From contig NZ_LT699743.1 in NCBI RefSeq assembly GCF_900155365.1, positions 124,001 through 188,000 of the forward strand: a stretch of 64,000 nucleotides of DNA, given 5' to 3'. Made by a program: the position numbers and the translations under genes. The notes under the pieces were generated by a model. It ran no database searches. It was not told the DNA's origin and was given only the letters and a program-made list of their open reading frames with translations. Source of the DNA: Collinsella bouchesdurhonensis. GTDB lineage: Bacteria; Actinomycetota; Coriobacteriia; Coriobacteriales; Coriobacteriaceae. This document shows, in pieces, positions 1-64,000 of this stretch. The stretch's first letter is position 1. Each line of letters begins with the position of its first letter.

Positions 1-601
1 CACCGTGGCCGTTGGCAACATCTCCGAGCTTTCACTCGCACATCTTGTCGGGTCCACGGCAGAGATTCGCAGCTGCCTGCCGGTGCATAACCTCGCCTGC
101 ATTCGCGCCATGGAAGAACATGGGGCGAGCACCATTTGGTTCTCCCCCGAACTCACGCTTGCCGAGATCGAGCGCATCGCCCCGCATGCAAAAGCCGCTT
201 GCGGCATCACTGTCATGGGAAAGCCACGCGTTATGACAAGTGAGCATTGCATCTTGCAGGTCATGAACCGCTGCGTGCATGATTGCTCACGCTGCCAGCT
301 ACGACACCAGAGCTTCTCGCTCAAAAATATCGACGGCAAAGTCTTTCCCATTCGCACCGATATCCATGGCCGCTCGCGCCTGTACGATGCCTATCCGCTC
401 GACTTAACCCCGCAAATTCCTGCACTCATCGCCTGCGGCGTCACTCGATTTGCAATCGACGGCGCGCTTCTTGATATCGAAGAGCTCTCCCGCTATGTCG
501 CACATGCCAAACGAGCACTTACTATCTCGCTCGAGGGACGCAAACCCGCTCGCCGCCTACCGGGCACTACATCTGGCTGCCTTTTTGTAGGGGTCTCATA
601 G
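1..601 (+). CDS. Peptidase U32 family protein, 3' part only
   Basis: The reading frame is open from the window edge (first full codon at base 2) to a TAG at 599-601, so the true start lies outside. About 199 codons are visible. The sequence matches the C-terminal part of the U32 (collagenase-like) family, with the Cys cluster 'CVHDCSRC' near residue 90 and the following region typical of these proteins. Several U32 members act in RNA modification rather than proteolysis, so substrate is left open. The next gene, an rRNA-type pseudouridine synthase, begins two bases after the stop, which suggests co-transcription and fits an RNA-modification role, but that is inference. Confidence 0.75.
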   Translation, partial: TVAVGNISELSLAHLVGSTAEIRSCLPVHNLACIRAMEEHGASTIWFSPELTLAEIERIAPHAKAACGITVMGKPRVMTSEHCILQVMNRCVHDCSRCQLRHQSFSLKNIDGKVFPIRTDIHGRSRLYDAYPLDLTPQIPALIACGVTRFAIDGALLDIEELSRYVAHAKRALTISLEGRKPARRLPGTTSGCLFVGVS

Positions 602-603
602 CT

Positions 604-1332
604 GTGGGGTCAATAGATAACGCACATATCGCGATACTTTATCGGGACGAATATCTTCTTGCTGTCGACAAACCAGCCGGGATTATTGTCCATAGCGACG
701 GATGCAACACAAAAACGCTTACCGACCAGGTGCGCTCGTTTCTCCTCCATGAAACAGCACAGAATGCCGCCCATGACCTCCAGGCCCTCAATCGCCTGGA
801 TCGCGACACCACGGGTATCGTGCTATTCTCACTCAATAAAGAAACGCAGCCTGCCTTTGATGCGCTCATCGCCGCGCACGATACCTCAAAGCGCTATCTA
901 GCCATCTGCTGCGGCATCCCTGCCTGGAAAAGCAAGCTGATTGATGCCCCTCTTGGCCGCGATCGCCATGACGCGCGGTGTATGCGCATCTCAAAGGGCG
1001 GCAAACCCGCTCAGACGCGCGTCAGCGTCATTGCAACAAGGGCGCGCAATAGCCACGCCCCAGAATTTTCCTTGCTTAACGTCGAGCTTCTGACGGGACG
1101 TAAACATCAGATCAGAGTGCATCTCGCATCTCTTGGATTCCCCCTGCTTGGAGACGAGCTGTATGGACGCTCCGTTCGACGCACGGGCAACAAACGGTAT
1201 CCTCTTATGCTCCACGCATGTTCTATGTCTCTCACCCATCCCGTAACGCACGACCGCCTGACCATCCAAGCGCCCATCCCACGCCGCTTTCATGCGCTAT
1301 TTCCGCACGCCACAGAACTAGATCGCAATTAG
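604..1332 (+). CDS. RluA-family pseudouridine synthase
   Basis: A 242-residue protein of the RluA family, which isomerises uridine to pseudouridine in rRNA or tRNA. Visible motifs: motif I 'KPAG' at residues 23-26, the catalytic 'RLDRDT' at 64-69 with Asp66 as nucleophile, and 'GRKHQIRVHL' further on. There is no N-terminal S4 domain, so this is a short form of the family and the target cannot be told. The start is GTG at 604, two bases after the upstream stop, so translation is probably coupled to the U32 gene. The gene converges on rplX, with a shared hairpin terminator between them. Confidence 0.88.
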   Translation: MGSIDNAHIAILYRDEYLLAVDKPAGIIVHSDGCNTKTLTDQVRSFLLHETAQNAAHDLQALNRLDRDTTGIVLFSLNKETQPAFDALIAAHDTSKRYLAICCGIPAWKSKLIDAPLGRDRHDARCMRISKGGKPAQTRVSVIATRARNSHAPEFSLLNVELLTGRKHQIRVHLASLGFPLLGDELYGRSVRRTGNKRYPLMLHACSMSLTHPVTHDRLTIQAPIPRRFHALFPHATELDRN

Positions 1333-1392
1333 ACGATGGATTACATTCATCGACATCAAAGCGAGCACAAACATATAGTCCCTAGATATAAG

Positions 1393-1423
1393 AAAAGGAC
1401 CCCGGAAACCCGAGGTCCTTTTT
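1393..1423. terminator. Bidirectional intrinsic terminator between the pseudouridine synthase gene and rplX
   Basis: AAAAGGACC at 1393-1401 pairs with GGTCCTTTT at 1414-1422, with a further CGG/CCG pairing inside. The A-run on one side and T-run on the other make it work in both directions. It closes the rplC-rplX operon directly after rplX. Confidence 0.85.
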
Positions 1424-1454
1424 AAGTGCTTATCGCTTAGGTGCGAAGGGCAAA

Positions 1455-1766
1455 TTAGAACTCAGCGCCGCACTTCTTGCAAATGCGAAGCTTGTTCTTG
1501 CCGTCCTTCTTGTGGCCAACGCGAGTGGACTGGCCGCACTTGGGGCAGATGAGCTGAACGTTGGAAGCATCGATGGCAGCCTCCTGGCTGACGATGCCGC
1601 CCTGCTGGTTCTGCGGGTTGGGCTTAACGGCCTTCTTGACGATAGCCACGCCCTCGACGACAACCTTGCCCTCAGAGGGGAGCGCACGCAGGACGGTACC
1701 CGTCTTGCCGCGGTCCTTACCGGAGAGCACCTTGACGTTATCGCCCTTCTTAATGGACATAGACAT
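1455..1766 (-). CDS. rplX: 50S ribosomal protein L24
   Basis: A 103-residue L24, an early assembly protein of the large subunit that binds 23S rRNA. The KOW motif is at the N-terminus ('[17 protein letters not shown]'). The C-terminus has two CxxC pairs ('CPKCG' and 'CKKCG'), so this is a zinc-ribbon form. The first of two in-frame ATGs is preferred because GGGGAG lies about seven bases upstream. It is the last gene of the rplC-rplX unit. A terminator follows, and rplE, which normally comes next, is absent. Confidence 0.97.
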
Positions 1767-1781
1767 ACTGGTCTCCCCTAA

Positions 1782-2150
1782 CTACAGGGTCTCGGGTGCG
1801 AGCGAGACGATCTTCATGTACTTCTTGTCACGAAGCTCGCGAGCGACGGGCCCGAAGATACGGGTGCCGACGGGCGAACCATCGTTGTTGATGACGACAG
1901 CAGCATTGTCGTCAAAGCGGATGTAGGAACCGTCCTTACGACGGATCTCCTTCACGGTACGAACGACGACGCAGCGAACGACGTCCTTCTTCTTGACATT
2001 AGCGCCCGGGGTGGCCTCCTGCACGGCAGCGATAATGACATCGCCGACACCGGCATAACGGCGCTTAGAGCCACCAAGCACCTTGATGCAGCGAACCTTA
2101 CGCGCACCGGAGTTGTCAGCAACCGTGAGCATGGTTTGCATTTGAATCAT
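1782..2150 (-). CDS. rplN: 50S ribosomal protein L14
   Basis: A 122-residue L14, the usual length, with the conserved '[18 protein letters not shown]' region. It lies at the subunit interface of the large subunit. The frame is open for 14 codons upstream, but the ATG at 2150 is the start because GGAGG lies just before it and family members begin with this sequence. It sits between rpsQ and rplX in the S10-type operon. Confidence 0.97.
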
Positions 2151-2263
2151 GGTAGTTCCTCCGAAAGAGAACTCATTGAGAGGTGCACGCACCCATAGGC
2201 GGGCGGCGTTTGCCGCCCGAGTGGATGCACATCAACGAGAAAGCGTTACACGTCGTTACGACT

Positions 2264-2530
2264 TTACTTAGCGCGCTCGATGATCTCGACAAGGCGCCAA
2301 CGCTTCATCTTGGACAGGGGGCGGCACTCCATAACGCGGACGGTATCGCCCACGCCAGCCGTGCACTCCTCGTCATGAGCGTGAAGCTTCTTGGTGCTGG
2401 TCATCATCTTGCCATACTTGGGGTGACGCTTGCGCTCCGTGGTCTGGACAACAATGGTCTTGTTGCCCGAGATGGAGACGACGACACCCGTACGGACCTT
2501 ACGCGAGTTACGCGCGACAGTCTCAGTCAT
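2264..2530 (-). CDS. rpsQ: 30S ribosomal protein S17
   Basis: An 88-residue S17, a primary 16S rRNA binding protein of the small subunit. The family features '[15 protein letters not shown]' and '[17 protein letters not shown]' are present and the length is normal. It follows rpmC by 14 bases. A gap of about 110 bases separates it from rplN, longer than elsewhere in the operon, with no clear hairpin terminator. Confidence 0.97.
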
Positions 2531-2544
2531 GCTCTACTCCTGCC

Positions 2545-2760
2545 TTACTCTGCGGCAGCGGACTTCTCCGCTGCAATCTGACGGGCGCGCTGCTCCGTGA
2601 GGATACGTGCAATATCCTTCTTCACGGTGTTAACGCGAGCGGTGTTGTCCAGCTGGCTGGTAGCCATCTGAAAACGAAGGTTGAAAAGCTCGGCACGACC
2701 CTCTTTCAGCTTCTCGACAAGCTGATCGTCCGAAAGCTCACGAATCTCTGCGGGCTTCAT
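2545..2760 (-). CDS. rpmC: 50S ribosomal protein L29
   Basis: A 71-residue L29 with the family start '[18 protein letters not shown]' and the central 'ELFNLRFQMATSQL'. L29 sits near the peptide exit tunnel. Its first base overlaps the last base of rplP, so translation is coupled. A short Ala/Glu tail follows the usual end. Confidence 0.96.
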   Translation of the reverse strand: MKPAEIRELSDDQLVEKLKEGRAELFNLRFQMATSQLDNTARVNTVKKDIARILTEQRARQIAAEKSAAAE

Positions 2761-3263
2761 TAGTTCTCCTCCTTGGCAGCAGCAGCGTCCTCAGCAGCCC
2801 ACTTGGCCTCGAGGGCCTCCTCAGCCTCCATCTCGGCCTCAGCACGCTCCTCGGCATCCTCGGCGATGATGATCTTGGTCTTGATGGGCAGCTTGTGCTG
2901 GGCAAGGCGAAGAGCCTCACGCGCAACATCCTCGGGCACGCCGGCGATCTCAAACATGATGCGACCGGGCTTGACAACGGCCACCCACTCCTCGGGGTTA
3001 CCCTTACCAGAACCCATGCGGGTCTCCGCAGGCTTCTTCGTGATGGGCTTATCCGGGAAGATGGTGATGTAGACGCGACCGCCACGCTTCATATAACGGG
3101 TCATGGCGATACGAGCGGCCTCGATCTGACGGTTGGTGATCCAATGGGCCTCAAGAGCCTTCAGACCATACTCGCCAAAATGCAGCTGGGTATTACCCTT
3201 AGCCTGGCCCTTCATGGAGCCACGCTGCACCTTACGGTGAAGAACACGCTTAGGGGCAAGCAC
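2760..3263 (-). CDS. rplP: 50S ribosomal protein L16 with extended acidic tail
   Basis: A 167-residue L16, which organises the tRNA A-site region of the large subunit. Residues 1-138 or so match the family ('[15 protein letters not shown]', '[17 protein letters not shown]'). About 30 extra residues rich in Glu and Ala extend beyond the usual 137-140, starting near '[12 protein letters not shown]'. It overlaps rpsC by one base upstream and rpmC by one base downstream, so the three are translationally coupled. Confidence 0.96.
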
Positions 3264-3973
3264 TACTGACCCCTCCTCTCGTTGTTACGACGACGAGGAC
3301 GCGAGGTACCCTCGAGAGCCATGTTAGGAACAGGCTGACCGGGGAGCTTCTCGCCCTGGTAGATCCAAACCTTCACGCCGCAGGCACCCATGGTGGTGTG
3401 AGCGACGGCGGTGCCGTAATCGATCTTGGCACGCAGGGTGTGCAGAGGCACGCGACCCTCACGGTACCACTCGCGACGGCTCATCTCAGCGCCACCCAGA
3501 CGGCCGGAGCACTGGATACGAATACCCTTAGCGCCAGCCTTGCGAGCGGACTGAACGGCCTTGCGCATAGCGCGACGGAAGGCGACACGGCCCTCAAGCT
3601 GCTCGGCGATGGACTGAGCAACGAGGCTGGCGTCGAGCTCGGGGCGCTTGACCTCGATGACGTCAACGGAGAGCTGACCCTTCTCGACACCGGCGACCTT
3701 CTCGAGGTCGGCGCGGAGACCGTCGATCTCTGCACCCTTCTTGCCGATGACAACGCCCGGGCGAGCGGTGAGGATGATGACCTTCACCTTGTCGCCAGCG
3801 CGCTCGATCTCCACGCGGGAGACGGCGGCGCGGGAAAGACGCTTCTCGAGGAACTTGCGGATAGCAAGGTCGTTGCCGAGAGTGGCAGCGTAATCCTTAC
3901 CGGCGAACCAGCGGGAACGCCAGTCCTCGGTGATGCCGAGACGGAAACCAGTGGGATAAACTTTCTGACCCAT
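3263..3973 (-). CDS. rpsC: 30S ribosomal protein S3
   Basis: A 236-residue S3 with the N-terminal '[13 protein letters not shown]', the KH domain motif '[12 protein letters not shown]', and a short Arg-rich end. S3 lines the mRNA entry channel. It starts six bases after rplV and its end overlaps the start of rplP. Confidence 0.97.
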
Positions 3974-3979
3974 AGCGCT

Positions 3980-4333
3980 TTATGCCTCCTTTCGAGGAGC
4001 GACGATGACGGTGATGTGGCTCGTGCGCTTCAGAATGCGGGAAGCGGAGCCCTTAGCGCGAGGACGGATACGCTTGAGCGTCGGGCCCTCGTCAACATAG
4101 GTAGCGGCGACAACCAGGTCGTCAGCGTGCATACCGTTGTTGTTCTCGGCGTTTGCCACAGCGGAACGGAGAACCTTCTCGACGTCAACGGCAACGTGAC
4201 GATCGCAGAACTGCAGGATCTCGAAAGCCTGGGCAACGGACTTGTTACGAATCAAATCGACCACAAGGCGAGCCTTGGTGGGGGACACGCGCACCCACTT
4301 AGCGGTAGCGCGGACCTCGTTATTAGATGCCAT
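3980..4333 (-). CDS. rplV: 50S ribosomal protein L22
   Basis: A 117-residue L22, whose beta-hairpin reaches into the peptide exit tunnel. Seen: '[17 protein letters not shown]' near the N-terminus and '[19 protein letters not shown]' near the C-terminus, the latter being the tunnel hairpin. It follows rpsS by 15 bases. Confidence 0.97.
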
Positions 4334-4348
4334 TTACGATGAACCCCC

Positions 4349-4609
4349 CTATTTGGCCTTGTGGCCACGGAACGTACGGGTCGGTGCGAACTCGCCGAGC
4401 TTGTGACCAACCATGGACTCGGTAACATACACGGGCACGTGCTTGCGACCGTCGTGGACGGCGATGGTGTGACCGACCATCTCGGGGAAGATGGTGGACG
4501 CGCGAGACCAGGTCTTCACGACGTCCTTCTTGCCAGCCTCGTTCATCGCGGTGATACGCGAGAGGAGGCGAGTCTCCACAAACGGGCCCTTTTTGAGACT
4601 TCTGCTCAT
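4349..4609 (-). CDS. rpsS: 30S ribosomal protein S19
   Basis: An 86-residue S19, starting '[16 protein letters not shown]' and containing '[20 protein letters not shown]'. It sits in the head of the small subunit near the P-site tRNA. The length is slightly below the 92 typical of proteobacteria but normal for the family. It follows rplB by 30 bases. Confidence 0.97.
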
Positions 4610-4639
4610 AAGTGCTAACTCCTAAAAACTCGGTATCGA

Positions 4640-5470
<831 letters not shown>

Positions 5471-5622
5471 TACCTATCCCTTTCGAATCAATCCGCTAGC
5501 CATCGCAAGCGGGGATCGCGGATGCGATGACACCGGATTTACCACGGTACCGGGCGACTCCATATTGAAGCCCGGAACACCTCTGCCTCCACGAGGAGAC
5601 AGGAGGCGCGAAGGAAGCGTAC

Positions 5623-5910
5623 TTACGCCTGGGTGCCGAAGATCTCGATGGTCTCGCCCTCGGCAACGGTCACGATGGCCTTCTTCCAGGTGCGGGTCTT
5701 ACCGGCGATGTAACGAACGCGCTTCGTCTTAGGCTTGACGTTGAGCGTGTTCACGCGGGTGACGTGGACACCGAAGATCTCCTCGATGGCGTCGCGAACC
5801 TGCAGCTTGGTAGCAGACTTGGCAACCTCGAACGTGTACTTGTTCTGCTCCATCATGTCATAGGACTGCTCGGAAACGATGGGGCGGATGATGATCTCGT
5901 GTGCGGTCAT
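5623..5910 (-). CDS. rplW: 50S ribosomal protein L23
   Basis: A 95-residue L23, which docks trigger factor and the signal recognition particle at the tunnel exit. Seen: 'IIRPIVSEQSYDMMEQNKYTF' style N-terminus, then 'VNTLNVKPKTKR' and 'RTWKKAIVTV'. It abuts rplD without any spacer, which suggests coupled translation. Confidence 0.96.
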   Translation of the reverse strand: MTAHEIIIRPIVSEQSYDMMEQNKYTFEVAKSATKLQVRDAIEEIFGVHVTRVNTLNVKPKTKRVRYIAGKTRTWKKAIVTVAEGETIEIFGTQA

Positions 5911-6537
5911 TTATGCAAGCACCTCCCCGAAGTGAGCGGCAATGTCGGCGGTCATCAGCAGGGCGCCATTGTTGAGGAGGTCATAGGTGTTGGCCTCGTC
6001 GGGCGTGATGATGAACGTCTTGGGGACATTGCGGAAGGAAAGGTAAGCGTTGATGTCCTCATCGCGAACGATGATGGTCAGGCGCTTGCCCTCAAGGCCG
6101 AGAGCCTTGAGCATGGCGACAGCAGCCTTGGTGGACGGCTTCTCGAAAGCGTAGTCGTCAACGAGAACGAGCTCGTTGTCGCGAACCTTAGCGGAGAGGG
6201 CAGAACGCATAGCGAGCTTGACCTCTTTGGCGTTCATACGCTTAGCGTAGGAACGGGGCTTGGGTGCGAAGACGACGCCACCGTGACGCCACTGGGGAGC
6301 ACGGGTGGAACCCTGACGGGCACGGCCGGTGCCCTTCTGACGCCAAGGCTTCTTGCCGCCGCCAGAGACCTCGGAACGGCCCTTGGCAGACTGGGTGCCC
6401 TGACGCCAGCAAGCCTGCTGGCACTTGACGATGTGGTGCATGACGTGGATGTTCGGCTCGATGCCGTACACCTCGGGCGCGAGCTCGGCCTCAGTGGCCT
6501 TCTTGCCCTCGCTGTTCATAACTTCAAACTTAGACAT
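5911..6537 (-). CDS. rplD: 50S ribosomal protein L4
   Basis: A 208-residue L4. The central exit-tunnel loop is visible ('KGTGRARQGSTRAPQW'). L4 is the autorepressor of the S10 operon in enterobacteria; whether this holds here is unknown. The frame is open 11 codons further upstream, but the ATG at 6537 has AAGGAG about nine bases before it and matches the family start 'MSKFEVMNSEG'. Confidence 0.96.
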   Translation of the reverse strand: MSKFEVMNSEGKKATEAELAPEVYGIEPNIHVMHHIVKCQQACWRQGTQSAKGRSEVSGGGKKPWRQKGTGRARQGSTRAPQWRHGGVVFAPKPRSYAKRMNAKEVKLAMRSALSAKVRDNELVLVDDYAFEKPSTKAAVAMLKALGLEGKRLTIIVRDEDINAYLSFRNVPKTFIITPDEANTYDLLNNGALLMTADIAAHFGEVLA

Positions 6538-6584
6538 GTAAGTGTTCTCCTTGGTATGACGCTGGACCAACTGGCACGGGGCCC

Positions 6585-7205
6585 TTAGGCCATACGGATG
6601 GCGACCAGGCCATTCTTGCCACCGGGCACAGCGCCCTTGACAAGGATGAGGTTCTGCTCGGCATCGATGCGGACAACGGTGAGGTTCTTCACGGTAACGC
6701 GCTCGTTACCCATGTGACCAGCCATCTTGACGCCCTTGAGGACGCGGGCAGGATAGGCGCACTGGCCAATGGAGCCCGGATGACGCTGGAAGTGCGAACC
6801 GTGGGTCATAGGACCGCGGCGCTGACCCCAGCGCTTAATGCGACCCTGGAAGCCCTTACCCTTGGAGGTACCGATGACGTCGACCTTAGCGACATCGGCG
6901 AAGTCTGCGACGGTGACGACGTCGCCAACCTTGTGCTCCTCGGCAGAAGCAACGCGAACCTCACGAAGGTAACGAACAGGCTCGACGCCGGCCTTGGCAA
7001 AGTGACCAGCCATGGGCTTGTTCACGTGCTTGGCCTTGATATCGCCGAAACCGATCTGGACGGCATTGTAGCCGTCGGTCGCCTCAGATTTAACCTGCGA
7101 GACGGTGCAGGGGCCAGCCTGGATGACCGTGACGGGAACGACGTTGTCGTTCTCGTCCCAAACCTGGGTCATGCCAATCTTGCGGCCGAGAATCATGCTG
7201 ATCAT
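6585..7205 (-). CDS. rplC: 50S ribosomal protein L3
   Basis: A 206-residue L3, a primary assembly protein near the peptidyl transferase centre. Seen: 'ILGRKIGMTQVWDE' at the start and 'RRGPMTHGSHFQRHPGSIG' in the central loop. An upstream in-frame extension of 47 codons exists but runs through the leader. The ATG at 7205 is chosen because GGAG lies eight bases before it. It is the first gene of the S10-type unit here, because rpsJ lies apart behind fusA. Confidence 0.97.
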   Translation of the reverse strand: MISMILGRKIGMTQVWDENDNVVPVTVIQAGPCTVSQVKSEATDGYNAVQIGFGDIKAKHVNKPMAGHFAKAGVEPVRYLREVRVASAEEHKVGDVVTVADFADVAKVDVIGTSKGKGFQGRIKRWGQRRGPMTHGSHFQRHPGSIGQCAYPARVLKGVKMAGHMGNERVTVKNLTVVRIDAEQNLILVKGAVPGGKNGLVAIRMA

Positions 7206-7240
7206 GTACGATCTCCAACTCTCGGTGGTCTTGGGACAAT

Positions 7241-7261
7241 GTGAACGCCCCTTGCGTTCAC
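7241..7261 (-). promoter_or_regulatory. Hairpin in the leader of rplC
   Basis: GTGAACGC and GCGTTCAC form a perfect 8-bp stem with a 5-base loop in the untranslated leader, about 35 bases before the rplC start. No U-run follows, so it is not an intrinsic terminator. It may be a protein-binding or stability element. Confidence 0.55.
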
Positions 7262-7389
7262 CCCTAGAGGACCACAACTGATACACGCGGTTGTCGACTT
7301 CGAATTCACCAAAACCCAAGCTCAGGCAGCAACCCTTGATGCCCAAACATGCGATAGGCAGAATCCTCCCTCGACGCGCACAGTTGTTT

Positions 7390-7416
7390 AGTATACACAG
7401 GTATGCGCGTCTTCAA
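7390..7416 (-). promoter_or_regulatory. Candidate promoter of the rplC-rplX operon
   Basis: On the minus strand TATACT (7390-7395) lies 15 bases downstream of TTGAAG (7411-7416). A -35 box GCTTGA at 17 bases is the alternative. It lies in the roughly 330-base gap between the phosphatase gene and rplC and would give a leader of about 175 bases. Confidence 0.5.
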
Positions 7417-7537
7417 GCTTTCATCACAATGTTTTCCCTGCTCAAGCAAAGAATCGCGCTATTTAGTCACAACTGCAGCTCAAAGACCCCGCCCCCGGGC
7501 GTATCCATAGCCCAATCCAGGCGTTTTCACGCAAGCA

Positions 7538-8134
7538 TCAAAGGACTTCGAGCAATGTAAACGCGCTCGCAGACTCATCGTAGGAAAACTTTAGGACGCA
7601 GCAATTGGGTAACCTGCGGCGGGGTTCAGACTCACCGGGACGCTCGGCGGCAAGATAGAACTGCAAGACAGCAGAGCCATGGGAAACAGCCAAGAACGTT
7701 CCCACTTCATCGGGCGCCATAAGGTTGCGAATAGCCTCGACGATTCGCACGCGCAGCGCCGCACTCCCCTCTGCGCCATACGAGACAAGTTCCTCACCTG
7801 GATTCCAGACATCTGCTGGAACCTCAGACATAGGCCCGCGTTCAAAAGAGCCGTAGTTGCGCTCTTCAAGATCTTGGCACGTCTCGACCTCGGGCAAGGC
7901 GACGCCTAACGACTCGCACAAAACGTCGCGTACAAGCACGCAGGTTCGATAGGCACGCCCCAGTGGAGAAGCCACGATGCGATCGGGGCAAACACCGCAT
8001 TGCGCAAGCTTAAGCGCCGCCTCACGGGCCTGGTCCTTCCCTGCTGTTGTCAGAGGCGAGTCACACTGTCCCTGGACGATCTTTTGCACATTGAACTCGG
8101 TTTGTCCGTGCCTCATTAAATACAGCGTCTTCAT
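7538..8134 (-). CDS. Histidine phosphatase (phosphoglycerate-mutase-like) family protein
   Basis: A 198-residue protein of the histidine phosphatase superfamily. The phosphohistidine motif 'LMRHGQTEFN' lies at residues 6-15 and a second catalytic His appears in 'AVSHGSAVLQF' near residue 150. Members include phosphoglycerate mutases and broad phosphatases; nothing here fixes the substrate. The frame is open further upstream but the ATG at 8134 begins at the conserved 'MKTLYLMRHG' and has AAGGGG upstream. It lies between the rpsJ terminator and the rplC promoter, an unusual place within the ribosomal block. Expression may come from read-through of the rpsJ terminator or a weak local promoter. 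Confidence 0.85.
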   Translation of the reverse strand: MKTLYLMRHGQTEFNVQKIVQGQCDSPLTTAGKDQAREAALKLAQCGVCPDRIVASPLGRAYRTCVLVRDVLCESLGVALPEVETCQDLEERNYGSFERGPMSEVPADVWNPGEELVSYGAEGSAALRVRIVEAIRNLMAPDEVGTFLAVSHGSAVLQFYLAAERPGESEPRRRLPNCCVLKFSYDESASAFTLLEVL

Positions 8135-8186
8135 GCTGTCGTGTCCCCTTCCCTGGCGTCGATCACATATACCGCAACGATAACGC

Positions 8187-8220
8187 AAAAAGCCCCGCCG
8201 CCAAAAGGCAACGGGGCTTT
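8187..8220 (-). terminator. Intrinsic terminator after rpsJ
   Basis: On the minus strand AAAGCCCCG pairs with CGGGGCTTT, followed by a T-run. The stem lies 27 bases after the rpsJ stop and ends the rpsL-rpsG-fusA-rpsJ unit. Confidence 0.85.
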
Positions 8221-8246
8221 GCAACATCGCTTAAACGAGATTGAGC

Positions 8247-8555
8247 TTAGAGCTTGATCTCGATGTCGACGCCTGCGGGAAGGTCAAGACGCATAAGCGA
8301 ATCGACGGTGCCGCTGGTGGGGTCGAGGATGTCGATGAGGCGCTTGTGGGTGCGCATCTCGAACTGCTCACGGGAATCCTTGTCCTTGTGCGGGGAGCGG
8401 ATAACCGTATAGAGGTTGCGCTCGGTGGGCAGGGGAATGGGGCCGGAAACGCGGGCACCGGTCTTCTGAGCGGTGTCGACGATGAGCTTCGCAGACTGAT
8501 CCACGACCTCGTGATCATAGCCCTTGAGGCGAATCCTGATCTTCTGGCTAGACAA
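8247..8555 (-). CDS. rpsJ: 30S ribosomal protein S10
   Basis: A 102-residue S10 (NusE), a component of the small subunit head and of antitermination complexes. Seen: '[18 protein letters not shown]' and '[19 protein letters not shown]'. It normally opens the S10 operon. Here it closes the str-type unit 59 bases after fusA and is followed by a terminator. Confidence 0.98.
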
Positions 8556-8614
8556 CGTATACCTCCAAATGGATGCGAGGGTTTCTCGCGTAATAACCTA
8601 CGTACGGCGAAGGC

Positions 8615-10723
8615 TTAGGCCTGGCCACCGTTCTTGCTGACGACCTCTTCCACAATGGACTTGGGAGCGGGCTCGTAAGAGTCGAACTGCATCGTGTAGG
8701 ATGCACGACCCTGGGTCTGGGAGCGAAGGTCGGTAGCATAGCCGAACATCTCGCCCAGGGGCACCTTAGCGCGGATGAGCTTGGTGTTCTTGCGATCCTC
8801 CATGCCCTCAATGTTGCCACGACGGCTGGAGATGTTGCCCATAACGTCACCCATGTACTGCTCGGGGGTCTCAACCTCAACGGCCATGACCGGCTCGAGC
8901 AGCTGCGGATCGGACTTCTTGAGAGCGTCCTTGATTGCCATGGAACCGGCGATCTTGAAGGCAGCCTCGGAGGAGTCGACCTCGTGGTAGGAACCGTCGA
9001 ACAGGGTGACCTTCACGTCGAGGACAGGGAAGCCAGCGATAACACCGGTCTGCAGTGCCTCCTGGATGCCCTTGTCGATCGAGGGGATGTACTCCTTGGG
9101 AACGACACCGCCGACGATGGCGTTGACGAACTCGTAGCCAAAGCCCTCTTCCATCTTCTCGAGCTTGATGACGGCGTGGCCGTACTGACCGCGACCACCA
9201 GACTGACGGACGAACTTGCCCTCAGCCTTCTCGACGTCGTGACCAGCGGTCTCGCGGTAAGCAACCTGAGGCTTACCAACGTTAGCGTCAACCTTGAACT
9301 CACGAAGCAGACGGTCGACGATGATCTCGAGGTGCAGCTCGCCCATGCCGGCGATGATGGTCTGGCCGGTCTCGTGGTTGGTGGATACCTGGAAGGTCGG
9401 GTCCTCCTCGGCGAGCTTGGTCAGAGCGATGGACATCTTGTCCTGCTCGGCCTTGGTCTTGGGCTCGATGGCAACGTCGATAACGGGCTTAGCGAACTCG
9501 ATCTTCTCGAGAACGATCTCCTTGCCCTCGGCGCACAGGGTATCACCGGTGGTGGTGTTCTTGAGGCCCACGCAAGCGATGATGTCGCCGGCACATGCGT
9601 CGTCGCGGTCGATACGCTCGGCAGCGTTCATCTCGAGGATGCGGCCCAGACGCTCACGCTTGCCATTGGAAGCGTTGACAACGTAGGAACCGGACTCGGC
9701 CACGCCGGAGTAGACGCGGACGTAGGTGAGCTTACCGACGAACGGGTCGGTCATAATCTTGAAGGCAAGGCCAGCGAAGGGCTGATCGAAGTCGGGGTGA
9801 CGCTCGATGGTGTCGCCGGTGTTGGGGTCGGTACCCTCGATAGCGGGAACGTCCAGCGGGCTGGGGAGGTAGTCGACAACAGCGTCGAGCAGCTCCTGCA
9901 CGCCCTTGTTCTTGTAAGCGGAGCCCACGAAGACGAGGTTGAGCTCGTTGGCCAGAACACCCTTACGCAGAGCAGCCTTGAGCTCCTCGACGGTGAAGTC
10001 CTCCTCCATGAGAATCTTCTCCATGAGCTCGTCATCAAAGCTGGCAGCAGCGTCGAGGAGCTCCTCGCGCTTGGTGGCAGCGATGTCGGCGAACTCAGCC
10101 GGGATCTCGTCCATCGGCTCGGGGTAGGTCATGCCCTTGTCGTCGGCCTTGAAGTCCCATGCGGTCATGGTAACGAGGTCGATAACGCCCCAGAAGTTGT
10201 CCTCGGCGCCCATCGGAATCTGAGCGGCGACGGCGTTAGCGTCGAGGCGCTCCTTCATGGTCTCGATAGCGTTGAAGAAGTCAGCGCCCACGCGGTCATA
10301 CTTGTTGATAAAAGCGATGCGGGGGACGTTGAAGGTGGAAGCCTGACGCCACACGGTCTCGGACTGGGGCTGAACGCCAGCAACGGCGTCGAAGACAGCG
10401 ACAGCGCCGTCGAGAACGCGCAGGCAGCGCTCGACCTCAGCGGTGAAGTCGACGTGGCCCGGGGTGTCGATGATCTGGATGCGGTAGTCGGTACCGTCCT
10501 TCTTCCAGAAGCACGTGGTAGCAGCGGAGGTAATGGTTACGCCACGCTCCTGCTCCTGAATCATCCAGTCCATGGTGGCAGCGCCCTCATGAACCTCACC
10601 GATCTTGTGGGTCTTGCCGGTGTAGTAAAGAATACGCTCGGTCGTGGTGGTCTTACCAGCATCGATGTGAGCCATGATGCCGATGTTACGGGTATCGGAA
10701 AGCTTGTACTTAGCCTTGGCCAT
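8615..10723 (-). CDS. fusA: Elongation factor G
   Basis: A 702-residue EF-G, the GTPase that drives ribosomal translocation. The P-loop region '[15 protein letters not shown]' is at residues 18-32, with 'DTPGHVDF' (G3) and '[10 protein letters not shown]' (G4) following. Domain IV appears as '[20 protein letters not shown]'. It follows rpsG by 19 bases. The tuf gene that often follows fusA is not here; rpsJ follows directly. Confidence 0.98.
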
Positions 10724-10742
10724 GTTAGTTCCTTACCTTAAC

Positions 10743-11216
10743 TTACCAACGATAGTGAGAGAACGCGCGGTTGGCCTCGGCCATCTTGAAGACGTCCTCA
10801 CGCTTCTTGACAGAAGCGCCAACGCCATTGGAAGCGTCGAGGATCTCGTTAGCGAGACGCTCGGCCATGGTCTTCTCCTTGCGGGCACGGCTGAAGTTGA
10901 CCATCCAGCGGATAGCAAGAGCCGTGGAACGACGGGAGTTGACCTCCATAGGCACCTGATAGGTAGCGCCACCAACGCGCTTGGGCTTGACCTCGAGGGT
11001 CGGGCGGATGTTGTCCATGGCCTTCTTGAAGGTAGCCAGGGCGTCGCCGTCCTCGCTCTTCTCTGCGACCATTTCGAAAGCGGTGTAAACGATGCGCTCT
11101 GCGGTGGCCTTCTTGCCATCAAGCAGAACCTTGTTGATGAGCTGCGTCACGAGGCGATTGTTGTAGACGGAATCCGGCTGGACCTCGCGGCGGTTTGCTG
11201 CTGCACGACGCGGCAT
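10743..11216 (-). CDS. rpsG: 30S ribosomal protein S7
   Basis: A 157-residue S7, the assembly initiator of the small subunit head. Seen: '[15 protein letters not shown]' and '[20 protein letters not shown]'. The frame is open eight codons upstream, but the ATG at 11216 has AAGGAG eight bases before it and gives the normal length. Confidence 0.97.
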
Positions 11217-11290
11217 GTGAAATCTCCTTGCTATTGTCAACCGACGGCTGGCGTACCAGCGCCGATCAAGCTATCAGATCAAATAAGTAC

Positions 11291-11665
11291 TTATTTCTTA
11301 GGACGCTTGGCGCCGTACTTGGAGCGGGACTGCATACGGTTCTGCACGGAAGCAGCGTCATATGCGCCACGGATGACGTGATAGCGAACACCAGGGAGGT
11401 CACGAACACGGCCGCCGCGGATAGCGACGATGGAGTGCTCCTGAAGGTTGTGGCCCTCACCGGGGATGTAAGCGGTGACTTCGATGCCGTTGACAAGGCG
11501 CACACGGGCGACCTTACGAAGAGCCGAGTTCGGCTTCTTGGGAGACGTGGTGAACACGCGGGTGCAAACGCCACGCTTCTGGGGGTTGTGCTGCAGAGCG
11601 GCGTTCTTGGACTTCTTGGGCACGGAACGACGGCCCTGGCGAACCAGCTGGTTAATAGTAGGCAA
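11291..11665 (-). CDS. rpsL: 30S ribosomal protein S12
   Basis: A 124-residue S12 at the decoding centre. Seen: '[20 protein letters not shown]' and the streptomycin-site loop '[18 protein letters not shown]', with the Lys that is usually mutated in resistant strains. It is the first gene of the rpsL-rpsG-fusA-rpsJ unit and has its own promoter about 90 bases upstream. Confidence 0.98.
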
Positions 11666-11758
11666 AGCGTACTCCTTCTCGTAATGATTCCAGCTTTATA
11701 CTTGTGCAACGGCTTGAATCGAGGGGTCAGCATCCCCCTACGAAACACGCAGTTCATG

Positions 11759-11787
11759 AGAATACGAGCCTGAACCTGCGCTGTCAA
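11759..11787 (-). promoter_or_regulatory. Promoter of rpsL-rpsG-fusA-rpsJ
   Basis: On the minus strand a perfect -35 TTGACA (11782-11787) and -10 TATTCT (11759-11764) are 17 bases apart. Start of transcription would be near 11752, giving a leader of about 87 bases. It lies between the rpoC terminator and rpsL. Confidence 0.75.
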
Positions 11788-11884
11788 CACACCACGCCGC
11801 CGGGCGTATCCTAAAATTCCTACTTTTCCGCAAAGCCTCCACAAGTTTGTGGCGCAGCAGCATTCAACTCCTCCTTCAAACAGC

Positions 11885-11919
11885 AAAAGGGCCGCTCCCC
11901 TCTTGGGAAGCGGCCCTTT
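11885..11919 (-). terminator. Intrinsic terminator after rpoC
   Basis: AAAGGGCCGCTTCCC on the minus strand pairs with GGGAGCGGCCCTTT with one bulge, followed by TTTT. It starts 28 bases after the rpoC stop and separates rpoBC from the rpsL unit. Confidence 0.88.
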
Positions 11920-11946
11920 GTCATGCAAGGTTGCCTTGGCTAGCGA

Positions 11947-14900
11947 TTACTCGTCGCCCTCGGACTCGTCCTCGTCGCCACCATCGACCAGCTGATTGAG
12001 CAGCTCATCAAGCGAGGCCATGTCCTCGTTGATGACGCCCGAGCCGGACTCCTTCTTCTCGGCGGCAGGTGCGCCAAGCATCTCCTCATCGGAGTCGAAG
12101 TGATGGCGCGGAGCGCTGGTGCCCAGCAGGATGTCGTCGGGGCCGTCGGGGCTAAAGACCATCTGCAGCAGCTGCGAGAGGTCCTCTTCGTCGGCCACGT
12201 CGTCGTTAGTGCTGTCGAGGATGTAGAGCAGGTTGTGAGCCTCAAGGCCGTCACGCAGCTCCTCGATCGCCTTGGCACCAATACCGTCGATACGAAGCAG
12301 GTCCTCCTCAGACTTGCCCATGAGGTCGCCCACGGTCTCGATGCCAACCTCGCTGAACTTGTTGGTCCAGCGCTGAGACACGCCCAGGTCGTCAAAGAGG
12401 TACAGGCGAGCATCCTCGGCAGAGATGATGCGACCGTTGCGGGTCAGCGAGCCGTCGCCACCGTTGAAGTCATCGTAGCCGGTCCAGTCGAGCTGCTGCG
12501 GGAGCTGCTCGTCCAGGTTCTTGAGCTCGCTGGGAGCCCACTCGGGCAGGACCTTTGCCATCGGCGACGCCGGACCGTCGATGTTCACATAGCCATCGGC
12601 AGTGCGGTACGTAAGCGCAGCCTTGTCGTAGGGCTTGAGGCCGGTGCCTGCGGGGATCTTCTTACCAACGATGACGTTGGACTTCAGATCGAGCAGGTGG
12701 TCGACCTTGCCCTCGATAGCAGCCTCGGTAAGGACGCCGGCGGTACGGATGAACGATGCGCTGGAGAGCCAGGAATCGATGCTCGAGGCGACCTTCAGCG
12801 TACCGAGGATCGCGGGCTCGGCAGCGGGTGCCGCGCCACCGATGCGGGCAACGCGCTCGACCTCGTCGGCAAACTCGTAGCGGTCCACGTACTGACCAAG
12901 CAGGTACTTGGAGTCACCCGGGTTGGTGATTTGAACGCGGCGCAGCATCTGGCGTGCGATGACCTCGATGTGCTTGTCGTTCAGGTCGACGCCCTGGGAG
13001 GTGTAGACATCCTTGACGTTCTCGACGAAGGTGTGCATCGTCGTCTCGATATCGGTGAGCTTACGCAGGTTGCGGAAGTTCACGAAGCCCTTGGTGATCT
13101 GGTCACCGGCGCGGACGGTGCAACCGTCCTCGATACCGGGCATGAAGCGAACGGATGCGGGCACGCGGCGCTCATCGAGGATACGGCTATGGTCGTCGCT
13201 ATCGGCGATGGTGATCACGTACTCGGACTTCTCGGGCTTAATAGCCATAAAGCCAGAGACCGGGGCGAGGTCGGCCTCGCGGCCCAGAATCTTCTCGTTG
13301 ACGTTACCAACGACGTCGAACATACGGCCAACGGTCGGCAGACCCTGCGTAATGTCGTCGACGCCGGCGACGCCGCCGGAGTGAATGGTACGCATCGTCA
13401 GCTGCGTACCGGGCTCGCCGATGGACTGTGCAGCGATAATGCCCACCGCGGTGCCGATGGCAACCGGACGACGGGTGGAAAGATCCCAGCCGTAGCACTT
13501 CTGGCACACGCCGTACTTAGAACGGCAGGTAAGCAGCGCGCGCAGCTTAACCTTCTTGAGGCCGGCGTCGATCATCTTCTGAAGATCGGCGACGCTCTCG
13601 ATGTAGGCATCCTTCTCAAAGAGAACAGTGCCATCGGGAGCCACGACGTCATCGGAGTAGCAACGGCCAACGAGGTCGGCGTTGATGTCGTCGGTGCCGG
13701 GGATGATGAGGTTGTAGCTCACGCCCTCGGTAGTACCGCAGTCCTCCTCGCGAACGATAACGTCCTGCGCCACGTCGACCAGACGACGGGTGAGGTAACC
13801 CGAGTCGGAAGTGTGCGACGCGGTGTCGACCAGGCCCTTACGGGCGCCGTAGGTGGAAATGAAGTACTCGAGCGGAAGCAGGCCCTCGCGGAAGTTGGCC
13901 TTAATGGGAAGGTCGATGGTCTCGCCGGACATGTCGGCCATAAGGCCGCGCATGCCGCCGAGCTGACGCAGCTGGGTCTTAGAACCACGAGCGCCGGAGT
14001 CGGCCATCATGTAGATTGGGTTCTCTTCGTCAAAGAGGCCGAGCATCTTGGCAGCAACGTCGTCGGTAGCGGCAGTCCACTCGTTGACGACCTCGGTGTG
14101 ACGCTCCTGCTCGTTGATGAAGCCTTCCTCGAAGTACTCGTTGATCTGGTCGACGCGCGACTGGGCCTCGGCCAGGATCTGGGGCTTCTCCTCAGGAATG
14201 AGGGCGTCCCACAGCGAGATGGTAAGGCCTGCGCGAGTAGCGAAGTGGAAGCCAGCGAACTTGATGGCGTCGAGGATCGGTGCCACCTGAGCCTGCGGAT
14301 AACGGTCGCAGCAGTTGGCAACGAGCTTGGCGACATCGCCCTTGACCATCTTGTAGTTCATGTACTCGTAGTCAGAAGGCAGGCACTGACGGTTGAAGAT
14401 GATGCGGCCGATGGACGTCTCGAAGCGAGCCGTCTTGGAACCGGTCACGTCGTAATCGACAACATCGTTCTTGCCGTTCTTGACGCGGAAGATGCGCTGG
14501 CCGTCCTCGGTGACGACGTTGGCGTCCTTGGAAGACACGCGCACCTGGATCTTGGCCTGAAGGTCAACCTCGGTACGGGCGTCATAGGCCGCAAGAGCGT
14601 CCTCGAAGTCAGCGAAGACGTGGCCCTCGCCGGGCATGCCGTCGCGAGCGAGCGTGAGGTAGTACACACCGATGATCATGTCCTGCGACGGGATGTTGAC
14701 CGGCTTGCCAGATGCCGGCGAGCGCAGGTTGTTGGCAGAGAGCATGAGCACGCGGGCCTCGGCTTGAGCCTGAAGCGACAGCGGCACGTGCACAGACATC
14801 TGGTCGCCGTCGAAGTCGGCGTTGAACGGCGAGCAGACCAGCGGATGCAGGTGGATTGCCTTGCCCTCAACGAGGACGGGCTCGAATGCCTGAATGGACA

Positions 14901-16425
14901 GACGGTGCAGGGTCGGTGCACGGTTGAGCAGAACCAGACGGCCGTCGATGACCTCTTCGAGAATGTCCCACACAAAGGTGGCACCGCGCTCGATGGCGCG
15001 CTTGGCGCCCTTGATGTTCTCGACTTTGCCAAGCTCCACCAGACGCTTCATGACAAACGGCTTGAAGAGCTCGAGCGCCATGGTCTTGGGCAGGCCGCAC
15101 TGATGCAGCAGGAGCTTCGGGTCGGTAACGATAACCGAACGGCCGGAGTAGTCAACACGCTTGCCCAGCAGGTTCTGACGGAAGCGGCCCTGCTTGCCCT
15201 TGAGGGCCTCGGCGAGCGACTTGAGCGGGCGTCCGCCACGGCCGGAGACCGGGCGACCACGACGGCCGTTATCGAACAGTGCGTCGACGGCCTCCTGGAG
15301 CATGCGCTTCTCGTTGTTCACGATGATCGCAGGAGCATCGAGGTCGAGCAAGCGCTTCAGACGGTTGTTGCGGTTGATCACGCGACGATACAGGTCGTTG
15401 AGGTCGGAAGCGGCAAAGCGGCCACCGTCGAGCTGGACCATCGGGCGCAGATCGGGCGGAATGACGGGGATGACGTCGAGAATCATGTTGGCGGGGTCGT
15501 TGTGACCCTTAAGGAAGGCGTCCACAACCTCGAGGCGCTTGACGGCCTTCTCACGCTTCTGCTTCTGGCCATCGGTATCGGCGATGATGGCCTTCAGCTT
15601 CTCGGCCTCGCTGGGCAGGTCGATAGCGGCGAGGAGGTCACGGATGGCCTCGGCGCCCATATCGCCCTTGAAGTACATGGAGTAGTAGCGCTTCATCTCG
15701 CGGAACAGCGGCTCATCGGAGATGAGGTCGCGCTCAGAGAGCTGCATGAAGGCCTGGAAGGCGTCGGAGCGCAGCTGCTTCTCGTCCTTGCACTCCTCCT
15801 CGATGTCAACGATGCCAGCGGCGATCTCGTCGGCAGAGAGGGGCTCCTCGTCGGAGAACTCGTCGAAGTTCTCGGGGTTGCCCTGCTCCTTGAGAGACTC
15901 GATCTGGCGAGCGCACTCGGCATCGATCTCTTCCAGATCGGCGGCGAGCTCCTCGCGCAGGTCGTCGGCGTCGGCGTCACGGGCCTCATAGTCCACAGAG
16001 GTCACGATGTAGCTGGCGAAGTACAAAACCTTCTCCAGGTCCTTGGACTTGATGTCCAGAAGACGGCTCATCGGGAAGCTCGTGGGGCTCTTGAAGTACC
16101 AGATGTGGGACACGGGAGCAGCGAGCTCAATGTGGCCCATGCGGTCGCGGCGCACCTTGGCCGAGGTGACCTCGACGCCGCAGCGCTCGCAGACGATACC
16201 CTTGAAGCGAATGCCCTTGTACTTGCCGCAGGAGCACTCCCAGTCCTTGGCGGGACCGAAGATCTTCTCGCAGAACAGGCCGTCCTTCTCGGGCTTGAGG
16301 GTACGGTAGTTGATGGTCTCGGGCTTCTTGACCTCACCGTGAGACCAGGAACGAATCTGGTCGGCGGAGGCAAGCGAGATCTTTACCGCATCAAAATCAG
16401 TAGCTTCGAAATCTGCCACAGTCAA
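11947..16425 (-). CDS. rpoC: RNA polymerase beta' subunit with a C-terminal alpha-CTD-like extension
   Basis: A 1492-residue beta' subunit. Seen: the N-terminal zinc site ('CSCGKYKG' with 'CERCGVEV'), the catalytic Mg-binding 'NADFDGDQM', the second zinc site ('[13 protein letters not shown]') and the usual closing element '[13 protein letters not shown]' ending near residue 1262. The N-terminal part keeps the actinobacterial-type acidic coiled insertion. About 230 residues follow the normal end. Residues 1346-1399 read like the alpha-subunit C-terminal domain: '[20 protein letters not shown]' then '[14 protein letters not shown]'. After this comes a very acidic tail. The ATG immediately follows the rpoB stop, so the two are coupled. 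Confidence 0.98.
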
Positions 16426-19902
<3,477 letters not shown>

Positions 19903-19970
19903 CAGGTGTTTCCTCCTTCGCGGGAACGCGGTTGATCGGCACAGCATCGTGCCAGTTATCGCAACCTATT

Positions 19971-19998
19971 AGTTTACCAGGAGACTCCCGTTGAGCAA
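19971..19998 (-). promoter_or_regulatory. Candidate promoter of rpoB-rpoC
   Basis: On the minus strand TAAACT (19971-19976) preceded by TGG forms an extended -10, with TTGCTC (19993-19998) 16 bases upstream. The leader to the GTG start would be about 62 bases. Confidence 0.55.
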
Positions 19999-20076
19999 GA
20001 AAAGTCTTGACTCATGGAGCTCTTTAGAGTAGCAAAAAAGTTCTCTATTAAATACGCAGGTAAACTATAGTGCATC

Positions 20077-20088
20077 GAACATATGTTC
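20077..20088. promoter_or_regulatory. LexA-box-like palindrome upstream of rpoB
   Basis: GAACATATGTTC is a perfect 12-base palindrome and matches the Gram-positive LexA (SOS) box pattern GAAC-N4-GTTC, preceded by C. It lies about 80 bases upstream of the candidate rpoB -35 box and behind the galU terminator. No SOS gene is adjacent on either strand, so function is doubtful. Confidence 0.35.
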
Positions 20089-20145
20089 ATGGGTTTCTAG
20101 TGAACGCTTTTTTAGCTTCGCATGGCAAGGCTTTTTCGGCGAACG

Positions 20146-20174
20146 AAAAACGGGACCGCCAAGGCGATCCCGTT
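20146..20174 (-). terminator. Intrinsic terminator after galU
   Basis: On the minus strand AACGGGATCGCC pairs with GGCGGTCCCGTT (one non-Watson-Crick pair) and is followed by TTTTT. It lies about 45 bases after the galU stop. Confidence 0.82.
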
Positions 20175-20216
20175 CGCATATCGGATCTATGTATTGGAGC
20201 GTGCAAGGTCACGTGT

Positions 20217-21122
20217 CTAGCGCGTCAGGCCTCCGCGCTCGTCGATAGCGTCCCAGAAAGCATCGGCAAAGCGAGGGTCGGTTGCCGCCATAAGGGCATT
20301 TGTCGCCATCCAGCCAGAAGGCGTGCCGGTGTCGTAACCCGAAAGCGGATCGATCACGACGGCGTACATGGCCTCACGGTCAAGGCTGCGCGCCATGGCG
20401 TCGGTGAGCTGAATCTCGCCGCCCTTGCCGGCCTGCTGATCGGCCAAAAGATCCATAACGAGCGGGCTCAGCAGATAGCGGCCCACAATATAGAGGTTGG
20501 AGGGAGCCGCCTCGGGAGCAGGCTTCTCCACCAATCCGCCGATGCGCCAAACAGCACCCGGCTCGGCGTCGCCCACGTCTTCGCAGCCCTCAAGCGAGCC
20601 CACGCGGTCGCCCGCGATCACGCCATAGCGCGAAACCTCATCAGGGGCGCATGCAGCGACAGCAATAACGGAAGCACCACCGTGCTCGGCAGAGACCGAG
20701 AGCATCTTGTTGCAGATGTCGCGATTGGGCACCACATAGTCGCCCAGCAAAACAAGGAAGTTCTCGCCCGCAACAGCGTCGGCAGCAGAGCGAATGGCAT
20801 GGCCCAGGCCCTTGGGCTCATACTGATAGCGGAAGTCGACCGGCATGTTGCCAGCGTTGGCAACGGCATCGGCATACTCGGCTTTTCCGCGCTCGCGCAG
20901 GAGGTTCTCAAGGGAGCGATCGGGCTGGAAGTAGCTCAGCAGCTCGGGCTTTCCCGGAGAGGTGACGATGATGACACCGTCGACTTCCTCGGGGTCAAGC
21001 GCCTCCTCGACGACGTACTGGATGACGGGCTTATCGAGGACCGGCAGCATCTCCTTGGGAGTGCACTTCGTGCCGGGCAAGAAGCGGGTGCCGAGGCCCG
21101 CAGCGGGGATGATGGCCTTCAT
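20217..21122 (-). CDS. galU: UTP-glucose-1-phosphate uridylyltransferase
   Basis: A 301-residue GalU that makes UDP-glucose from UTP and glucose-1-phosphate for glycan synthesis. The nucleotide-binding signature 'AAGLGTRFLPGTKCTPKEML' starts at residue 6, and 'VLLGDYVV' provides the metal-binding Asp region. A 65-codon upstream extension of the frame runs through the leader and promoter and is not used; ATG at 21122 is the start, with AAAGGA upstream. It has its own promoter and terminator although it sits between rplL and rpoB. Confidence 0.94.
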   Translation of the reverse strand: MKAIIPAAGLGTRFLPGTKCTPKEMLPVLDKPVIQYVVEEALDPEEVDGVIIVTSPGKPELLSYFQPDRSLENLLRERGKAEYADAVANAGNMPVDFRYQYEPKGLGHAIRSAADAVAGENFLVLLGDYVVPNRDICNKMLSVSAEHGGASVIAVAACAPDEVSRYGVIAGDRVGSLEGCEDVGDAEPGAVWRIGGLVEKPAPEAAPSNLYIVGRYLLSPLVMDLLADQQAGKGGEIQLTDAMARSLDREAMYAVVIDPLSGYDTGTPSGWMATNALMAATDPRFADAFWDAIDERGGLTR

Positions 21123-21284
21123 GAATAGACGGAATCCTTTCGCAGCAGCGCCATACAGGCGCGCGAATATCCGCAAAAGGTTAGCGCATCGCGCGTGCAC
21201 GCGCAGCGAAAGCAAGTGAAAACCGCAGGGAATCCACTCTAAGTGCGAGAAATCAAACCGCAGGTACAGCCCATCGCGAACCTT

Positions 21285-21313
21285 TGTATACTCCCCCATC
21301 GTCTGTAGGACAA
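21285..21313 (-). promoter_or_regulatory. Promoter of galU
   Basis: On the minus strand TTGTCC (21308-21313) and TATACA (21285-21290) are 17 bases apart. It lies just after the rplL terminator. The leader would be about 155 bases. Confidence 0.65.
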
Positions 21314-21358
21314 ACAAAGTACGCGAAAGCTTCGACCTTTAAAGGTGTTTTGCCCTAT

Positions 21359-21391
21359 AAAAAAGCGGGGCCCGCGTAATGCGAACCCCGC
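21359..21391 (-). terminator. Intrinsic terminator after rplL
   Basis: On the minus strand GCGGGG and CCCCGC form the stem around a partly paired loop, followed by TTTTTT. It lies about 50 bases after the rplL stop and ends the rplJ-rplL unit. Confidence 0.85.
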
Positions 21392-21439
21392 CCATGTCAC
21401 ACAGTGGCGACGAAACTACATGCTCGGTGGGAGCAGAAG

Positions 21440-21817
21440 TTACTTGAGGGTGACAGCAGCGCCAGCAGCCTCGAGCTTCTCCTTGGCAGCCTCGGCGTCC
21501 TCCTTCTTGGCGCCCTCGAGGACGGCCTTAGGAGCGGACTCGACGACCTCCTTGGCCTCCTTCAGGCCAAGGCTGGTGAGCTCGCGGACGACCTTGATGA
21601 CAGCGATCTTGTTGTCGCCGAAGCCCTCGAGCACGACGTCAAACTCGGTCTTCTCCTCGGCCTCAGCAGCGCCAGCAGCAGGAGCGGCGACAACGGCAGC
21701 AGGAGCAGCGGCGGAAACGCCAAAGGTGTCCTCGATAGCCTTGACGAGCTCGGAAGCCTCGAGAAGGGTCATTTCCTTAAGAGCATCGATGATCTCATCG
21801 GTGGTAAGCTTAGCCAT
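21440..21817 (-). CDS. rplL: 50S ribosomal protein L7/L12
   Basis: A 125-residue L7/L12, the stalk protein that recruits translational GTPases. The N-terminal dimerisation part, an Ala-rich hinge near residues 38-52 and the C-terminal '[20 protein letters not shown]' helix region are all present. It lies 108 bases after rplJ. Confidence 0.97.
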
Positions 21818-21925
21818 TTCTAAGTCCTTTCGGTTTCCGTGCGTTATGCACGGAGATCTGTTATGAAGCGATGCGCAGGCGCATCAGGGGTGCGGCGTTG
21901 CCGCCGCAGACGAGGGCAGGCCAGA

Positions 21926-22447
21926 CTAGGCTGCCTTCTGCTCGGAAACCTGCTGGATCGAACGAGCGAGACCAGAGGAAACGCCGTTGACGCAGACAGC
22001 GATGTCGCGAGCGAAACCGCTGATAAGACCGGCGAGCTGACCGAGGAGCTGATCCTTGGTGGGAAGCTCGGCGATAGCCTTGACCTCATCGGCAGTGACG
22101 GCCTTACCGTCGGAGATACCGCCCTTGATCTCAAGGACGCCCTTGGACTTCTCAGCGAACGTCTTGAGGGCCTTAGCGGCCTCCACGGGCTCGGTCTCGT
22201 AGAACACATAAGCGTTGGGGCCGGCGAGAAGCTCGTCGATCTCGGGCTGCTCCTGGTTCTTGAGAGCGATCTTGGCAAGGTTGTTCTTGTAGACCTTCAT
22301 CTGGGCGCCGCACTCGCGAAGCGCGTGACGGAGCTCCTGAGCCTGCATAACGGTCAGGCCGTTGTAGGAAACGACAAACAGACCAGCGTTCTGCTCGATG
22401 CAAGACTCGATCTCGGCAACCTTGTCGATCTTGTACTGCTGTGGCAT
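21926..22447 (-). CDS. rplJ: 50S ribosomal protein L10
   Basis: A 173-residue L10, the stalk base that carries L7/L12 dimers. Seen: 'KVAEIESCIEQNAGLFVVSY' at the N-terminus and the C-terminal helix that binds L12. A 44-codon upstream extension of the frame runs through the attenuator and is rejected; the ATG at 22447 has AAGGAGG seven bases before it. rplK and rplA, which usually precede rplJ, are absent here. Confidence 0.96.
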   Translation of the reverse strand: MPQQYKIDKVAEIESCIEQNAGLFVVSYNGLTVMQAQELRHALRECGAQMKVYKNNLAKIALKNQEQPEIDELLAGPNAYVFYETEPVEAAKALKTFAEKSKGVLEIKGGISDGKAVTADEVKAIAELPTKDQLLGQLAGLISGFARDIAVCVNGVSSGLARSIQQVSEQKAA

Positions 22448-22502
22448 GAAATACACCTCCTTGTTTCTTTTTCCGGGCACGGACCCGCCAAATAAGACGT
22501 GA

Positions 22503-22555
22503 CGGGGGCATGTCAGAAAAAGAAAAGCCCCCGCGCTGCATAGAGCGACGGGGGC
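22503..22555 (-). promoter_or_regulatory. Attenuator in the rplJ leader with two exclusive stems
   Basis: On the transcribed strand GCCCCCG (22555-22549), CGGGGGC (22533-22527) and GCCCCCG (22509-22503) follow each other, with a T-rich stretch at 22526-22515. The first two form a strong terminator hairpin, extended by an inner CGCT/AGCG stem. The second and third would instead loop out the T-run. This is the layout of a transcription attenuator, in the place where L10 leaders lie in other bacteria. Confidence 0.65.
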
Positions 22556-22670
22556 GAGAAGACATATCTGCTCGACCACCTCGGCTGGCGGGATCTCCCA
22601 TTAAGCCTTGACGCTTGCGCGCCGCAGCACCGGCTGTCTCTGGCAGCGGATTCGTGCGTGAACTTTCGTT

Positions 22671-22699
22671 AGTATGGCGAGGTGCTCAAAAAGAGTCAA
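22671..22699 (-). promoter_or_regulatory. Promoter of rplJ-rplL
   Basis: On the minus strand TTGACT (22694-22699) and CATACT (22671-22676) are 17 bases apart. Transcription would start near 22664 and give a leader of about 217 bases that includes the attenuator. Confidence 0.65.
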
Positions 22700-22756
22700 C
22701 CATGCACACGAGTTGCGCACAAAGAGGACAAAAGCGGAGCGCATCTCCACCAGGGC

Positions 22757-22889
22757 GCCCTGCCTGCCCACGTCCGGCCACTGCGGTTTGGCTTCGGTCA
22801 AGTCCTGCGCAAGACGAAACGTCCACTGGACGTTTCTTTGCGTGCGGAATCTAGCCAAACCGCAGTACCCGACCACGGACAGGCAGGGC
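22757..22889. repeat. 133-base nested inverted repeat
   Basis: The outer arms are GCCCTGCCTG (22757-22766) against CAGGCAGGGC (22880-22889). The middle arms are ACTGCGGTTTGGCT (22780-22793) against AGCCAAACCGCAGT (22853-22866). The apex is GAAACGTCC-act-GGACGTTTC (22816-22836), flanked by CGCAA/TTGCG. It fills the gap between the aminotransferase stop and the rplJ promoter. No coding sequence was found in it. It could be a palindromic mobile remnant or a structured RNA. Confidence 0.8.
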
Positions 22890-22906
22890 TATGCCCACTC
22901 GACTAG

Positions 22907-24043
22907 CTACAGCCCTGCCACGAAGCGATCCAGGCGGCAGAGGCCCTCGTCGAGGTCTTCGTCGGAAACACAGTAAGAAAGACGTACGTACCCTTCGCTG
23001 CCAAAGCACGAACCGGGGACCAGGCCTACGCCGGCCTCCTCGATGGCTCGGGTGCAGAACTGCTCAGACGTTAGACCCGTACCTTTGATGGAGGGGAAGA
23101 CGTAGAAGGCGCCGGCGGGCTCCACCACCGAAAGGCCCATCTTCTCGAGCGCTGCAAGGACGCGTGCGCGACGAGCACGATACGTCTCGAGCATGGGAGC
23201 GGGGTCCACCGAGAGCGCAGCCGCTGCCGCCGGCATCTCGAACGAGACAGCAGACGACACCATGTACTGATGCGCTTTCGCGATTTGCACGGCAAGCGAA
23301 GGGTCGGCGGCAAGCCAACCGATACGCCAACCGGTCATGGCCCAGGGCTTGGAGAAGCTATCGACCACCACGGTCTGCTCGCGCAGCTCCGGATGGCGCA
23401 GCGCAAAACGCTCGTAACCGTCTGTGTATACCAAGCGGTTGTACACATCGTCGCAGATCACGTAGATGCCCGTCTCGGCAGCGACACGCGCCACGGCATC
23501 GAGCGAAGCCGCATTGAAGATGCAGCCGGTGGGATTGTTGGGCGAGCAAATGACAATGGCCTTGGTCGCCGGCGTCACGCGGTCGCGTAGGGCATCCTCA
23601 TCAATCTGGAAATCCGCACGCGCCGTGTCCAGAAAGACCGGGAAGGCATGGTTCACGCGCACGATGGATTCGTACAGGCCAAAGGCGGGCGTGGGGATGA
23701 TGACTTCGTCGTTGGGCTCGAGCATCGCGAGCAAGGTCGCATGCAGCGCCTCGGTGGCGCCATCGGTCACGATGACATTGTCCGGAGCGTAATCAAAACC
23801 CTGGGAAGACATATACTCGCTGATGCTCCTGCGCAAGAACGGGGTTCCGTTGTTGGGCGGATAATGGGTCTCGCCACGCTGGAGGGCGCGAGTCACCTCG
23901 TCGCGAATTTCCTGCGGCGTATCGAACTCGGGCTCGCCAAGAGCAAGCGCGATGCAACCTGGGTGCTGGGCTGCAAGGGCGTTGATGCGGCGAATGCCTG
24001 AGGACTTGAGCCTCACGAGCGATGTGTTCAGAGAGCGCGGCAT
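22907..24043 (-). CDS. Class I/II pyridoxal-phosphate aminotransferase
   Basis: A 378-residue fold-type I aminotransferase of the aspartate/aromatic group. Seen: 'SPNNPTG' at 167-173, 'DDVYNRL' at 198-204 with the Asp and Tyr that touch the cofactor, 'SFSKPWAMTGWRIGW' with the Schiff-base Lys232, and a conserved Arg in 'YVRLSYC' near the C-terminus for the substrate carboxylate. The exact amino-acid substrate is not decidable from sequence; aspartate or a broad range is likely. It stands alone, ending next to the large inverted repeat. Divergent from the gene at 24185. Confidence 0.88.
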   Translation of the reverse strand: MPRSLNTSLVRLKSSGIRRINALAAQHPGCIALALGEPEFDTPQEIRDEVTRALQRGETHYPPNNGTPFLRRSISEYMSSQGFDYAPDNVIVTDGATEALHATLLAMLEPNDEVIIPTPAFGLYESIVRVNHAFPVFLDTARADFQIDEDALRDRVTPATKAIVICSPNNPTGCIFNAASLDAVARVAAETGIYVICDDVYNRLVYTDGYERFALRHPELREQTVVVDSFSKPWAMTGWRIGWLAADPSLAVQIAKAHQYMVSSAVSFEMPAAAAALSVDPAPMLETYRARRARVLAALEKMGLSVVEPAGAFYVFPSIKGTGLTSEQFCTRAIEEAGVGLVPGSCFGSEGYVRLSYCVSDEDLDEGLCRLDRFVAGL

Positions 24044-24184
24044 GGCGATCCAATCCGAGTATCATTTGAGCCGTTACAGGATAGTCCACTCGGATGCATT
24101 TGTGCAGTAGGCATTTTCCTGCAAAAGAACCGATTCGCGACCCAAGGGGAGTCGGAGCCGCCAGAGCCCAGGAAGGAAGGCAAG

Positions 24185-24856
24185 ATGAGAGATAAAACTC
24201 AACGCCGTATCATCGTGCTACCCGCCTGCGACAGCAGCGCCGAGCCCACTGTCGCAGCGCGGCAGCTGCGCATTTCCTGCGCTATCGCCCACGACTTCGC
24301 CGACGCCGTTGCCGCCTACTCTCGTCTCTCCGCAACACAAGCACCAAAAGTCGAGCTGACGGAGCTCAAAACATGGCAGGAGGCGCCGCAGCAGGCGGAG
24401 CCGACATCGCTCGTGCTCGTGGGACCCCTTTCGACCAACGACGCCCATACAGGCATGCCCAGCGAAGCAATCGAACATATCGTCAAGAGCATTCCCCGCT
24501 CCAACGAGCCGCTTATATACGTCGTCGCCTATGGCGATGCCGCTCCGAGCGCGAGCGACCGCCAGGCGCTTGCCGCGCTGCGGCCTGACATCGAGAGGAT
24601 GGGCGCAAACTGGGGAGGCGCGCTGCTCCTTGGCGGTGCCGACACTTTCGAGCACCTGTACCGTCTTCCGCGCCTCGGCACCCATCGCCGCCCCATCTCG
24701 AAGGCGATCGATTTGCTCGTCTGTGCCGCGCGCCTGGACGAGCCCCTCGATAAGGCAATGCGCTCCATTGGACACGAAGACCCCTGCAACCTTATCTGCG
24801 CACAGCCGGGCCTTCCTTCGATGCTTCGTCTTCACCAGGCAATCTGGCACCGATAG
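24185..24856 (+). CDS. Protein of unknown function
   Basis: A 223-residue protein that I do not recognise. The ATG has GGAAGGAAGG before it, so translation is likely. The body alternates beta-strand-like and helical stretches ('SLVLVGPLS', 'EPLIYVVAYGD'), and 'GANWGGALLLGG' near residues 137-148 recalls the glycine-rich loop of flavodoxin-like NAD(P)H:FMN reductases. That resemblance is weak. No signal peptide or membrane segment. It lies between the divergent aminotransferase and the MarR-ABC operon, with its own 165-base gap downstream. Confidence 0.6.
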   Translation: MRDKTQRRIIVLPACDSSAEPTVAARQLRISCAIAHDFADAVAAYSRLSATQAPKVELTELKTWQEAPQQAEPTSLVLVGPLSTNDAHTGMPSEAIEHIVKSIPRSNEPLIYVVAYGDAAPSASDRQALAALRPDIERMGANWGGALLLGGADTFEHLYRLPRLGTHRRPISKAIDLLVCAARLDEPLDKAMRSIGHEDPCNLICAQPGLPSMLRLHQAIWHR

Positions 24857-24935
24857 CGATAATCAATCGAATCCATACCAGCCACGCTTACCTGCTAAAA
24901 CATTCAACAAGACCCCGCCAGCCCTCTCCGATAAT

Positions 24936-24963
24936 TTGAAAATTCTGCATCAAACCGTATATC
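24936..24963 (+). promoter_or_regulatory. Candidate promoter of the MarR-ABC operon
   Basis: TTGAAA (24936-24941) and TATATC (24958-24963) are 16 bases apart. An imperfect inverted repeat with GGGG and CCCC arms follows at 24973-24993, a possible MarR operator between promoter and gene. Confidence 0.45.
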
Positions 24964-25021
24964 AAAAGGCGGTAGGGGTATTGTTATCCCCCATAATTGT
25001 TTCTAGTGTTAAGGAATTGAC

Positions 25022-25531
25022 GTGGCGGACGAATACGAAAAGCTCGCACGGCAGCTTATCGGCGAATTCAGCTCGATGCACCGGTTCATGTCGACGCGCG
25101 TGAGCAATGCCGTCTCGGGCGAGATGGCCGTCATGCGCGCGCTCATGCTTGCAAACGGAGAGCTCAGCCCTTCCCAGATTGCCGACCGTGCCTGGGTCTC
25201 TGCGCCGCGCGTTGCAAACATCCTGCGCAATCTTGAAGCTAAAGACTGGGTGACTCGCGAGCCCGACAAAGCCGACCGTCGCCGCGTGATTGTCAAGATC
25301 ACGGAGCACGGACTTGCTTGCATAGAAGAAAAACGCGAGCTCTCCAACCGCAAAACCGGAGAGTTTCTTGCCGAACTCGGCCCCGACGACGCCCATGAGC
25401 TCGTACGCCTCATCCACCGCATGAACGAAATCATCGAGAAGAACCAGGGAACACGCCTGCGCGAAATCCTCTATAGCGAAAACCCCAAGCCAAAAGACGG
25501 CTTTTCCGATACACCAACGACCAACAACTAA
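25022..25531 (+). CDS. MarR-family transcriptional regulator
   Basis: A 169-residue winged-helix regulator. The recognition helix region is 'LSPSQIADRAWVSAPRVANI', followed by the wing 'DKADRRRVIVKITEHG'. Start is GTG at 25022 with AAGGAA six bases before it. The ABC exporter genes follow after 15 bases. MarR proteins in this arrangement usually repress the exporter and release on ligand binding, so a role in drug or metabolite efflux control is likely. This is inferred from context. Confidence 0.88.
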   Translation: MADEYEKLARQLIGEFSSMHRFMSTRVSNAVSGEMAVMRALMLANGELSPSQIADRAWVSAPRVANILRNLEAKDWVTREPDKADRRRVIVKITEHGLACIEEKRELSNRKTGEFLAELGPDDAHELVRLIHRMNEIIEKNQGTRLREILYSENPKPKDGFSDTPTTNN

Positions 25532-25546
25532 GAAAGGAGGCCGCGC

Positions 25547-27928
25547 ATGCGCATCATCAAGCTCTTCAAAAACCACATCCTGGCGTTGCTTGTCGCCATC
25601 GGCTTGATTGTCATCAGCTGTAACGCCGACCTAGCGCTGCCCAGCTTCATGAGTGAGATCGTCGACGTGGGCATCCAGCAAGGGGGCATCACCTCTCCGG
25701 TGCCCGACACCATCCGCGATGAATCCCTCTCGGACCTTGAGCTCTTCATGACCAAAGGCGACGCCAAACAAGTTGAGGACGCATACAGCAAGGCGGATAA
25801 AAACGGCGTGCGAACCTACATCGGCTCCGAAGAGGATCGTGCAGAAGAAGGCAAACTCACGAGCATCATGAGCCTGCCCGAAACCGTCGCCCTCTCGCTT
25901 GAGCAGGGTATCGACGCCAGCTCCATGGAAGATATGACCGATGGCAACGAGGGCTCGAACGAAGGCGGCGCCATATCCGCGCCTACGCCCGAGCAGATGG
26001 CAGTCATGACCCCCGAGGAGCTTGCCGCCATGCAGCAAAAGGCACAGGCGGCGGCAAAGATGCAAGAGCAGATCGATGCCGACGGCGGCAAGATCACCAT
26101 GAAGAGCATGCGTATCGCTGTCGAGGGAGGCCTTGTTGAGCGCTCAAAGCTCGTCGAGGGCGCCAACAAGATGGCCGACGAGATGGGTTCCATGGGCGGA
26201 TCCATTGTCACGCAGCGCGCCATCACCTATGTGCAGCAAGAGTACGAGGCACAGGGCATCTCCCTGAGCGATGTTCAGAACTCCTATCTTGCAAGCACGT
26301 CCGTCAAGATGTTCTCCCTGTGCGCCGTAAGCCTTGTGGCGACTATCCTCACGGGCGCCGTCGCCTCGCACACCGCCTGCACCATCGCGCGCGACCTGCG
26401 CCGCAAGACATTCAATAAGGTCATGCACTTCTCGCCCGCCGAAGTGGGCAAGTTTAGCCAGGCATCGCTTATCACGCGCTGCACCAACGATATCCAACAG
26501 ATCCAGATGGCAACCACGCTCTTTATCCGCATGGTCATGATGGCGCCGATCATGGGCATCGTGGCCGTTATGCGCGTGCTCGCTACCCACACCGGCCTGG
26601 AGTGGACCATCGGCGTGGCCGTCATCGCGGTCTCCGCCGTCGTAGGTGTGCTCATGGGACTCACTATGCCCAAGTTCAAGAAGATGCAAAAGTACGTAGA
26701 CCGCGTGAACCTCGTGGCACGCGAGATCCTTGACGGCATCATGCCCATCCGCGCCTTTGGCCGCCAAAAGCATGAGCTCGAGCGTTTTGACGAAGCGTCG
26801 TGCGACCTCATGACAACGCAGCTGTTCACCAACCGCGCCATGAGCTTCATGATGCCGCTCATGATGTTCGTCATGAACTGCGTGACCGTCCTTATCGTCT
26901 GGGCAGGCAGCCACGGCGTCTCCGACGGTGTCATGCAGGTGGGCGACATGATGGCCTTCATCTCCTACACCATGCAGATCGTCATGGCGTTCATGATCTT
27001 GACCATGGTCTCGGTCATGCTGCCGCGCGCCGAGGTCGCCGTCGAACGTGTAGAGGAGGTGCTCGCCACCGAGAGCTCCATCAAGGAGCCCCGGACCCCC
27101 AAGCTCCCTGCGGCAGACGGCGTTCACGGGCAGCTTGAATTCCGCGGCGTGAGCTTCCAGTACCCCGATGCTCGCCAGGACGTCATCGGCGGCGTGAGCT
27201 TTACCGTACGCGCCGGCCAGATGCTTGGCATCATCGGCTCCACGGGTTCGGGCAAGTCGACGCTTGTACAGCTTATTCCGCGCCTGTACGACGTCACCGG
27301 CGGCCAGATTCTGCTCGATGGCATCGACGTGCGCGATCTTCCGCTCTCCGAGCTTCGTCGCCGCGTGGGGTATATCCCCCAGCAGGGCATGCTCTTCTCC
27401 GGCACCGTCGAATCGAACCTCAAGTTCGCCGGCGAATCCGTGACGGACGAGAACATGCGCGAAGCGGCCCGCATCGCGCAGGCCAGCGACTTCATCGAGG
27501 AACGCGAAGGCGGCTTTGCCTCAGAAATCAGCCAGGGCGGATCCAACGTCTCCGGCGGCCAGCGCCAGCGCCTCTCCATCGCACGCGCCTTGGCAAAGCG
27601 CCCCGAGGTCGTGGTCTTCGATGACTCGTTCAGCGCGCTCGATTACAAGACCGACGCCTTGCTGCGCGAAGAGCTCGCACGCACCCAGAAGGACGCAGCG
27701 CTCGTCGTGGTGGCCCAGCGCATCGCCACGATCATGCATGCAGACCAGATCATCGTACTCGACGAAGGCGCGGTCGTGGGCCAAGGTACGCATGAGGAGC
27801 TCTTGCGCCGCTGCCCCGCCTATCTTGAAATCGCCCAGTCGCAGCTCTCCGCACGGGAGCTCGGGCTCAGCGAAGGTGAAATCGCCGCCGTCATGGATGG
27901 CAGCGCTCAGGAAGGAGGTGTCCGCTAA
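25547..27928 (+). CDS. ABC exporter half-transporter with degenerate ATPase site and large outer loop
   Basis: A 793-residue permease-ATPase fusion. TM1 covers residues 10-32, then about 200 polar residues intervene (about 50-250, Met/Glu/Gln-rich) before TM2 at about 255. Six TM segments are followed by an ATPase domain with Walker A 'GSTGSGKST', signature 'VSGGQRQRLS' and Walker B 'VVVFDDSFS'. The catalytic Glu after Walker B is replaced by Asp, which is typical of the degenerate half of heterodimeric exporters. AAAGGAGG precedes the ATG. The stop overlaps the start of the next gene, its likely partner. Confidence 0.9.
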   Translation: MRIIKLFKNHILALLVAIGLIVISCNADLALPSFMSEIVDVGIQQGGITSPVPDTIRDESLSDLELFMTKGDAKQVEDAYSKADKNGVRTYIGSEEDRAEEGKLTSIMSLPETVALSLEQGIDASSMEDMTDGNEGSNEGGAISAPTPEQMAVMTPEELAAMQQKAQAAAKMQEQIDADGGKITMKSMRIAVEGGLVERSKLVEGANKMADEMGSMGGSIVTQRAITYVQQEYEAQGISLSDVQNSYLASTSVKMFSLCAVSLVATILTGAVASHTACTIARDLRRKTFNKVMHFSPAEVGKFSQASLITRCTNDIQQIQMATTLFIRMVMMAPIMGIVAVMRVLATHTGLEWTIGVAVIAVSAVVGVLMGLTMPKFKKMQKYVDRVNLVAREILDGIMPIRAFGRQKHELERFDEASCDLMTTQLFTNRAMSFMMPLMMFVMNCVTVLIVWAGSHGVSDGVMQVGDMMAFISYTMQIVMAFMILTMVSVMLPRAEVAVERVEEVLATESSIKEPRTPKLPAADGVHGQLEFRGVSFQYPDARQDVIGGVSFTVRAGQMLGIIGSTGSGKSTLVQLIPRLYDVTGGQILLDGIDVRDLPLSELRRRVGYIPQQGMLFSGTVESNLKFAGESVTDENMREAARIAQASDFIEEREGGFASEISQGGSNVSGGQRQRLSIARALAKRPEVVVFDDSFSALDYKTDALLREELARTQKDAALVVVAQRIATIMHADQIIVLDEGAVVGQGTHEELLRRCPAYLEIAQSQLSARELGLSEGEIAAVMDGSAQEGGVR

Positions 27929-29790
27929 TGGCCGATGAGATGAGTAAAACCGAGGTGCCCAAGCGCCAGGCACGGCAGGCAGGCCCTATGGGCAGGCGCG
28001 GACCCGGCCGCGTGGTCGAAAAGCCCAAGGATTTCAAGGGCACCATGCTCAAACTCTTGAGCTATGTGGGTCGCCACAAAGTGGCCGTTTTCTTTGCCGC
28101 CGCCTTCGCCATGGCCTCGGTCATCTTCAACATCGTGGGCCCCAAGGTCTTGGGTCAGGTGACCACCAAGCTCTTTGAGGGGCTGGTCGCCAAGGTCCAA
28201 GGCACCGGTGCGGTCGATTTTGGCTGGATCGGCAAGACGCTGCTGCTCTTGCTGGGTCTCTACCTCGCTAGCTCCGCATGCAACCTCGTCCAGGGCTGGC
28301 TCATGACAGGCGTCACGCAAAAAATCTGCTATCGCATGCGCAAGGAGATCGCCCAGAAGATCACCGTCATCCCTATGAGCTACTTCAACGGCCACAGCAA
28401 GGGCGACGTGCTCTCGCGCATCACAAACGATGTCGACACGCTGGGACAAAGCCTCAACCAGTCCGTGACGCAGCTCATCACCTCCATCACGCAGATTATC
28501 GGCGTGCTCGTGATGATGCTATCCATCAGTCTGCCGCTCACTGGCGTCGTCGTGGTCACGCTGCCGGTCGCCGCCGTGATCATGGGCGTGATGATGCACT
28601 TCTCGCAGCCATACTTTCGCGAGCAGCAGCAGGTCCTCGGCGCCGTCAACGGCATTATCGAGGAAGACTTCGCCGGTCAAAACGTCATCCAGGTGTTCGA
28701 CCGCGCCGATGCTTCCGTGGCAGAGTTCGACGAGAAAAACGACCGTCTGTTCATCTCGGGCTGGCGCTCGCAGTTCCTCTCCGGCTTGATGATGCCGCTC
28801 ATGAGCCTGGTGGGCAATATGGGTTACGTGGCCGTAGTTGTGGTGGGCGCGCAACTCGCGCTCACGGGCAGCGCCACCCCGGGCGATATCCAGAGCTTTA
28901 TCCAGTACGTGCGCAACTTCACCCAGCCCGTGCAGCAGCTCGCCAACGTGAGCAACACGATGCAATCCATGGCAGCCGCCACTGAGCGCGTCTTCGAGTT
29001 TTTGGCGGCGCCCGAGGAGGAGCAGGCCGCAGTCCCTCAGATTCCCAAGAAGCGTCAGGGCCATGTGGAATTCGAGCACGTCAAGTTTGGCTACTCGCCC
29101 GACAAGACCATCATTCACGACTTCACCTGCGATGCCCTGCCCGGCCAGACCGTGGCGATCGTCGGCCCCACGGGAGCCGGCAAGACCACGCTCATCAAGC
29201 TGCTCCAGCGCTTCTACGACGTTGACGGCGGCAGCCTGCGTGTCGACGGTGTCGACGTGCGCGACTGGGACCGCACGGCCCTGCGTGAGCAGTTCGCCAT
29301 GGTGCTGCAGGACACGTGGCTGTTCAACGGCACGATCCGCGAGAACATTCGCTATGGACGCCCCGACGCCACCGACGAAGAAGTCGAAGCGGCAGCCAAG
29401 GCAGCGCGCTGCGACCACTTTATCCATACGCTCGCCGGCGGCTACGACTTCATGATCAACGAGGAGGGAACAAACCTCTCCCAGGGCCAGCGTCAACTTG
29501 TGACCATCGCCCGCGCGGTGCTTGCCGACCGCCCCGCGCTGATTTTGGATGAGGCAACCTCAAACGTCGATACGCGTACCGAGGAGCTCATCCAACGCGC
29601 CATGGATACCCTTATGGAAGGACGCACGAGTTTTGTAATTGCGCATCGTCTGAGCACGATTCGCAATGCCGATGTCATCCTCGTCCTGCGCGACGGCGAT
29701 ATCGTGGAGGAAGGCACCCACGAGGAGCTCCTCGCTCGCGGCGGCTTTTATGCCGAGCTGTACAACTCGCAGTTCGAAGAGGCCGCATAA
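27928..29790 (+). CDS. ABC exporter half-transporter, canonical half
   Basis: A 620-residue permease-ATPase fusion. A basic N-terminal region (residues 1-45) precedes six TM segments. The ATPase has Walker A 'GPTGAGKTT', signature 'LSQGQRQL', Walker B 'ALILDEATSNVD' with the catalytic Glu, and the switch His in 'VIAHRLSTI'. Together with the upstream Asp-containing half it should form a heterodimer with one active site. Its ATG overlaps the previous stop by one base. The substrate is unknown; multidrug or lipid-like compounds are usual for the family. Confidence 0.92.
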   Translation: MADEMSKTEVPKRQARQAGPMGRRGPGRVVEKPKDFKGTMLKLLSYVGRHKVAVFFAAAFAMASVIFNIVGPKVLGQVTTKLFEGLVAKVQGTGAVDFGWIGKTLLLLLGLYLASSACNLVQGWLMTGVTQKICYRMRKEIAQKITVIPMSYFNGHSKGDVLSRITNDVDTLGQSLNQSVTQLITSITQIIGVLVMMLSISLPLTGVVVVTLPVAAVIMGVMMHFSQPYFREQQQVLGAVNGIIEEDFAGQNVIQVFDRADASVAEFDEKNDRLFISGWRSQFLSGLMMPLMSLVGNMGYVAVVVVGAQLALTGSATPGDIQSFIQYVRNFTQPVQQLANVSNTMQSMAAATERVFEFLAAPEEEQAAVPQIPKKRQGHVEFEHVKFGYSPDKTIIHDFTCDALPGQTVAIVGPTGAGKTTLIKLLQRFYDVDGGSLRVDGVDVRDWDRTALREQFAMVLQDTWLFNGTIRENIRYGRPDATDEEVEAAAKAARCDHFIHTLAGGYDFMINEEGTNLSQGQRQLVTIARAVLADRPALILDEATSNVDTRTEELIQRAMDTLMEGRTSFVIAHRLSTIRNADVILVLRDGDIVEEGTHEELLARGGFYAELYNSQFEEAA

Positions 29791-29886
29791 AGGCGGGCGG
29801 CGAGTGTCTCTCGCCGAGCGTTTCATCTTGCTTGAGACGTGGACCACAGTGGAGCATCTCGCACAGTGGGGTATCTCGTCTTGATT

Positions 29887-29920
29887 GGGGTGCGGCTCAT
29901 ATTGGCTCGCACCCCTTTTT
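29887..29920 (+). terminator. Intrinsic terminator after the ABC exporter operon
   Basis: GGGGTGCG (29887-29894) pairs with CGCACCCC (29908-29915), followed by TTTTT. A weaker GGCGAG/CTCGCC stem lies at about 29799-29815. The rest of the 370-base gap up to 30160 shows only the ribosome binding site of the next gene. Confidence 0.85.
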
Positions 29921-30160
29921 CATGCGTGAGCTGCATTTCAACAGCCATGCCTCGCTATGCCGCATGCCGGATCACGCCCCTTCCATGCGCAAGCCACCGT
30001 GGGCATGCATGTTGCGTCTTCGCAGGTAAAAGGCTGGTTGCAACGAACAGTTGCGAAAGTAAGTCTAAAATTCCAACCAAAGACGGTGGAGGCACCGGGG
30101 TGCTTTGCGCACACTGAGGACAGACGCGTCCGCAAGCACCCTCCCACGAAAGGAAACGAT

Positions 30161-31117
30161 ATGGACCCCACGATGGCGCAGCGCCTCGTTGATAGAAGAA
30201 AAGCCGCTGGCCTCTCGCAAGAGGCGCTCGCCGACAAGCTCGGTGTGAGCCGTCAGGCCGTCAGCAAATGGGAGCGTAGCGAATCCTCCCCCGACACCGA
30301 CAACCTTATCGCACTTGCAGCCCTCTACGGAGTCTCCCTTGACGAGCTACTTTATGGTTCGCCCGCACAGCCGGACGCGGCAAAAACGGAACGGGAGGAA
30401 CCCGTTTCCGCCCCAGAGAGCGCACGCAACGATGATGCCTGCGAACAGGCAGAGGAACCGGGGCCTTCAAACGACGATAGACCAGACTTTCATACAAGCG
30501 AGCGCGGTGAGCGCGTTCATATCTCCCTAAAAGAGGGCATCCACGTTGTCGACCCCGAAAAAGGAGAAGAGGTCCACGTGGGATGGAGCGGTATCCATGT
30601 AGAAAACGAGCGCCGCGGCGAGCATGTGCACATCGGCCCCGATGGCATGCGCATCGATTCTTCCGATGACGGGCATAGCGTACACACCAACGAAGACGGC
30701 ACGGTGACCATCGACGGCGAGACCTATGCCAGCTGGAAAGATGCTCACGATCATTGCGACCTCCGGGGCAACAGGCATCGCGGCCCCTTCGGCCGCGCCT
30801 GGAGCAAGTTTCCTTTTCCGGGAGTAGTGCTCGTGGCCTACTTAATCGGAGGGATTGTCTACAACGCCTGGCTGCCCGGCCTCATGCTCGTATTTTTAAT
30901 TCCAGCGTATTACATGGTTGGCAGCCTTACCGATCGGCGCAAACCCCTTACGTTTCTAAGCAGCATCTATCCCATCGCCTGTGTTGCATGGTTTTGCTAC
31001 ATGGCCTTTTTCTGCAACCAAGCGCATCCCGCTTGGGCAATTTTCCTTACGATCCCCGTGGTCGAAGCGATTCTCCACTGGATTCGCAAGTCCTCACAAG
31101 GGCACAAGGCGCACTGA
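30161..31117 (+). CDS. XRE-family regulator with tandem repeats and membrane anchor
   Basis: A 318-residue protein. Residues 1-65 are an XRE helix-turn-helix ('SQEALADKLGVSRQAVSKWE'). Residues about 110-190 hold four tandem repeats of about 18 residues, with the consensus xxGExVHIxxxGIHVxxx. The C-terminus has three or four hydrophobic segments starting near residue 220. The ATG at 30161 is chosen because AAAGGAAA precedes it and it opens the HTH; the upstream 68-codon extension lacks such features. It is a paralogue of the regulator at 42671 in the HTH part. Perhaps a membrane-tethered sensor-regulator. Confidence 0.85.
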   Translation: MDPTMAQRLVDRRKAAGLSQEALADKLGVSRQAVSKWERSESSPDTDNLIALAALYGVSLDELLYGSPAQPDAAKTEREEPVSAPESARNDDACEQAEEPGPSNDDRPDFHTSERGERVHISLKEGIHVVDPEKGEEVHVGWSGIHVENERRGEHVHIGPDGMRIDSSDDGHSVHTNEDGTVTIDGETYASWKDAHDHCDLRGNRHRGPFGRAWSKFPFPGVVLVAYLIGGIVYNAWLPGLMLVFLIPAYYMVGSLTDRRKPLTFLSSIYPIACVAWFCYMAFFCNQAHPAWAIFLTIPVVEAILHWIRKSSQGHKAH

Positions 31118-31274
31118 GACCCGATGCAGGACCTGGCGGGAACGGCCTTGCGGCGCGTCCATCTTGCGGTACGCTCGCCTCGCGACGCGTCCATCTCGCG
31201 AATGCCTAACAAGTGGTGGGTCTTCGTACATCCTCAGGCCTCCGATACCACCCTTAACGCCGTCATCCTCCATT

Positions 31275-31440
31275 GAATGGCGGTTTTTCGCGCATTCCGG
31301 GGGCAATACTTCAAAACGAATGGCGGTTTTTCGTGCACTTTTAGACGAGTGGCGGTTTTTGAAACGTCTATTTGCCGAAAACGGGCCCGGGATGCACGTT
31401 TTACCGCCACTCGATCAGAAATGTTCGATTTACCGCCACA
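31275..31440. repeat. Five-copy repeat with TGGCGGT core, three direct and two inverted
   Basis: Copies on the plus strand: GAATGGCGGTTTTTCG at 31275-31290 and 31318-31333, GAGTGGCGGTTTTT at 31347-31360. Copies on the minus strand: 31398-31413 and 31427-31440, with the core ACCGCCAC on the plus strand. Copies 2 and 4 also share a flanking CGTGCA, so they could pair over about 20 bases around a 4-base internal loop. Confidence 0.8.
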
Positions 31441-31523
31441 CATTGCGACGCGTATCGTGGCAGCGAGAAAACCGTTGATTCCTCCGCCGCACGTCGACCG
31501 TTACCCTCGGCCTCTCCATCATC

Positions 31524-31573
31524 ATGTTCGTCTCCTCACAGAAACGAACATCTGTTTGCTTCTGTGCTATGAT
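31524..31573 (+). promoter_or_regulatory. Promoter with overlapping palindromes before the TerB gene
   Basis: TATGAT at 31568-31573 preceded by TGC is an extended -10. Two inverted repeats cover the -35 region: ATGTTCGT (31524-31531) with ACGAACAT (31544-31551), and CACAGAA (31537-31543) with TTCTGTG (31560-31566). They look like operators for a repressor or activator. Transcription would begin near 31580. Confidence 0.55.
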
Positions 31574-31607
31574 GATTAGCTAGCCTAAACGAAGAGAGGA
31601 GGCGTCC

Positions 31608-33461
31608 GTGACACTCGAAAACATGGATAGAGACATCAATGCGCTCATTGCAAAACTGCATGCCGACGAGCGCATCCATAAAAGCTCACATTTCTCTTCG
31701 ACGCGCTACAACGACGAACCCATCATCTTCACAGGGCGCCAGATGTCCTCGTATATGCCAGACCGCTACCGCGAGATGCGCGCCATTTCGCGCTGGCAAG
31801 AAGGTGCCAACGGCGGGCGCGGACGGTGGCTTAGCGAGGATGAGTTTTTCTACCTTCAAGCAACCCTCATGGCCGATTTCGAAGACGATTGTCCCTACCA
31901 GGGAACCTTCAAAGCCTACTCGCCCACGTACAACGCCATGAGCGACCGGCAGCTTCGCGGCTACTTTACCTGGCGCACACAGGTACGTGCCGGCAACGTG
32001 GAGGAAACCTCGCTCTCCTTTGCCTTTGTCTACCTCTACGAGCTGCTCTGCGGTATCGGTTGCGCCGACGCGCAAGACGGCTTTCGGGCCATCAAGTCTT
32101 TTTGGGAGACCTACCGCACCTTTGCCCCCGAGCTCGACCGCTACGTCCGCGTTTGGCTGGCAGATTACGTTGTCTATCACAACCTGCCGGCATCGCTTTT
32201 GGAAGACAGCCGTACCCTCGAGTTCGACCGCGCGCTTATCGCGCTCAAACACGCGCAAGCCATAGCCGAACAACAGGCTCCCCAACAAAACACCCCCTCC
32301 CGCGGCGGCGCCCCGATCCTCATGCCGCCGAACCCCGAAGTCGAAGAGCCGCTCTTTCGAGCCATCGACACGCTCTCAACCTATCGCATCGCCGGCTCGA
32401 AATTCGCCAAGGACCACTACGACGATCTTCGCCACGTGGCGTGCGCCGTCTACCTGCGTCTGGCGGAGCACTACGCCAAGCATCGCAAGCTTCCCCTTAT
32501 CGAAAGTCTGTTTGGCGAGAACATCTCGCTCCCCTACACGATGTTTGCCTCGGCGGTTTTCTTCGACCCCCAAAAGCACCCCGATTGCGACTATGAGCTG
32601 GACGAAGCCCATCGTTATCGCTGCCAGAAAGGCTATTGGAGCTGTCAAAAGTATCGAGGAGGGCGAGCACGCAACCCCAAGCTCGGCTCGGTTATGCGAG
32701 CGGTCGATTACGCCATGCGCGAAGCCTGGGATTATGCCCATCCCCTCAAGGAGAGCGACGTCCCCAAGTACATAGCGAAGATGATCGAACGCGAGGTATC
32801 CGAACGCCATGTCTGGGCGCTTGCGCATCGCCCCGTCAAAGTGAATATCGATCTCTCTCGCCTGCATAAGATTCGAAACGCCGCAGCCGAAGTTCGCGAG
32901 GCGCTGCTCATCGATGAAGAGCGTGACGAGGGTGTCAGCGCAAACGAGGCCGCAACAGACAGCACGTCATCTGTCGAGTCATTGCCTGCCGAAGCAATGC
33001 TCGACAAATCAACGGCAGCTGCAGATAAAGCAGACGAGCCCGTGTGCAACGATAGCCCCGCGGCGGACATTTCGCAGCAGCCCCATCTACCCGAAACAGC
33101 TCAGGATATCGCCACGTGCTCGGCAAAGGCCGCGTCTCCACTCGCCAGCGCTGCCGCAACTACACCTTTCGGCGCCGTTGCGAAAGGCCTCACACCCACC
33201 GTCACCGACCCCGCATCGGGCAACGACACCTCGCGCCCCCTCGATGCTAACCAGACCCAATACCTGACTGCCCTTCTCGCATCGGACACAGCCGCCCGCA
33301 CGCACGCGCTATCCGCCGTGTCCACAAGCGAAGATATGATGGTCGACGCCATCAACGAGGCCCTGTTCGACCTGCTTGGAGATACCGCAATCGAGTACGG
33401 ACCAGACGGTCCGCAGATCATCGAAGACTACCGCGAAGACGTGGAGGAGATACTCGCATGA
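31608..33461 (+). CDS. TerB-N/TerB-C domain protein, Shango-type SngA candidate
   Basis: A 617-residue protein. Residues about 40-230 match the TerB-N domain, including 'SDRQLRGYFTWRTQVRAG' at 112-129 and 'FAFVYLYELLCGIG' at 138-151. Residues about 420-550 are low complexity (Ala/Thr/Ser-rich). The C-terminal 60 residues match TerB-C, with 'DAINEALFDLLGDTAIEY' and 'IIEDYREDVEEIL'. GTG start with GAGGAGG upstream. It overlaps the ATPase gene by four bases. In the described three-gene Shango defence system a TerB-containing protein, an ATPase and a helicase occur together in this way; the assignment is by architecture. Confidence 0.8.
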   Translation: MTLENMDRDINALIAKLHADERIHKSSHFSSTRYNDEPIIFTGRQMSSYMPDRYREMRAISRWQEGANGGRGRWLSEDEFFYLQATLMADFEDDCPYQGTFKAYSPTYNAMSDRQLRGYFTWRTQVRAGNVEETSLSFAFVYLYELLCGIGCADAQDGFRAIKSFWETYRTFAPELDRYVRVWLADYVVYHNLPASLLEDSRTLEFDRALIALKHAQAIAEQQAPQQNTPSRGGAPILMPPNPEVEEPLFRAIDTLSTYRIAGSKFAKDHYDDLRHVACAVYLRLAEHYAKHRKLPLIESLFGENISLPYTMFASAVFFDPQKHPDCDYELDEAHRYRCQKGYWSCQKYRGGRARNPKLGSVMRAVDYAMREAWDYAHPLKESDVPKYIAKMIEREVSERHVWALAHRPVKVNIDLSRLHKIRNAAAEVREALLIDEERDEGVSANEAATDSTSSVESLPAEAMLDKSTAAADKADEPVCNDSPAADISQQPHLPETAQDIATCSAKAASPLASAAATTPFGAVAKGLTPTVTDPASGNDTSRPLDANQTQYLTALLASDTAARTHALSAVSTSEDMMVDAINEALFDLLGDTAIEYGPDGPQIIEDYREDVEEILA

Positions 33462-34804
33462 CCGATTTGTCCAATACCGTGCCGCGCATACCCAAACGCG
33501 TGGCAGCCGTGATTCTCAACTCGCTCAAAGGCGGCGTCGTGCCGCGCATCGGCCTGCCCTACATCACCGTAGGTCGCGAGACCGAGATTCGCGCGCTTTT
33601 AACCGATCTTTCCCTCATTGCCGATGGCGGCGCAAGCTTCCGGTTCCTGGTTGGACGCTACGGCGCCGGCAAGAGCTTCTTGCTGCAGACCATCCGCACG
33701 CATGCCATGGGCGAAGGCTTTGTAGTGGCCGACGCCGACCTCTCCCCCGAGCGGCGCCTGCAGGGAGGCCAGGGCCAGGGGCTTGCCACCTACCGCGAGC
33801 TCATTCGCAACCTCTCCACCAAGACGCGCCCCGAAGGCGGCGCCCTCAACCTCATCTTGGATCGTTGGGTCGCCTCGACGCTCGATACTCGCGCGAGCGA
33901 AGACACGGGTGACGACGACGAATCGCACATGCGCGCACAGCTTGACGAGCTTGAAGAGATGGTCCACGGATTCGACTTCGCGCGCATGCTCGTGCGCTAT
34001 CGCACCGCGGCCCTCGAAGGCGACGACGAGGTAAAAAGCTGTGTCACCCGCTGGCTGCGCGGCGAATATCGCACCAAAACCGAGGCCAAGGCCGACTTGG
34101 GCACCTCGACCATCATCACCGACGACGATTGGTACGACTACGTCAAGCTGCTCGCGCGTTTTCTCGTTGGTGCCGGATACAAGGGTCTCATCGTCATGAT
34201 CGACGAGCTCGTGAACCTCTACAAGATCCCCAACGCCATCACGCGCCAGTACAACTACGAGAAGATTCTCACCATGTACAACGACACCCTACAGGGCAAG
34301 GCGCACCACCTGGGCATCATCATGGGCGGCACGCCCACTTCCATCGAAGATCGCCGTCGCGGCGTCTTTAGCTACGAGGCCCTTCGCAGCCGTCTTACGC
34401 AGGGGCGTTTTGCGCGCGAGGACATGCGCGACATGTTGGCCCCTATCATTCGCTTGCACCCCCTCACCTATGAGGAGCTGCTGGTATTGATTGAGAAGCT
34501 CGGTCAGATCCATGCGGGCTACTTTGGCTACGAAGACACTATCACAGACAAGGACCTCGCTGCCTTCTTGCAGATCGAGTTTGGTCGTGTGGGGGCAGAC
34601 ACGCACCTTACACCGCGCGAGGTGATCCGCGACTTTATTGAGCTGCTGGATATCGCCTATCAAAACCCGGATGTCGACATCGCGGCCCTGCTGCGCGATG
34701 AAGGGACAATCGCGGGCGCTGGCACTCCCGCTGCGTCAAGCAACACGGGCGACAGCGGCAATGGGGACGCGGGTGCCGCGCCCTTTGCCGAGTTCACGTT
34801 GTAG
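33458..34804 (+). CDS. P-loop ATPase of the DUF2791/BrxD-like family, SngB candidate
   Basis: A 448-residue ATPase. Walker A 'GRYGAGKS' at residues 66-73, Walker B 'GLIVMIDEL' near 243-251, and 'ITVGRETEI' near the N-terminus, which is typical of this family of BREX-associated ATP-binding proteins. A short Gly/Ala-rich tail follows residue 425. ATG overlaps the stop of the TerB gene (ATGA), so the two are coupled. It likely powers a complex with the TerB protein and the helicase on DNA. No methyltransferase, PglZ or other BREX gene is nearby, so this is not a BREX locus. Confidence 0.82.
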   Translation: MTDLSNTVPRIPKRVAAVILNSLKGGVVPRIGLPYITVGRETEIRALLTDLSLIADGGASFRFLVGRYGAGKSFLLQTIRTHAMGEGFVVADADLSPERRLQGGQGQGLATYRELIRNLSTKTRPEGGALNLILDRWVASTLDTRASEDTGDDDESHMRAQLDELEEMVHGFDFARMLVRYRTAALEGDDEVKSCVTRWLRGEYRTKTEAKADLGTSTIITDDDWYDYVKLLARFLVGAGYKGLIVMIDELVNLYKIPNAITRQYNYEKILTMYNDTLQGKAHHLGIIMGGTPTSIEDRRRGVFSYEALRSRLTQGRFAREDMRDMLAPIIRLHPLTYEELLVLIEKLGQIHAGYFGYEDTITDKDLAAFLQIEFGRVGADTHLTPREVIRDFIELLDIAYQNPDVDIAALLRDEGTIAGAGTPAASSNTGDSGNGDAGAAPFAEFTL

Positions 34805-34840
34805 CAAGCAAACCCCACCACCGGAAAGGAGGCTCTAACC

Positions 34841-37291
34841 ATGAATGCATTCGATCGTTTTGCGCCCTTTGTGCAGGATTTTATCTACGCAAACGGATGG
34901 GAGAGCCTCCGCTCCATCCAGGTGGCGGCGGCGGACGCCATATTCAACACCAACGAAAACGTACTGCTCACCGCAAGCACCGCTTTGGGCAAAACCGAAG
35001 CGGCGTTCTTCCCCATCTTGACGCTGTTTTCCGAAGACCCGCCGGCAAGCGTGGGCGCTCTGTACATCGGCCCGCTCAAGGCTCTTATCAACGACCAGTT
35101 CTATCGCCTAAACGACCTGTGCGACCAAGCCGATATCCCGGTATGGCACTGGCACGGAGACGTCGCCGCTTCGCACAAGCGCAAGCTGCTGCAAAACCCC
35201 TCCGGCATCCTGCAGATCACGCCCGAATCGCTCGAAGCATTGCTGCTGCATAAGCACTCCGCCATCTCGCGTCTCTTTGGCGACCTGCGATTCATCGTGA
35301 TCGACGAGGTTCACTCCCTACTGCGTGGCGATCGCGGTGGTCAGACACTCTGCCTCATCGAGCGCCTCTCCGCCATGGCGGGCGTCAATCCGCGGCGTAT
35401 CGGCCTTTCCGCCACGATGGGCGACCCCGAGCGCACGGGCGATTTCTTGGCTGCGGGCACCGGACGAGGCACCATCATCCCCCGCTTTGATGAGCCGCGC
35501 CGCACCTGGCGGCTCTCCATGGACCACTTTTACATTACAGGCCCACAGGCCACAGAGCGCCTTACTGTCTCGACAGACCCTCAACCCGCCGAGGTCATAT
35601 CGGTCGAAACGCTGCCCGCGGGTGTCCCCTCGGTAGAAGACGTTCTTGCGCGTGCATATGAACCGGGCGCCGAGCCACGCGAACTCGCTGCTTCGACTGC
35701 CCGCAAGGAAACCGTGGGACAGGAACCTCCACATGTACAAGACACCGCTCGGGATGCGACGGAAAACAACGCCGCAGACGTCTCCATTCCGCCTGCCGCT
35801 CAACAAGAACTTATGGCGCCGAGCGATACCGCCCCGCAAGATGCCGACCCCGGTATCGGATACATCTTTGAGCATACGCGCGGGCGCAAGTGCCTGGTCT
35901 TTGTGAACTCACGCGAGGAAGCCGAGGGCGTGTGTACGCTTCTTCGCCAGTATTGCGAGGCCATGCACGAACCCGATCGATTCCTTATCCATCACGGCAA
36001 CCTCTCGGCTTCATATCGTCAATCCGCCGAAGAAGCCATGCGCGACGAAGAGCTGACACTCACCACCGTCACCACCGCCACGCTTGAGCTGGGTATCGAC
36101 ATCGGCCGCTTGGAGCGCGCTTTCCAGATTGATGCACCCTTTACCGTCAGCTCGTTCCTTCAACGCATGGGTCGCACCGGCCGACGTGACCTCCCGCCCG
36201 AGATGCACTTCGTAATACGCGAGGAGCAGCCCGAACCGCGCTCGATGTTGCCCGAAACTATCCCCTGGAAGCTCCTACAGGGTATAGCGCTCGTGCAACT
36301 CTACCTGGAAGAGCGCTGGGTCGAGCCCCCGCAACTCGACCGCCTTCCCTATAGCCTGCTCTATCACCAGGTTATGGCCACGCTTGCCTCCTGCGGTGAA
36401 CTCACGCCCGCAGAGCTCGCGGGTCGCGTGCTCACGCTCTCGTACTTCCATCGTGTGACCGCCGACGACCTGCGCTGTCTGCTCCATTACCTGCTGGAGA
36501 CCGACCAGATTGAACAAACGGAACGCGGTGGTCTCATCGTGGGCATCACGGGCGAGCGCACTACTAATTCATTCAAGTTCTACGCTGTGTTCCAGGAAAA
36601 CGAGGAGTACACGGTACGCTGCGAATCCTCCGAGCTCGGTACCATCGTCAACCCGCCACCGCCAGGCGAGCGCATCGCCATTGCCGGTCATTGTTGGATT
36701 GTCGAAGAGGTGGACCACAAGCGCCGCCTGGTGTACTGTACGCAGGTCAAAGGCCGTGTTCCCGCCTATTTTGGCGATTGCCCCGGAGACATCAACACCC
36801 ACGTGCTCGAACGCATGCGCCGCGTTCTGCGCGAAACCAGCTCCTATCCATACCTTATGGGCAATGCCCGCGCACGCCTCTTGCAGGCACGTCATGTGGC
36901 GCGTGCTGGAGGCGTCACCGAACGTCCGCTCATCAACCTGGGCGGCGACACTTGGGCACTGTTCCCCTGGCTTGGAAGCTATGCATTCCTGGCACTCGAG
37001 CGCCTGCTTAAAATCAAATGCGCAAAAGAGCTAGGCCTCAAGGGGCTTGATCCCTCGCGCCCCTATTTTTTGCAGTTCCGCATGGACGCCGACGAGGAGA
37101 CGTTCTATGAGGTATGTACCGAGGCCGCGCAGAGCGACTTTGACCCCATAGAACTCGTCTATCCCGGCGAGGTGCCGTACTTTAACAAGTACGACCAGTT
37201 CCTGCCCGAATCACTCGTGCGCAAAGGCTTTGCCGAGGGCGTACTGGATATCGAGGGTATGCGTCGTCGCGTAGCCTCCTGGAGAGCATAA
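34841..37291 (+). CDS. Lhr-like DEAD/DEAH-box helicase, SngC candidate
   Basis: An 816-residue superfamily 2 helicase. Walker A 'TALGKTEA' at 47-54, 'DEVH' at 155-158, 'SAT' (motif III) near 185, a long polar insertion at about residues 245-345 between the two RecA-like domains, then 'LVFVNSREEAEGV' and motif VI 'QRMGRTGRR' near 440. The C-terminal third resembles the Lhr core winged-helix and beta-barrel region. GGAAAGGAGG precedes the ATG, 36 bases after the ATPase gene. It is the last gene of the operon. Confidence 0.85.
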   Translation: MNAFDRFAPFVQDFIYANGWESLRSIQVAAADAIFNTNENVLLTASTALGKTEAAFFPILTLFSEDPPASVGALYIGPLKALINDQFYRLNDLCDQADIPVWHWHGDVAASHKRKLLQNPSGILQITPESLEALLLHKHSAISRLFGDLRFIVIDEVHSLLRGDRGGQTLCLIERLSAMAGVNPRRIGLSATMGDPERTGDFLAAGTGRGTIIPRFDEPRRTWRLSMDHFYITGPQATERLTVSTDPQPAEVISVETLPAGVPSVEDVLARAYEPGAEPRELAASTARKETVGQEPPHVQDTARDATENNAADVSIPPAAQQELMAPSDTAPQDADPGIGYIFEHTRGRKCLVFVNSREEAEGVCTLLRQYCEAMHEPDRFLIHHGNLSASYRQSAEEAMRDEELTLTTVTTATLELGIDIGRLERAFQIDAPFTVSSFLQRMGRTGRRDLPPEMHFVIREEQPEPRSMLPETIPWKLLQGIALVQLYLEERWVEPPQLDRLPYSLLYHQVMATLASCGELTPAELAGRVLTLSYFHRVTADDLRCLLHYLLETDQIEQTERGGLIVGITGERTTNSFKFYAVFQENEEYTVRCESSELGTIVNPPPPGERIAIAGHCWIVEEVDHKRRLVYCTQVKGRVPAYFGDCPGDINTHVLERMRRVLRETSSYPYLMGNARARLLQARHVARAGGVTERPLINLGGDTWALFPWLGSYAFLALERLLKIKCAKELGLKGLDPSRPYFLQFRMDADEETFYEVCTEAAQSDFDPIELVYPGEVPYFNKYDQFLPESLVRKGFAEGVLDIEGMRRRVASWRA

Positions 37292-37307
37292 CGGCCTGTC
37301 AAGTGAT

Positions 37308-37333
37308 GAGGGTGCGGCATCAACCGTGCCCTC
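37308..37333. terminator. Hairpin between convergent helicase and CapA-like genes
   Basis: GAGGGTGCGG and CCGTGCCCTC form a 10-bp stem with two G-T wobble pairs and a 6-base loop. No T-run follows on either strand, so termination strength is uncertain. Confidence 0.4.
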
Positions 37334-37395
37334 TCGACTGGCAAGACGCCAGCATCGATATGCACCCGAAGAGACCCGAACGTCTCACCCGGGCG

Positions 37396-38691
37396 TTAGA
37401 GCGTCCCCTTGAGGATTCCCTCGTTCGCATCAAAGCCCTCGCCCAAGATCTGGCCCACAAGGTCATAGCAATACTGCAGGGTAAAATCGCCGCAACCGGG
37501 AGCATTACGAATCGCATTTTGCGAGGCGAGCTCCTCGGTGTAGTCCGAAAGCTTGTAGACGCTCATAGACGGATTAGGCGCGCGATGCGTGACCAGGGGC
37601 GTAAGCGAATACTCGGTAACCTTGCAAGCATCGCCGGTCTTTTCCAGCATGAGCTTGGCCATACCGCCCAGCATGCGTGGCTTTTCGATCTGGCCGGAAA
37701 CAAAATTGCCCAAAGACCAGAACACGGGAACCTTCTTGCCGTCGGCACCGTCTCTCACATCGACGTTCTCGAGCACGTGGGGATGCGTGCCGATAATCGC
37801 ATCGACGCCGGCATCCAGGAAAATCTGGCCGTACTCAAGCTGGGTATCGTCGGGAGTATAGACATACTCGGTACCCCAGTGAGGGAAAGCGATCACAAAG
37901 TCGGCGCCCGCCTCGCGTGCTCGCTTGACATCGCCGGGCAGGTCGCTCAGGTGCAACTTCTTGACGCACCAAGGAGCGCTATCCGGCAGCGGAATGCCGT
38001 TTGTATGCTGGGTGTAGTTGAGCAGTGCAACTTTGATGCCGCCACGCTCGATAATATGGATGGCGTCTGCCAGCTCCTGGCTATCCGCCACGCCGGGAAC
38101 CACCATCTCGGGATGCTTATCGCGCCAATAGGAAAGATCCCATTTGATGCCTTCAAATCCCTGGTCAAGAGCATGGTTTGTGGCCGTAAGCGCTACGTCC
38201 ACGCCCGCCTTCGCCTCGGCGTCTCCCAGTTCCTGGGGGCTATTAAAGTTAGGGAAATCCTCGAGGCCATGCTCGGTGCCGCCCAGAATCGTCTCCTGAT
38301 TGACGATTGCGATGTCATTATTCGCAAACTCATCGGTCAAGTTCGCGAAAAAGTGATCGTAATTGTACGTTCCATCCGATCGGCGGCCGCTGTTCCACAC
38401 ACTCGTATGGATGAGCATGTCGCCCACCATCATGAGGGTAATGCTTTTGGTCGACTGCGCACCATCAAAAACCGTTGCAAGCTGAGGCTCAATGGCTCCC
38501 GCGGCAGAGGGACCGGATGCGGAACCGGCGCCAAACGGAAGCGCACAGCCCGAAAGGGATGCGGCGCCCGCACAACCAAGGGTGCCCAAAAGACCTGCTA
38601 TGAAAGCACGACGGGAAATGTCGCACGAAGAATGAAGTTCGACGTCATGTCGACGGAAGCGGTCCTGCTCCTGCGCCACGATAACCCCCAC
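37396..38691 (-). CDS. CapA-family metallophosphatase-fold lipoprotein with Tat signal
   Basis: About 431 residues. The N-terminus has a twin-Arg motif 'SRRAFIAG' followed by a hydrophobic stretch and the lipobox 'LSGC', so it is a likely Tat-exported lipoprotein. The mature part matches the CapA/PgsA capsule family: 'MVGDMLIH', 'IVNQETI', 'TATNHALDQG', 'AFPHWGTEY' and 'IGTHPHVLE', the residues of the metal site. No other polyglutamate or capsule genes are near, so the actual role is open. The start shown is GTG at 38691; another GTG four codons later has GGGGG upstream and is equally plausible. Confidence 0.85.
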   Translation of the reverse strand: MGVIVAQEQDRFRRHDVELHSSCDISRRAFIAGLLGTLGCAGAASLSGCALPFGAGSASGPSAAGAIEPQLATVFDGAQSTKSITLMMVGDMLIHTSVWNSGRRSDGTYNYDHFFANLTDEFANNDIAIVNQETILGGTEHGLEDFPNFNSPQELGDAEAKAGVDVALTATNHALDQGFEGIKWDLSYWRDKHPEMVVPGVADSQELADAIHIIERGGIKVALLNYTQHTNGIPLPDSAPWCVKKLHLSDLPGDVKRAREAGADFVIAFPHWGTEYVYTPDDTQLEYGQIFLDAGVDAIIGTHPHVLENVDVRDGADGKKVPVFWSLGNFVSGQIEKPRMLGGMAKLMLEKTGDACKVTEYSLTPLVTHRAPNPSMSVYKLSDYTEELASQNAIRNAPGCGDFTLQYCYDLVGQILGEGFDANEGILKGTL

Positions 38692-38880
38692 AAAAAAACG
38701 CGAGCACTTAACAGCAGTAGCATACCGTATCGTCTGAATTTAACTACCTCAAAAAGCGAGCGGCACCTAAGGGAACGTTGGCTTCGCCCAGGCTGTAGAA
38801 CGGCGAAATCTTCAAGCGACCAGAACCGGAAGCACGGCAAATACGCCGGGCGCCGCTGCACTTCGGCACGCAAAGATTGC

Positions 38881-39765
38881 CTAATCGAACAGCGGCTCGC
38901 CAGGAAAGTCCTCTCCATACGCGATAGCATCCGCAAAGGAGTAGTCCTCGTCTGAGGCGATAAGCAGGTAGTTGTCCTCTTCGCCCAACTCCTCGTCGGT
39001 GGTTTGTATCACACTGGCATGCGCAAAAACGCGCAGTGCGCTCGCTAGCGCATCGCGCAAAAACGAGATATCGGTACCGTGGTCGCGCGAGACGATATTG
39101 GCCATATACAGGCCGCCCGGGGTGAGATGTTCCCGCACCCGCTGTAGCGCTTGCACCGTCGCCACGCTGCGCACGGGATCTGCACCGGCAAAAACGTCGC
39201 TAATCACAACGTCGTAAAGCACAGGCTGAGCGCCCTCCATAGAGATGCGCTCGAGATACACGCGCGCGTCCTCAGTACAAATGCCCAAGCGCGGGCCTAC
39301 TTCTTGCTCCAAACGGTCAAGGTAGAACCACCGACGCGCCATCTGAACGATAGCGGGATCGGCCTCGACCACATCCATCCAAACGTCGTCGCGAGTGGCA
39401 AGCAACGCCTTGGGATATGAGAACCCGCCACCGCCAAGCATGAGCACACGACCGATACCATGGGCGTACCATGCCCTCATCTGCGGCAGGGCCTCAAACA
39501 TCGTATCGAAGGCGCGAATGTACTCAAATACCGGCTCCGACCAGCGCTCTCCCAAATACGTAGCCGACTGAAAGACGCCTCCCTGGGCAAGCACGCGCAC
39601 CTCGGAGCCGTCTTCGAGCTTGAGCACCTTGACACGGGCACGACCCGCGCGCGTGCGCACCAGTTGGATGCAACGCGCACCTGCAGCCAGCGCGCCTCCA
39701 AGCGCCGCCGCGCCCAACGCCACGCCAACCGCCGTCGACACGCTCTTGTTTTGCAAGCTCCCCAT
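38881..39765 (-). CDS. Spermidine-synthase-like SAM-fold protein with N-terminal membrane segment
   Basis: A 294-residue protein. Residues 10-28 are hydrophobic ('STAVGVALGAAALGGALAAG') and probably span the membrane or act as an uncleaved anchor. The rest matches the spermidine synthase/methyltransferase fold: 'RVLMLGGGGFSYPKAL', 'DVVEADPAIV' and 'DVVISDVFAG'. The family contains true aminopropyltransferases and many proteins of unknown role; the missing polyamine genes nearby argue for caution. It starts two bases after the elp3 stop, so the two share a transcript. Confidence 0.75.
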   Translation of the reverse strand: MGSLQNKSVSTAVGVALGAAALGGALAAGARCIQLVRTRAGRARVKVLKLEDGSEVRVLAQGGVFQSATYLGERWSEPVFEYIRAFDTMFEALPQMRAWYAHGIGRVLMLGGGGFSYPKALLATRDDVWMDVVEADPAIVQMARRWFYLDRLEQEVGPRLGICTEDARVYLERISMEGAQPVLYDVVISDVFAGADPVRSVATVQALQRVREHLTPGGLYMANIVSRDHGTDISFLRDALASALRVFAHASVIQTTDEELGEEDNYLLIASDEDYSFADAIAYGEDFPGEPLFD

Positions 39766-39767
39766 AG

Positions 39768-41687
39768 CTACAGCTCCCGCGTTTGATAGAGGCCGTTATC
39801 GACAAATCCCTGAGTCCGATAATACTCCCGGGTTCCGATAGCCGAAATCACGTTGATGCGCGCATATCCCGCCTCGCGCGCCATCTCGCATGCCCGCTCG
39901 ATCAGACGACGGCCCAACCCCATATGCTGAGCCCCGTTGCCCGCGGCATGCAGGTGTGCCACCTTGCCGTACACATGCACCTCACGAATCATCGCTTCAC
40001 CCAAATGCACGGGAAGTTCTGCAGAATGCTTACGCACATACTCCTGACTGGGCAAAGAGAGCCGCAGGAATCCGGCGATGCGGTTTTCATCGTCGACCCA
40101 TTGCAAGAAACGCTCGCTTGTATTGGTGGTCTTATAGGACACGACGTCGAGATGGAGCTCGTCGAGGGCCACTTCGCGCCCAGCAATCTCGCGATAGCGA
40201 ATCTCTTCGACACGACGGGCCGCCGCCTGGTCTTGGCCCAGGCGCAGCTCGACAAGTTGGCGAAGATTGGGCTTCTTGTTGCCCACTTTAATATCCCCCG
40301 AAGAGAAGTCTCTGATCATGCGGGAGATACGCGTGAATGCCGGTGTGGCCAAAACATCGTCGGCGAGGACATCGAGCAGTTCGTCTTCCGTGTAGGGGCG
40401 CCACGAGCCGTCCTCGTATCTCGCGCAAAGGCGCGCGCCCTCGATGAGCGCGCAGGGATAGAGTTTGATCTCGTCGGGCTGGAATGCAGCTTCACTCACA
40501 AGGCGTACGTAATCAAGCTTGTCCTGCTCGGGCGTGGCGCCCAGAAGATTTGCCATTGCGTGAGCATGGATCTTAAAGCCAAAGATGCGCAACAGGTCAA
40601 ACGACTGGGCGACGCGCTCGAGCCTGATGCCGCGCTCGTTAAGGTCGAGAATGTGCTGGTTCAAGCTCTGTACGCCCATCTGGATCTTCGTGGCGCCCAG
40701 GCGGCGAATGAGCGTCAATGCTTGCGGCGTCACCGCGTCGGGACGCGTCTCGATCACAAGCCCCACCACGCGATGCACGGCGGTCTCGTTGATACGCTGC
40801 TGGCGTTCGAGCTCCTCGAGCGTTCCCACCTGGAACTCCGCCGCCCTTCCCCATGGGGAGTTTTTACCGTAGAGCTTCGCCATGCAGCGATTGTACGTAG
40901 CATCTGTATCGGACATGTCGTCGATGCGCTGCTGCCACGATGCGACCCCGCGCGCAATCGCCTCTGCGTCCGTCGAGACGCCAAGGTCACGATATCGCGC
41001 GCGTCGATCGAGAACCGCCTGCGGGACCTCGTGCGGATCGGTCTGCTCCAGCAGCTCCGCTGCGCGTTCGCGCGTAGATGCGCCCGGGTCTGCGAGCATG
41101 GGATTTGCCGCCACACCCGCCACGGCGTTGTCGTTGAGGGCGCGGAAGAGCTCAGTCACAAACCAGATTTGGTACTCGCGCGGATAGTCGCTCCAGGTGC
41201 CGCCGAGCACGATGAGCTCGATCTTGTCGGTAGCATGCCCCATCTGCGTAAGCGCCGTTAGACGGGCACTCACCTGCAGATACGGATCAAAACAGTTTTG
41301 CTCCGCACGGGCGCATGCGGGCTCGGCATGCAGGTAGCTCTTGGGCATGCGCAGATCGTTGGGACAAAAGAGGCAATCGCCCGAGCACGGCCACGGCTTG
41401 GTGATAACAGTGATGGTCGCCACGCCCGAGGCCGTGCGACGCGGCTTCATACGCAGGACCTGCATCAGGCACTGCTCGAGCTCGGGCGTGACATTCCACG
41501 CGGACCATCGCTCGTTGTCCTCGCGTTTGACGCGTTGGTAAAACGGCAGCAGGCGGCGCTTCGCGAGCATTCGCTTATCGGCACCCTCGCGGCGTGCCTC
41601 GGCATGTATCAGTTTGACGAGCACTTGATCGTCGACGGTCTCGCCGCGGCGCAGGCGCTCAAGTATGTTCAAAATAATCTGTTCCAT
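39768..41687 (-). CDS. elp3: Bacterial Elp3, radical SAM/GNAT tRNA uridine-34 modification enzyme
   Basis: A 639-residue protein. The radical SAM cluster 'CSGDCLFC' gives Cys at 101, 105 and 108, followed by 'PNDLRMPKSYLH', a hallmark of Elp3. The central region has 'ETRPDAVT' and 'KIQMGVQSL'. The C-terminal acetyltransferase (GNAT) domain ends with 'HMGLGRRLIERACEMAREAG'. Elp3 makes the 5-carboxymethyl group on wobble uridine of tRNA in archaea and eukaryotes; bacterial forms act alone. The gene starts near a G-rich stretch and runs into the spermidine-synthase-like gene. Confidence 0.9.
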   Translation of the reverse strand: MEQIILNILERLRRGETVDDQVLVKLIHAEARREGADKRMLAKRRLLPFYQRVKREDNERWSAWNVTPELEQCLMQVLRMKPRRTASGVATITVITKPWPCSGDCLFCPNDLRMPKSYLHAEPACARAEQNCFDPYLQVSARLTALTQMGHATDKIELIVLGGTWSDYPREYQIWFVTELFRALNDNAVAGVAANPMLADPGASTRERAAELLEQTDPHEVPQAVLDRRARYRDLGVSTDAEAIARGVASWQQRIDDMSDTDATYNRCMAKLYGKNSPWGRAAEFQVGTLEELERQQRINETAVHRVVGLVIETRPDAVTPQALTLIRRLGATKIQMGVQSLNQHILDLNERGIRLERVAQSFDLLRIFGFKIHAHAMANLLGATPEQDKLDYVRLVSEAAFQPDEIKLYPCALIEGARLCARYEDGSWRPYTEDELLDVLADDVLATPAFTRISRMIRDFSSGDIKVGNKKPNLRQLVELRLGQDQAAARRVEEIRYREIAGREVALDELHLDVVSYKTTNTSERFLQWVDDENRIAGFLRLSLPSQEYVRKHSAELPVHLGEAMIREVHVYGKVAHLHAAGNGAQHMGLGRRLIERACEMAREAGYARINVISAIGTREYYRTQGFVDNGLYQTREL

Positions 41688-41699
41688 GCCCCCATTGTA

Positions 41700-41737
41700 A
41701 AGGCAAAGGCGCCGGTGCCGACCTCGGCCCCGGCGCC
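41700..41737 (-). terminator. Intrinsic terminator after the DUF4097 gene
   Basis: On the minus strand GGCGCCGG and CCGGCGCC form the stem around a GGCC/GGTC-rich loop, followed by TTTGCCTTT. It separates the XRE-DUF4097 pair from elp3. Confidence 0.7.
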
Positions 41738-41774
41738 TCCATCAAACGGCGCATCTATATCTTCGTCTGGCCCG

Positions 41775-42674
41775 CTACTCCGGATCAAATGACATGTCGC
41801 CCGAACCGACCTTAAAACGATACGTGGCAGACTTATCGCCGTTATCGAACTCATGATTCAAAATGGTCTCGCCATCGTAGCCAAGCGGAAGGAAATCGCT
41901 CTCGAAGTCGCCGCCGCCCACGGTAAGGCTCGCCTTAAAGCCCGTAGAATTCGGAACCGTCATCTCCACATCGCCCGAGTCCACGCTTGCGTCCATCGAC
42001 TTCGCGGGGGCCTGGTAGAGTTCGAACGTCACATCGCCCGAACCGACCTCGGCATTCAGAGTGTCGGTCACGGTGCCCGCAAACGCGACGTCTCCCGAGC
42101 CCAACGTCAAATCAAAGTCGTGGCACGCAATGTCCGCGACCGTCAGGTCTCCCAACCCCACGTTTGCCGTAATACCTATCATGCTATCGGCAAGCTCACG
42201 CGGCAGTTCAATGGTGACCTTACGGTCATGGGCGCGCTCGTCATCGCAGTCGAACTGGCTAATCTTGAGTGTAGAGCCCTCAATCTTGGCCAGATCCTGA
42301 GTGGCGGCATCGGAAGCAGACGCCCCCTTTGCAACGTTCCCGCTTTCGATGACACGTACCGGTCCGCCAGAGACACGTTTAACCTCGACCGTCCCCGACG
42401 TCACGTCCAAGTCAAGCGATGTGAACGCGTCGGCATCAAACGTTTCGCTCGAAAGCTGTTGAGGCCGAGCGGAATAGTTACCGCTATTCAAGGAATCGTC
42501 CTCGTCAAACGCATCGTCCATACCTGACAAGTCGGATACAACATCGTCGAGATCCCACGGACCATTAAAATGAATCAATGTCCGCGAAACGCCAAAGACA
42601 AGTCCGATGATGAGCACGAACGCTCCGATGCCAACGCCCAAGCGTACCTTGGATTCATGCGAAAGCTTCATCAT
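41775..42674 (-). CDS. DUF4097-type membrane-anchored beta-repeat protein
   Basis: A 299-residue protein with one N-terminal TM segment (residues 12-34), a polar linker and a C-terminal beta-repeat domain of DUF4097 type. The repeats carry a recurring Gly-Ser/Gly-Gly-Asp turn: 'VGLGDLTV', 'LGSGDVAF', 'VGSGDVTF', 'VDSGDVEM', 'VGGGDFES', 'VGSGDMSF'. Such proteins are often paired with regulators that sense envelope stress. Here it overlaps the XRE gene upstream by four bases (ATGA). Confidence 0.82.
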   Translation of the reverse strand: MMKLSHESKVRLGVGIGAFVLIIGLVFGVSRTLIHFNGPWDLDDVVSDLSGMDDAFDEDDSLNSGNYSARPQQLSSETFDADAFTSLDLDVTSGTVEVKRVSGGPVRVIESGNVAKGASASDAATQDLAKIEGSTLKISQFDCDDERAHDRKVTIELPRELADSMIGITANVGLGDLTVADIACHDFDLTLGSGDVAFAGTVTDTLNAEVGSGDVTFELYQAPAKSMDASVDSGDVEMTVPNSTGFKASLTVGGGDFESDFLPLGYDGETILNHEFDNGDKSATYRFKVGSGDMSFDPE

Positions 42675-43387
42675 TCATCACCCTCTTTGACGATCGGGTC
42701 AGCGGTAGTCGCGGTAGCCACGTCAGCATCAACCGTAGCGGAAGCATTCTGAGCCCTAGCCGTCATCGGCGCCGGACCAACCTGAATATCCCCGCGTGCC
42801 CAATCACCATCGAGCGCACGCGCCACCCAGTGATAGATGGGAATCGTAAAGAAGACCAGCGCGGCAAAGGGGCCGGCACCAAACGGGAACATCAGCAAAA
42901 AGAACAGCAGCCAGCACACGGCCCGATACGGGAACGACTGGAACGGGCCCTTCACCGGAGTCGAGCTAACTGCGCCGCCACTCGTCGCCTGCGCCGCCAC
43001 GGCATTGGCGGCCTGCGCGCTCCAACCTGCAGCCTGCGCTGCCTTGGCCGCAGCATCACTCGCCTGCGTTGCCGCCTCGGTAGCGCGCGCTGCCGCCTCA
43101 TGGGTACGAGCACGCTCTGCCGCCTCGGCCTCGCGCTGACGGGCGCGGTCCTCGTTCTCAAATTCGATATCGTCCTCGATCTCGGCGCTCGGATTGAGCA
43201 GCTCGTCCAGGCTCACACCATAGAGCTTGGCGAGCGAAATCAGATTCTCGGTATCGGGCGAGCTCTCCGCGCGCTCCCATTTACTGACCGCCTGACGCGA
43301 GAGGCCCAGCCTTCGCGCCAAGCCCTCCTGGCTAAAGCCCTTACTGCGGCGAAGATCGGCGAGCCGCTGTGCAGTTTCTACATTCAT
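42671..43387 (-). CDS. XRE-family regulator with Ala-rich coiled region and membrane segments
   Basis: A 238-residue protein. Residues 1-65 are an XRE helix-turn-helix ('SRQAVSKWERAESSPDTENL'), nearly the same as in the regulator at 30161. Residues about 75-130 are an Ala/Glu/Arg-rich helix, probably coiled coil. Two hydrophobic segments follow ('AVCWLLFFLLMFPF', 'AALVFFTIPIYHW'). The ATG at 43387 has AGGAGG before it. A 33-codon upstream extension is rejected. Translationally coupled to the DUF4097 gene, so the two probably act together. Confidence 0.87.
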   Translation of the reverse strand: MNVETAQRLADLRRSKGFSQEGLARRLGLSRQAVSKWERAESSPDTENLISLAKLYGVSLDELLNPSAEIEDDIEFENEDRARQREAEAAERARTHEAAARATEAATQASDAAAKAAQAAGWSAQAANAVAAQATSGGAVSSTPVKGPFQSFPYRAVCWLLFFLLMFPFGAGPFAALVFFTIPIYHWVARALDGDWARGDIQVGPAPMTARAQNASATVDADVATATTADPIVKEGDE

Positions 43388-43575
43388 GGTTCCTCCTATC
43401 TGATGCCAGCCGTGCCGCCGGATCGTTTTGTTCTTAAGGCGCCTTGCACAGTTAAAATCTATCCGCCACCGCCAAAAGTATGCCACCTATTCTAGTGAGA
43501 TTTTTGACAACCGGCGGTTGCGGGTGCATGTGAGCTGGGAAAATGTGTCTAAACAAAGCAATGACGCCCACTCGG

Positions 43576-43605
43576 TTGTTCCTGCCGCAACGTTAACGGT
43601 AGTAT
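43576..43605 (+). promoter_or_regulatory. Candidate promoter of the methyltransferase gene
   Basis: TTGTTC (43576-43581) and TAGTAT (43600-43605) are 18 bases apart, about 50 bases before the GTG start. The divergent 266-base gap also holds a TTGACA at 43504-43509 without a good -10. Confidence 0.4.
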
Positions 43606-43653
43606 GGTCGTGCAGTTTATTCCGCGTGTCGCCAACGGAAGGAGCCTCGCACC

Positions 43654-44499
43654 GTGAACCGCGATTTTGCCTCATCGCTCATCCAGCTCAACAACACGTT
43701 CTATCGCGAGCACGCCGCCTCCTTTTCCGACACGCGCCGGGCTCCCTGGCCCGGTTGGGTTCGTACCATGGACATCGCACTCGAGCAGATTGACGCGGTC
43801 GGTGGCGAGCAACCAGTCCGCGCCTTCGATCTTGCCTGCGGCAATATGCGGTTCGAACACTTCGCTCTCGGCCGCCTGAGCTCTTCGCCTTTCGCCGGCC
43901 GTCCTCTCGAGTTCTATGGCGTCGACTCATGTCAAGACCTCGCCACCGACGAAGGTGGATACGCTCGACGCATTCCCAACCTGCACTTCCAAGAAGTCGA
44001 TGTGCTCGGAACGTTGATGAAGCTCAACCCCGCCGATATGCCCGATGTGGTCTTCGACGCCCCGCTCGCCGACATTTCTGTCTGCTTTGGTTTTATGCAC
44101 CATGTGCCGTCGTGCGAGTACCGCGTACGCGTGCTCGACGCCCTGGTGCGTCAGACGCGTCTGGGCGGCATCATCGCCATCAGCTTTTGGGAGTTCATGA
44201 ACGACGAGCGCATGGTGCGCAAGGCCGCCCGTGCCGAGGCGCGCGCCGAGCTCGCTCCTCCGTTCGAAGGGTATGACCCCTCGCAGTTCGAGCCGGGCGA
44301 CCACCTTATCGGTTGGCAAAACGACCATCACGCCTATCGCTACTGCCACCACTTTGACGATCAACAAATCACCGACTTGGTAACAGGAGTGCGCGCATTG
44401 AGCACGAACGATGACGCCCCCGTACGCGAGCTAGCACGCTTTCATGCCGACGGACATAGCGGCGAGCTCAATCGCTATGTAATCTTGCAAAGAGCCTGA
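43654..44499 (+). CDS. Class I SAM-dependent methyltransferase
   Basis: A 281-residue protein with a Rossmann-type SAM site: motif I 'VRAFDLACGNMRFE' near residues 49-62 and the acidic end of strand 2 in 'LEFYGVDSCQD'. 'ISVCFGFMHHVPS' corresponds to motif IV and 'GGIIAISFWEF' to a later strand. The substrate cannot be told. GTG start with AAGGAG nine bases before it. No obvious operon partner. Confidence 0.8.
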   Translation: MNRDFASSLIQLNNTFYREHAASFSDTRRAPWPGWVRTMDIALEQIDAVGGEQPVRAFDLACGNMRFEHFALGRLSSSPFAGRPLEFYGVDSCQDLATDEGGYARRIPNLHFQEVDVLGTLMKLNPADMPDVVFDAPLADISVCFGFMHHVPSCEYRVRVLDALVRQTRLGGIIAISFWEFMNDERMVRKAARAEARAELAPPFEGYDPSQFEPGDHLIGWQNDHHAYRYCHHFDDQQITDLVTGVRALSTNDDAPVRELARFHADGHSGELNRYVILQRA

Positions 44500-45022
44500 T
44501 GCCTTGGCGGCATCCGCCTAACAGCATTCACGCATGGTCGCCATCTTCTGCAGGCGCTCAAGATGGAGAAATTCCTTTCGCCCATTTGGATCTCCGCATT
44601 CCCTGATAAGGCAACCCGAAAAAACGGTCGAGCTCGTCTTTTGAGAGGAGGGGCGAAAGTCCCTGCAGACCCCTGCGGGCGCCGCTCCGTATCCTCAATC
44701 GCCTCGATAACCCCCCCTTGCAGCCAAGAGCAGCCACGCAGGCATTATCGACCATCCACGGCCGCTCATTTGCCATCGAGAATGGATTGACGTGCACGGC
44801 CATCTCGAAGATGCCAACACTTCAAGAGCGAAAAACGCGTCTTAAAATGCTTTGTCGCAATCTGATTACGGCGACATTTTGCGGCAAGGGCCGCGCGCGG
44901 TGATTTTGTTTCTTCGTTTTCTTCCCCATGGCCCCGCCAAACGCCAGAACGTGACGGTACCCTAGTCTGGTAAAACAATATCCCTCGTGCGGACACGATT
45001 TGGACGCGCCTATTGGAGACCC
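44500..45022. other. Gap of about 520 bases without a recognisable gene
   Basis: Only short frames occur; the longest, 81 codons on the minus strand at 44558-44803, has no family resemblance and no good ribosome binding site. A TGTCGC/GCGACA stem lies near 44853-44876. No tRNA, terminator or insertion-sequence end was seen. Confidence 0.5.
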
Positions 45023-45859
45023 ATGGGAAGCTTGCACGTCAGAACCCCCAAGAACTTTGTGCTCGAGGAGCGCCTGGAGCGCTACGGCTCGGCAATCGAG
45101 ACGAGCCCCGAAAGCTATATCGGTCATTGGCGCGAGGCCTGCGCCCCCGCCGGAAGCAAGCCCTTTGCCCGCCTTCATCTTGATCTTGGCTGCGGAAAGG
45201 GAACGTACCTGGCAGAACGTGCCAAAATCGAGCCCGATACGCTCTTTGTCGGTGCCGATCAAGAGCCCATCTGCATTGCCTATGCCGCGCAGCGCGTTGT
45301 TGAGGCGAGCATCGCAAACGCGGTCCTGGTCCCGCGCAAGGCGGGCTCACTCGCACGCATTTTTGCCACCGGCGAGCTCGATGCCATCACGCTCAACTTC
45401 CCCACCCCGTGCCCCAAGGCACGCCATGCCAAGCAAAGGCTCGTCTACGTCGATGCACTCGCAAGCTTCCGGCCACTCCTCGCCGCAGACGGAACCGTCA
45501 CGTTGCGCACTGACAGCAAGCCGCTGCGCGACTATGCCTTGGGCCAATTTGAAGCCGTGGGCTACCGGGCGCTTTGGATCAGCGACGACGTGCGCGCAAA
45601 GCACCCGGAGCACCCCATGACCGAATACGAGCAGCGCACCCGCGACATGGGCGCATACGTCTATGGCATCTGCGCCACCCCTGGCGCTGCCCCAAGCAAA
45701 ACCCAGCTCGAAGCAGGCCGCGCACAGGAGCAAAGCCTCGCTTGCTATCTGCCGCAAGACCTCGAAAGCCTCAATTACGTGCCTCTCGGCATGGAAGAGG
45801 CCGTCGAAAACTTCAAGAACCGCATGCGCAAAGGCAAAAACCGCTTCCCGCAAGTCTAA
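45023..45859 (+). CDS. trmB: TrmB-like tRNA (guanine-N7) methyltransferase
   Basis: A 278-residue protein. SAM motif 'LDLGCGKGTYLAERA' near residues 56-70, 'FVGADQEP' after strand 2, then 'NFPTPCPKARHAKQRL' where the family has PDPWPKxRHxKRR, and 'MTEYEQRT' near residue 198, the conserved TxYExR substrate element. The change of PDPW to PTPC and a C-terminal extension of about 65 residues are unusual. ATG at 45023 has GGAG before it; a GTG 12 codons earlier lacks such a site. Most likely it makes m7G46 in tRNA, but the changes leave room for a different target. Confidence 0.8.
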   Translation: MGSLHVRTPKNFVLEERLERYGSAIETSPESYIGHWREACAPAGSKPFARLHLDLGCGKGTYLAERAKIEPDTLFVGADQEPICIAYAAQRVVEASIANAVLVPRKAGSLARIFATGELDAITLNFPTPCPKARHAKQRLVYVDALASFRPLLAADGTVTLRTDSKPLRDYALGQFEAVGYRALWISDDVRAKHPEHPMTEYEQRTRDMGAYVYGICATPGAAPSKTQLEAGRAQEQSLACYLPQDLESLNYVPLGMEEAVENFKNRMRKGKNRFPQV

Positions 45860-46096
45860 CGAAGCTCAACTCGAATCAAAAAATTACGGTTATAGGTAGG
45901 TCTGCCGGTTCTTTTAAAGTAGACCCGCTAAACCCAAAACAAAAGGGCCTTCATCGATCTCTACGTACTCTGCCAGATGCGTACCTTTCCAACACTCTCC
46001 CGCGCCAGCCGATAAGATCTTTTTCCACATTGGGGCCGAGCACCGCGTCTCTCGGCCATAATAGTTGACGGACAAATTCGAGAGAAAGCAGCTCGC

Positions 46097-48781
46097 ATGG
46101 CTCAAAATGCAGCAAACAACAACCAAGACGCCGTGACCGTCACGGGCGCGGGCGCGGCCAGCTCATTCTCGGGCGGTACGGGAACCGAAGCCGAGTTCGG
46201 CTCGCTCGGCGCTCTCTCCCCTTGCTGGTGGGAGCCAGAAGATGGCTCCGAGCCCGAGCCCTGGCTCAAGGCAGACCAAGCCTTCGAGCGTTTTTTGGAG
46301 TGGACGGGCAGCCGGGGAATCGAGCTATGGGAGCACCAGGAAGAGGCCCTTATGGACCTCGCCGCGGGTAACCATGTCATCCTGGGCACGCCCACGGGAT
46401 CGGGAAAATCGCTCGTGGCGCTTGGCATGCTCTTTATGGGCATGGCGCAGGGCAAACGCTCGTACTACACCGCTCCCATCAAGGCGCTGGTGTCCGAGAA
46501 GTTCTTTGACCTGGTGCAGGTGCTCGGCCGCGAAAACGTGGGCATGATCACCGGCGACACGCACATCAATACTTCGGCTCCGGTCATTTGCTGCACCGCC
46601 GAGATTCTTGCCAACGATGCCCTGCGCGAGGGCGAAGACACCGATGTTGGCTGCGTAGCCATGGACGAGTTCCACTTCTTTGCCGACCCCGACCGCGGAT
46701 GGGCCTGGCAAGTGCCGCTGCTTACGCTGCCCCATACCCAGTTCATGCTGATGAGCGCCACCCTCGGTGACGTCTCGGCCATTGCCGCTTCCCTGCGCGA
46801 ACACACCGACAGCGACGTCGACCTCGTGGTTGACGCGCCACGTCCCGTACCGCTGTCCTACGATTACGTGAAGACACCGCTCGAGGGAACCGTCGAGCTC
46901 GCCATGCGCAACAACGAGGCCCCGCTCTATATCGTGCACTTTAGCCAGGATGCGGCGCTCTCCACCGCGCAATCGCTTGCCAACTTTGGCATCGCCACCA
47001 AGGAGCAGCGCGAACAGATCAAAGAGATGGCGCGCGGCACGCACTTCACCACCGCCTTTGGCAAGATCCTCAAGCGCCTGCTGAGCTGCGGCGTGGGCGT
47101 GCACCATGCTGGCATGCTGCCGCGCTACCGCCTGCTTGTCGAGAAGCTCGCACAGCAGGGTCTGCTGCCCGTTATCTGCGGCACCGACACGCTGGGCGTG
47201 GGCATCAACGTTCCCATCCACACCGTGGTGCTCACCGCGCTCACCAAGTTTGACGGCTACAAGATGCGCCGTCTGCGCGCACGCGAGTTTCATCAGATTG
47301 CCGGCCGCGCCGGTCGTTCGGGCTTCGACACCGAGGGCATGGTTATTGCCGAGGCACCCGAATACGAGATCGAGAACGCAAAACTCCTCCTCAAGGCAGG
47401 CGACGACCCCAAGAAGCTGCGCAAAATCAAAAAGAAAAAACCGCCCGAGGGCTTTGTGACCTGGAATGAGCAAACCTTCCAGCGACTCATCGAAACGCAG
47501 CCCGAGACACTCAAGCCGCGTCTGCGCATCACGCACTCCATGGTGCTCTCCATGGTCGAGCAAGGCGGCGACGCGCGTGCACGCGTCAGCGAACTTATCG
47601 CCAAGAGTCTGCAGACCGACGAGGAAAAGATCAAGCTCAACGTCCGTGCCGACGAGATTTTCGCCACGCTGATCGACTCCGGCGTCGTCGTGCGCACCGA
47701 GGTGCCGCCCGCACCAGACGCACCGGCAGATGCGCTGCCCGAAGTGGATTACGCCCTCACGGTCGATCTGCCCGAAGACTTCGCCCTCGACCAGCCGCTC
47801 TCGCCATTCCTGCTCGCTGCACTCGAGCTGCTCGACCCAGAAAGCGATACCTACACCTTTGACCTCATCTCGATGGTCGAGGCCACGCTCGAAGATCCCA
47901 AGCAAGTGCTACGCGCCCAAGAGCGCGCGGCTCGCTCGCGCGCCATGGCAGAGATGAAAGCCGATGGCATCGATTTCGAAGAGCGCAAGGAGCGCCTGCA
48001 AGACATCACCTACCCCAAGCCGCTCGAAGACCTGCTCGACACCGCCTTTGCCACCTATTGCGCCGAGGTACCTTGGGCAAACGACTACGAGCTCAGCCCC
48101 AAAAGCGTCCTGCGCGACATGCTAGAAGGCGCCAATGACTTTAAGGGCTATATCCAAAAGCTCAATATCGCGCGCTCGGAAGGCATCTTGCTGCGCTATC
48201 TTGCCGAGGCATTCCGCTCGCTTGACCGCACGGTGCCCGTGGCAAAGCGCAACGAGCAGCTCGAAGACATCATCTCTTGGCTGGGCTTTATGGTGCGCTC
48301 CGTCGACTCCAGTCTGGTGGACGAGTGGGAGGCCGCTGGCGACCCCGCGGCGCTCGACATGGCGCCGCCCTCAGCAGCCGACCAGGTAGTCGCCGACCGC
48401 CGAGGCGTCACCCTGTTGGTGCGCAACGCCCTCATTCGCCGCGTGACGCTCGCCGCCCGAGAGCGCTACGACCAGCTAGGAGAGCTCGATGCCGACTTCG
48501 GCATGACCGCGACGCGCTGGGAGCGCGCACTCGACACATATCACGAGCAGCACGAAGAAATCCTCACCGACGCCGACGCCCGCTCCTCTGCGATGCTTTC
48601 CATCGACGAGGCAGACGAGCAGGCCGCACATGTCTGGCATGTCCACCAGATCTTTGCCGACGAAGACGGCGACCATGACTTTGGCATCATGGCCGACCTT
48701 GACCTCGACGCCACCCAAGAGGAAGGTGAAGCCGTCTTCAAAAACTACCGCGTAGGCTTTATCGAAGACCTGCTGGACTAG
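46097..48781 (+). CDS. DEAD/DEAH-box RNA helicase of the actinobacterial DUF3516 family
   Basis: An 894-residue superfamily 2 helicase of the Ski2-like group. Walker A 'GTPTGSGKS' at 97-105, 'DEFH' at 190-193, 'SAT' near 215, and motif VI 'QIAGRAGRSG' near 400. The C-terminal half from about residue 430 is the DUF3516 region found in actinobacteria. A Gly/Ala-rich N-terminal 40 residues precede the helicase. RNA turnover or ribosome work is the usual guess; no experiment is implied. A GGCCGAG/CTCGGCC hairpin lies at 46034-46057 in the leader. A strong terminator follows at 48908. Confidence 0.88.
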   Translation: MAQNAANNNQDAVTVTGAGAASSFSGGTGTEAEFGSLGALSPCWWEPEDGSEPEPWLKADQAFERFLEWTGSRGIELWEHQEEALMDLAAGNHVILGTPTGSGKSLVALGMLFMGMAQGKRSYYTAPIKALVSEKFFDLVQVLGRENVGMITGDTHINTSAPVICCTAEILANDALREGEDTDVGCVAMDEFHFFADPDRGWAWQVPLLTLPHTQFMLMSATLGDVSAIAASLREHTDSDVDLVVDAPRPVPLSYDYVKTPLEGTVELAMRNNEAPLYIVHFSQDAALSTAQSLANFGIATKEQREQIKEMARGTHFTTAFGKILKRLLSCGVGVHHAGMLPRYRLLVEKLAQQGLLPVICGTDTLGVGINVPIHTVVLTALTKFDGYKMRRLRAREFHQIAGRAGRSGFDTEGMVIAEAPEYEIENAKLLLKAGDDPKKLRKIKKKKPPEGFVTWNEQTFQRLIETQPETLKPRLRITHSMVLSMVEQGGDARARVSELIAKSLQTDEEKIKLNVRADEIFATLIDSGVVVRTEVPPAPDAPADALPEVDYALTVDLPEDFALDQPLSPFLLAALELLDPESDTYTFDLISMVEATLEDPKQVLRAQERAARSRAMAEMKADGIDFEERKERLQDITYPKPLEDLLDTAFATYCAEVPWANDYELSPKSVLRDMLEGANDFKGYIQKLNIARSEGILLRYLAEAFRSLDRTVPVAKRNEQLEDIISWLGFMVRSVDSSLVDEWEAAGDPAALDMAPPSAADQVVADRRGVTLLVRNALIRRVTLAARERYDQLGELDADFGMTATRWERALDTYHEQHEEILTDADARSSAMLSIDEADEQAAHVWHVHQIFADEDGDHDFGIMADLDLDATQEEGEAVFKNYRVGFIEDLLD

Positions 48782-48795
48782 CCCGACTGCCCCCA

Positions 48796-48905
48796 ATGTG
48801 ACAGCAAAACGACAGGTTTATTCTGTCACATTTTCACATGGCATCCATACATGCGCAGGAGGGGTGAATATGTGACAGAATAAACCTGTCGACTTTTTGT
48901 CACAT
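48796..48905. repeat. 110-base near-perfect inverted repeat with TGTGACA ends
   Basis: The left arm (48796-48831) and right arm (48870-48905) match in inverted orientation over 36 bases. 22 of these bases (CGACAGGTTTATTC plus CTGTCACAT) are identical in a row. The outer ATGTGACA also matches, with a 6-base mismatched stretch between. Each arm is itself palindromic, since ATGTGACAG meets CTGTCACAT in the left one. The match continues inward for about five more bases (TTCAC/GTGAA). Confidence 0.88.
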
Positions 48906-48907
48906 AG

Positions 48908-48940
48908 GGGTGCCATCCGGGAAGGGATGGCACCCTTTTT
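48908..48940 (+). terminator. Intrinsic terminator between the helicase and alcohol dehydrogenase genes
   Basis: GGGTGCCATCC (48908-48918) and GGATGGCACCC (48925-48935) form an 11-bp stem with a 6-base loop, followed by TTTTT. It ends the helicase transcript. As a stem it may also serve the convergent operon, which stops at 48943. Confidence 0.9.
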
Positions 48941-48942
48941 GT

Positions 48943-50040
48943 TTAGCGGCGGCCGCAGTAGGCGTCGCGGGCGATGTTGACCAAGTCCTGCTTGGATACG
49001 GCACGCGGATTGGACGGCGTACAGCGGTCGTGCTGGGCCGCCTCGGCAATGCCGGAAAGCTCAGCCTCAAATACCGCGGGCTCAAACTTCGGCAGATCGG
49101 ACAGGGCGTTCTCAACGCCCAGGCACTCGCGCAGCTCGATCACGCGAGCCAGCAGCTCATCGGCATCCGCCATGCCCAGATCATGAGCCAAACGGTCATA
49201 CGGCTCGCGATACTTGGGTTCGCTCATATGGAATCGCATCACATAGGGCAGCAAGATGGCGTTCAAGCGGCCGTGTGCCACATGGAAGCGTCCGCCCAGA
49301 GCATGTGCCAGCGAATGGTTGATGCCTAAGCCAGCGTTGGTGAAGGCGATACCCGCCGAGCAAGAAGCCTCGATCATGCGCGTACGGCTACGCATGGCAA
49401 GACCGTCGCGATAGACCACCGGCAGGTCCTCGAACACGATGGAGGCAGCTTTCACGGCAAGCGCATCGGTAAACGGCGTGGCGGCGTTAGAGACATAGGC
49501 CTCGATGGCGTGCGTCAGTACGTCAAGACCGGTATCGGCCGTGATCTTTGCCGGCACGGTCTTGGTGAAATCGGCCTCGAGCAGGGCGCCGTCGGGGGCC
49601 AGGAAATCGTCAATCAGCACAACCTTGTTCTCGCCGCGCGTGATGACGGCAAAGTTGGTGACCTCCGAGCCCGTACCCGCCGTGGTAGGAATGGCCAGGA
49701 AATACGGTTTGTCCATTCCATGCTCGTGGGCAAAGTACAAAATAGCCTTCGTAGCATCGATGCACGAACCGCCGCCAAAGGCGATGACCATATCCGGTTG
49801 AACGCGCTCCACCACAGCGACGCCTGCGTCAACGAGCTCCTGGCTCGGATCGGGCTTGACGTCGGAATACGTCTGGTAGCGCGCGCCCGCGGGCAGGTGC
49901 TGAGCCATCTTGGCGACCATGCCCGAGGACTCCAAAAAGCCATCGGTGATAATCAACACGTTGCGATAGGTCAGGCCCTCAAGATGATTGATGGCCTGCG
50001 ACCCAAAAAACAATTCGGTCGTGAGCTTAAAGCCCTGCAT
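48943..50040 (-). CDS. Iron-containing alcohol dehydrogenase of the choline microcompartment operon
   Basis: A 365-residue group III (Fe-dependent) alcohol dehydrogenase. NAD-binding 'AFGGGSCIDATKA' near residues 88-100, 'IPTTAGTGSEVT' near 117-128, and the metal ligands in 'THAIEAYVS' and 'HSLAHALGGRFHVAHG'. In choline utilisation it reduces part of the acetaldehyde to ethanol and so recycles NADH for the aldehyde dehydrogenase. It corresponds in role to EutG or CutO. It is the last gene of the operon, after the MerR gene. Confidence 0.88.
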   Translation of the reverse strand: MQGFKLTTELFFGSQAINHLEGLTYRNVLIITDGFLESSGMVAKMAQHLPAGARYQTYSDVKPDPSQELVDAGVAVVERVQPDMVIAFGGGSCIDATKAILYFAHEHGMDKPYFLAIPTTAGTGSEVTNFAVITRGENKVVLIDDFLAPDGALLEADFTKTVPAKITADTGLDVLTHAIEAYVSNAATPFTDALAVKAASIVFEDLPVVYRDGLAMRSRTRMIEASCSAGIAFTNAGLGINHSLAHALGGRFHVAHGRLNAILLPYVMRFHMSEPKYREPYDRLAHDLGMADADELLARVIELRECLGVENALSDLPKFEPAVFEAELSGIAEAAQHDRCTPSNPRAVSKQDLVNIARDAYCGRR

Positions 50041-50080
50041 GAGAGCCCCTTTCGATTTTTACATGAGAGTTGTCGCGTCG

Positions 50081-50941
50081 TTACCGCTCAACGGGCAAAA
50101 GAACCTCGGCGACAAAAAGATCTTGATCGTAAGTGGTCCAGTAGTCGGTCACAAAGCGCTCGAACACGCCATCGGCCGGCCTGAAACCGTTTGCGAGCGC
50201 ATAATCGCGCACGCGGCGATGGGCCTCGCCGATATTCTCGAACGGACCCGTATGATACGTGGAGAGATACATACCGCTTTTCACCGTCATGCGATTCTCC
50301 TCAGCAATGGGGCGCAGCGCATGCTGCACGACCGTGACCTCGGAATGCTTCTGGGCGTGGTTGGGTTCGCAGCACGCATCGAAGCTGCTGTGATGCAAGA
50401 TCACAGGACCAGTGATCACGTTATCGTGCTCCTCGACAAACGAAGTGAAGTCGAGGTTGATGATCGCATCGGCATAGTTGCCCCAGAAGTGATACGGCAT
50501 GGCCAAAAACTCCTGGCCGGAGAAGTACTTGAGGCTCACGTCCTTTGGCTTGACCGAAAGGACAAAATTGGCCTCGTCGATAAGCCCCATCCAATCCCGA
50601 ATGGTATGGCGGCACTCCTCAAGACGGGTCATCTCGCGCGTGCATGCCTCGGCATGAGCACCAAGCATTTCCTTGATCTTGGCAAAGCTCTGCGTCTCAA
50701 ACAATTCGGAGACCTCGTCGAGCGAGAAACCCATCATCTTGAGATAGTTGATGATGGGAATGCGCAAAATCGTCTCGAGCGAGTAATAGCGGTATTTATT
50801 ATCCCCTATGCAATCGGGCTGGAGAAGATTAAGCTTGTCGTAATGGCGCAGTGTACGAGACGTGATGCCGCACAGCTGGCTTGCCTCGCCAATACCCAAA
50901 AGCTGACCGTTGTGCAACTCGTCATCGCTCACATGAGTCAT
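50081..50941 (-). CDS. MerR-family regulator with GyrI-like ligand domain
   Basis: A 286-residue protein. Residues 15-80 are the MerR DNA-binding domain ('GEASQLCGITSRTLRHYDKL'), followed by the dimerisation helix and a C-terminal GyrI/BmrR-like effector domain with 'GMYLSTYHTGPFENIGEAH'. Such proteins bind small organic molecules and twist promoter DNA. It lies inside the operon between DUF4125 and the alcohol dehydrogenase gene and starts two bases after DUF4125 ends. It is the only regulator in the visible part of the locus, so a local role is plausible. Confidence 0.85.
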   Translation of the reverse strand: MTHVSDDELHNGQLLGIGEASQLCGITSRTLRHYDKLNLLQPDCIGDNKYRYYSLETILRIPIINYLKMMGFSLDEVSELFETQSFAKIKEMLGAHAEACTREMTRLEECRHTIRDWMGLIDEANFVLSVKPKDVSLKYFSGQEFLAMPYHFWGNYADAIINLDFTSFVEEHDNVITGPVILHHSSFDACCEPNHAQKHSEVTVVQHALRPIAEENRMTVKSGMYLSTYHTGPFENIGEAHRRVRDYALANGFRPADGVFERFVTDYWTTYDQDLFVAEVLLPVER

Positions 50942-50943
50942 CT

Positions 50944-51627
50944 TTACGCCTCCAGAACACGTTGAATGAGTACGGCATTCACATAGGTATCCAAAACGGG
51001 ATTCACGTGGTCGCTCAGCTGGCGCCGCAGCCCGTCACGCAAACACCTGAGTGTAGACAGCGAATAGCTTTGAATCTCACAGACATAATAACCAATCGAA
51101 GAGATGAGTTTTGGCTGCGTTATCGATCCCCTCACATGCTGCGCCGTCGCGGGAAGTTCGCTCTGTGCGATATCGAGCATACTTCGCAGCGTACCCTCGA
51201 TCTCGTCGAGCACGCAGCGTTTAACCGGCGAAGGAGCCTCCAGACGCCCCGACCAATCGCGCGCAAACGCCACGGGATCGGTCGCCTCCATCATGCGTGC
51301 GTACTTCTCGCGAATCACATTGCGGCCCGCCGCATCGGCAGCCACCACGTCATCGCGCACGGCCATGATGGACTCGCGAGGAAAACTCAGGTACTGGGCA
51401 ACGCGATGAACAAAGAACCCCACCGCGTCGTCTTGGCAGGCGGCGCGTCCACTCATACCCTGAACGGTGTCGAAATGTACCCATTCAAGCTGCACGAGCT
51501 CCCGCAATGCAGAGATTTCCGCATGAGCAAGGCCCTTGTCTTCGAGCAACTTCTCGACCGCCGGCATGCTGAAAAACGCCGACATGCCTTGTCGAAGTGC
51601 GGAGCATGACGTCCTGCAATCTCCCAA
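50944..51627 (-). CDS. DUF4125-family protein
   Basis: A 227-residue protein of the DUF4125 type. It is mostly helical, with 'WVHFDTVQGMSGRAACQDD' near the N-terminus, the region most typical of the family. No catalytic motif is known. The frame is open to 51675, overlapping DUF4037, but the TTG at 51627 is preferred because AGGGGG lies six bases before it and it follows the DUF4037 stop closely. DUF4125 usually neighbours or is fused to DUF4037, as here. Confidence 0.7.
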   Translation of the reverse strand: MGDCRTSCSALRQGMSAFFSMPAVEKLLEDKGLAHAEISALRELVQLEWVHFDTVQGMSGRAACQDDAVGFFVHRVAQYLSFPRESIMAVRDDVVAADAAGRNVIREKYARMMEATDPVAFARDWSGRLEAPSPVKRCVLDEIEGTLRSMLDIAQSELPATAQHVRGSITQPKLISSIGYYVCEIQSYSLSTLRCLRDGLRRQLSDHVNPVLDTYVNAVLIQRVLEA

Positions 51628-51637
51628 TGCCAACCCC

Positions 51638-52570
51638 CTATCGATATCTGCCGGCCGCAAGCGGACAGGCAGCAAGATACGGATCTCTCAATGAACCCTG
51701 GATGTCCAAGGCAACATCGAGCAAAAAGTCACTGCCGCACGACGTCCAGCCAGCCAAGCGGGCAGATGCGCCAACCGCCTGGCAAAGCGCCTCGACGTCA
51801 TCTTGATCCACCTGTTCCACCGGCGCCGCGGCGATGGAACGTACGGCATCGAGCACCGGCGCAGGCGCGCACGCGCGCTCGGCAAGTGAACGATACGCCC
51901 ACTTGTAGTACGGCATGTACGTATGCGCAAGCAGATGAAACGCCGCCATGGTGCTCGTCAAAAACTCACTGCGTGCCGCGCTGGCAGCGACGGCATCTTT
52001 GCGCTTAAGGCAGCGCGGAAGGTTGTACTGCCCCGCTTGCGCCATGGATGCGCAGTGGGCGGCGAACTTCTTGCGCATAACCTCATCTGGATAAAATCCC
52101 TGGTACACCACGCGCAAAGCGGAGAACTCGCCACTCGGATCAGCAAAAACCTCGCCGGAGGTAACCTGAGCGAGAAGCTGCTCGGGAATGGCGAGCCACT
52201 CCTTTGCGCACTGTGGTGCACGAGAAAGACCGGTGTAGAGACGGTAGAACGCCTGCGTTTCAAAGACGCCCACGCGCTTGCCCGCCATCTGCGTCTGCTG
52301 GCGCGTGAAACCCTTAAAACTTACAGGCAAAAGGTCGTAGCGGCGCTGAAGCTCCGACCCCCACTCCTCACACACATCGGTAGGAAGCCACACGCAGAAG
52401 CCGGGACCGAAGTCGTGGTCGCGCGAAATCTCGTCGTCGAAGCCCAGGCATTCCGACCCCTCTCCAACGAGGCCCAGCGCGGCGCGGTAACGGACGTCGC
52501 TCGGCAGCCCTTCGAATAGGGACGGCGCATAGAACTCACAATATGAACGAGAAAGCTCAAGACCTGTCAC
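51638..52570 (-). CDS. DUF4037 protein with nucleotidyltransferase-like motif
   Basis: A 310-residue protein. Residues 36-58 hold 'GEGSECLGFDDEISRDHDFG', which resembles the GS-x-DxD signature of the nucleotidyltransferase fold, so a nucleotide transfer activity is possible. GTG start 39 bases after the aldehyde dehydrogenase stop, within the operon. With DUF4125 it forms a pair whose role in microcompartment loci is not known to me. Confidence 0.72.
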   Translation of the reverse strand: MTGLELSRSYCEFYAPSLFEGLPSDVRYRAALGLVGEGSECLGFDDEISRDHDFGPGFCVWLPTDVCEEWGSELQRRYDLLPVSFKGFTRQQTQMAGKRVGVFETQAFYRLYTGLSRAPQCAKEWLAIPEQLLAQVTSGEVFADPSGEFSALRVVYQGFYPDEVMRKKFAAHCASMAQAGQYNLPRCLKRKDAVAASAARSEFLTSTMAAFHLLAHTYMPYYKWAYRSLAERACAPAPVLDAVRSIAAAPVEQVDQDDVEALCQAVGASARLAGWTSCGSDFLLDVALDIQGSLRDPYLAACPLAAGRYR

Positions 52571-52609
52571 AACTTCACCCCGCTTCCGCGCGTTTGGCTA
52601 CAAGAAAAA

Positions 52610-54247
52610 CTAGATGCCCTTGAAGGCATTCGTGAGCTCGTGAATCATCTTCTGGAGCTCGTCGGCGTCGATGACGTCGTTGGGCTTGGCGCCTGCAAGA
52701 GCGTCGGGAGATACGTCGGTGCAGTTGCAACCCACCGAGTAGCTGATGCCCGAGACCGGATGGAGCTTCGAGTCACAGCAGCCCGTAGCGGACACGGCAT
52801 CACAGCAACCGGCACTGGAAGCTGCAGCCTCGGTATGATGCGCCGCCAGGTCGGGATGCCACTTGGCAAACAGCTCGTCGTGAGCCACAACCTCGTCGGG
52901 CTCGATCAGGCCGTTGACCACGCGCTTCACGTTGATGAGATGCTGCGGGCCCACGTTCTCGGAAACGGAGCTGCCGCCCCAGGTGCCGCAGCCCAGCGTG
53001 AGCGCGACGTCAAGACCGGTGATGACACCCGTACCGCCCTGGGATCCGCCGGTGTTCACTAGGATGCGGGAAGCCGGCTTGACGGAGAACTTGCGCACCA
53101 TGTCCTTATCGGTGGTGTGGATGCTCATGGTGTGGCCGATGCCATTTTGCAGCAGCTCGATGGAGAGCTCGCAGGCCTCTTCCCAGTTGGAGACGGTATA
53201 GAAGCCCAAAACAGTGGTGAGCTTCTCGTAGGACAGCGGCCAGGCATCGCCCACGCCGTGCTGCTCGCCAATAAGCACACGAGTGCCCTCGGGGATCGTG
53301 ATACCAGCCGCCTGCGCGATCGACTGCGGACTGTGGCCCACGAACTTGGGGCTCATGGAGTGACCGTTGCGGAAGAGCAGAGCGCAAACCTTCTTGCACT
53401 CCTCCTCGGTCATGAAGTAGCCGCCCTGAGCGCGGAACTCGGCCATCACGGCATCGCGGTTGCAGGTCTCGCAGATGACGCTCTGCTCGGAAGCGCAAAT
53501 CGTGCCGTAGTCAAACGTCTTGGAGGCAAGGATGCGACGGACGGCGTCGTGCACGTTGGCGCTGCGCTCGATATAGGCAGGTGAGTTGCCAGCGCCCACG
53601 CCCAGCGCGGGCTTGCCGGAGCTGTAGGCAGCCTTGACCATGCCGGGGCCGCCGGTAGCGATGATCATGGCAACCTCGGGAGCATGCATGAGCTCGTTGG
53701 TGGCAGCCATGGAGGAAAGCGTGATGCCCTGGATCACGTTCTCGGGGGCACCCGCCTCGACAGCCGCCTGGTTCATGAGCTGGATGGCCATGCCCGTGCA
53801 CTTGGCGGCAGCGGGGTGCGGCGAAAAGACGATAGAGTTGCGCGCCTTGAGGGCGATCATCGCCTTGTAGATGACCGTAGAGGTGGGGTTGGTGGAGGGA
53901 ACGATGCCCATCAGCAGACCAACCGGCTCGGCGATGGAGATGACCTGGTTCTTCTCGTCGGCATCGATAACGCCGATGGTCTTCTTGTCGCGGATCTCCT
54001 CATAGAGCAAGGCGCTGGCGATATGGTTCTTGTACACCTTGTCGCAAACCTTGCCAAAGCCCGTCTCCTCGACAGCCATGCTGGCGAGCACCTGGGCGTT
54101 TTCCTCGGCAACCTTCACCATGTTACGGAGGATGCGGTCGATCTGCTCCTCGTCGTAATGAGCAAGCTGGTTCGCAGCGATCTTACCCTTGCGGGCGAGG
54201 TCGCGAACCGCTTGGATGCTCTGGAGATCGAAATCGTAGTCCTGCAT
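52610..54247 (-). CDS. CoA-acylating acetaldehyde dehydrogenase (EutE family) with Cys-rich linker and C-terminal targeting helix
   Basis: A 545-residue protein that turns acetaldehyde, CoA and NAD into acetyl-CoA. The catalytic Cys251 lies in 'GTICASEQS' and the NAD loop in 'IVPSTNPTSTV'. After residue 475 an unusual tail begins, with CC pairs at 481-482 and 490-491 and a CxC at 507-509. It ends in an amphipathic helix, 'DADELQKMIHELTNAFKGI', at 527-545, which looks like an encapsulation peptide. In GRM2-type loci this enzyme carries such a peptide at its end. AAAGGAG precedes the ATG. Confidence 0.9.
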   Translation of the reverse strand: MQDYDFDLQSIQAVRDLARKGKIAANQLAHYDEEQIDRILRNMVKVAEENAQVLASMAVEETGFGKVCDKVYKNHIASALLYEEIRDKKTIGVIDADEKNQVISIAEPVGLLMGIVPSTNPTSTVIYKAMIALKARNSIVFSPHPAAAKCTGMAIQLMNQAAVEAGAPENVIQGITLSSMAATNELMHAPEVAMIIATGGPGMVKAAYSSGKPALGVGAGNSPAYIERSANVHDAVRRILASKTFDYGTICASEQSVICETCNRDAVMAEFRAQGGYFMTEEECKKVCALLFRNGHSMSPKFVGHSPQSIAQAAGITIPEGTRVLIGEQHGVGDAWPLSYEKLTTVLGFYTVSNWEEACELSIELLQNGIGHTMSIHTTDKDMVRKFSVKPASRILVNTGGSQGGTGVITGLDVALTLGCGTWGGSSVSENVGPQHLINVKRVVNGLIEPDEVVAHDELFAKWHPDLAAHHTEAAASSAGCCDAVSATGCCDSKLHPVSGISYSVGCNCTDVSPDALAGAKPNDVIDADELQKMIHELTNAFKGI

Positions 54248-54296
54248 GAGACTCCTTTCGAATCAATCGGATAAAACAGCTCGTGCGGGCGCGCGA

Positions 54297-54995
<699 letters not shown>

Positions 54996-55002
54996 GACTT
55001 AC

Positions 55003-55701
<699 letters not shown>

Positions 55702-55708
55702 GACTTAC

Positions 55709-55996
<288 letters not shown>

Positions 55997-56023
55997 TTTT
56001 GTTACCTCCTATTTCGTAGAAAT

Positions 56024-56941
56024 CTACTTGATGATCTCTACAACAGAACCGTTTTTAATACCGAAGGCATTTGCCTCTTCGGTGTCGATATGACAATCGA
56101 GGGCGCTCGTGTTGTTTGCGCGCACGACCACGTTGTCAAGACGTCCGCCGCGCTCGCCGCCAAAAGCGATCGACACGACCTGGCCGTCATGAAGCCCGCG
56201 CTTGGCAGCCTCGTCGCACGTCATATGAATATGACGCGCAGCAACGATGACACCTTGGGGCAGGGCAACGGTGCCATGGGGGCCGGCGAGTGTGATGCCC
56301 GGCGTGCCCTCAAGCTTGCCGCTCATGCGCACGCAGGCAGGAATGCCCAGCTTGAACGTATCGCCGCGCAGCACCTCAACCTGAGTGGACGGGCGCACGG
56401 GACCAAGCACGCGCACGCGCTCGATAACACCCTTGGGACCCACAAGCGTCACCGTCTCTTTGGCGGCAAACTGTCCAGGCTGGGAGAGCTCCTTGATGGG
56501 AGTGAGCTCGTAGCCGGCTCCAAACAGAGCCTCAAGGTCCTCCTGGGACAGATGGACATGACGACCGGACACGCCAACGCTCACCTTCAACGGGGCGGCA
56601 TGCCCAAGAAGATCCTCAACCTGCTGTTCGCTCCAAATGCCGGTGTCCAGAGCGCCGCGAATAAGGCGCTCGATCTCCTCGGCACTCATAGCGGCCTCGT
56701 GCTCCTCGTGCTCCTTGTGATGCTCGGGCTCGTGGGCAACAGGTGCCTCGTGATGCTCGGGTGCAGGCTCAGCCGCCTTGTGCTGCGTCGCTGCGGGCGC
56801 GGCGCCAAAGACCAGCTCGACGCCCAACTCGGCAGCTTCATCTTTGGCCTGCGGGGTCACGATGGTGTTGTCATCGATCGTCAGCACGCCATCATGCTCC
56901 GCTGCCGCCTTCACGTCTGCTGCACTGATCAGTCGTTTCAT
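56024..56941 (-). CDS. pduL: PduL-type phosphate acetyltransferase with EutQ-like N-terminal module and His-rich linker
   Basis: A 305-residue protein. Residues 1-45 ('MKRLISAADVKAAAEHDG', 'NTIVTPQAKDEAAELGV') resemble the N-terminal module of EutQ/EutT-like proteins. Residues about 55-82 are rich in His and Glu. 'SAEEIERLIRGAL' at about 85-97 looks like an encapsulation helix. The PduL barrels follow, with the zinc-binding 'GVSGRHVHLS' and 'ARHIHMTCDEA'. It makes acetyl-phosphate from acetyl-CoA and returns CoA inside the shell, leading to ATP through acetate kinase. AGGAAG-type site precedes the ATG. Confidence 0.93.
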   Translation of the reverse strand: MKRLISAADVKAAAEHDGVLTIDDNTIVTPQAKDEAAELGVELVFGAAPAATQHKAAEPAPEHHEAPVAHEPEHHKEHEEHEAAMSAEEIERLIRGALDTGIWSEQQVEDLLGHAAPLKVSVGVSGRHVHLSQEDLEALFGAGYELTPIKELSQPGQFAAKETVTLVGPKGVIERVRVLGPVRPSTQVEVLRGDTFKLGIPACVRMSGKLEGTPGITLAGPHGTVALPQGVIVAARHIHMTCDEAAKRGLHDGQVVSIAFGGERGGRLDNVVVRANNTSALDCHIDTEEANAFGIKNGSVVEIIK

Positions 56942-56955
56942 CTCTTCCTCCTTTC

Positions 56956-57225
56956 CTACAGACTCACGTCTTCGTCGATAATTCCTACAATGGCCGCATC
57001 CACGGGTGCGTTCTTACCAAAGGTCTCGCGCATGAAGTGGTAGGCAGCCGAACCCGTAGCCACAAGCACGCGGTCTCCGGTACCCGCGCTAATGGTGTCG
57101 ACGCACACCAGGCGACATCCGGATTCCGGGCCGTCGATGACCTCGACACGCATCAACTTCATGCCGTCGAGCTCCTCGTACTTACGGGTCGCCCAAATGG
57201 AATCGATGAGCTTACAGATGAGCAT
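56956..57225 (-). CDS. eutN: BMC-P vertex protein, EutN/CcmL family
   Basis: An 89-residue protein that forms pentamers closing the vertices of the microcompartment. Seen: 'MLICKLIDSIWATRKYEELDG' type N-terminus, 'VDTISAGTGDRVLVATGSAA' in the middle, and 'VDAAIVGIID' at the end. It overlaps the preceding BMC gene by 14 bases and is followed by pduL after 14 bases. Confidence 0.94.
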   Translation of the reverse strand: MLICKLIDSIWATRKYEELDGMKLMRVEVIDGPESGCRLVCVDTISAGTGDRVLVATGSAAYHFMRETFGKNAPVDAAIVGIIDEDVSL

Positions 57226-57517
57226 TGGCGCCGTCCCCTCCTTCCTTGATGCGTTCCAAGCACTCCATGACCTCCGCCGTGTCTCCGGCGATGGCCAGAA
57301 GAATCATGTTTTGCGGGCAGCTCCCGCGAATATCCGTGACCTCGACGCCCGCCGTCTTCTCGGCGATGTCACTCGCAACAACCATGTCGATGAGCTTTCC
57401 CTGCACAAGGCCCACGGCCGCCGGCAGGAACTCCTCGTTCCAACGATTGCCCGAGCGCTGGCGCAAGATCGCCATCGTGCCGGGAGCGGGCGCCTTGATG
57501 ACCTTGATATCAAGCAT
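57212..57517 (-). CDS. Divergent BMC-domain shell protein
   Basis: A 101-residue protein. The second half ('AAVGLVQGKLIDMVVASDIA', 'EKTAGVEVTDIRGSCPQN', 'LLAIAGDTAEV') matches a BMC domain, but the first strand and the loop before it differ from standard BMC-H proteins. The ATG at 57517 is chosen from the domain start, eight bases within the end of eutJ; the open frame reaches 57556. Probably a minor shell or pore component. Confidence 0.78.
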   Translation of the reverse strand: MLDIKVIKAPAPGTMAILRQRSGNRWNEEFLPAAVGLVQGKLIDMVVASDIAEKTAGVEVTDIRGSCPQNMILLAIAGDTAEVMECLERIKEGGDGANAHL

Positions 57518-58358
57518 CGAGGTCACCCTCGGCAGCGGCCTGGCATCCCAAGGCAATGCCCAGCGGCGTCACGAACATGGGGTGGTTGGGCTTGTGCACC
57601 GGGATACCCAGCGCCTTCTCAACCGGAGCCTCAATGCCCGTGAGCTCGGCCGTGCCGCCCACCAGGACAATCTCCGGTACGTCATAGCCATCGATGGCAC
57701 GGGCGATAATGCTTGCCACCTTGTCGATCGTGGGCTTGACGACGGGGAAAATCTCACGGTGATGGGCAGGGTCGCGCTTGTAGAGCTCGGCCTCGTCAAA
57801 GCTCATGCCGCGAGCACCGGCCAACACGAGGGAGAAGTGCGTGCCGCCCGTAGACTCGTCGATGCACTCCACCACGCGGCCGTTCTGGATGACGGAAATG
57901 CCGGTGGTGCCACCGCCGATATCCACCACGGCGCCATCGCGCGCACCGATGAGCAGGTTCGCGGCCGTGGGCTCGTCAAAGACGGCAACCACGTCGAGCC
58001 CCGCTCCCTCGGCGACGTTTTTGACCACGCCGCCATCAAGACCCTCGGTTCCCGGAGGAAGGGCCACAGCACAGGGCTCAAGCTCGCGCCCGAGCCGCTG
58101 TTCGAGCTCTTCCTTGAGCTCGCGCGCGATATCGACCGCACCCATGTAGTCGACGACCATGCCGTCCTTGACCACGCTGGCAAAGCGATACGCGCAGGCC
58201 ACAGCCTCACCCGCGGCGTCAACCACAGCGAGCACGATGAATGCGGTGCCCACGTCGAGGCCGCAATACAAGGGCTCGTCGGCGCTTACCGGGCGCGGGC
58301 TGCCCACGCGGTCGAGCAGATCTTGAAGGCGAGCGTTGGCGACCTCGAAATCAACCAT
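57510..58358 (-). CDS. eutJ: EutJ-like chaperone of the microcompartment operon
   Basis: A 282-residue actin/Hsp70-fold protein of the EutJ family. Phosphate-binding 'GLDVGTAFIVLAV' near residues 33-45 and 'VVDIGGGTTGISV' near 160-172, and 'EIVLVGGTAELTG' near the adenosine site. It is thought to help fold or reactivate enzymes or assist assembly. ATG at 58358 has GGGGAGG before it and overlaps the previous gene by eight bases. Confidence 0.9.
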   Translation of the reverse strand: MVDFEVANARLQDLLDRVGSPRPVSADEPLYCGLDVGTAFIVLAVVDAAGEAVACAYRFASVVKDGMVVDYMGAVDIARELKEELEQRLGRELEPCAVALPPGTEGLDGGVVKNVAEGAGLDVVAVFDEPTAANLLIGARDGAVVDIGGGTTGISVIQNGRVVECIDESTGGTHFSLVLAGARGMSFDEAELYKRDPAHHREIFPVVKPTIDKVASIIARAIDGYDVPEIVLVGGTAELTGIEAPVEKALGIPVHKPNHPMFVTPLGIALGCQAAAEGDLDA

Positions 58359-58977
58359 GGCGCGCCTCCCCTGTGACCTTTTCCAAACACGTAACCAGGC
58401 ACGCACGGCAGCGAGTCACGCTTTGCGCCCACGCGTCTACGCTGGCATGGCCCTCGGCCGTCATCTCGCCCGCAGCCTGCGCCCAAAAGCGCTGCGTGCG
58501 CGCGAGCTCGGCTTCGAGCAGCGCCATCTCGTAATAGAGCGGGTGCACTGCCGCGGAAAGCGGCGGGAGCACGGGCACTGCCAAAGCCTCGCCTGCGGCT
58601 TCGCATTCGGAAAGGAGACCGCCCAGGTCGGTGTGGTTTTGCCACAGGGTTCCCAACGTGTCGCACACATGGGCGATATCGTTCTCGATTCCCAAGGCGT
58701 TGCGGCCCAGCATGCGCAGCCGGGCGCCCAAAACGGCGATATCGTCGTAAAACGATGCCAGGGCATCCTCGGCGCGGGCCGCAGCAGCGGCAGGATCGTG
58801 CACAGAGGTGTCTGCATTGCCGCAAGCAGCCCCGTAGCCCTCGTTAAAGTCGATGTGAAAATCGATGAGGAACTGACGGGCGCTCGGAGTGAGCTTGGCG
58901 TCCTCGGGCAGCGTATAGCTGGAAAAATGTTCCCGGTTGTACGCGCCGCGCAGCTCGTTTTCGGTTACATAGAACAT
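58351..58977 (-). CDS. EutT-like accessory protein of the microcompartment operon
   Basis: A 208-residue protein. The N-terminus 'FYVTENELRGAYNREHF' followed by 'DAKLTPSARQFLIDFHIDF' matches the start of EutT-type proteins. The rest is helical, with an Ala-rich stretch, and 'SVTRCRACLVTCLEKV' near the end with three Cys. EutT is a cobalamin adenosyltransferase, but the choline lyase here needs no cobalamin, so the protein probably has another role such as recruitment. AGGAGG precedes the ATG. Confidence 0.7.
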   Translation of the reverse strand: MFYVTENELRGAYNREHFSSYTLPEDAKLTPSARQFLIDFHIDFNEGYGAACGNADTSVHDPAAAAARAEDALASFYDDIAVLGARLRMLGRNALGIENDIAHVCDTLGTLWQNHTDLGGLLSECEAAGEALAVPVLPPLSAAVHPLYYEMALLEAELARTQRFWAQAAGEMTAEGHASVDAWAQSVTRCRACLVTCLEKVTGEARHG

Positions 58978-59004
58978 AGGTGTCTCCTCCTTTCTGGTTA
59001 TCGG

Positions 59005-59454
59005 TCACTCGTTGGGTGCGACGTTTCGCACCCAGTCCAATAATTCGTTCACGCCCTCGCCGGTTGTTGTCGAAAGGCAAAGTGCCATATCGACGCCGGC
59101 ATCCACGAGCCTGGCCAGCCCTTGCTCGCGTTCCTCTTCGCTCAGCAGGTCGCACTTGGTAAGCACGCCCAAGCAGGGCTCGTTGAACGCACGGGCAAAA
59201 CCGCTCGAGTAGAGCGTCTCGCCGCTCGCCCCGTCAATCAAAAGGAGCACCCCAGAAGCCTGGTTTTGCGACAACATGATCACGATGCTGTGCATCCAGT
59301 GGTTCTCGATATAGCTCCCCGGAACCTCGAAGCTGCGCGAACGATACAAGCAATCTTCCCGATGCTGATGGTCGGAGGGCTCCCCCTCCACCAGATCGGA
59401 GATCGTCGACTTACCCGAGCCGGGCAAGCCGATGATCATAAGGCGATCTCCCAT
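59005..59454 (-). CDS. eutP: EutP/PduV-family small GTPase
   Basis: A 149-residue P-loop protein. Walker A 'GLPGSGKST' at residues 9-17, and the guanine-specific 'TKCDLL' near 98-103. EutP/PduV proteins are found on or near the shell and may work in positioning or as acetate-kinase-like enzymes. The ATG at 59454 overlaps the stop of the EutS-like gene (TGATG), so translation is coupled; a GTG one codon earlier is possible. Confidence 0.88.
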   Translation of the reverse strand: MGDRLMIIGLPGSGKSTISDLVEGEPSDHQHREDCLYRSRSFEVPGSYIENHWMHSIVIMLSQNQASGVLLLIDGASGETLYSSGFARAFNEPCLGVLTKCDLLSEEEREQGLARLVDAGVDMALCLSTTTGEGVNELLDWVRNVAPNE

Positions 59455-59792
59455 CACGACCTCGTGACCTCGTGGGCACGAAATCCCAGGCCGTCATGAA
59501 GAACGCGAACGACCTCCTGCATCGACGTCTCGACGCTTTGCACGTCGCCCAAGACCACCACAGCACCGGTAAAGCGATCGAGAAACCCGATGCTCACCGG
59601 AGCCGCCTTCGCGGCGATATCGGCCGCGATAATGGAGGTCTCCTCCGGCGACAGCGTGAGGATGCCGATGGATTGGCCATGCGGCACGCCGATGCGGTCG
59701 TAGATATCCGGCGCGGGAGACGCGATGACGTGTGCCAACACGACTTCCTTGCCGTCGACCGACTCTTGGATGATGCGCTGAAGATGCTCCAT
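59454..59792 (-). CDS. eutS: EutS/PduU-type permuted BMC shell protein
   Basis: A 112-residue circularly permuted BMC-H protein. 'MEHLQRIIQESVDGKEVVLA' and 'HVIASP' form the N-terminal part that makes the beta-barrel cap. 'GVPHGQSIGILTLSPEETS', 'IGFLDRFTGAVVVLGDVQSV' follow as in EutS. It is a facet component whose pore is often plugged by the barrel. It starts 9 bases after cutD. Confidence 0.92.
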   Translation of the reverse strand: MEHLQRIIQESVDGKEVVLAHVIASPAPDIYDRIGVPHGQSIGILTLSPEETSIIAADIAAKAAPVSIGFLDRFTGAVVVLGDVQSVETSMQEVVRVLHDGLGFRAHEVTRS

Positions 59793-59801
59793 GCCCCACC
59801 C

Positions 59802-60749
59802 CTAGTGCCGAACGAGGTTGACCTTGAAGTCCGCCTCGGAGATCCAGCCCTCGATACGATTCAGGTCGTCCTCCGAAAGCGACGGGTCGCCTTCGATCTC
59901 GTAGTCACGGCCGAGCTGCGCGTACTTGCCCACACCCAGCTTGTGATAGGGCAGCAGGTCCACGCCGTCGAAGTTCTTTTGATAGCGATACGGCGTGAAG
60001 AACTCGATCATGGCGTCGATCTCGGCCTTGTCGTCGTTCACCCCGTGGAGCAGCGGCATGCGCACGCGCACGTTAAAGCCGTTTTCCAGCAGGGCGCGGA
60101 TGTTGGCGAGAATCTGCTCGTTGTTCACGCCGGTCCACTGCTTGTGCTTGATCGGGTCCATCTGCTTGATGTCGAACAAGAACAGATCCACGTAGCGCGC
60201 GATATCGAGGATCGTTTCGGTCTTGGTGTAACCGCACGTCTCGATTGCCGTGTGGTAGTCGCGGTCCTTACAGGCCGCAAGCAGGGCGCGGGCGGCCTCG
60301 GGCTGTGCCAAGACCTCACCGCCGCCCAGGGTCACGCCGCCGCCGGACATACGGTAGAAGTCCGCATCCTGGTCCATGAACGAAACCAGGTCGCAGATCT
60401 TGCGGTCCTCGCCCATGATGGAAAGCGCCTTTTGCAGGCAGGCCTTCTCACAGGTGCCGCAGCCCAGGCACTGCTTGGTACGGTCCACCACATGCTCGCC
60501 GTTGGCGAACTGGTGAACCCCTGCGGGGCACGCCTCGACGCACGCCCCGCAGTTCACGCAAGCAGTCTGCTTGAACATGACCTCAAAACCACGACGCTGG
60601 CTCTCGGGATTGGAGCACCACTTGCAGCGCAGAGGGCATCCCTTGAAGAACGCGATGGAGCGAATGCCCGGGCCGTCGTACATGTTGTACTTCTGCGTAT
60701 TGAAGATGCGCGCGCGGCGCTCGAGGCTCTCTTCCAGCTGCTCGCTCAT
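59802..60749 (-). CDS. cutD: Choline TMA-lyase-activating radical SAM enzyme
   Basis: A 315-residue glycyl-radical-enzyme activase. The radical SAM cluster 'CPLRCKWC' lies in 'FFKGCPLRCKWCSNPES'. It is followed by two ferredoxin-type clusters, 'CVNCGACVEACPAG' and 'CLGCGTCEKAC', as in PFL2-type activases. It cleaves SAM and places the radical on Gly819 of CutC. ATG at 60749 has AAGGAGG before it; the upstream extension of 11 codons is not needed. 55 bases after cutC. Confidence 0.95.
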   Translation of the reverse strand: MSEQLEESLERRARIFNTQKYNMYDGPGIRSIAFFKGCPLRCKWCSNPESQRRGFEVMFKQTACVNCGACVEACPAGVHQFANGEHVVDRTKQCLGCGTCEKACLQKALSIMGEDRKICDLVSFMDQDADFYRMSGGGVTLGGGEVLAQPEAARALLAACKDRDYHTAIETCGYTKTETILDIARYVDLFLFDIKQMDPIKHKQWTGVNNEQILANIRALLENGFNVRVRMPLLHGVNDDKAEIDAMIEFFTPYRYQKNFDGVDLLPYHKLGVGKYAQLGRDYEIEGDPSLSEDDLNRIEGWISEADFKVNLVRH

Positions 60750-60804
60750 ATGCGTCCTCCTTTCTGTTGGGGTTACGCCCATTTGGGCTTGAGTGGTTAC
60801 GTGC

Positions 60805-63339
60805 TTAGAGCTTGGTCAGCATCGTGCGGCTGATGATCTCATCCTGAACGTCCTTGCACAGCTCGACGAAGAACGCGCTGTAGCCGGCGACGCGAACCAC
60901 AAGGTCGCGGTGCTCCTCGGGGTGAGCCTGAGCGTCGAGCAGCGTCTGGTTATCCAGGTAGTTGAACTGCATCTCGCCGTTGCCGTACATGCAGGCGGTG
61001 CGCAGAAGCGTGACCAGGCCGTTTTCGCCCTCGGGGGTATCCAGCAGGCCGGCCATGAGCTTGAAGTTGTGCACCATGCCGATGTTCATGCTGTCGTTGC
61101 TCATCTTGGAGACCGACTTGATGATGGCGGTGGGGCCATTGTGGTCAGCACCCTGGGTGGGGCTGATGCCGTCGGACAGCGGCGTCCAAGCCTTGCGGCC
61201 GTTGGCAGAAGCACCGGTCATCTGGCCAAACGGGGTGTTGTTGGAGATGGACAGCGTGCCGTGGGACAGGCGCGAGTACAGGGTCTTGAACTGGCTGTGG
61301 ATATGCTCGGTGAAGTAGACGATGTCCGCCACGAACTGATCGGCGTAGTCGTCGTCATTACCGTACTTGGGGGCGTCCAGGCAGTCCTGACGCATCTTCT
61401 CATAGCCCTCGAAATCGGCCTTGAGGCCCTCGTTGAGCTCGCATAGCGTGTACTTGTGGTCGTCGAAGACGAGCTTCTTGATAGCGGCCATGGAGTCGGC
61501 ATAGGTAGCAAGACCGCTCCACACAACACCGGGTCCAAAGTTGTACATGGCGCCGCCGGCAGAGACGTCCTTGCCAGACTCCATGCAGCCCTCGAACATG
61601 ATGGACATGAGGGGCTTAGGAGCCATGTCGCGATGCACGCGCTGCGAGATCACCGTCATGACGCTCGTCCACTTGGTGATGTAGTAGATGGTGCTCTTGA
61701 CCGCAGCCTCGAACTCCTCAAAGGTGTGATACTGGTCGAGGTCGCCCAGATCAGGGGTAACCTGCTTGCCATACCACAGGGGCACGCCGTGGTTGAGCGT
61801 GAGCTCGATGGCGATGGGCCACTGGGTGTAGGAGGTGGAGGTCCACTGATACAGGCGGCCGGACTTCTGCGGCTCGACGCAACCCATCATGCAGTAGTCG
61901 CGTGCGTCCTCAACAGAAACGCCCTTGGCAAGCATCATCTTGATATGCGTGTCGTCAAAGTGGCAAGCAGGGAAGCCCATGCCGGAGCGAACAACGTCGA
62001 CGATCTTGCGCAGGTACTTCTCGGGGCTCTTGTTGTGAATACGGCAGGCCAGGGAAGGCTGGTAGATCTTGACGTGACGCACGGCGTCCATCAGCAGATA
62101 GGTGAGGTCGTTGGTGGCATCGGCGCCGGAGCGGGTCACGCCGCCGAGCGTCATGTTGACGAACGGCTGATAGCCGGCGAAGAACTTGGAAGCGTCCTCG
62201 GAGGTAGCCCACATCATCTCGCTCATCTTGATGAGCATGCAGCCGGCGATATCAAAGGCCTGGTAGTCGGTCAGGCGGCCAGCCTCTTTGTCGGCCTTGT
62301 AGAAGGGATACATATACTGGTCAACGCGGCCGATGGACATACCGGTCTGGTTCTCCTCGAGCGGCAGCAGGCTCTCGACAACCCATACGGACTGCACGGC
62401 CTCCCAGAAGGTGCGCGGCTTGTGGGCAGGCACGTTCTTGAGGTTTTCGCAGATCTGCAGGAGCTCGGCGCGGCGCTTGGGATCGCTGCACTCCTGGGCC
62501 TTCTGGCAAGCGAAGTCGGAGAGACGGCGGGCGTAAATCATAACGCCCTCGGTGGTGTCGATGACGGACTTGTAGAAGTAGATCTTGTCCAGATCATCGG
62601 GGTTTGCATAGTCGAGGTGCCTGAGGTGCTCGCGAGCCTCGTCCTGAATGTCCTGCATGCCCTTCTTCATCAGGATGACGTCGTAGCCGGGGTTGGAGTC
62701 GCCGCCACCGTTCACCTGGTGATAGGAGCAGTCGGAAACAAAGGACTCACCGGAGAGCTCCCAGCCGCCGCACTCGCGGTACTGGTCCTCGCAGACCTCG
62801 TCGAGCGACTTGCCCTCCCAGAACGGGAAGAGCTCCTCGCGCATGTACTTCTTGTCCTCTTCGGAGATGTAGAAGGGGTCCTGAGCGCGCGTGCCAATGG
62901 TGTCGAGCTCGTCGCGCAGCCAACGCCAGGCGATATCGGGCGAGAAGGCGCCGGCGCGCGGAGCACCCGTGGGGTTGCCGACGATAAGCTCGTCGTCCTG
63001 GATGATCAGCGGAGCGGTCTCGCAGCAATAGCGGAAGCACTTGGCGCGCAGCTCGATCTTGGGCATGCCCGGGTTCTTACGGGTGAACTCGGTGACGGCG
63101 CGAGCGCGGAAGGTGGTGATGGAGGGAACCTGCTTGAGGAAGTTCTGCTTCAGGCGAACGTGGCGCTCGGTGGGGCCGTTGGGCACCTCGGTGCACTCGG
63201 TGTGGGCAACGGTGCTGTCCAGCGGACGGTCGAGCTGGTCGGCGACCTTGGTGAACATCGCGCGAACGTTTGCGCGCTGCTCTTCGCTCATGTCCTTGGT
63301 GGCATCGGACAGTTGCTTGGCAAACTCTTGAATATCCAT
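60805..63339 (-). CDS. cutC: Choline trimethylamine-lyase, glycyl radical enzyme
   Basis: An 844-residue glycyl radical enzyme that splits choline into trimethylamine and acetaldehyde. The residues that mark choline lyases are all present: Asp214 in '[10 protein letters not shown]', Cys487 and Glu489 in 'MMGCVEPQ', and the radical Gly819 in 'RVAGYSAFF'. These sit two residues before the numbering known for the Desulfovibrio enzyme (D216, C489, E491, G821). The length is normal, without the long N-terminal extension of the type II form. GAAAAGGAGT-type ribosome site precedes the ATG. cutD follows. Confidence 0.97.
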
Positions 63340-63355
63340 CGGTACTCCTTTTCTT

Positions 63356-64000
63356 CTAATCGGTCATGTTTTTAAGCAGGCTTGCAAACCATGTGTTGTC
63401 CTGCGAGGCAACTTCTGTTGCAGGCTGCTGTTCGGTCATATGTGCGACGATCTTCCGATCCGGCACCCGGTTGAGACCCGCTTCCTCGAGAAGAGAGAGG
63501 TCAGAAGACTCGAGGCTGCACCCAACCTGGCGCCGGCGGAGAAAGTCGCGATAGGTCACACCCAGATTCGAGGTCGTCGCGCTTTCCCAGCCGGTAACGG
63601 TGAGGGTCTTGGGCAGCGTGGAATGGCAGCCGGTAGCTCCCATGCCGGTGCCCACGTTCACGAGGATGCGTCCCACCGGCTTCTTGAGCACAAACTGGCG
63701 AACAACTTCGCCATCGCGCGAAAAGATCGAAAGCGCGTTTCCCGAGCCGCTGTTCAAGATCAGCTCGATGCACTTCTCGCAGGCGTCACGCCAGTTCTCC
63801 TCCACGTAGTAAGACAGCACGGGGCCGTACTTAGTGCGCGAGAAAAAGCTGCGCTCGGAGACATAGGGCTTTTCGGCCACGAGCACGCGCGTAGAGGCAG
63901 GAACCGCGATGTTGGCACGACGAGCCAGGTCGCACGCCGATTTACCAATGAGCTCACGGTAGGTGCGCCCGTCCTCGCGAAAACACACGTGGTAAAGACG
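63356..64000 (-). CDS. EutE-family aldehyde dehydrogenase, C-terminal part, cut by the window end
   Basis: The frame is open to the last base, so the 5' part including the catalytic Cys lies outside. About 214 residues are visible. They match the C-terminal half of CoA-acylating aldehyde dehydrogenases ('[15 protein letters not shown]', '[18 protein letters not shown]'). It differs clearly from the enzyme at 52610 and ends '[11 protein letters not shown]', perhaps a short targeting helix. It directly precedes cutC by 16 bases, the place of cutB in described choline clusters. Confidence 0.8.

Follow-up and report, generated by a model that had tools for sequence, protein, structure and literature searches.

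Collinsella bouchesdurhonensis carries a choline microcompartment locus whose acetaldehyde dehydrogenase, CutF, has six cysteines crowded between its enzyme domain and its C-terminal helix region. Is the linker that holds them a mere spacer, or does it carry an element for docking or metal binding? The locus was analyzed in a stretch of 64,000 nucleotides (assembly GCF_900155365.1, contig NZ_LT699743.1, positions 124,001 to 188,000), called the window below, and CutF was compared with its homologues. According to excerpts of PMC12339742, the linkers that join cargo enzymes to their encapsulation helices are disordered and show little conservation. In the Coriobacteriales examined, we found a nine-residue motif in the CutF linker that has stayed as constant as the enzyme, whereas the rest of the linker, CC pairs included, has drifted. 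These results suggest that the tail serves for docking or metal binding and is more than a spacer.

The choline microcompartment locus

The main features are given in Table 1. In addition to CutC and CutD, PduL and EutJ exceeded their curated cut-offs, Pfam matches were obtained for the BMC shell genes and for an iron-type alcohol dehydrogenase, and the EutP- and EutN-like genes matched those annotated in E. raffinosus. A MerR-type regulator scored 229 bits against the choline activator model, below the cut-off of 450. Of 12 Coriobacteriales loci, 11, that of the window genome among them, encode a second aldehyde dehydrogenase (AldDH) with Pro in place of the catalytic Cys, as does E. raffinosus; the G228 contig, which holds the twelfth locus, stops short of this gene. 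A CDHTPV element in the tail of the second AldDH is common to 7 of the 11.

AldDH pseudoenzymes have already been described for GRM1 by Axen et al. (2014; excerpts of PMC4207490), where GRM1 is placed mainly in Firmicutes, with some Deltaproteobacteria and Olsenella uli, the catalytic Cys of its second AldDH is changed to Ser or Pro, and GRM2 is found only in Gammaproteobacteria. The window locus shares with GRM1, as far as those excerpts describe it, CutC, CutD, two AldDHs (one without the catalytic Cys), PduL, EutJ-, EutP- and EutN-like genes, and BMC shell genes. The long GRM2-type N-terminus of CutC is absent: the window protein has 844 aa, with the family model starting at residue 56, and the cutC gene of K. 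pneumoniae has 3387 bases. With CutC and CutD over their cut-offs and a changed catalytic Cys in the second AldDH, the locus fits GRM1 by the criteria of Axen et al. Because of this Pro, and because Olsenella uli belongs to the class, we assign the locus to GRM1 and give up the GRM2 label of the initial annotation. The Coriobacteriales Cut proteins branch among those of Firmicutes GRM1, and a transfer of the locus has been suggested (excerpts of PMC6620236).

Two tandem BMC shell genes (54297-54995 and 55003-55701, minus strand) are nearly identical (99%), and the pair looks like a recent duplication. Their products have N-terminal extensions of ~140 residues that are rich in Lys, Ala, and Pro and contain no Cys. 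On the other side of cutF lie genes for DUF4037 and DUF4125 proteins. A sequence search of the PDB gave nothing for DUF4125 and one chance-level match for DUF4037. In genome G171 (L079), this pair lies near an ORF that reads as a second glycyl radical gene.

Table 1. Features of the CutF tail and the choline locus in the window (coordinates of the 64,000-nucleotide stretch)
Feature	Position	Strand	Evidence or remark
Genes for DUF4125 and DUF4037 proteins, immediately downstream of cutF	50944-51675 and 51638-52570	-	Domain matches
cutF-type acylating acetaldehyde dehydrogenase, 545 aa	52610..54247	-	TIGR02518, PF00171; enzyme domain, residues 1-467
CutF C-terminal helix region, putative encapsulation peptide, residues 523-545	52613..52681	-	0.70 mean identity, 14 homologues
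Variable CutF linker, residues 468-522, six Cys and three His	52682..52846	-	Composition over 14 homologous linkers
SGISYSVGCNC, residues 499-509	52721..52753	-	Family form S[GP]I[STG]YS[VAL]GC plus Cys within +1 to +3
Two CC pairs, Cys 481/482 and 490/491	52775..52807	-	Positions not conserved in homologues
PduL-type phosphotransacylase, His-rich linker before PTAC domain	56024..56941	-	PF06130; NF011652 over cut-off; possible metal-ligand partner
CutD activating enzyme	59802..60782	-	TIGR04395, 527 bits, cut-off 360
CutC choline trimethylamine-lyase, signature enzyme of the locus	60805..63339	-	TIGR04394, 1630 bits, cut-off 1050
Second aldehyde dehydrogenase, upstream of cutC	63356-64000 and beyond (L003:1432-2928)	-	Pro at catalytic Cys position

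A conserved motif within a drifting linker

CutF scored 722 bits against TIGR02518 (acetylating acetaldehyde dehydrogenase; cut-off 620.1), which places it in this family, and the match stops at residue 461. Cys251, in FDYGTICASEQS, is by its position the presumed catalytic Cys. The last 78 residues consist of the linker (468-522) and the C-terminal helix region (523-545). These 23 C-terminal residues are conserved; a putative helix at 528-542 appears only in a predicted model whose mean pLDDT of 31 (two sequences, the window protein and that of locus L006) makes it unusable, and its amphipathicity was judged by eye. A sequence search of the PDB with the linker returned nothing similar. Most simply, the linker would be a tether, assumed to be disordered, that holds one embedded linear motif.

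The initial annotation had reported Cys residues arranged as CC, CC, and CxC between the enzyme and the helix, and the translation bears this out: Cys481, 482, 490, 491, 507, and 509 lie within 29 residues (52807-52721, minus strand, inside the segment 52613-52819, residues 477-545, that had been singled out). The linker has the top Cys density among 16,416 30-residue segments in 50 ORFs, which were picked by a GC3 heuristic and have a Cys background of 1.57% over 17,866 aa; at this background, the binomial chance of at least six Cys in 29 residues is 5e-6 per place. None of the other ORFs among the 50 reached six Cys per 30 residues, and five were reached in the ferredoxin part of CutD and at the start of ORF 6588-7412.

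Full-length CutF homologues with the tail were identified in 14 genomes of the order, from nine genera and 72-79% identical to the query. In the family of the window genome (65 genomes), the window genome and the same-genus G042 (79%) have a full-length CutF, and G017 has a 54% match without the tail. The family of G205 has full-length homologues in 12 of 140 genomes, and the CutF of Atopobium fossor is identical to that of G263. An AldDH match was present in 94 genomes of the class; tails were read for the 17 of 396 class genomes that exceed the TIGR02518 cut-off, and the rest are mostly ORFs near 850-1000 aa. Among the 17, a long tail with the motif is present in 14 and lacking in G017, G379, and G271. 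We take the order of these relatives from A. fossor and from general taxonomy. The 14 homologues include two near-identical pairs and, because they are related, do not amount to 14 independent observations. Relatives from outside the order come from plasmid-collection records only, with Firmicutes GRM1 represented by one species (E. raffinosus). The same-genus AldDH of G017 (L007), which lacks the motif, has three Cys within a linker of 17 residues.

S[GP]I[STG]YS[VAL]GC occurs in all 14 Coriobacteriales CutF proteins examined, and another Cys always lies one to three residues after it. Compared pair by pair, the proteins have a mean identity of 0.89 in the nine residues of the motif and 0.86 in the enzyme; the linker falls to 0.33 on one side of the motif and 0.19 on the other, and the helix region stands at 0.70. 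At identical residues, synonymous codons differ in 37% of pairs in the motif and 36% in the enzyme. Since the codons vary as in the enzyme, the identity of the motif is old, not a product of recent copying, and is best explained by selection. The distance from the motif Cys to the helix region also varies little (12-17 residues in the 14 homologues).

The reading of the initial annotation had been made to depend on conservation of the Cys residues in close homologues, and the linker divides on this point. C507 and a second Cys at +1 to +3 are each kept in 14 of 14, whereas C481/482 and C490/491 are not: conserved CC pairs were rejected, as the alignment of the 14 proteins gave them no positional counterparts, even in G042. 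Upstream of the motif, a single Cys is present in G042, and both g51 species (G263 and G253) lack Cys there and carry four and five His. The total number of linker Cys is two in two of the homologues. A four-Cys Fe-S or Zn site on each chain was likewise rejected, since Cys at fixed spacing are absent, with only C507 invariant and the second Cys floating between +1 and +3. As judged from the alignment, the CC pairs here are best read as probable local elaborations within a ligand-rich linker, with no fixed site.

None of 11 other AldDH relatives has the motif, namely the three same-order TIGR02518 proteins (G017, G379, and G271), the E. raffinosus GRM1 CutF (64%), two GRM2 CutF proteins, and five EUT-type or similar ones. 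The earlier statement that EutE-type linkers are Pro/Ala/Gly-rich holds only in part: with linkers delimited by a fixed cut, those of five EUT-type or similar relatives have 2-12 residues, and in six other relatives the P+A+G fraction is 0.21-0.53.

A DNA pattern built from the 14 motifs matched 18 places in the 396 class genomes, 14 of them in cutF and four elsewhere. The reversed control pattern likewise matched 18 places; because the two numbers are equal, a pattern match alone means nothing, and what counts is the fixed place in cutF. With a looser pattern in the 14 genomes, 25 places were found among the matches listed, 14 in cutF and 11 elsewhere. The strict motif was not found in other ORFs of at least 60 aa in 12 neighbourhoods, which rules out the strict form as an element common to another cargo or shell gene there; the shorter string YS.GC turned up in two other small ORFs of these neighbourhoods. 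Viral contigs contained five DNA-pattern matches, each with a stop within the motif frame, as well as two distant AldDH loci, and gave no match to the E. raffinosus query. A search of genome contigs with six exact peptides, which says little on other phyla, matched A. fossor alone.

The window locus differs from the E. raffinosus GRM1 locus, which lacks the motif, and the open-licence excerpts consulted name neither a Cys motif in a CutF linker nor Cys/His-rich linkers for GRM1. The motif may have arisen in Coriobacteriales or arrived with a transferred locus.

Docking as a proposed role for the motif

The conserved residues of the motif are S, I, Y, S, G, and C, and thus extend beyond the thiols. 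A bare thiol site would not require the conserved I, Y, and G. Selection acting on I, Y, S, and G besides Cys suggests that a protein recognises the motif and that the thiols belong to the contact. We give about an even chance to the motif being a lineage-specific linear docking element for a partner inside the organelle, with its thiols in a metal or disulfide contact. The motif would bind this partner, either a shell tile or another cargo enzyme, within the compartment, and a CutF tetramer showing four such tails would cross-link the core. More tentatively, the two thiols of the motif, aided by nearby Cys and His, might secure the contact via a metal or a disulfide. It counts against docking that, among ORFs of at least 60 aa in the 12 neighbourhoods, the strict motif is confined to cutF. 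The N-terminus of CutC was considered as the partner and set aside: it is alike in E. raffinosus, which lacks the motif, and showed no specific change by eye.

Parallels are found in two known systems. In the GRM2 of K. pneumoniae (Kalnins et al. 2020; excerpts of PMC6971018), CutF has an EP-like C-terminus, yet it co-migrates with shells only in the presence of CutC with its N-terminal domain; a CutF analogue is tetrameric, and CutF has been proposed to cross-link the core. This protein and the window CutF are alike in having an EP-like C-terminal helix (putative in the window protein) on a long linker that bears a short shared element. The elements themselves differ, being SILDD.RF/DDRF in K. 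pneumoniae and SxIxYSxGC in Coriobacteriales; the linkers of K. pneumoniae and P. mirabilis CutF (L038 and L039, two sequences) have SILDD.RF and a second DDRF in common and are different in the rest. The CutC proteins also differ, since an N-terminal part of ~326 residues is needed for CutF co-migration in K. pneumoniae (excerpts of PMC6971018), whereas in the window CutC the family model is preceded by 55 residues.

The second parallel is CsoS2 (excerpts of PMC11365436), whose disordered middle region binds the shell through Tyr and through (V/I)(T/S)G motifs and contains paired Cys that may stabilise it. Like CsoS2, CutF belongs to an organelle and combines a conserved Tyr with two Cys in a stretch assumed to be disordered. 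CsoS2 is a dedicated scaffold whose seven repeats contain (V/I)(T/S)G triplets, whereas CutF carries one copy on an enzyme; reading the 14 CutF linkers revealed one motif copy per linker and no such triplets eight residues apart. Both parallels are analogies that imply no kinship and serve as precedents for docking. Other Cys-based parts of microcompartments, the Fe-S shell proteins PduT and GrpU (excerpts of PMC6325248) and the Cys-rich domain of PduK (excerpts of PMC12058022), belong to shell proteins, whereas the Cys of CutF sit in a cargo linker.

Cysteine- and histidine-rich linkers and the other explanations

The main rival of docking, which could be combined with it, is metal handling: the Cys/His-rich CutF linkers and the His/Cys-rich PduL linkers would bind Zn or Fe in the lumen, as a reserve for metalloenzymes or as a bridge joining the two consecutive CoA enzymes. 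We consider this possible but on the unlikely side. In the 14 CutF linkers (842 residues), Cys makes up 8.1% and His 5.3%, compared with 2.0% and 2.8% in the enzyme part. Every one of these linkers has at least five Cys plus His. Upstream of the motif, Cys was observed at 7.3% versus 2.4% expected from codon-position base composition, a threefold excess. The window PduL linker has 8 His and 9 Glu in 41 residues, and pooled PduL linkers (9 of 12 loci parsed, 313 residues) contain 12.1% His and 4.2% Cys. Two other tails from these loci, used for comparison, are poorer in both residues and show no clear enrichment when pooled: the pseudo-AldDH tails (9 loci) have 2.5% Cys and 3.7% His, and the BMC N-extension (5 copies) has no Cys and 1.6% His; these tails and the PduL linkers were picked by regular expressions, and loci that did not fit were left out. 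The joint Cys/His enrichment, seen in CutF and in pooled PduL linkers, would mildly favour metal binding by the CutF linker. Nevertheless, the number and spacing of the ligands vary widely (2-7 Cys per CutF linker), the weakest PduL linker, that of G201, has one His and two Cys in 39 residues, and four Cys occur in one pseudo-AldDH tail, that of G042. When 11 further BMC AldDH linkers are pooled, they too are slightly above background in Cys (8 in 258 residues, 3.1%; His 1.6%). All these percentages come from related genomes, and the binomial values for the PduL linkers and the comparison tails overstate significance. Moreover, metal handling leaves the conserved I, Y, S, and G unexplained, and its significance figures ignore kinship.

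A special form combines both ideas, with the Cys-rich CutF tail, bearing SxIxYSxGC, and the His-rich PduL tail making a metal-bridged, sequence-specific joint of the two consecutive CoA enzymes inside the shell. This joint appears improbable to us; if true, it would represent a metal-dependent code for cargo assembly apart from the encapsulation helix.

We regard a redox role of the linker thiols, which would form inter-subunit disulfides or scavenge oxidant or aldehyde and thereby stabilise the cargo core or protect the glycyl radical, as quite improbable. CC, CxC, and CxxC arrangements are present, as such a role would have it, but two species have no Cys upstream of the motif, and the hosts are presumably anaerobic, which also counts against it. 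In addition, Cys mutants of CsoS2 grew normally in air (excerpts of PMC11365436).

Very little credence is due to the linker being a drifting low-complexity sequence without function, in which Cys are incidental. The CC pairs and most flanking residues are indeed not conserved, and the DNA pattern matched no more often than its reversed control. However, the motif is conserved like the enzyme with varied codons and always lies at the same place in cutF, which contradicts this explanation for the motif, and the threefold excess of Cys in the upstream linker also speaks against it.

The pattern GS...DHD marks a nucleotidyltransferase and, in the DUF4037 proteins, is intact in 11 of 12 loci. DUF4037 has been grouped with the C-terminal domains of aminoglycoside nucleotidyltransferases in a paper that cites a nucleotidyltransferase-HEPN protein adenylylating a Tyr (excerpts of PMC3710099), and the DUF4037/DUF4125 pair is named in the limonene operon of a glycyl-radical pathway (excerpts of PMC12583861). 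It is possible that the pair is a glycyl-radical accessory. That the DUF4037 protein, a predicted nucleotidyltransferase, modifies Tyr503 and switches tail docking has only a faint probability: its ORF begins 39 bases after cutF in the window, and DUF4037 occurs in 13 of 14 motif genomes versus 2 of 16 others searched, but G164 retains SPISYSVGC with no DUF4037 match, and the pair, lying near other glycyl-radical genes, may serve the radical enzyme instead.

Docking by the motif is the reading we retain, at the strength given above. With a motif in its linker preserved as well as the enzyme itself, the cargo would have a second, lineage-specific address or joint. The finding also offers a defined target of 11 residues for studying what holds together the core enzymes of an organelle that degrades choline and produces trimethylamine.
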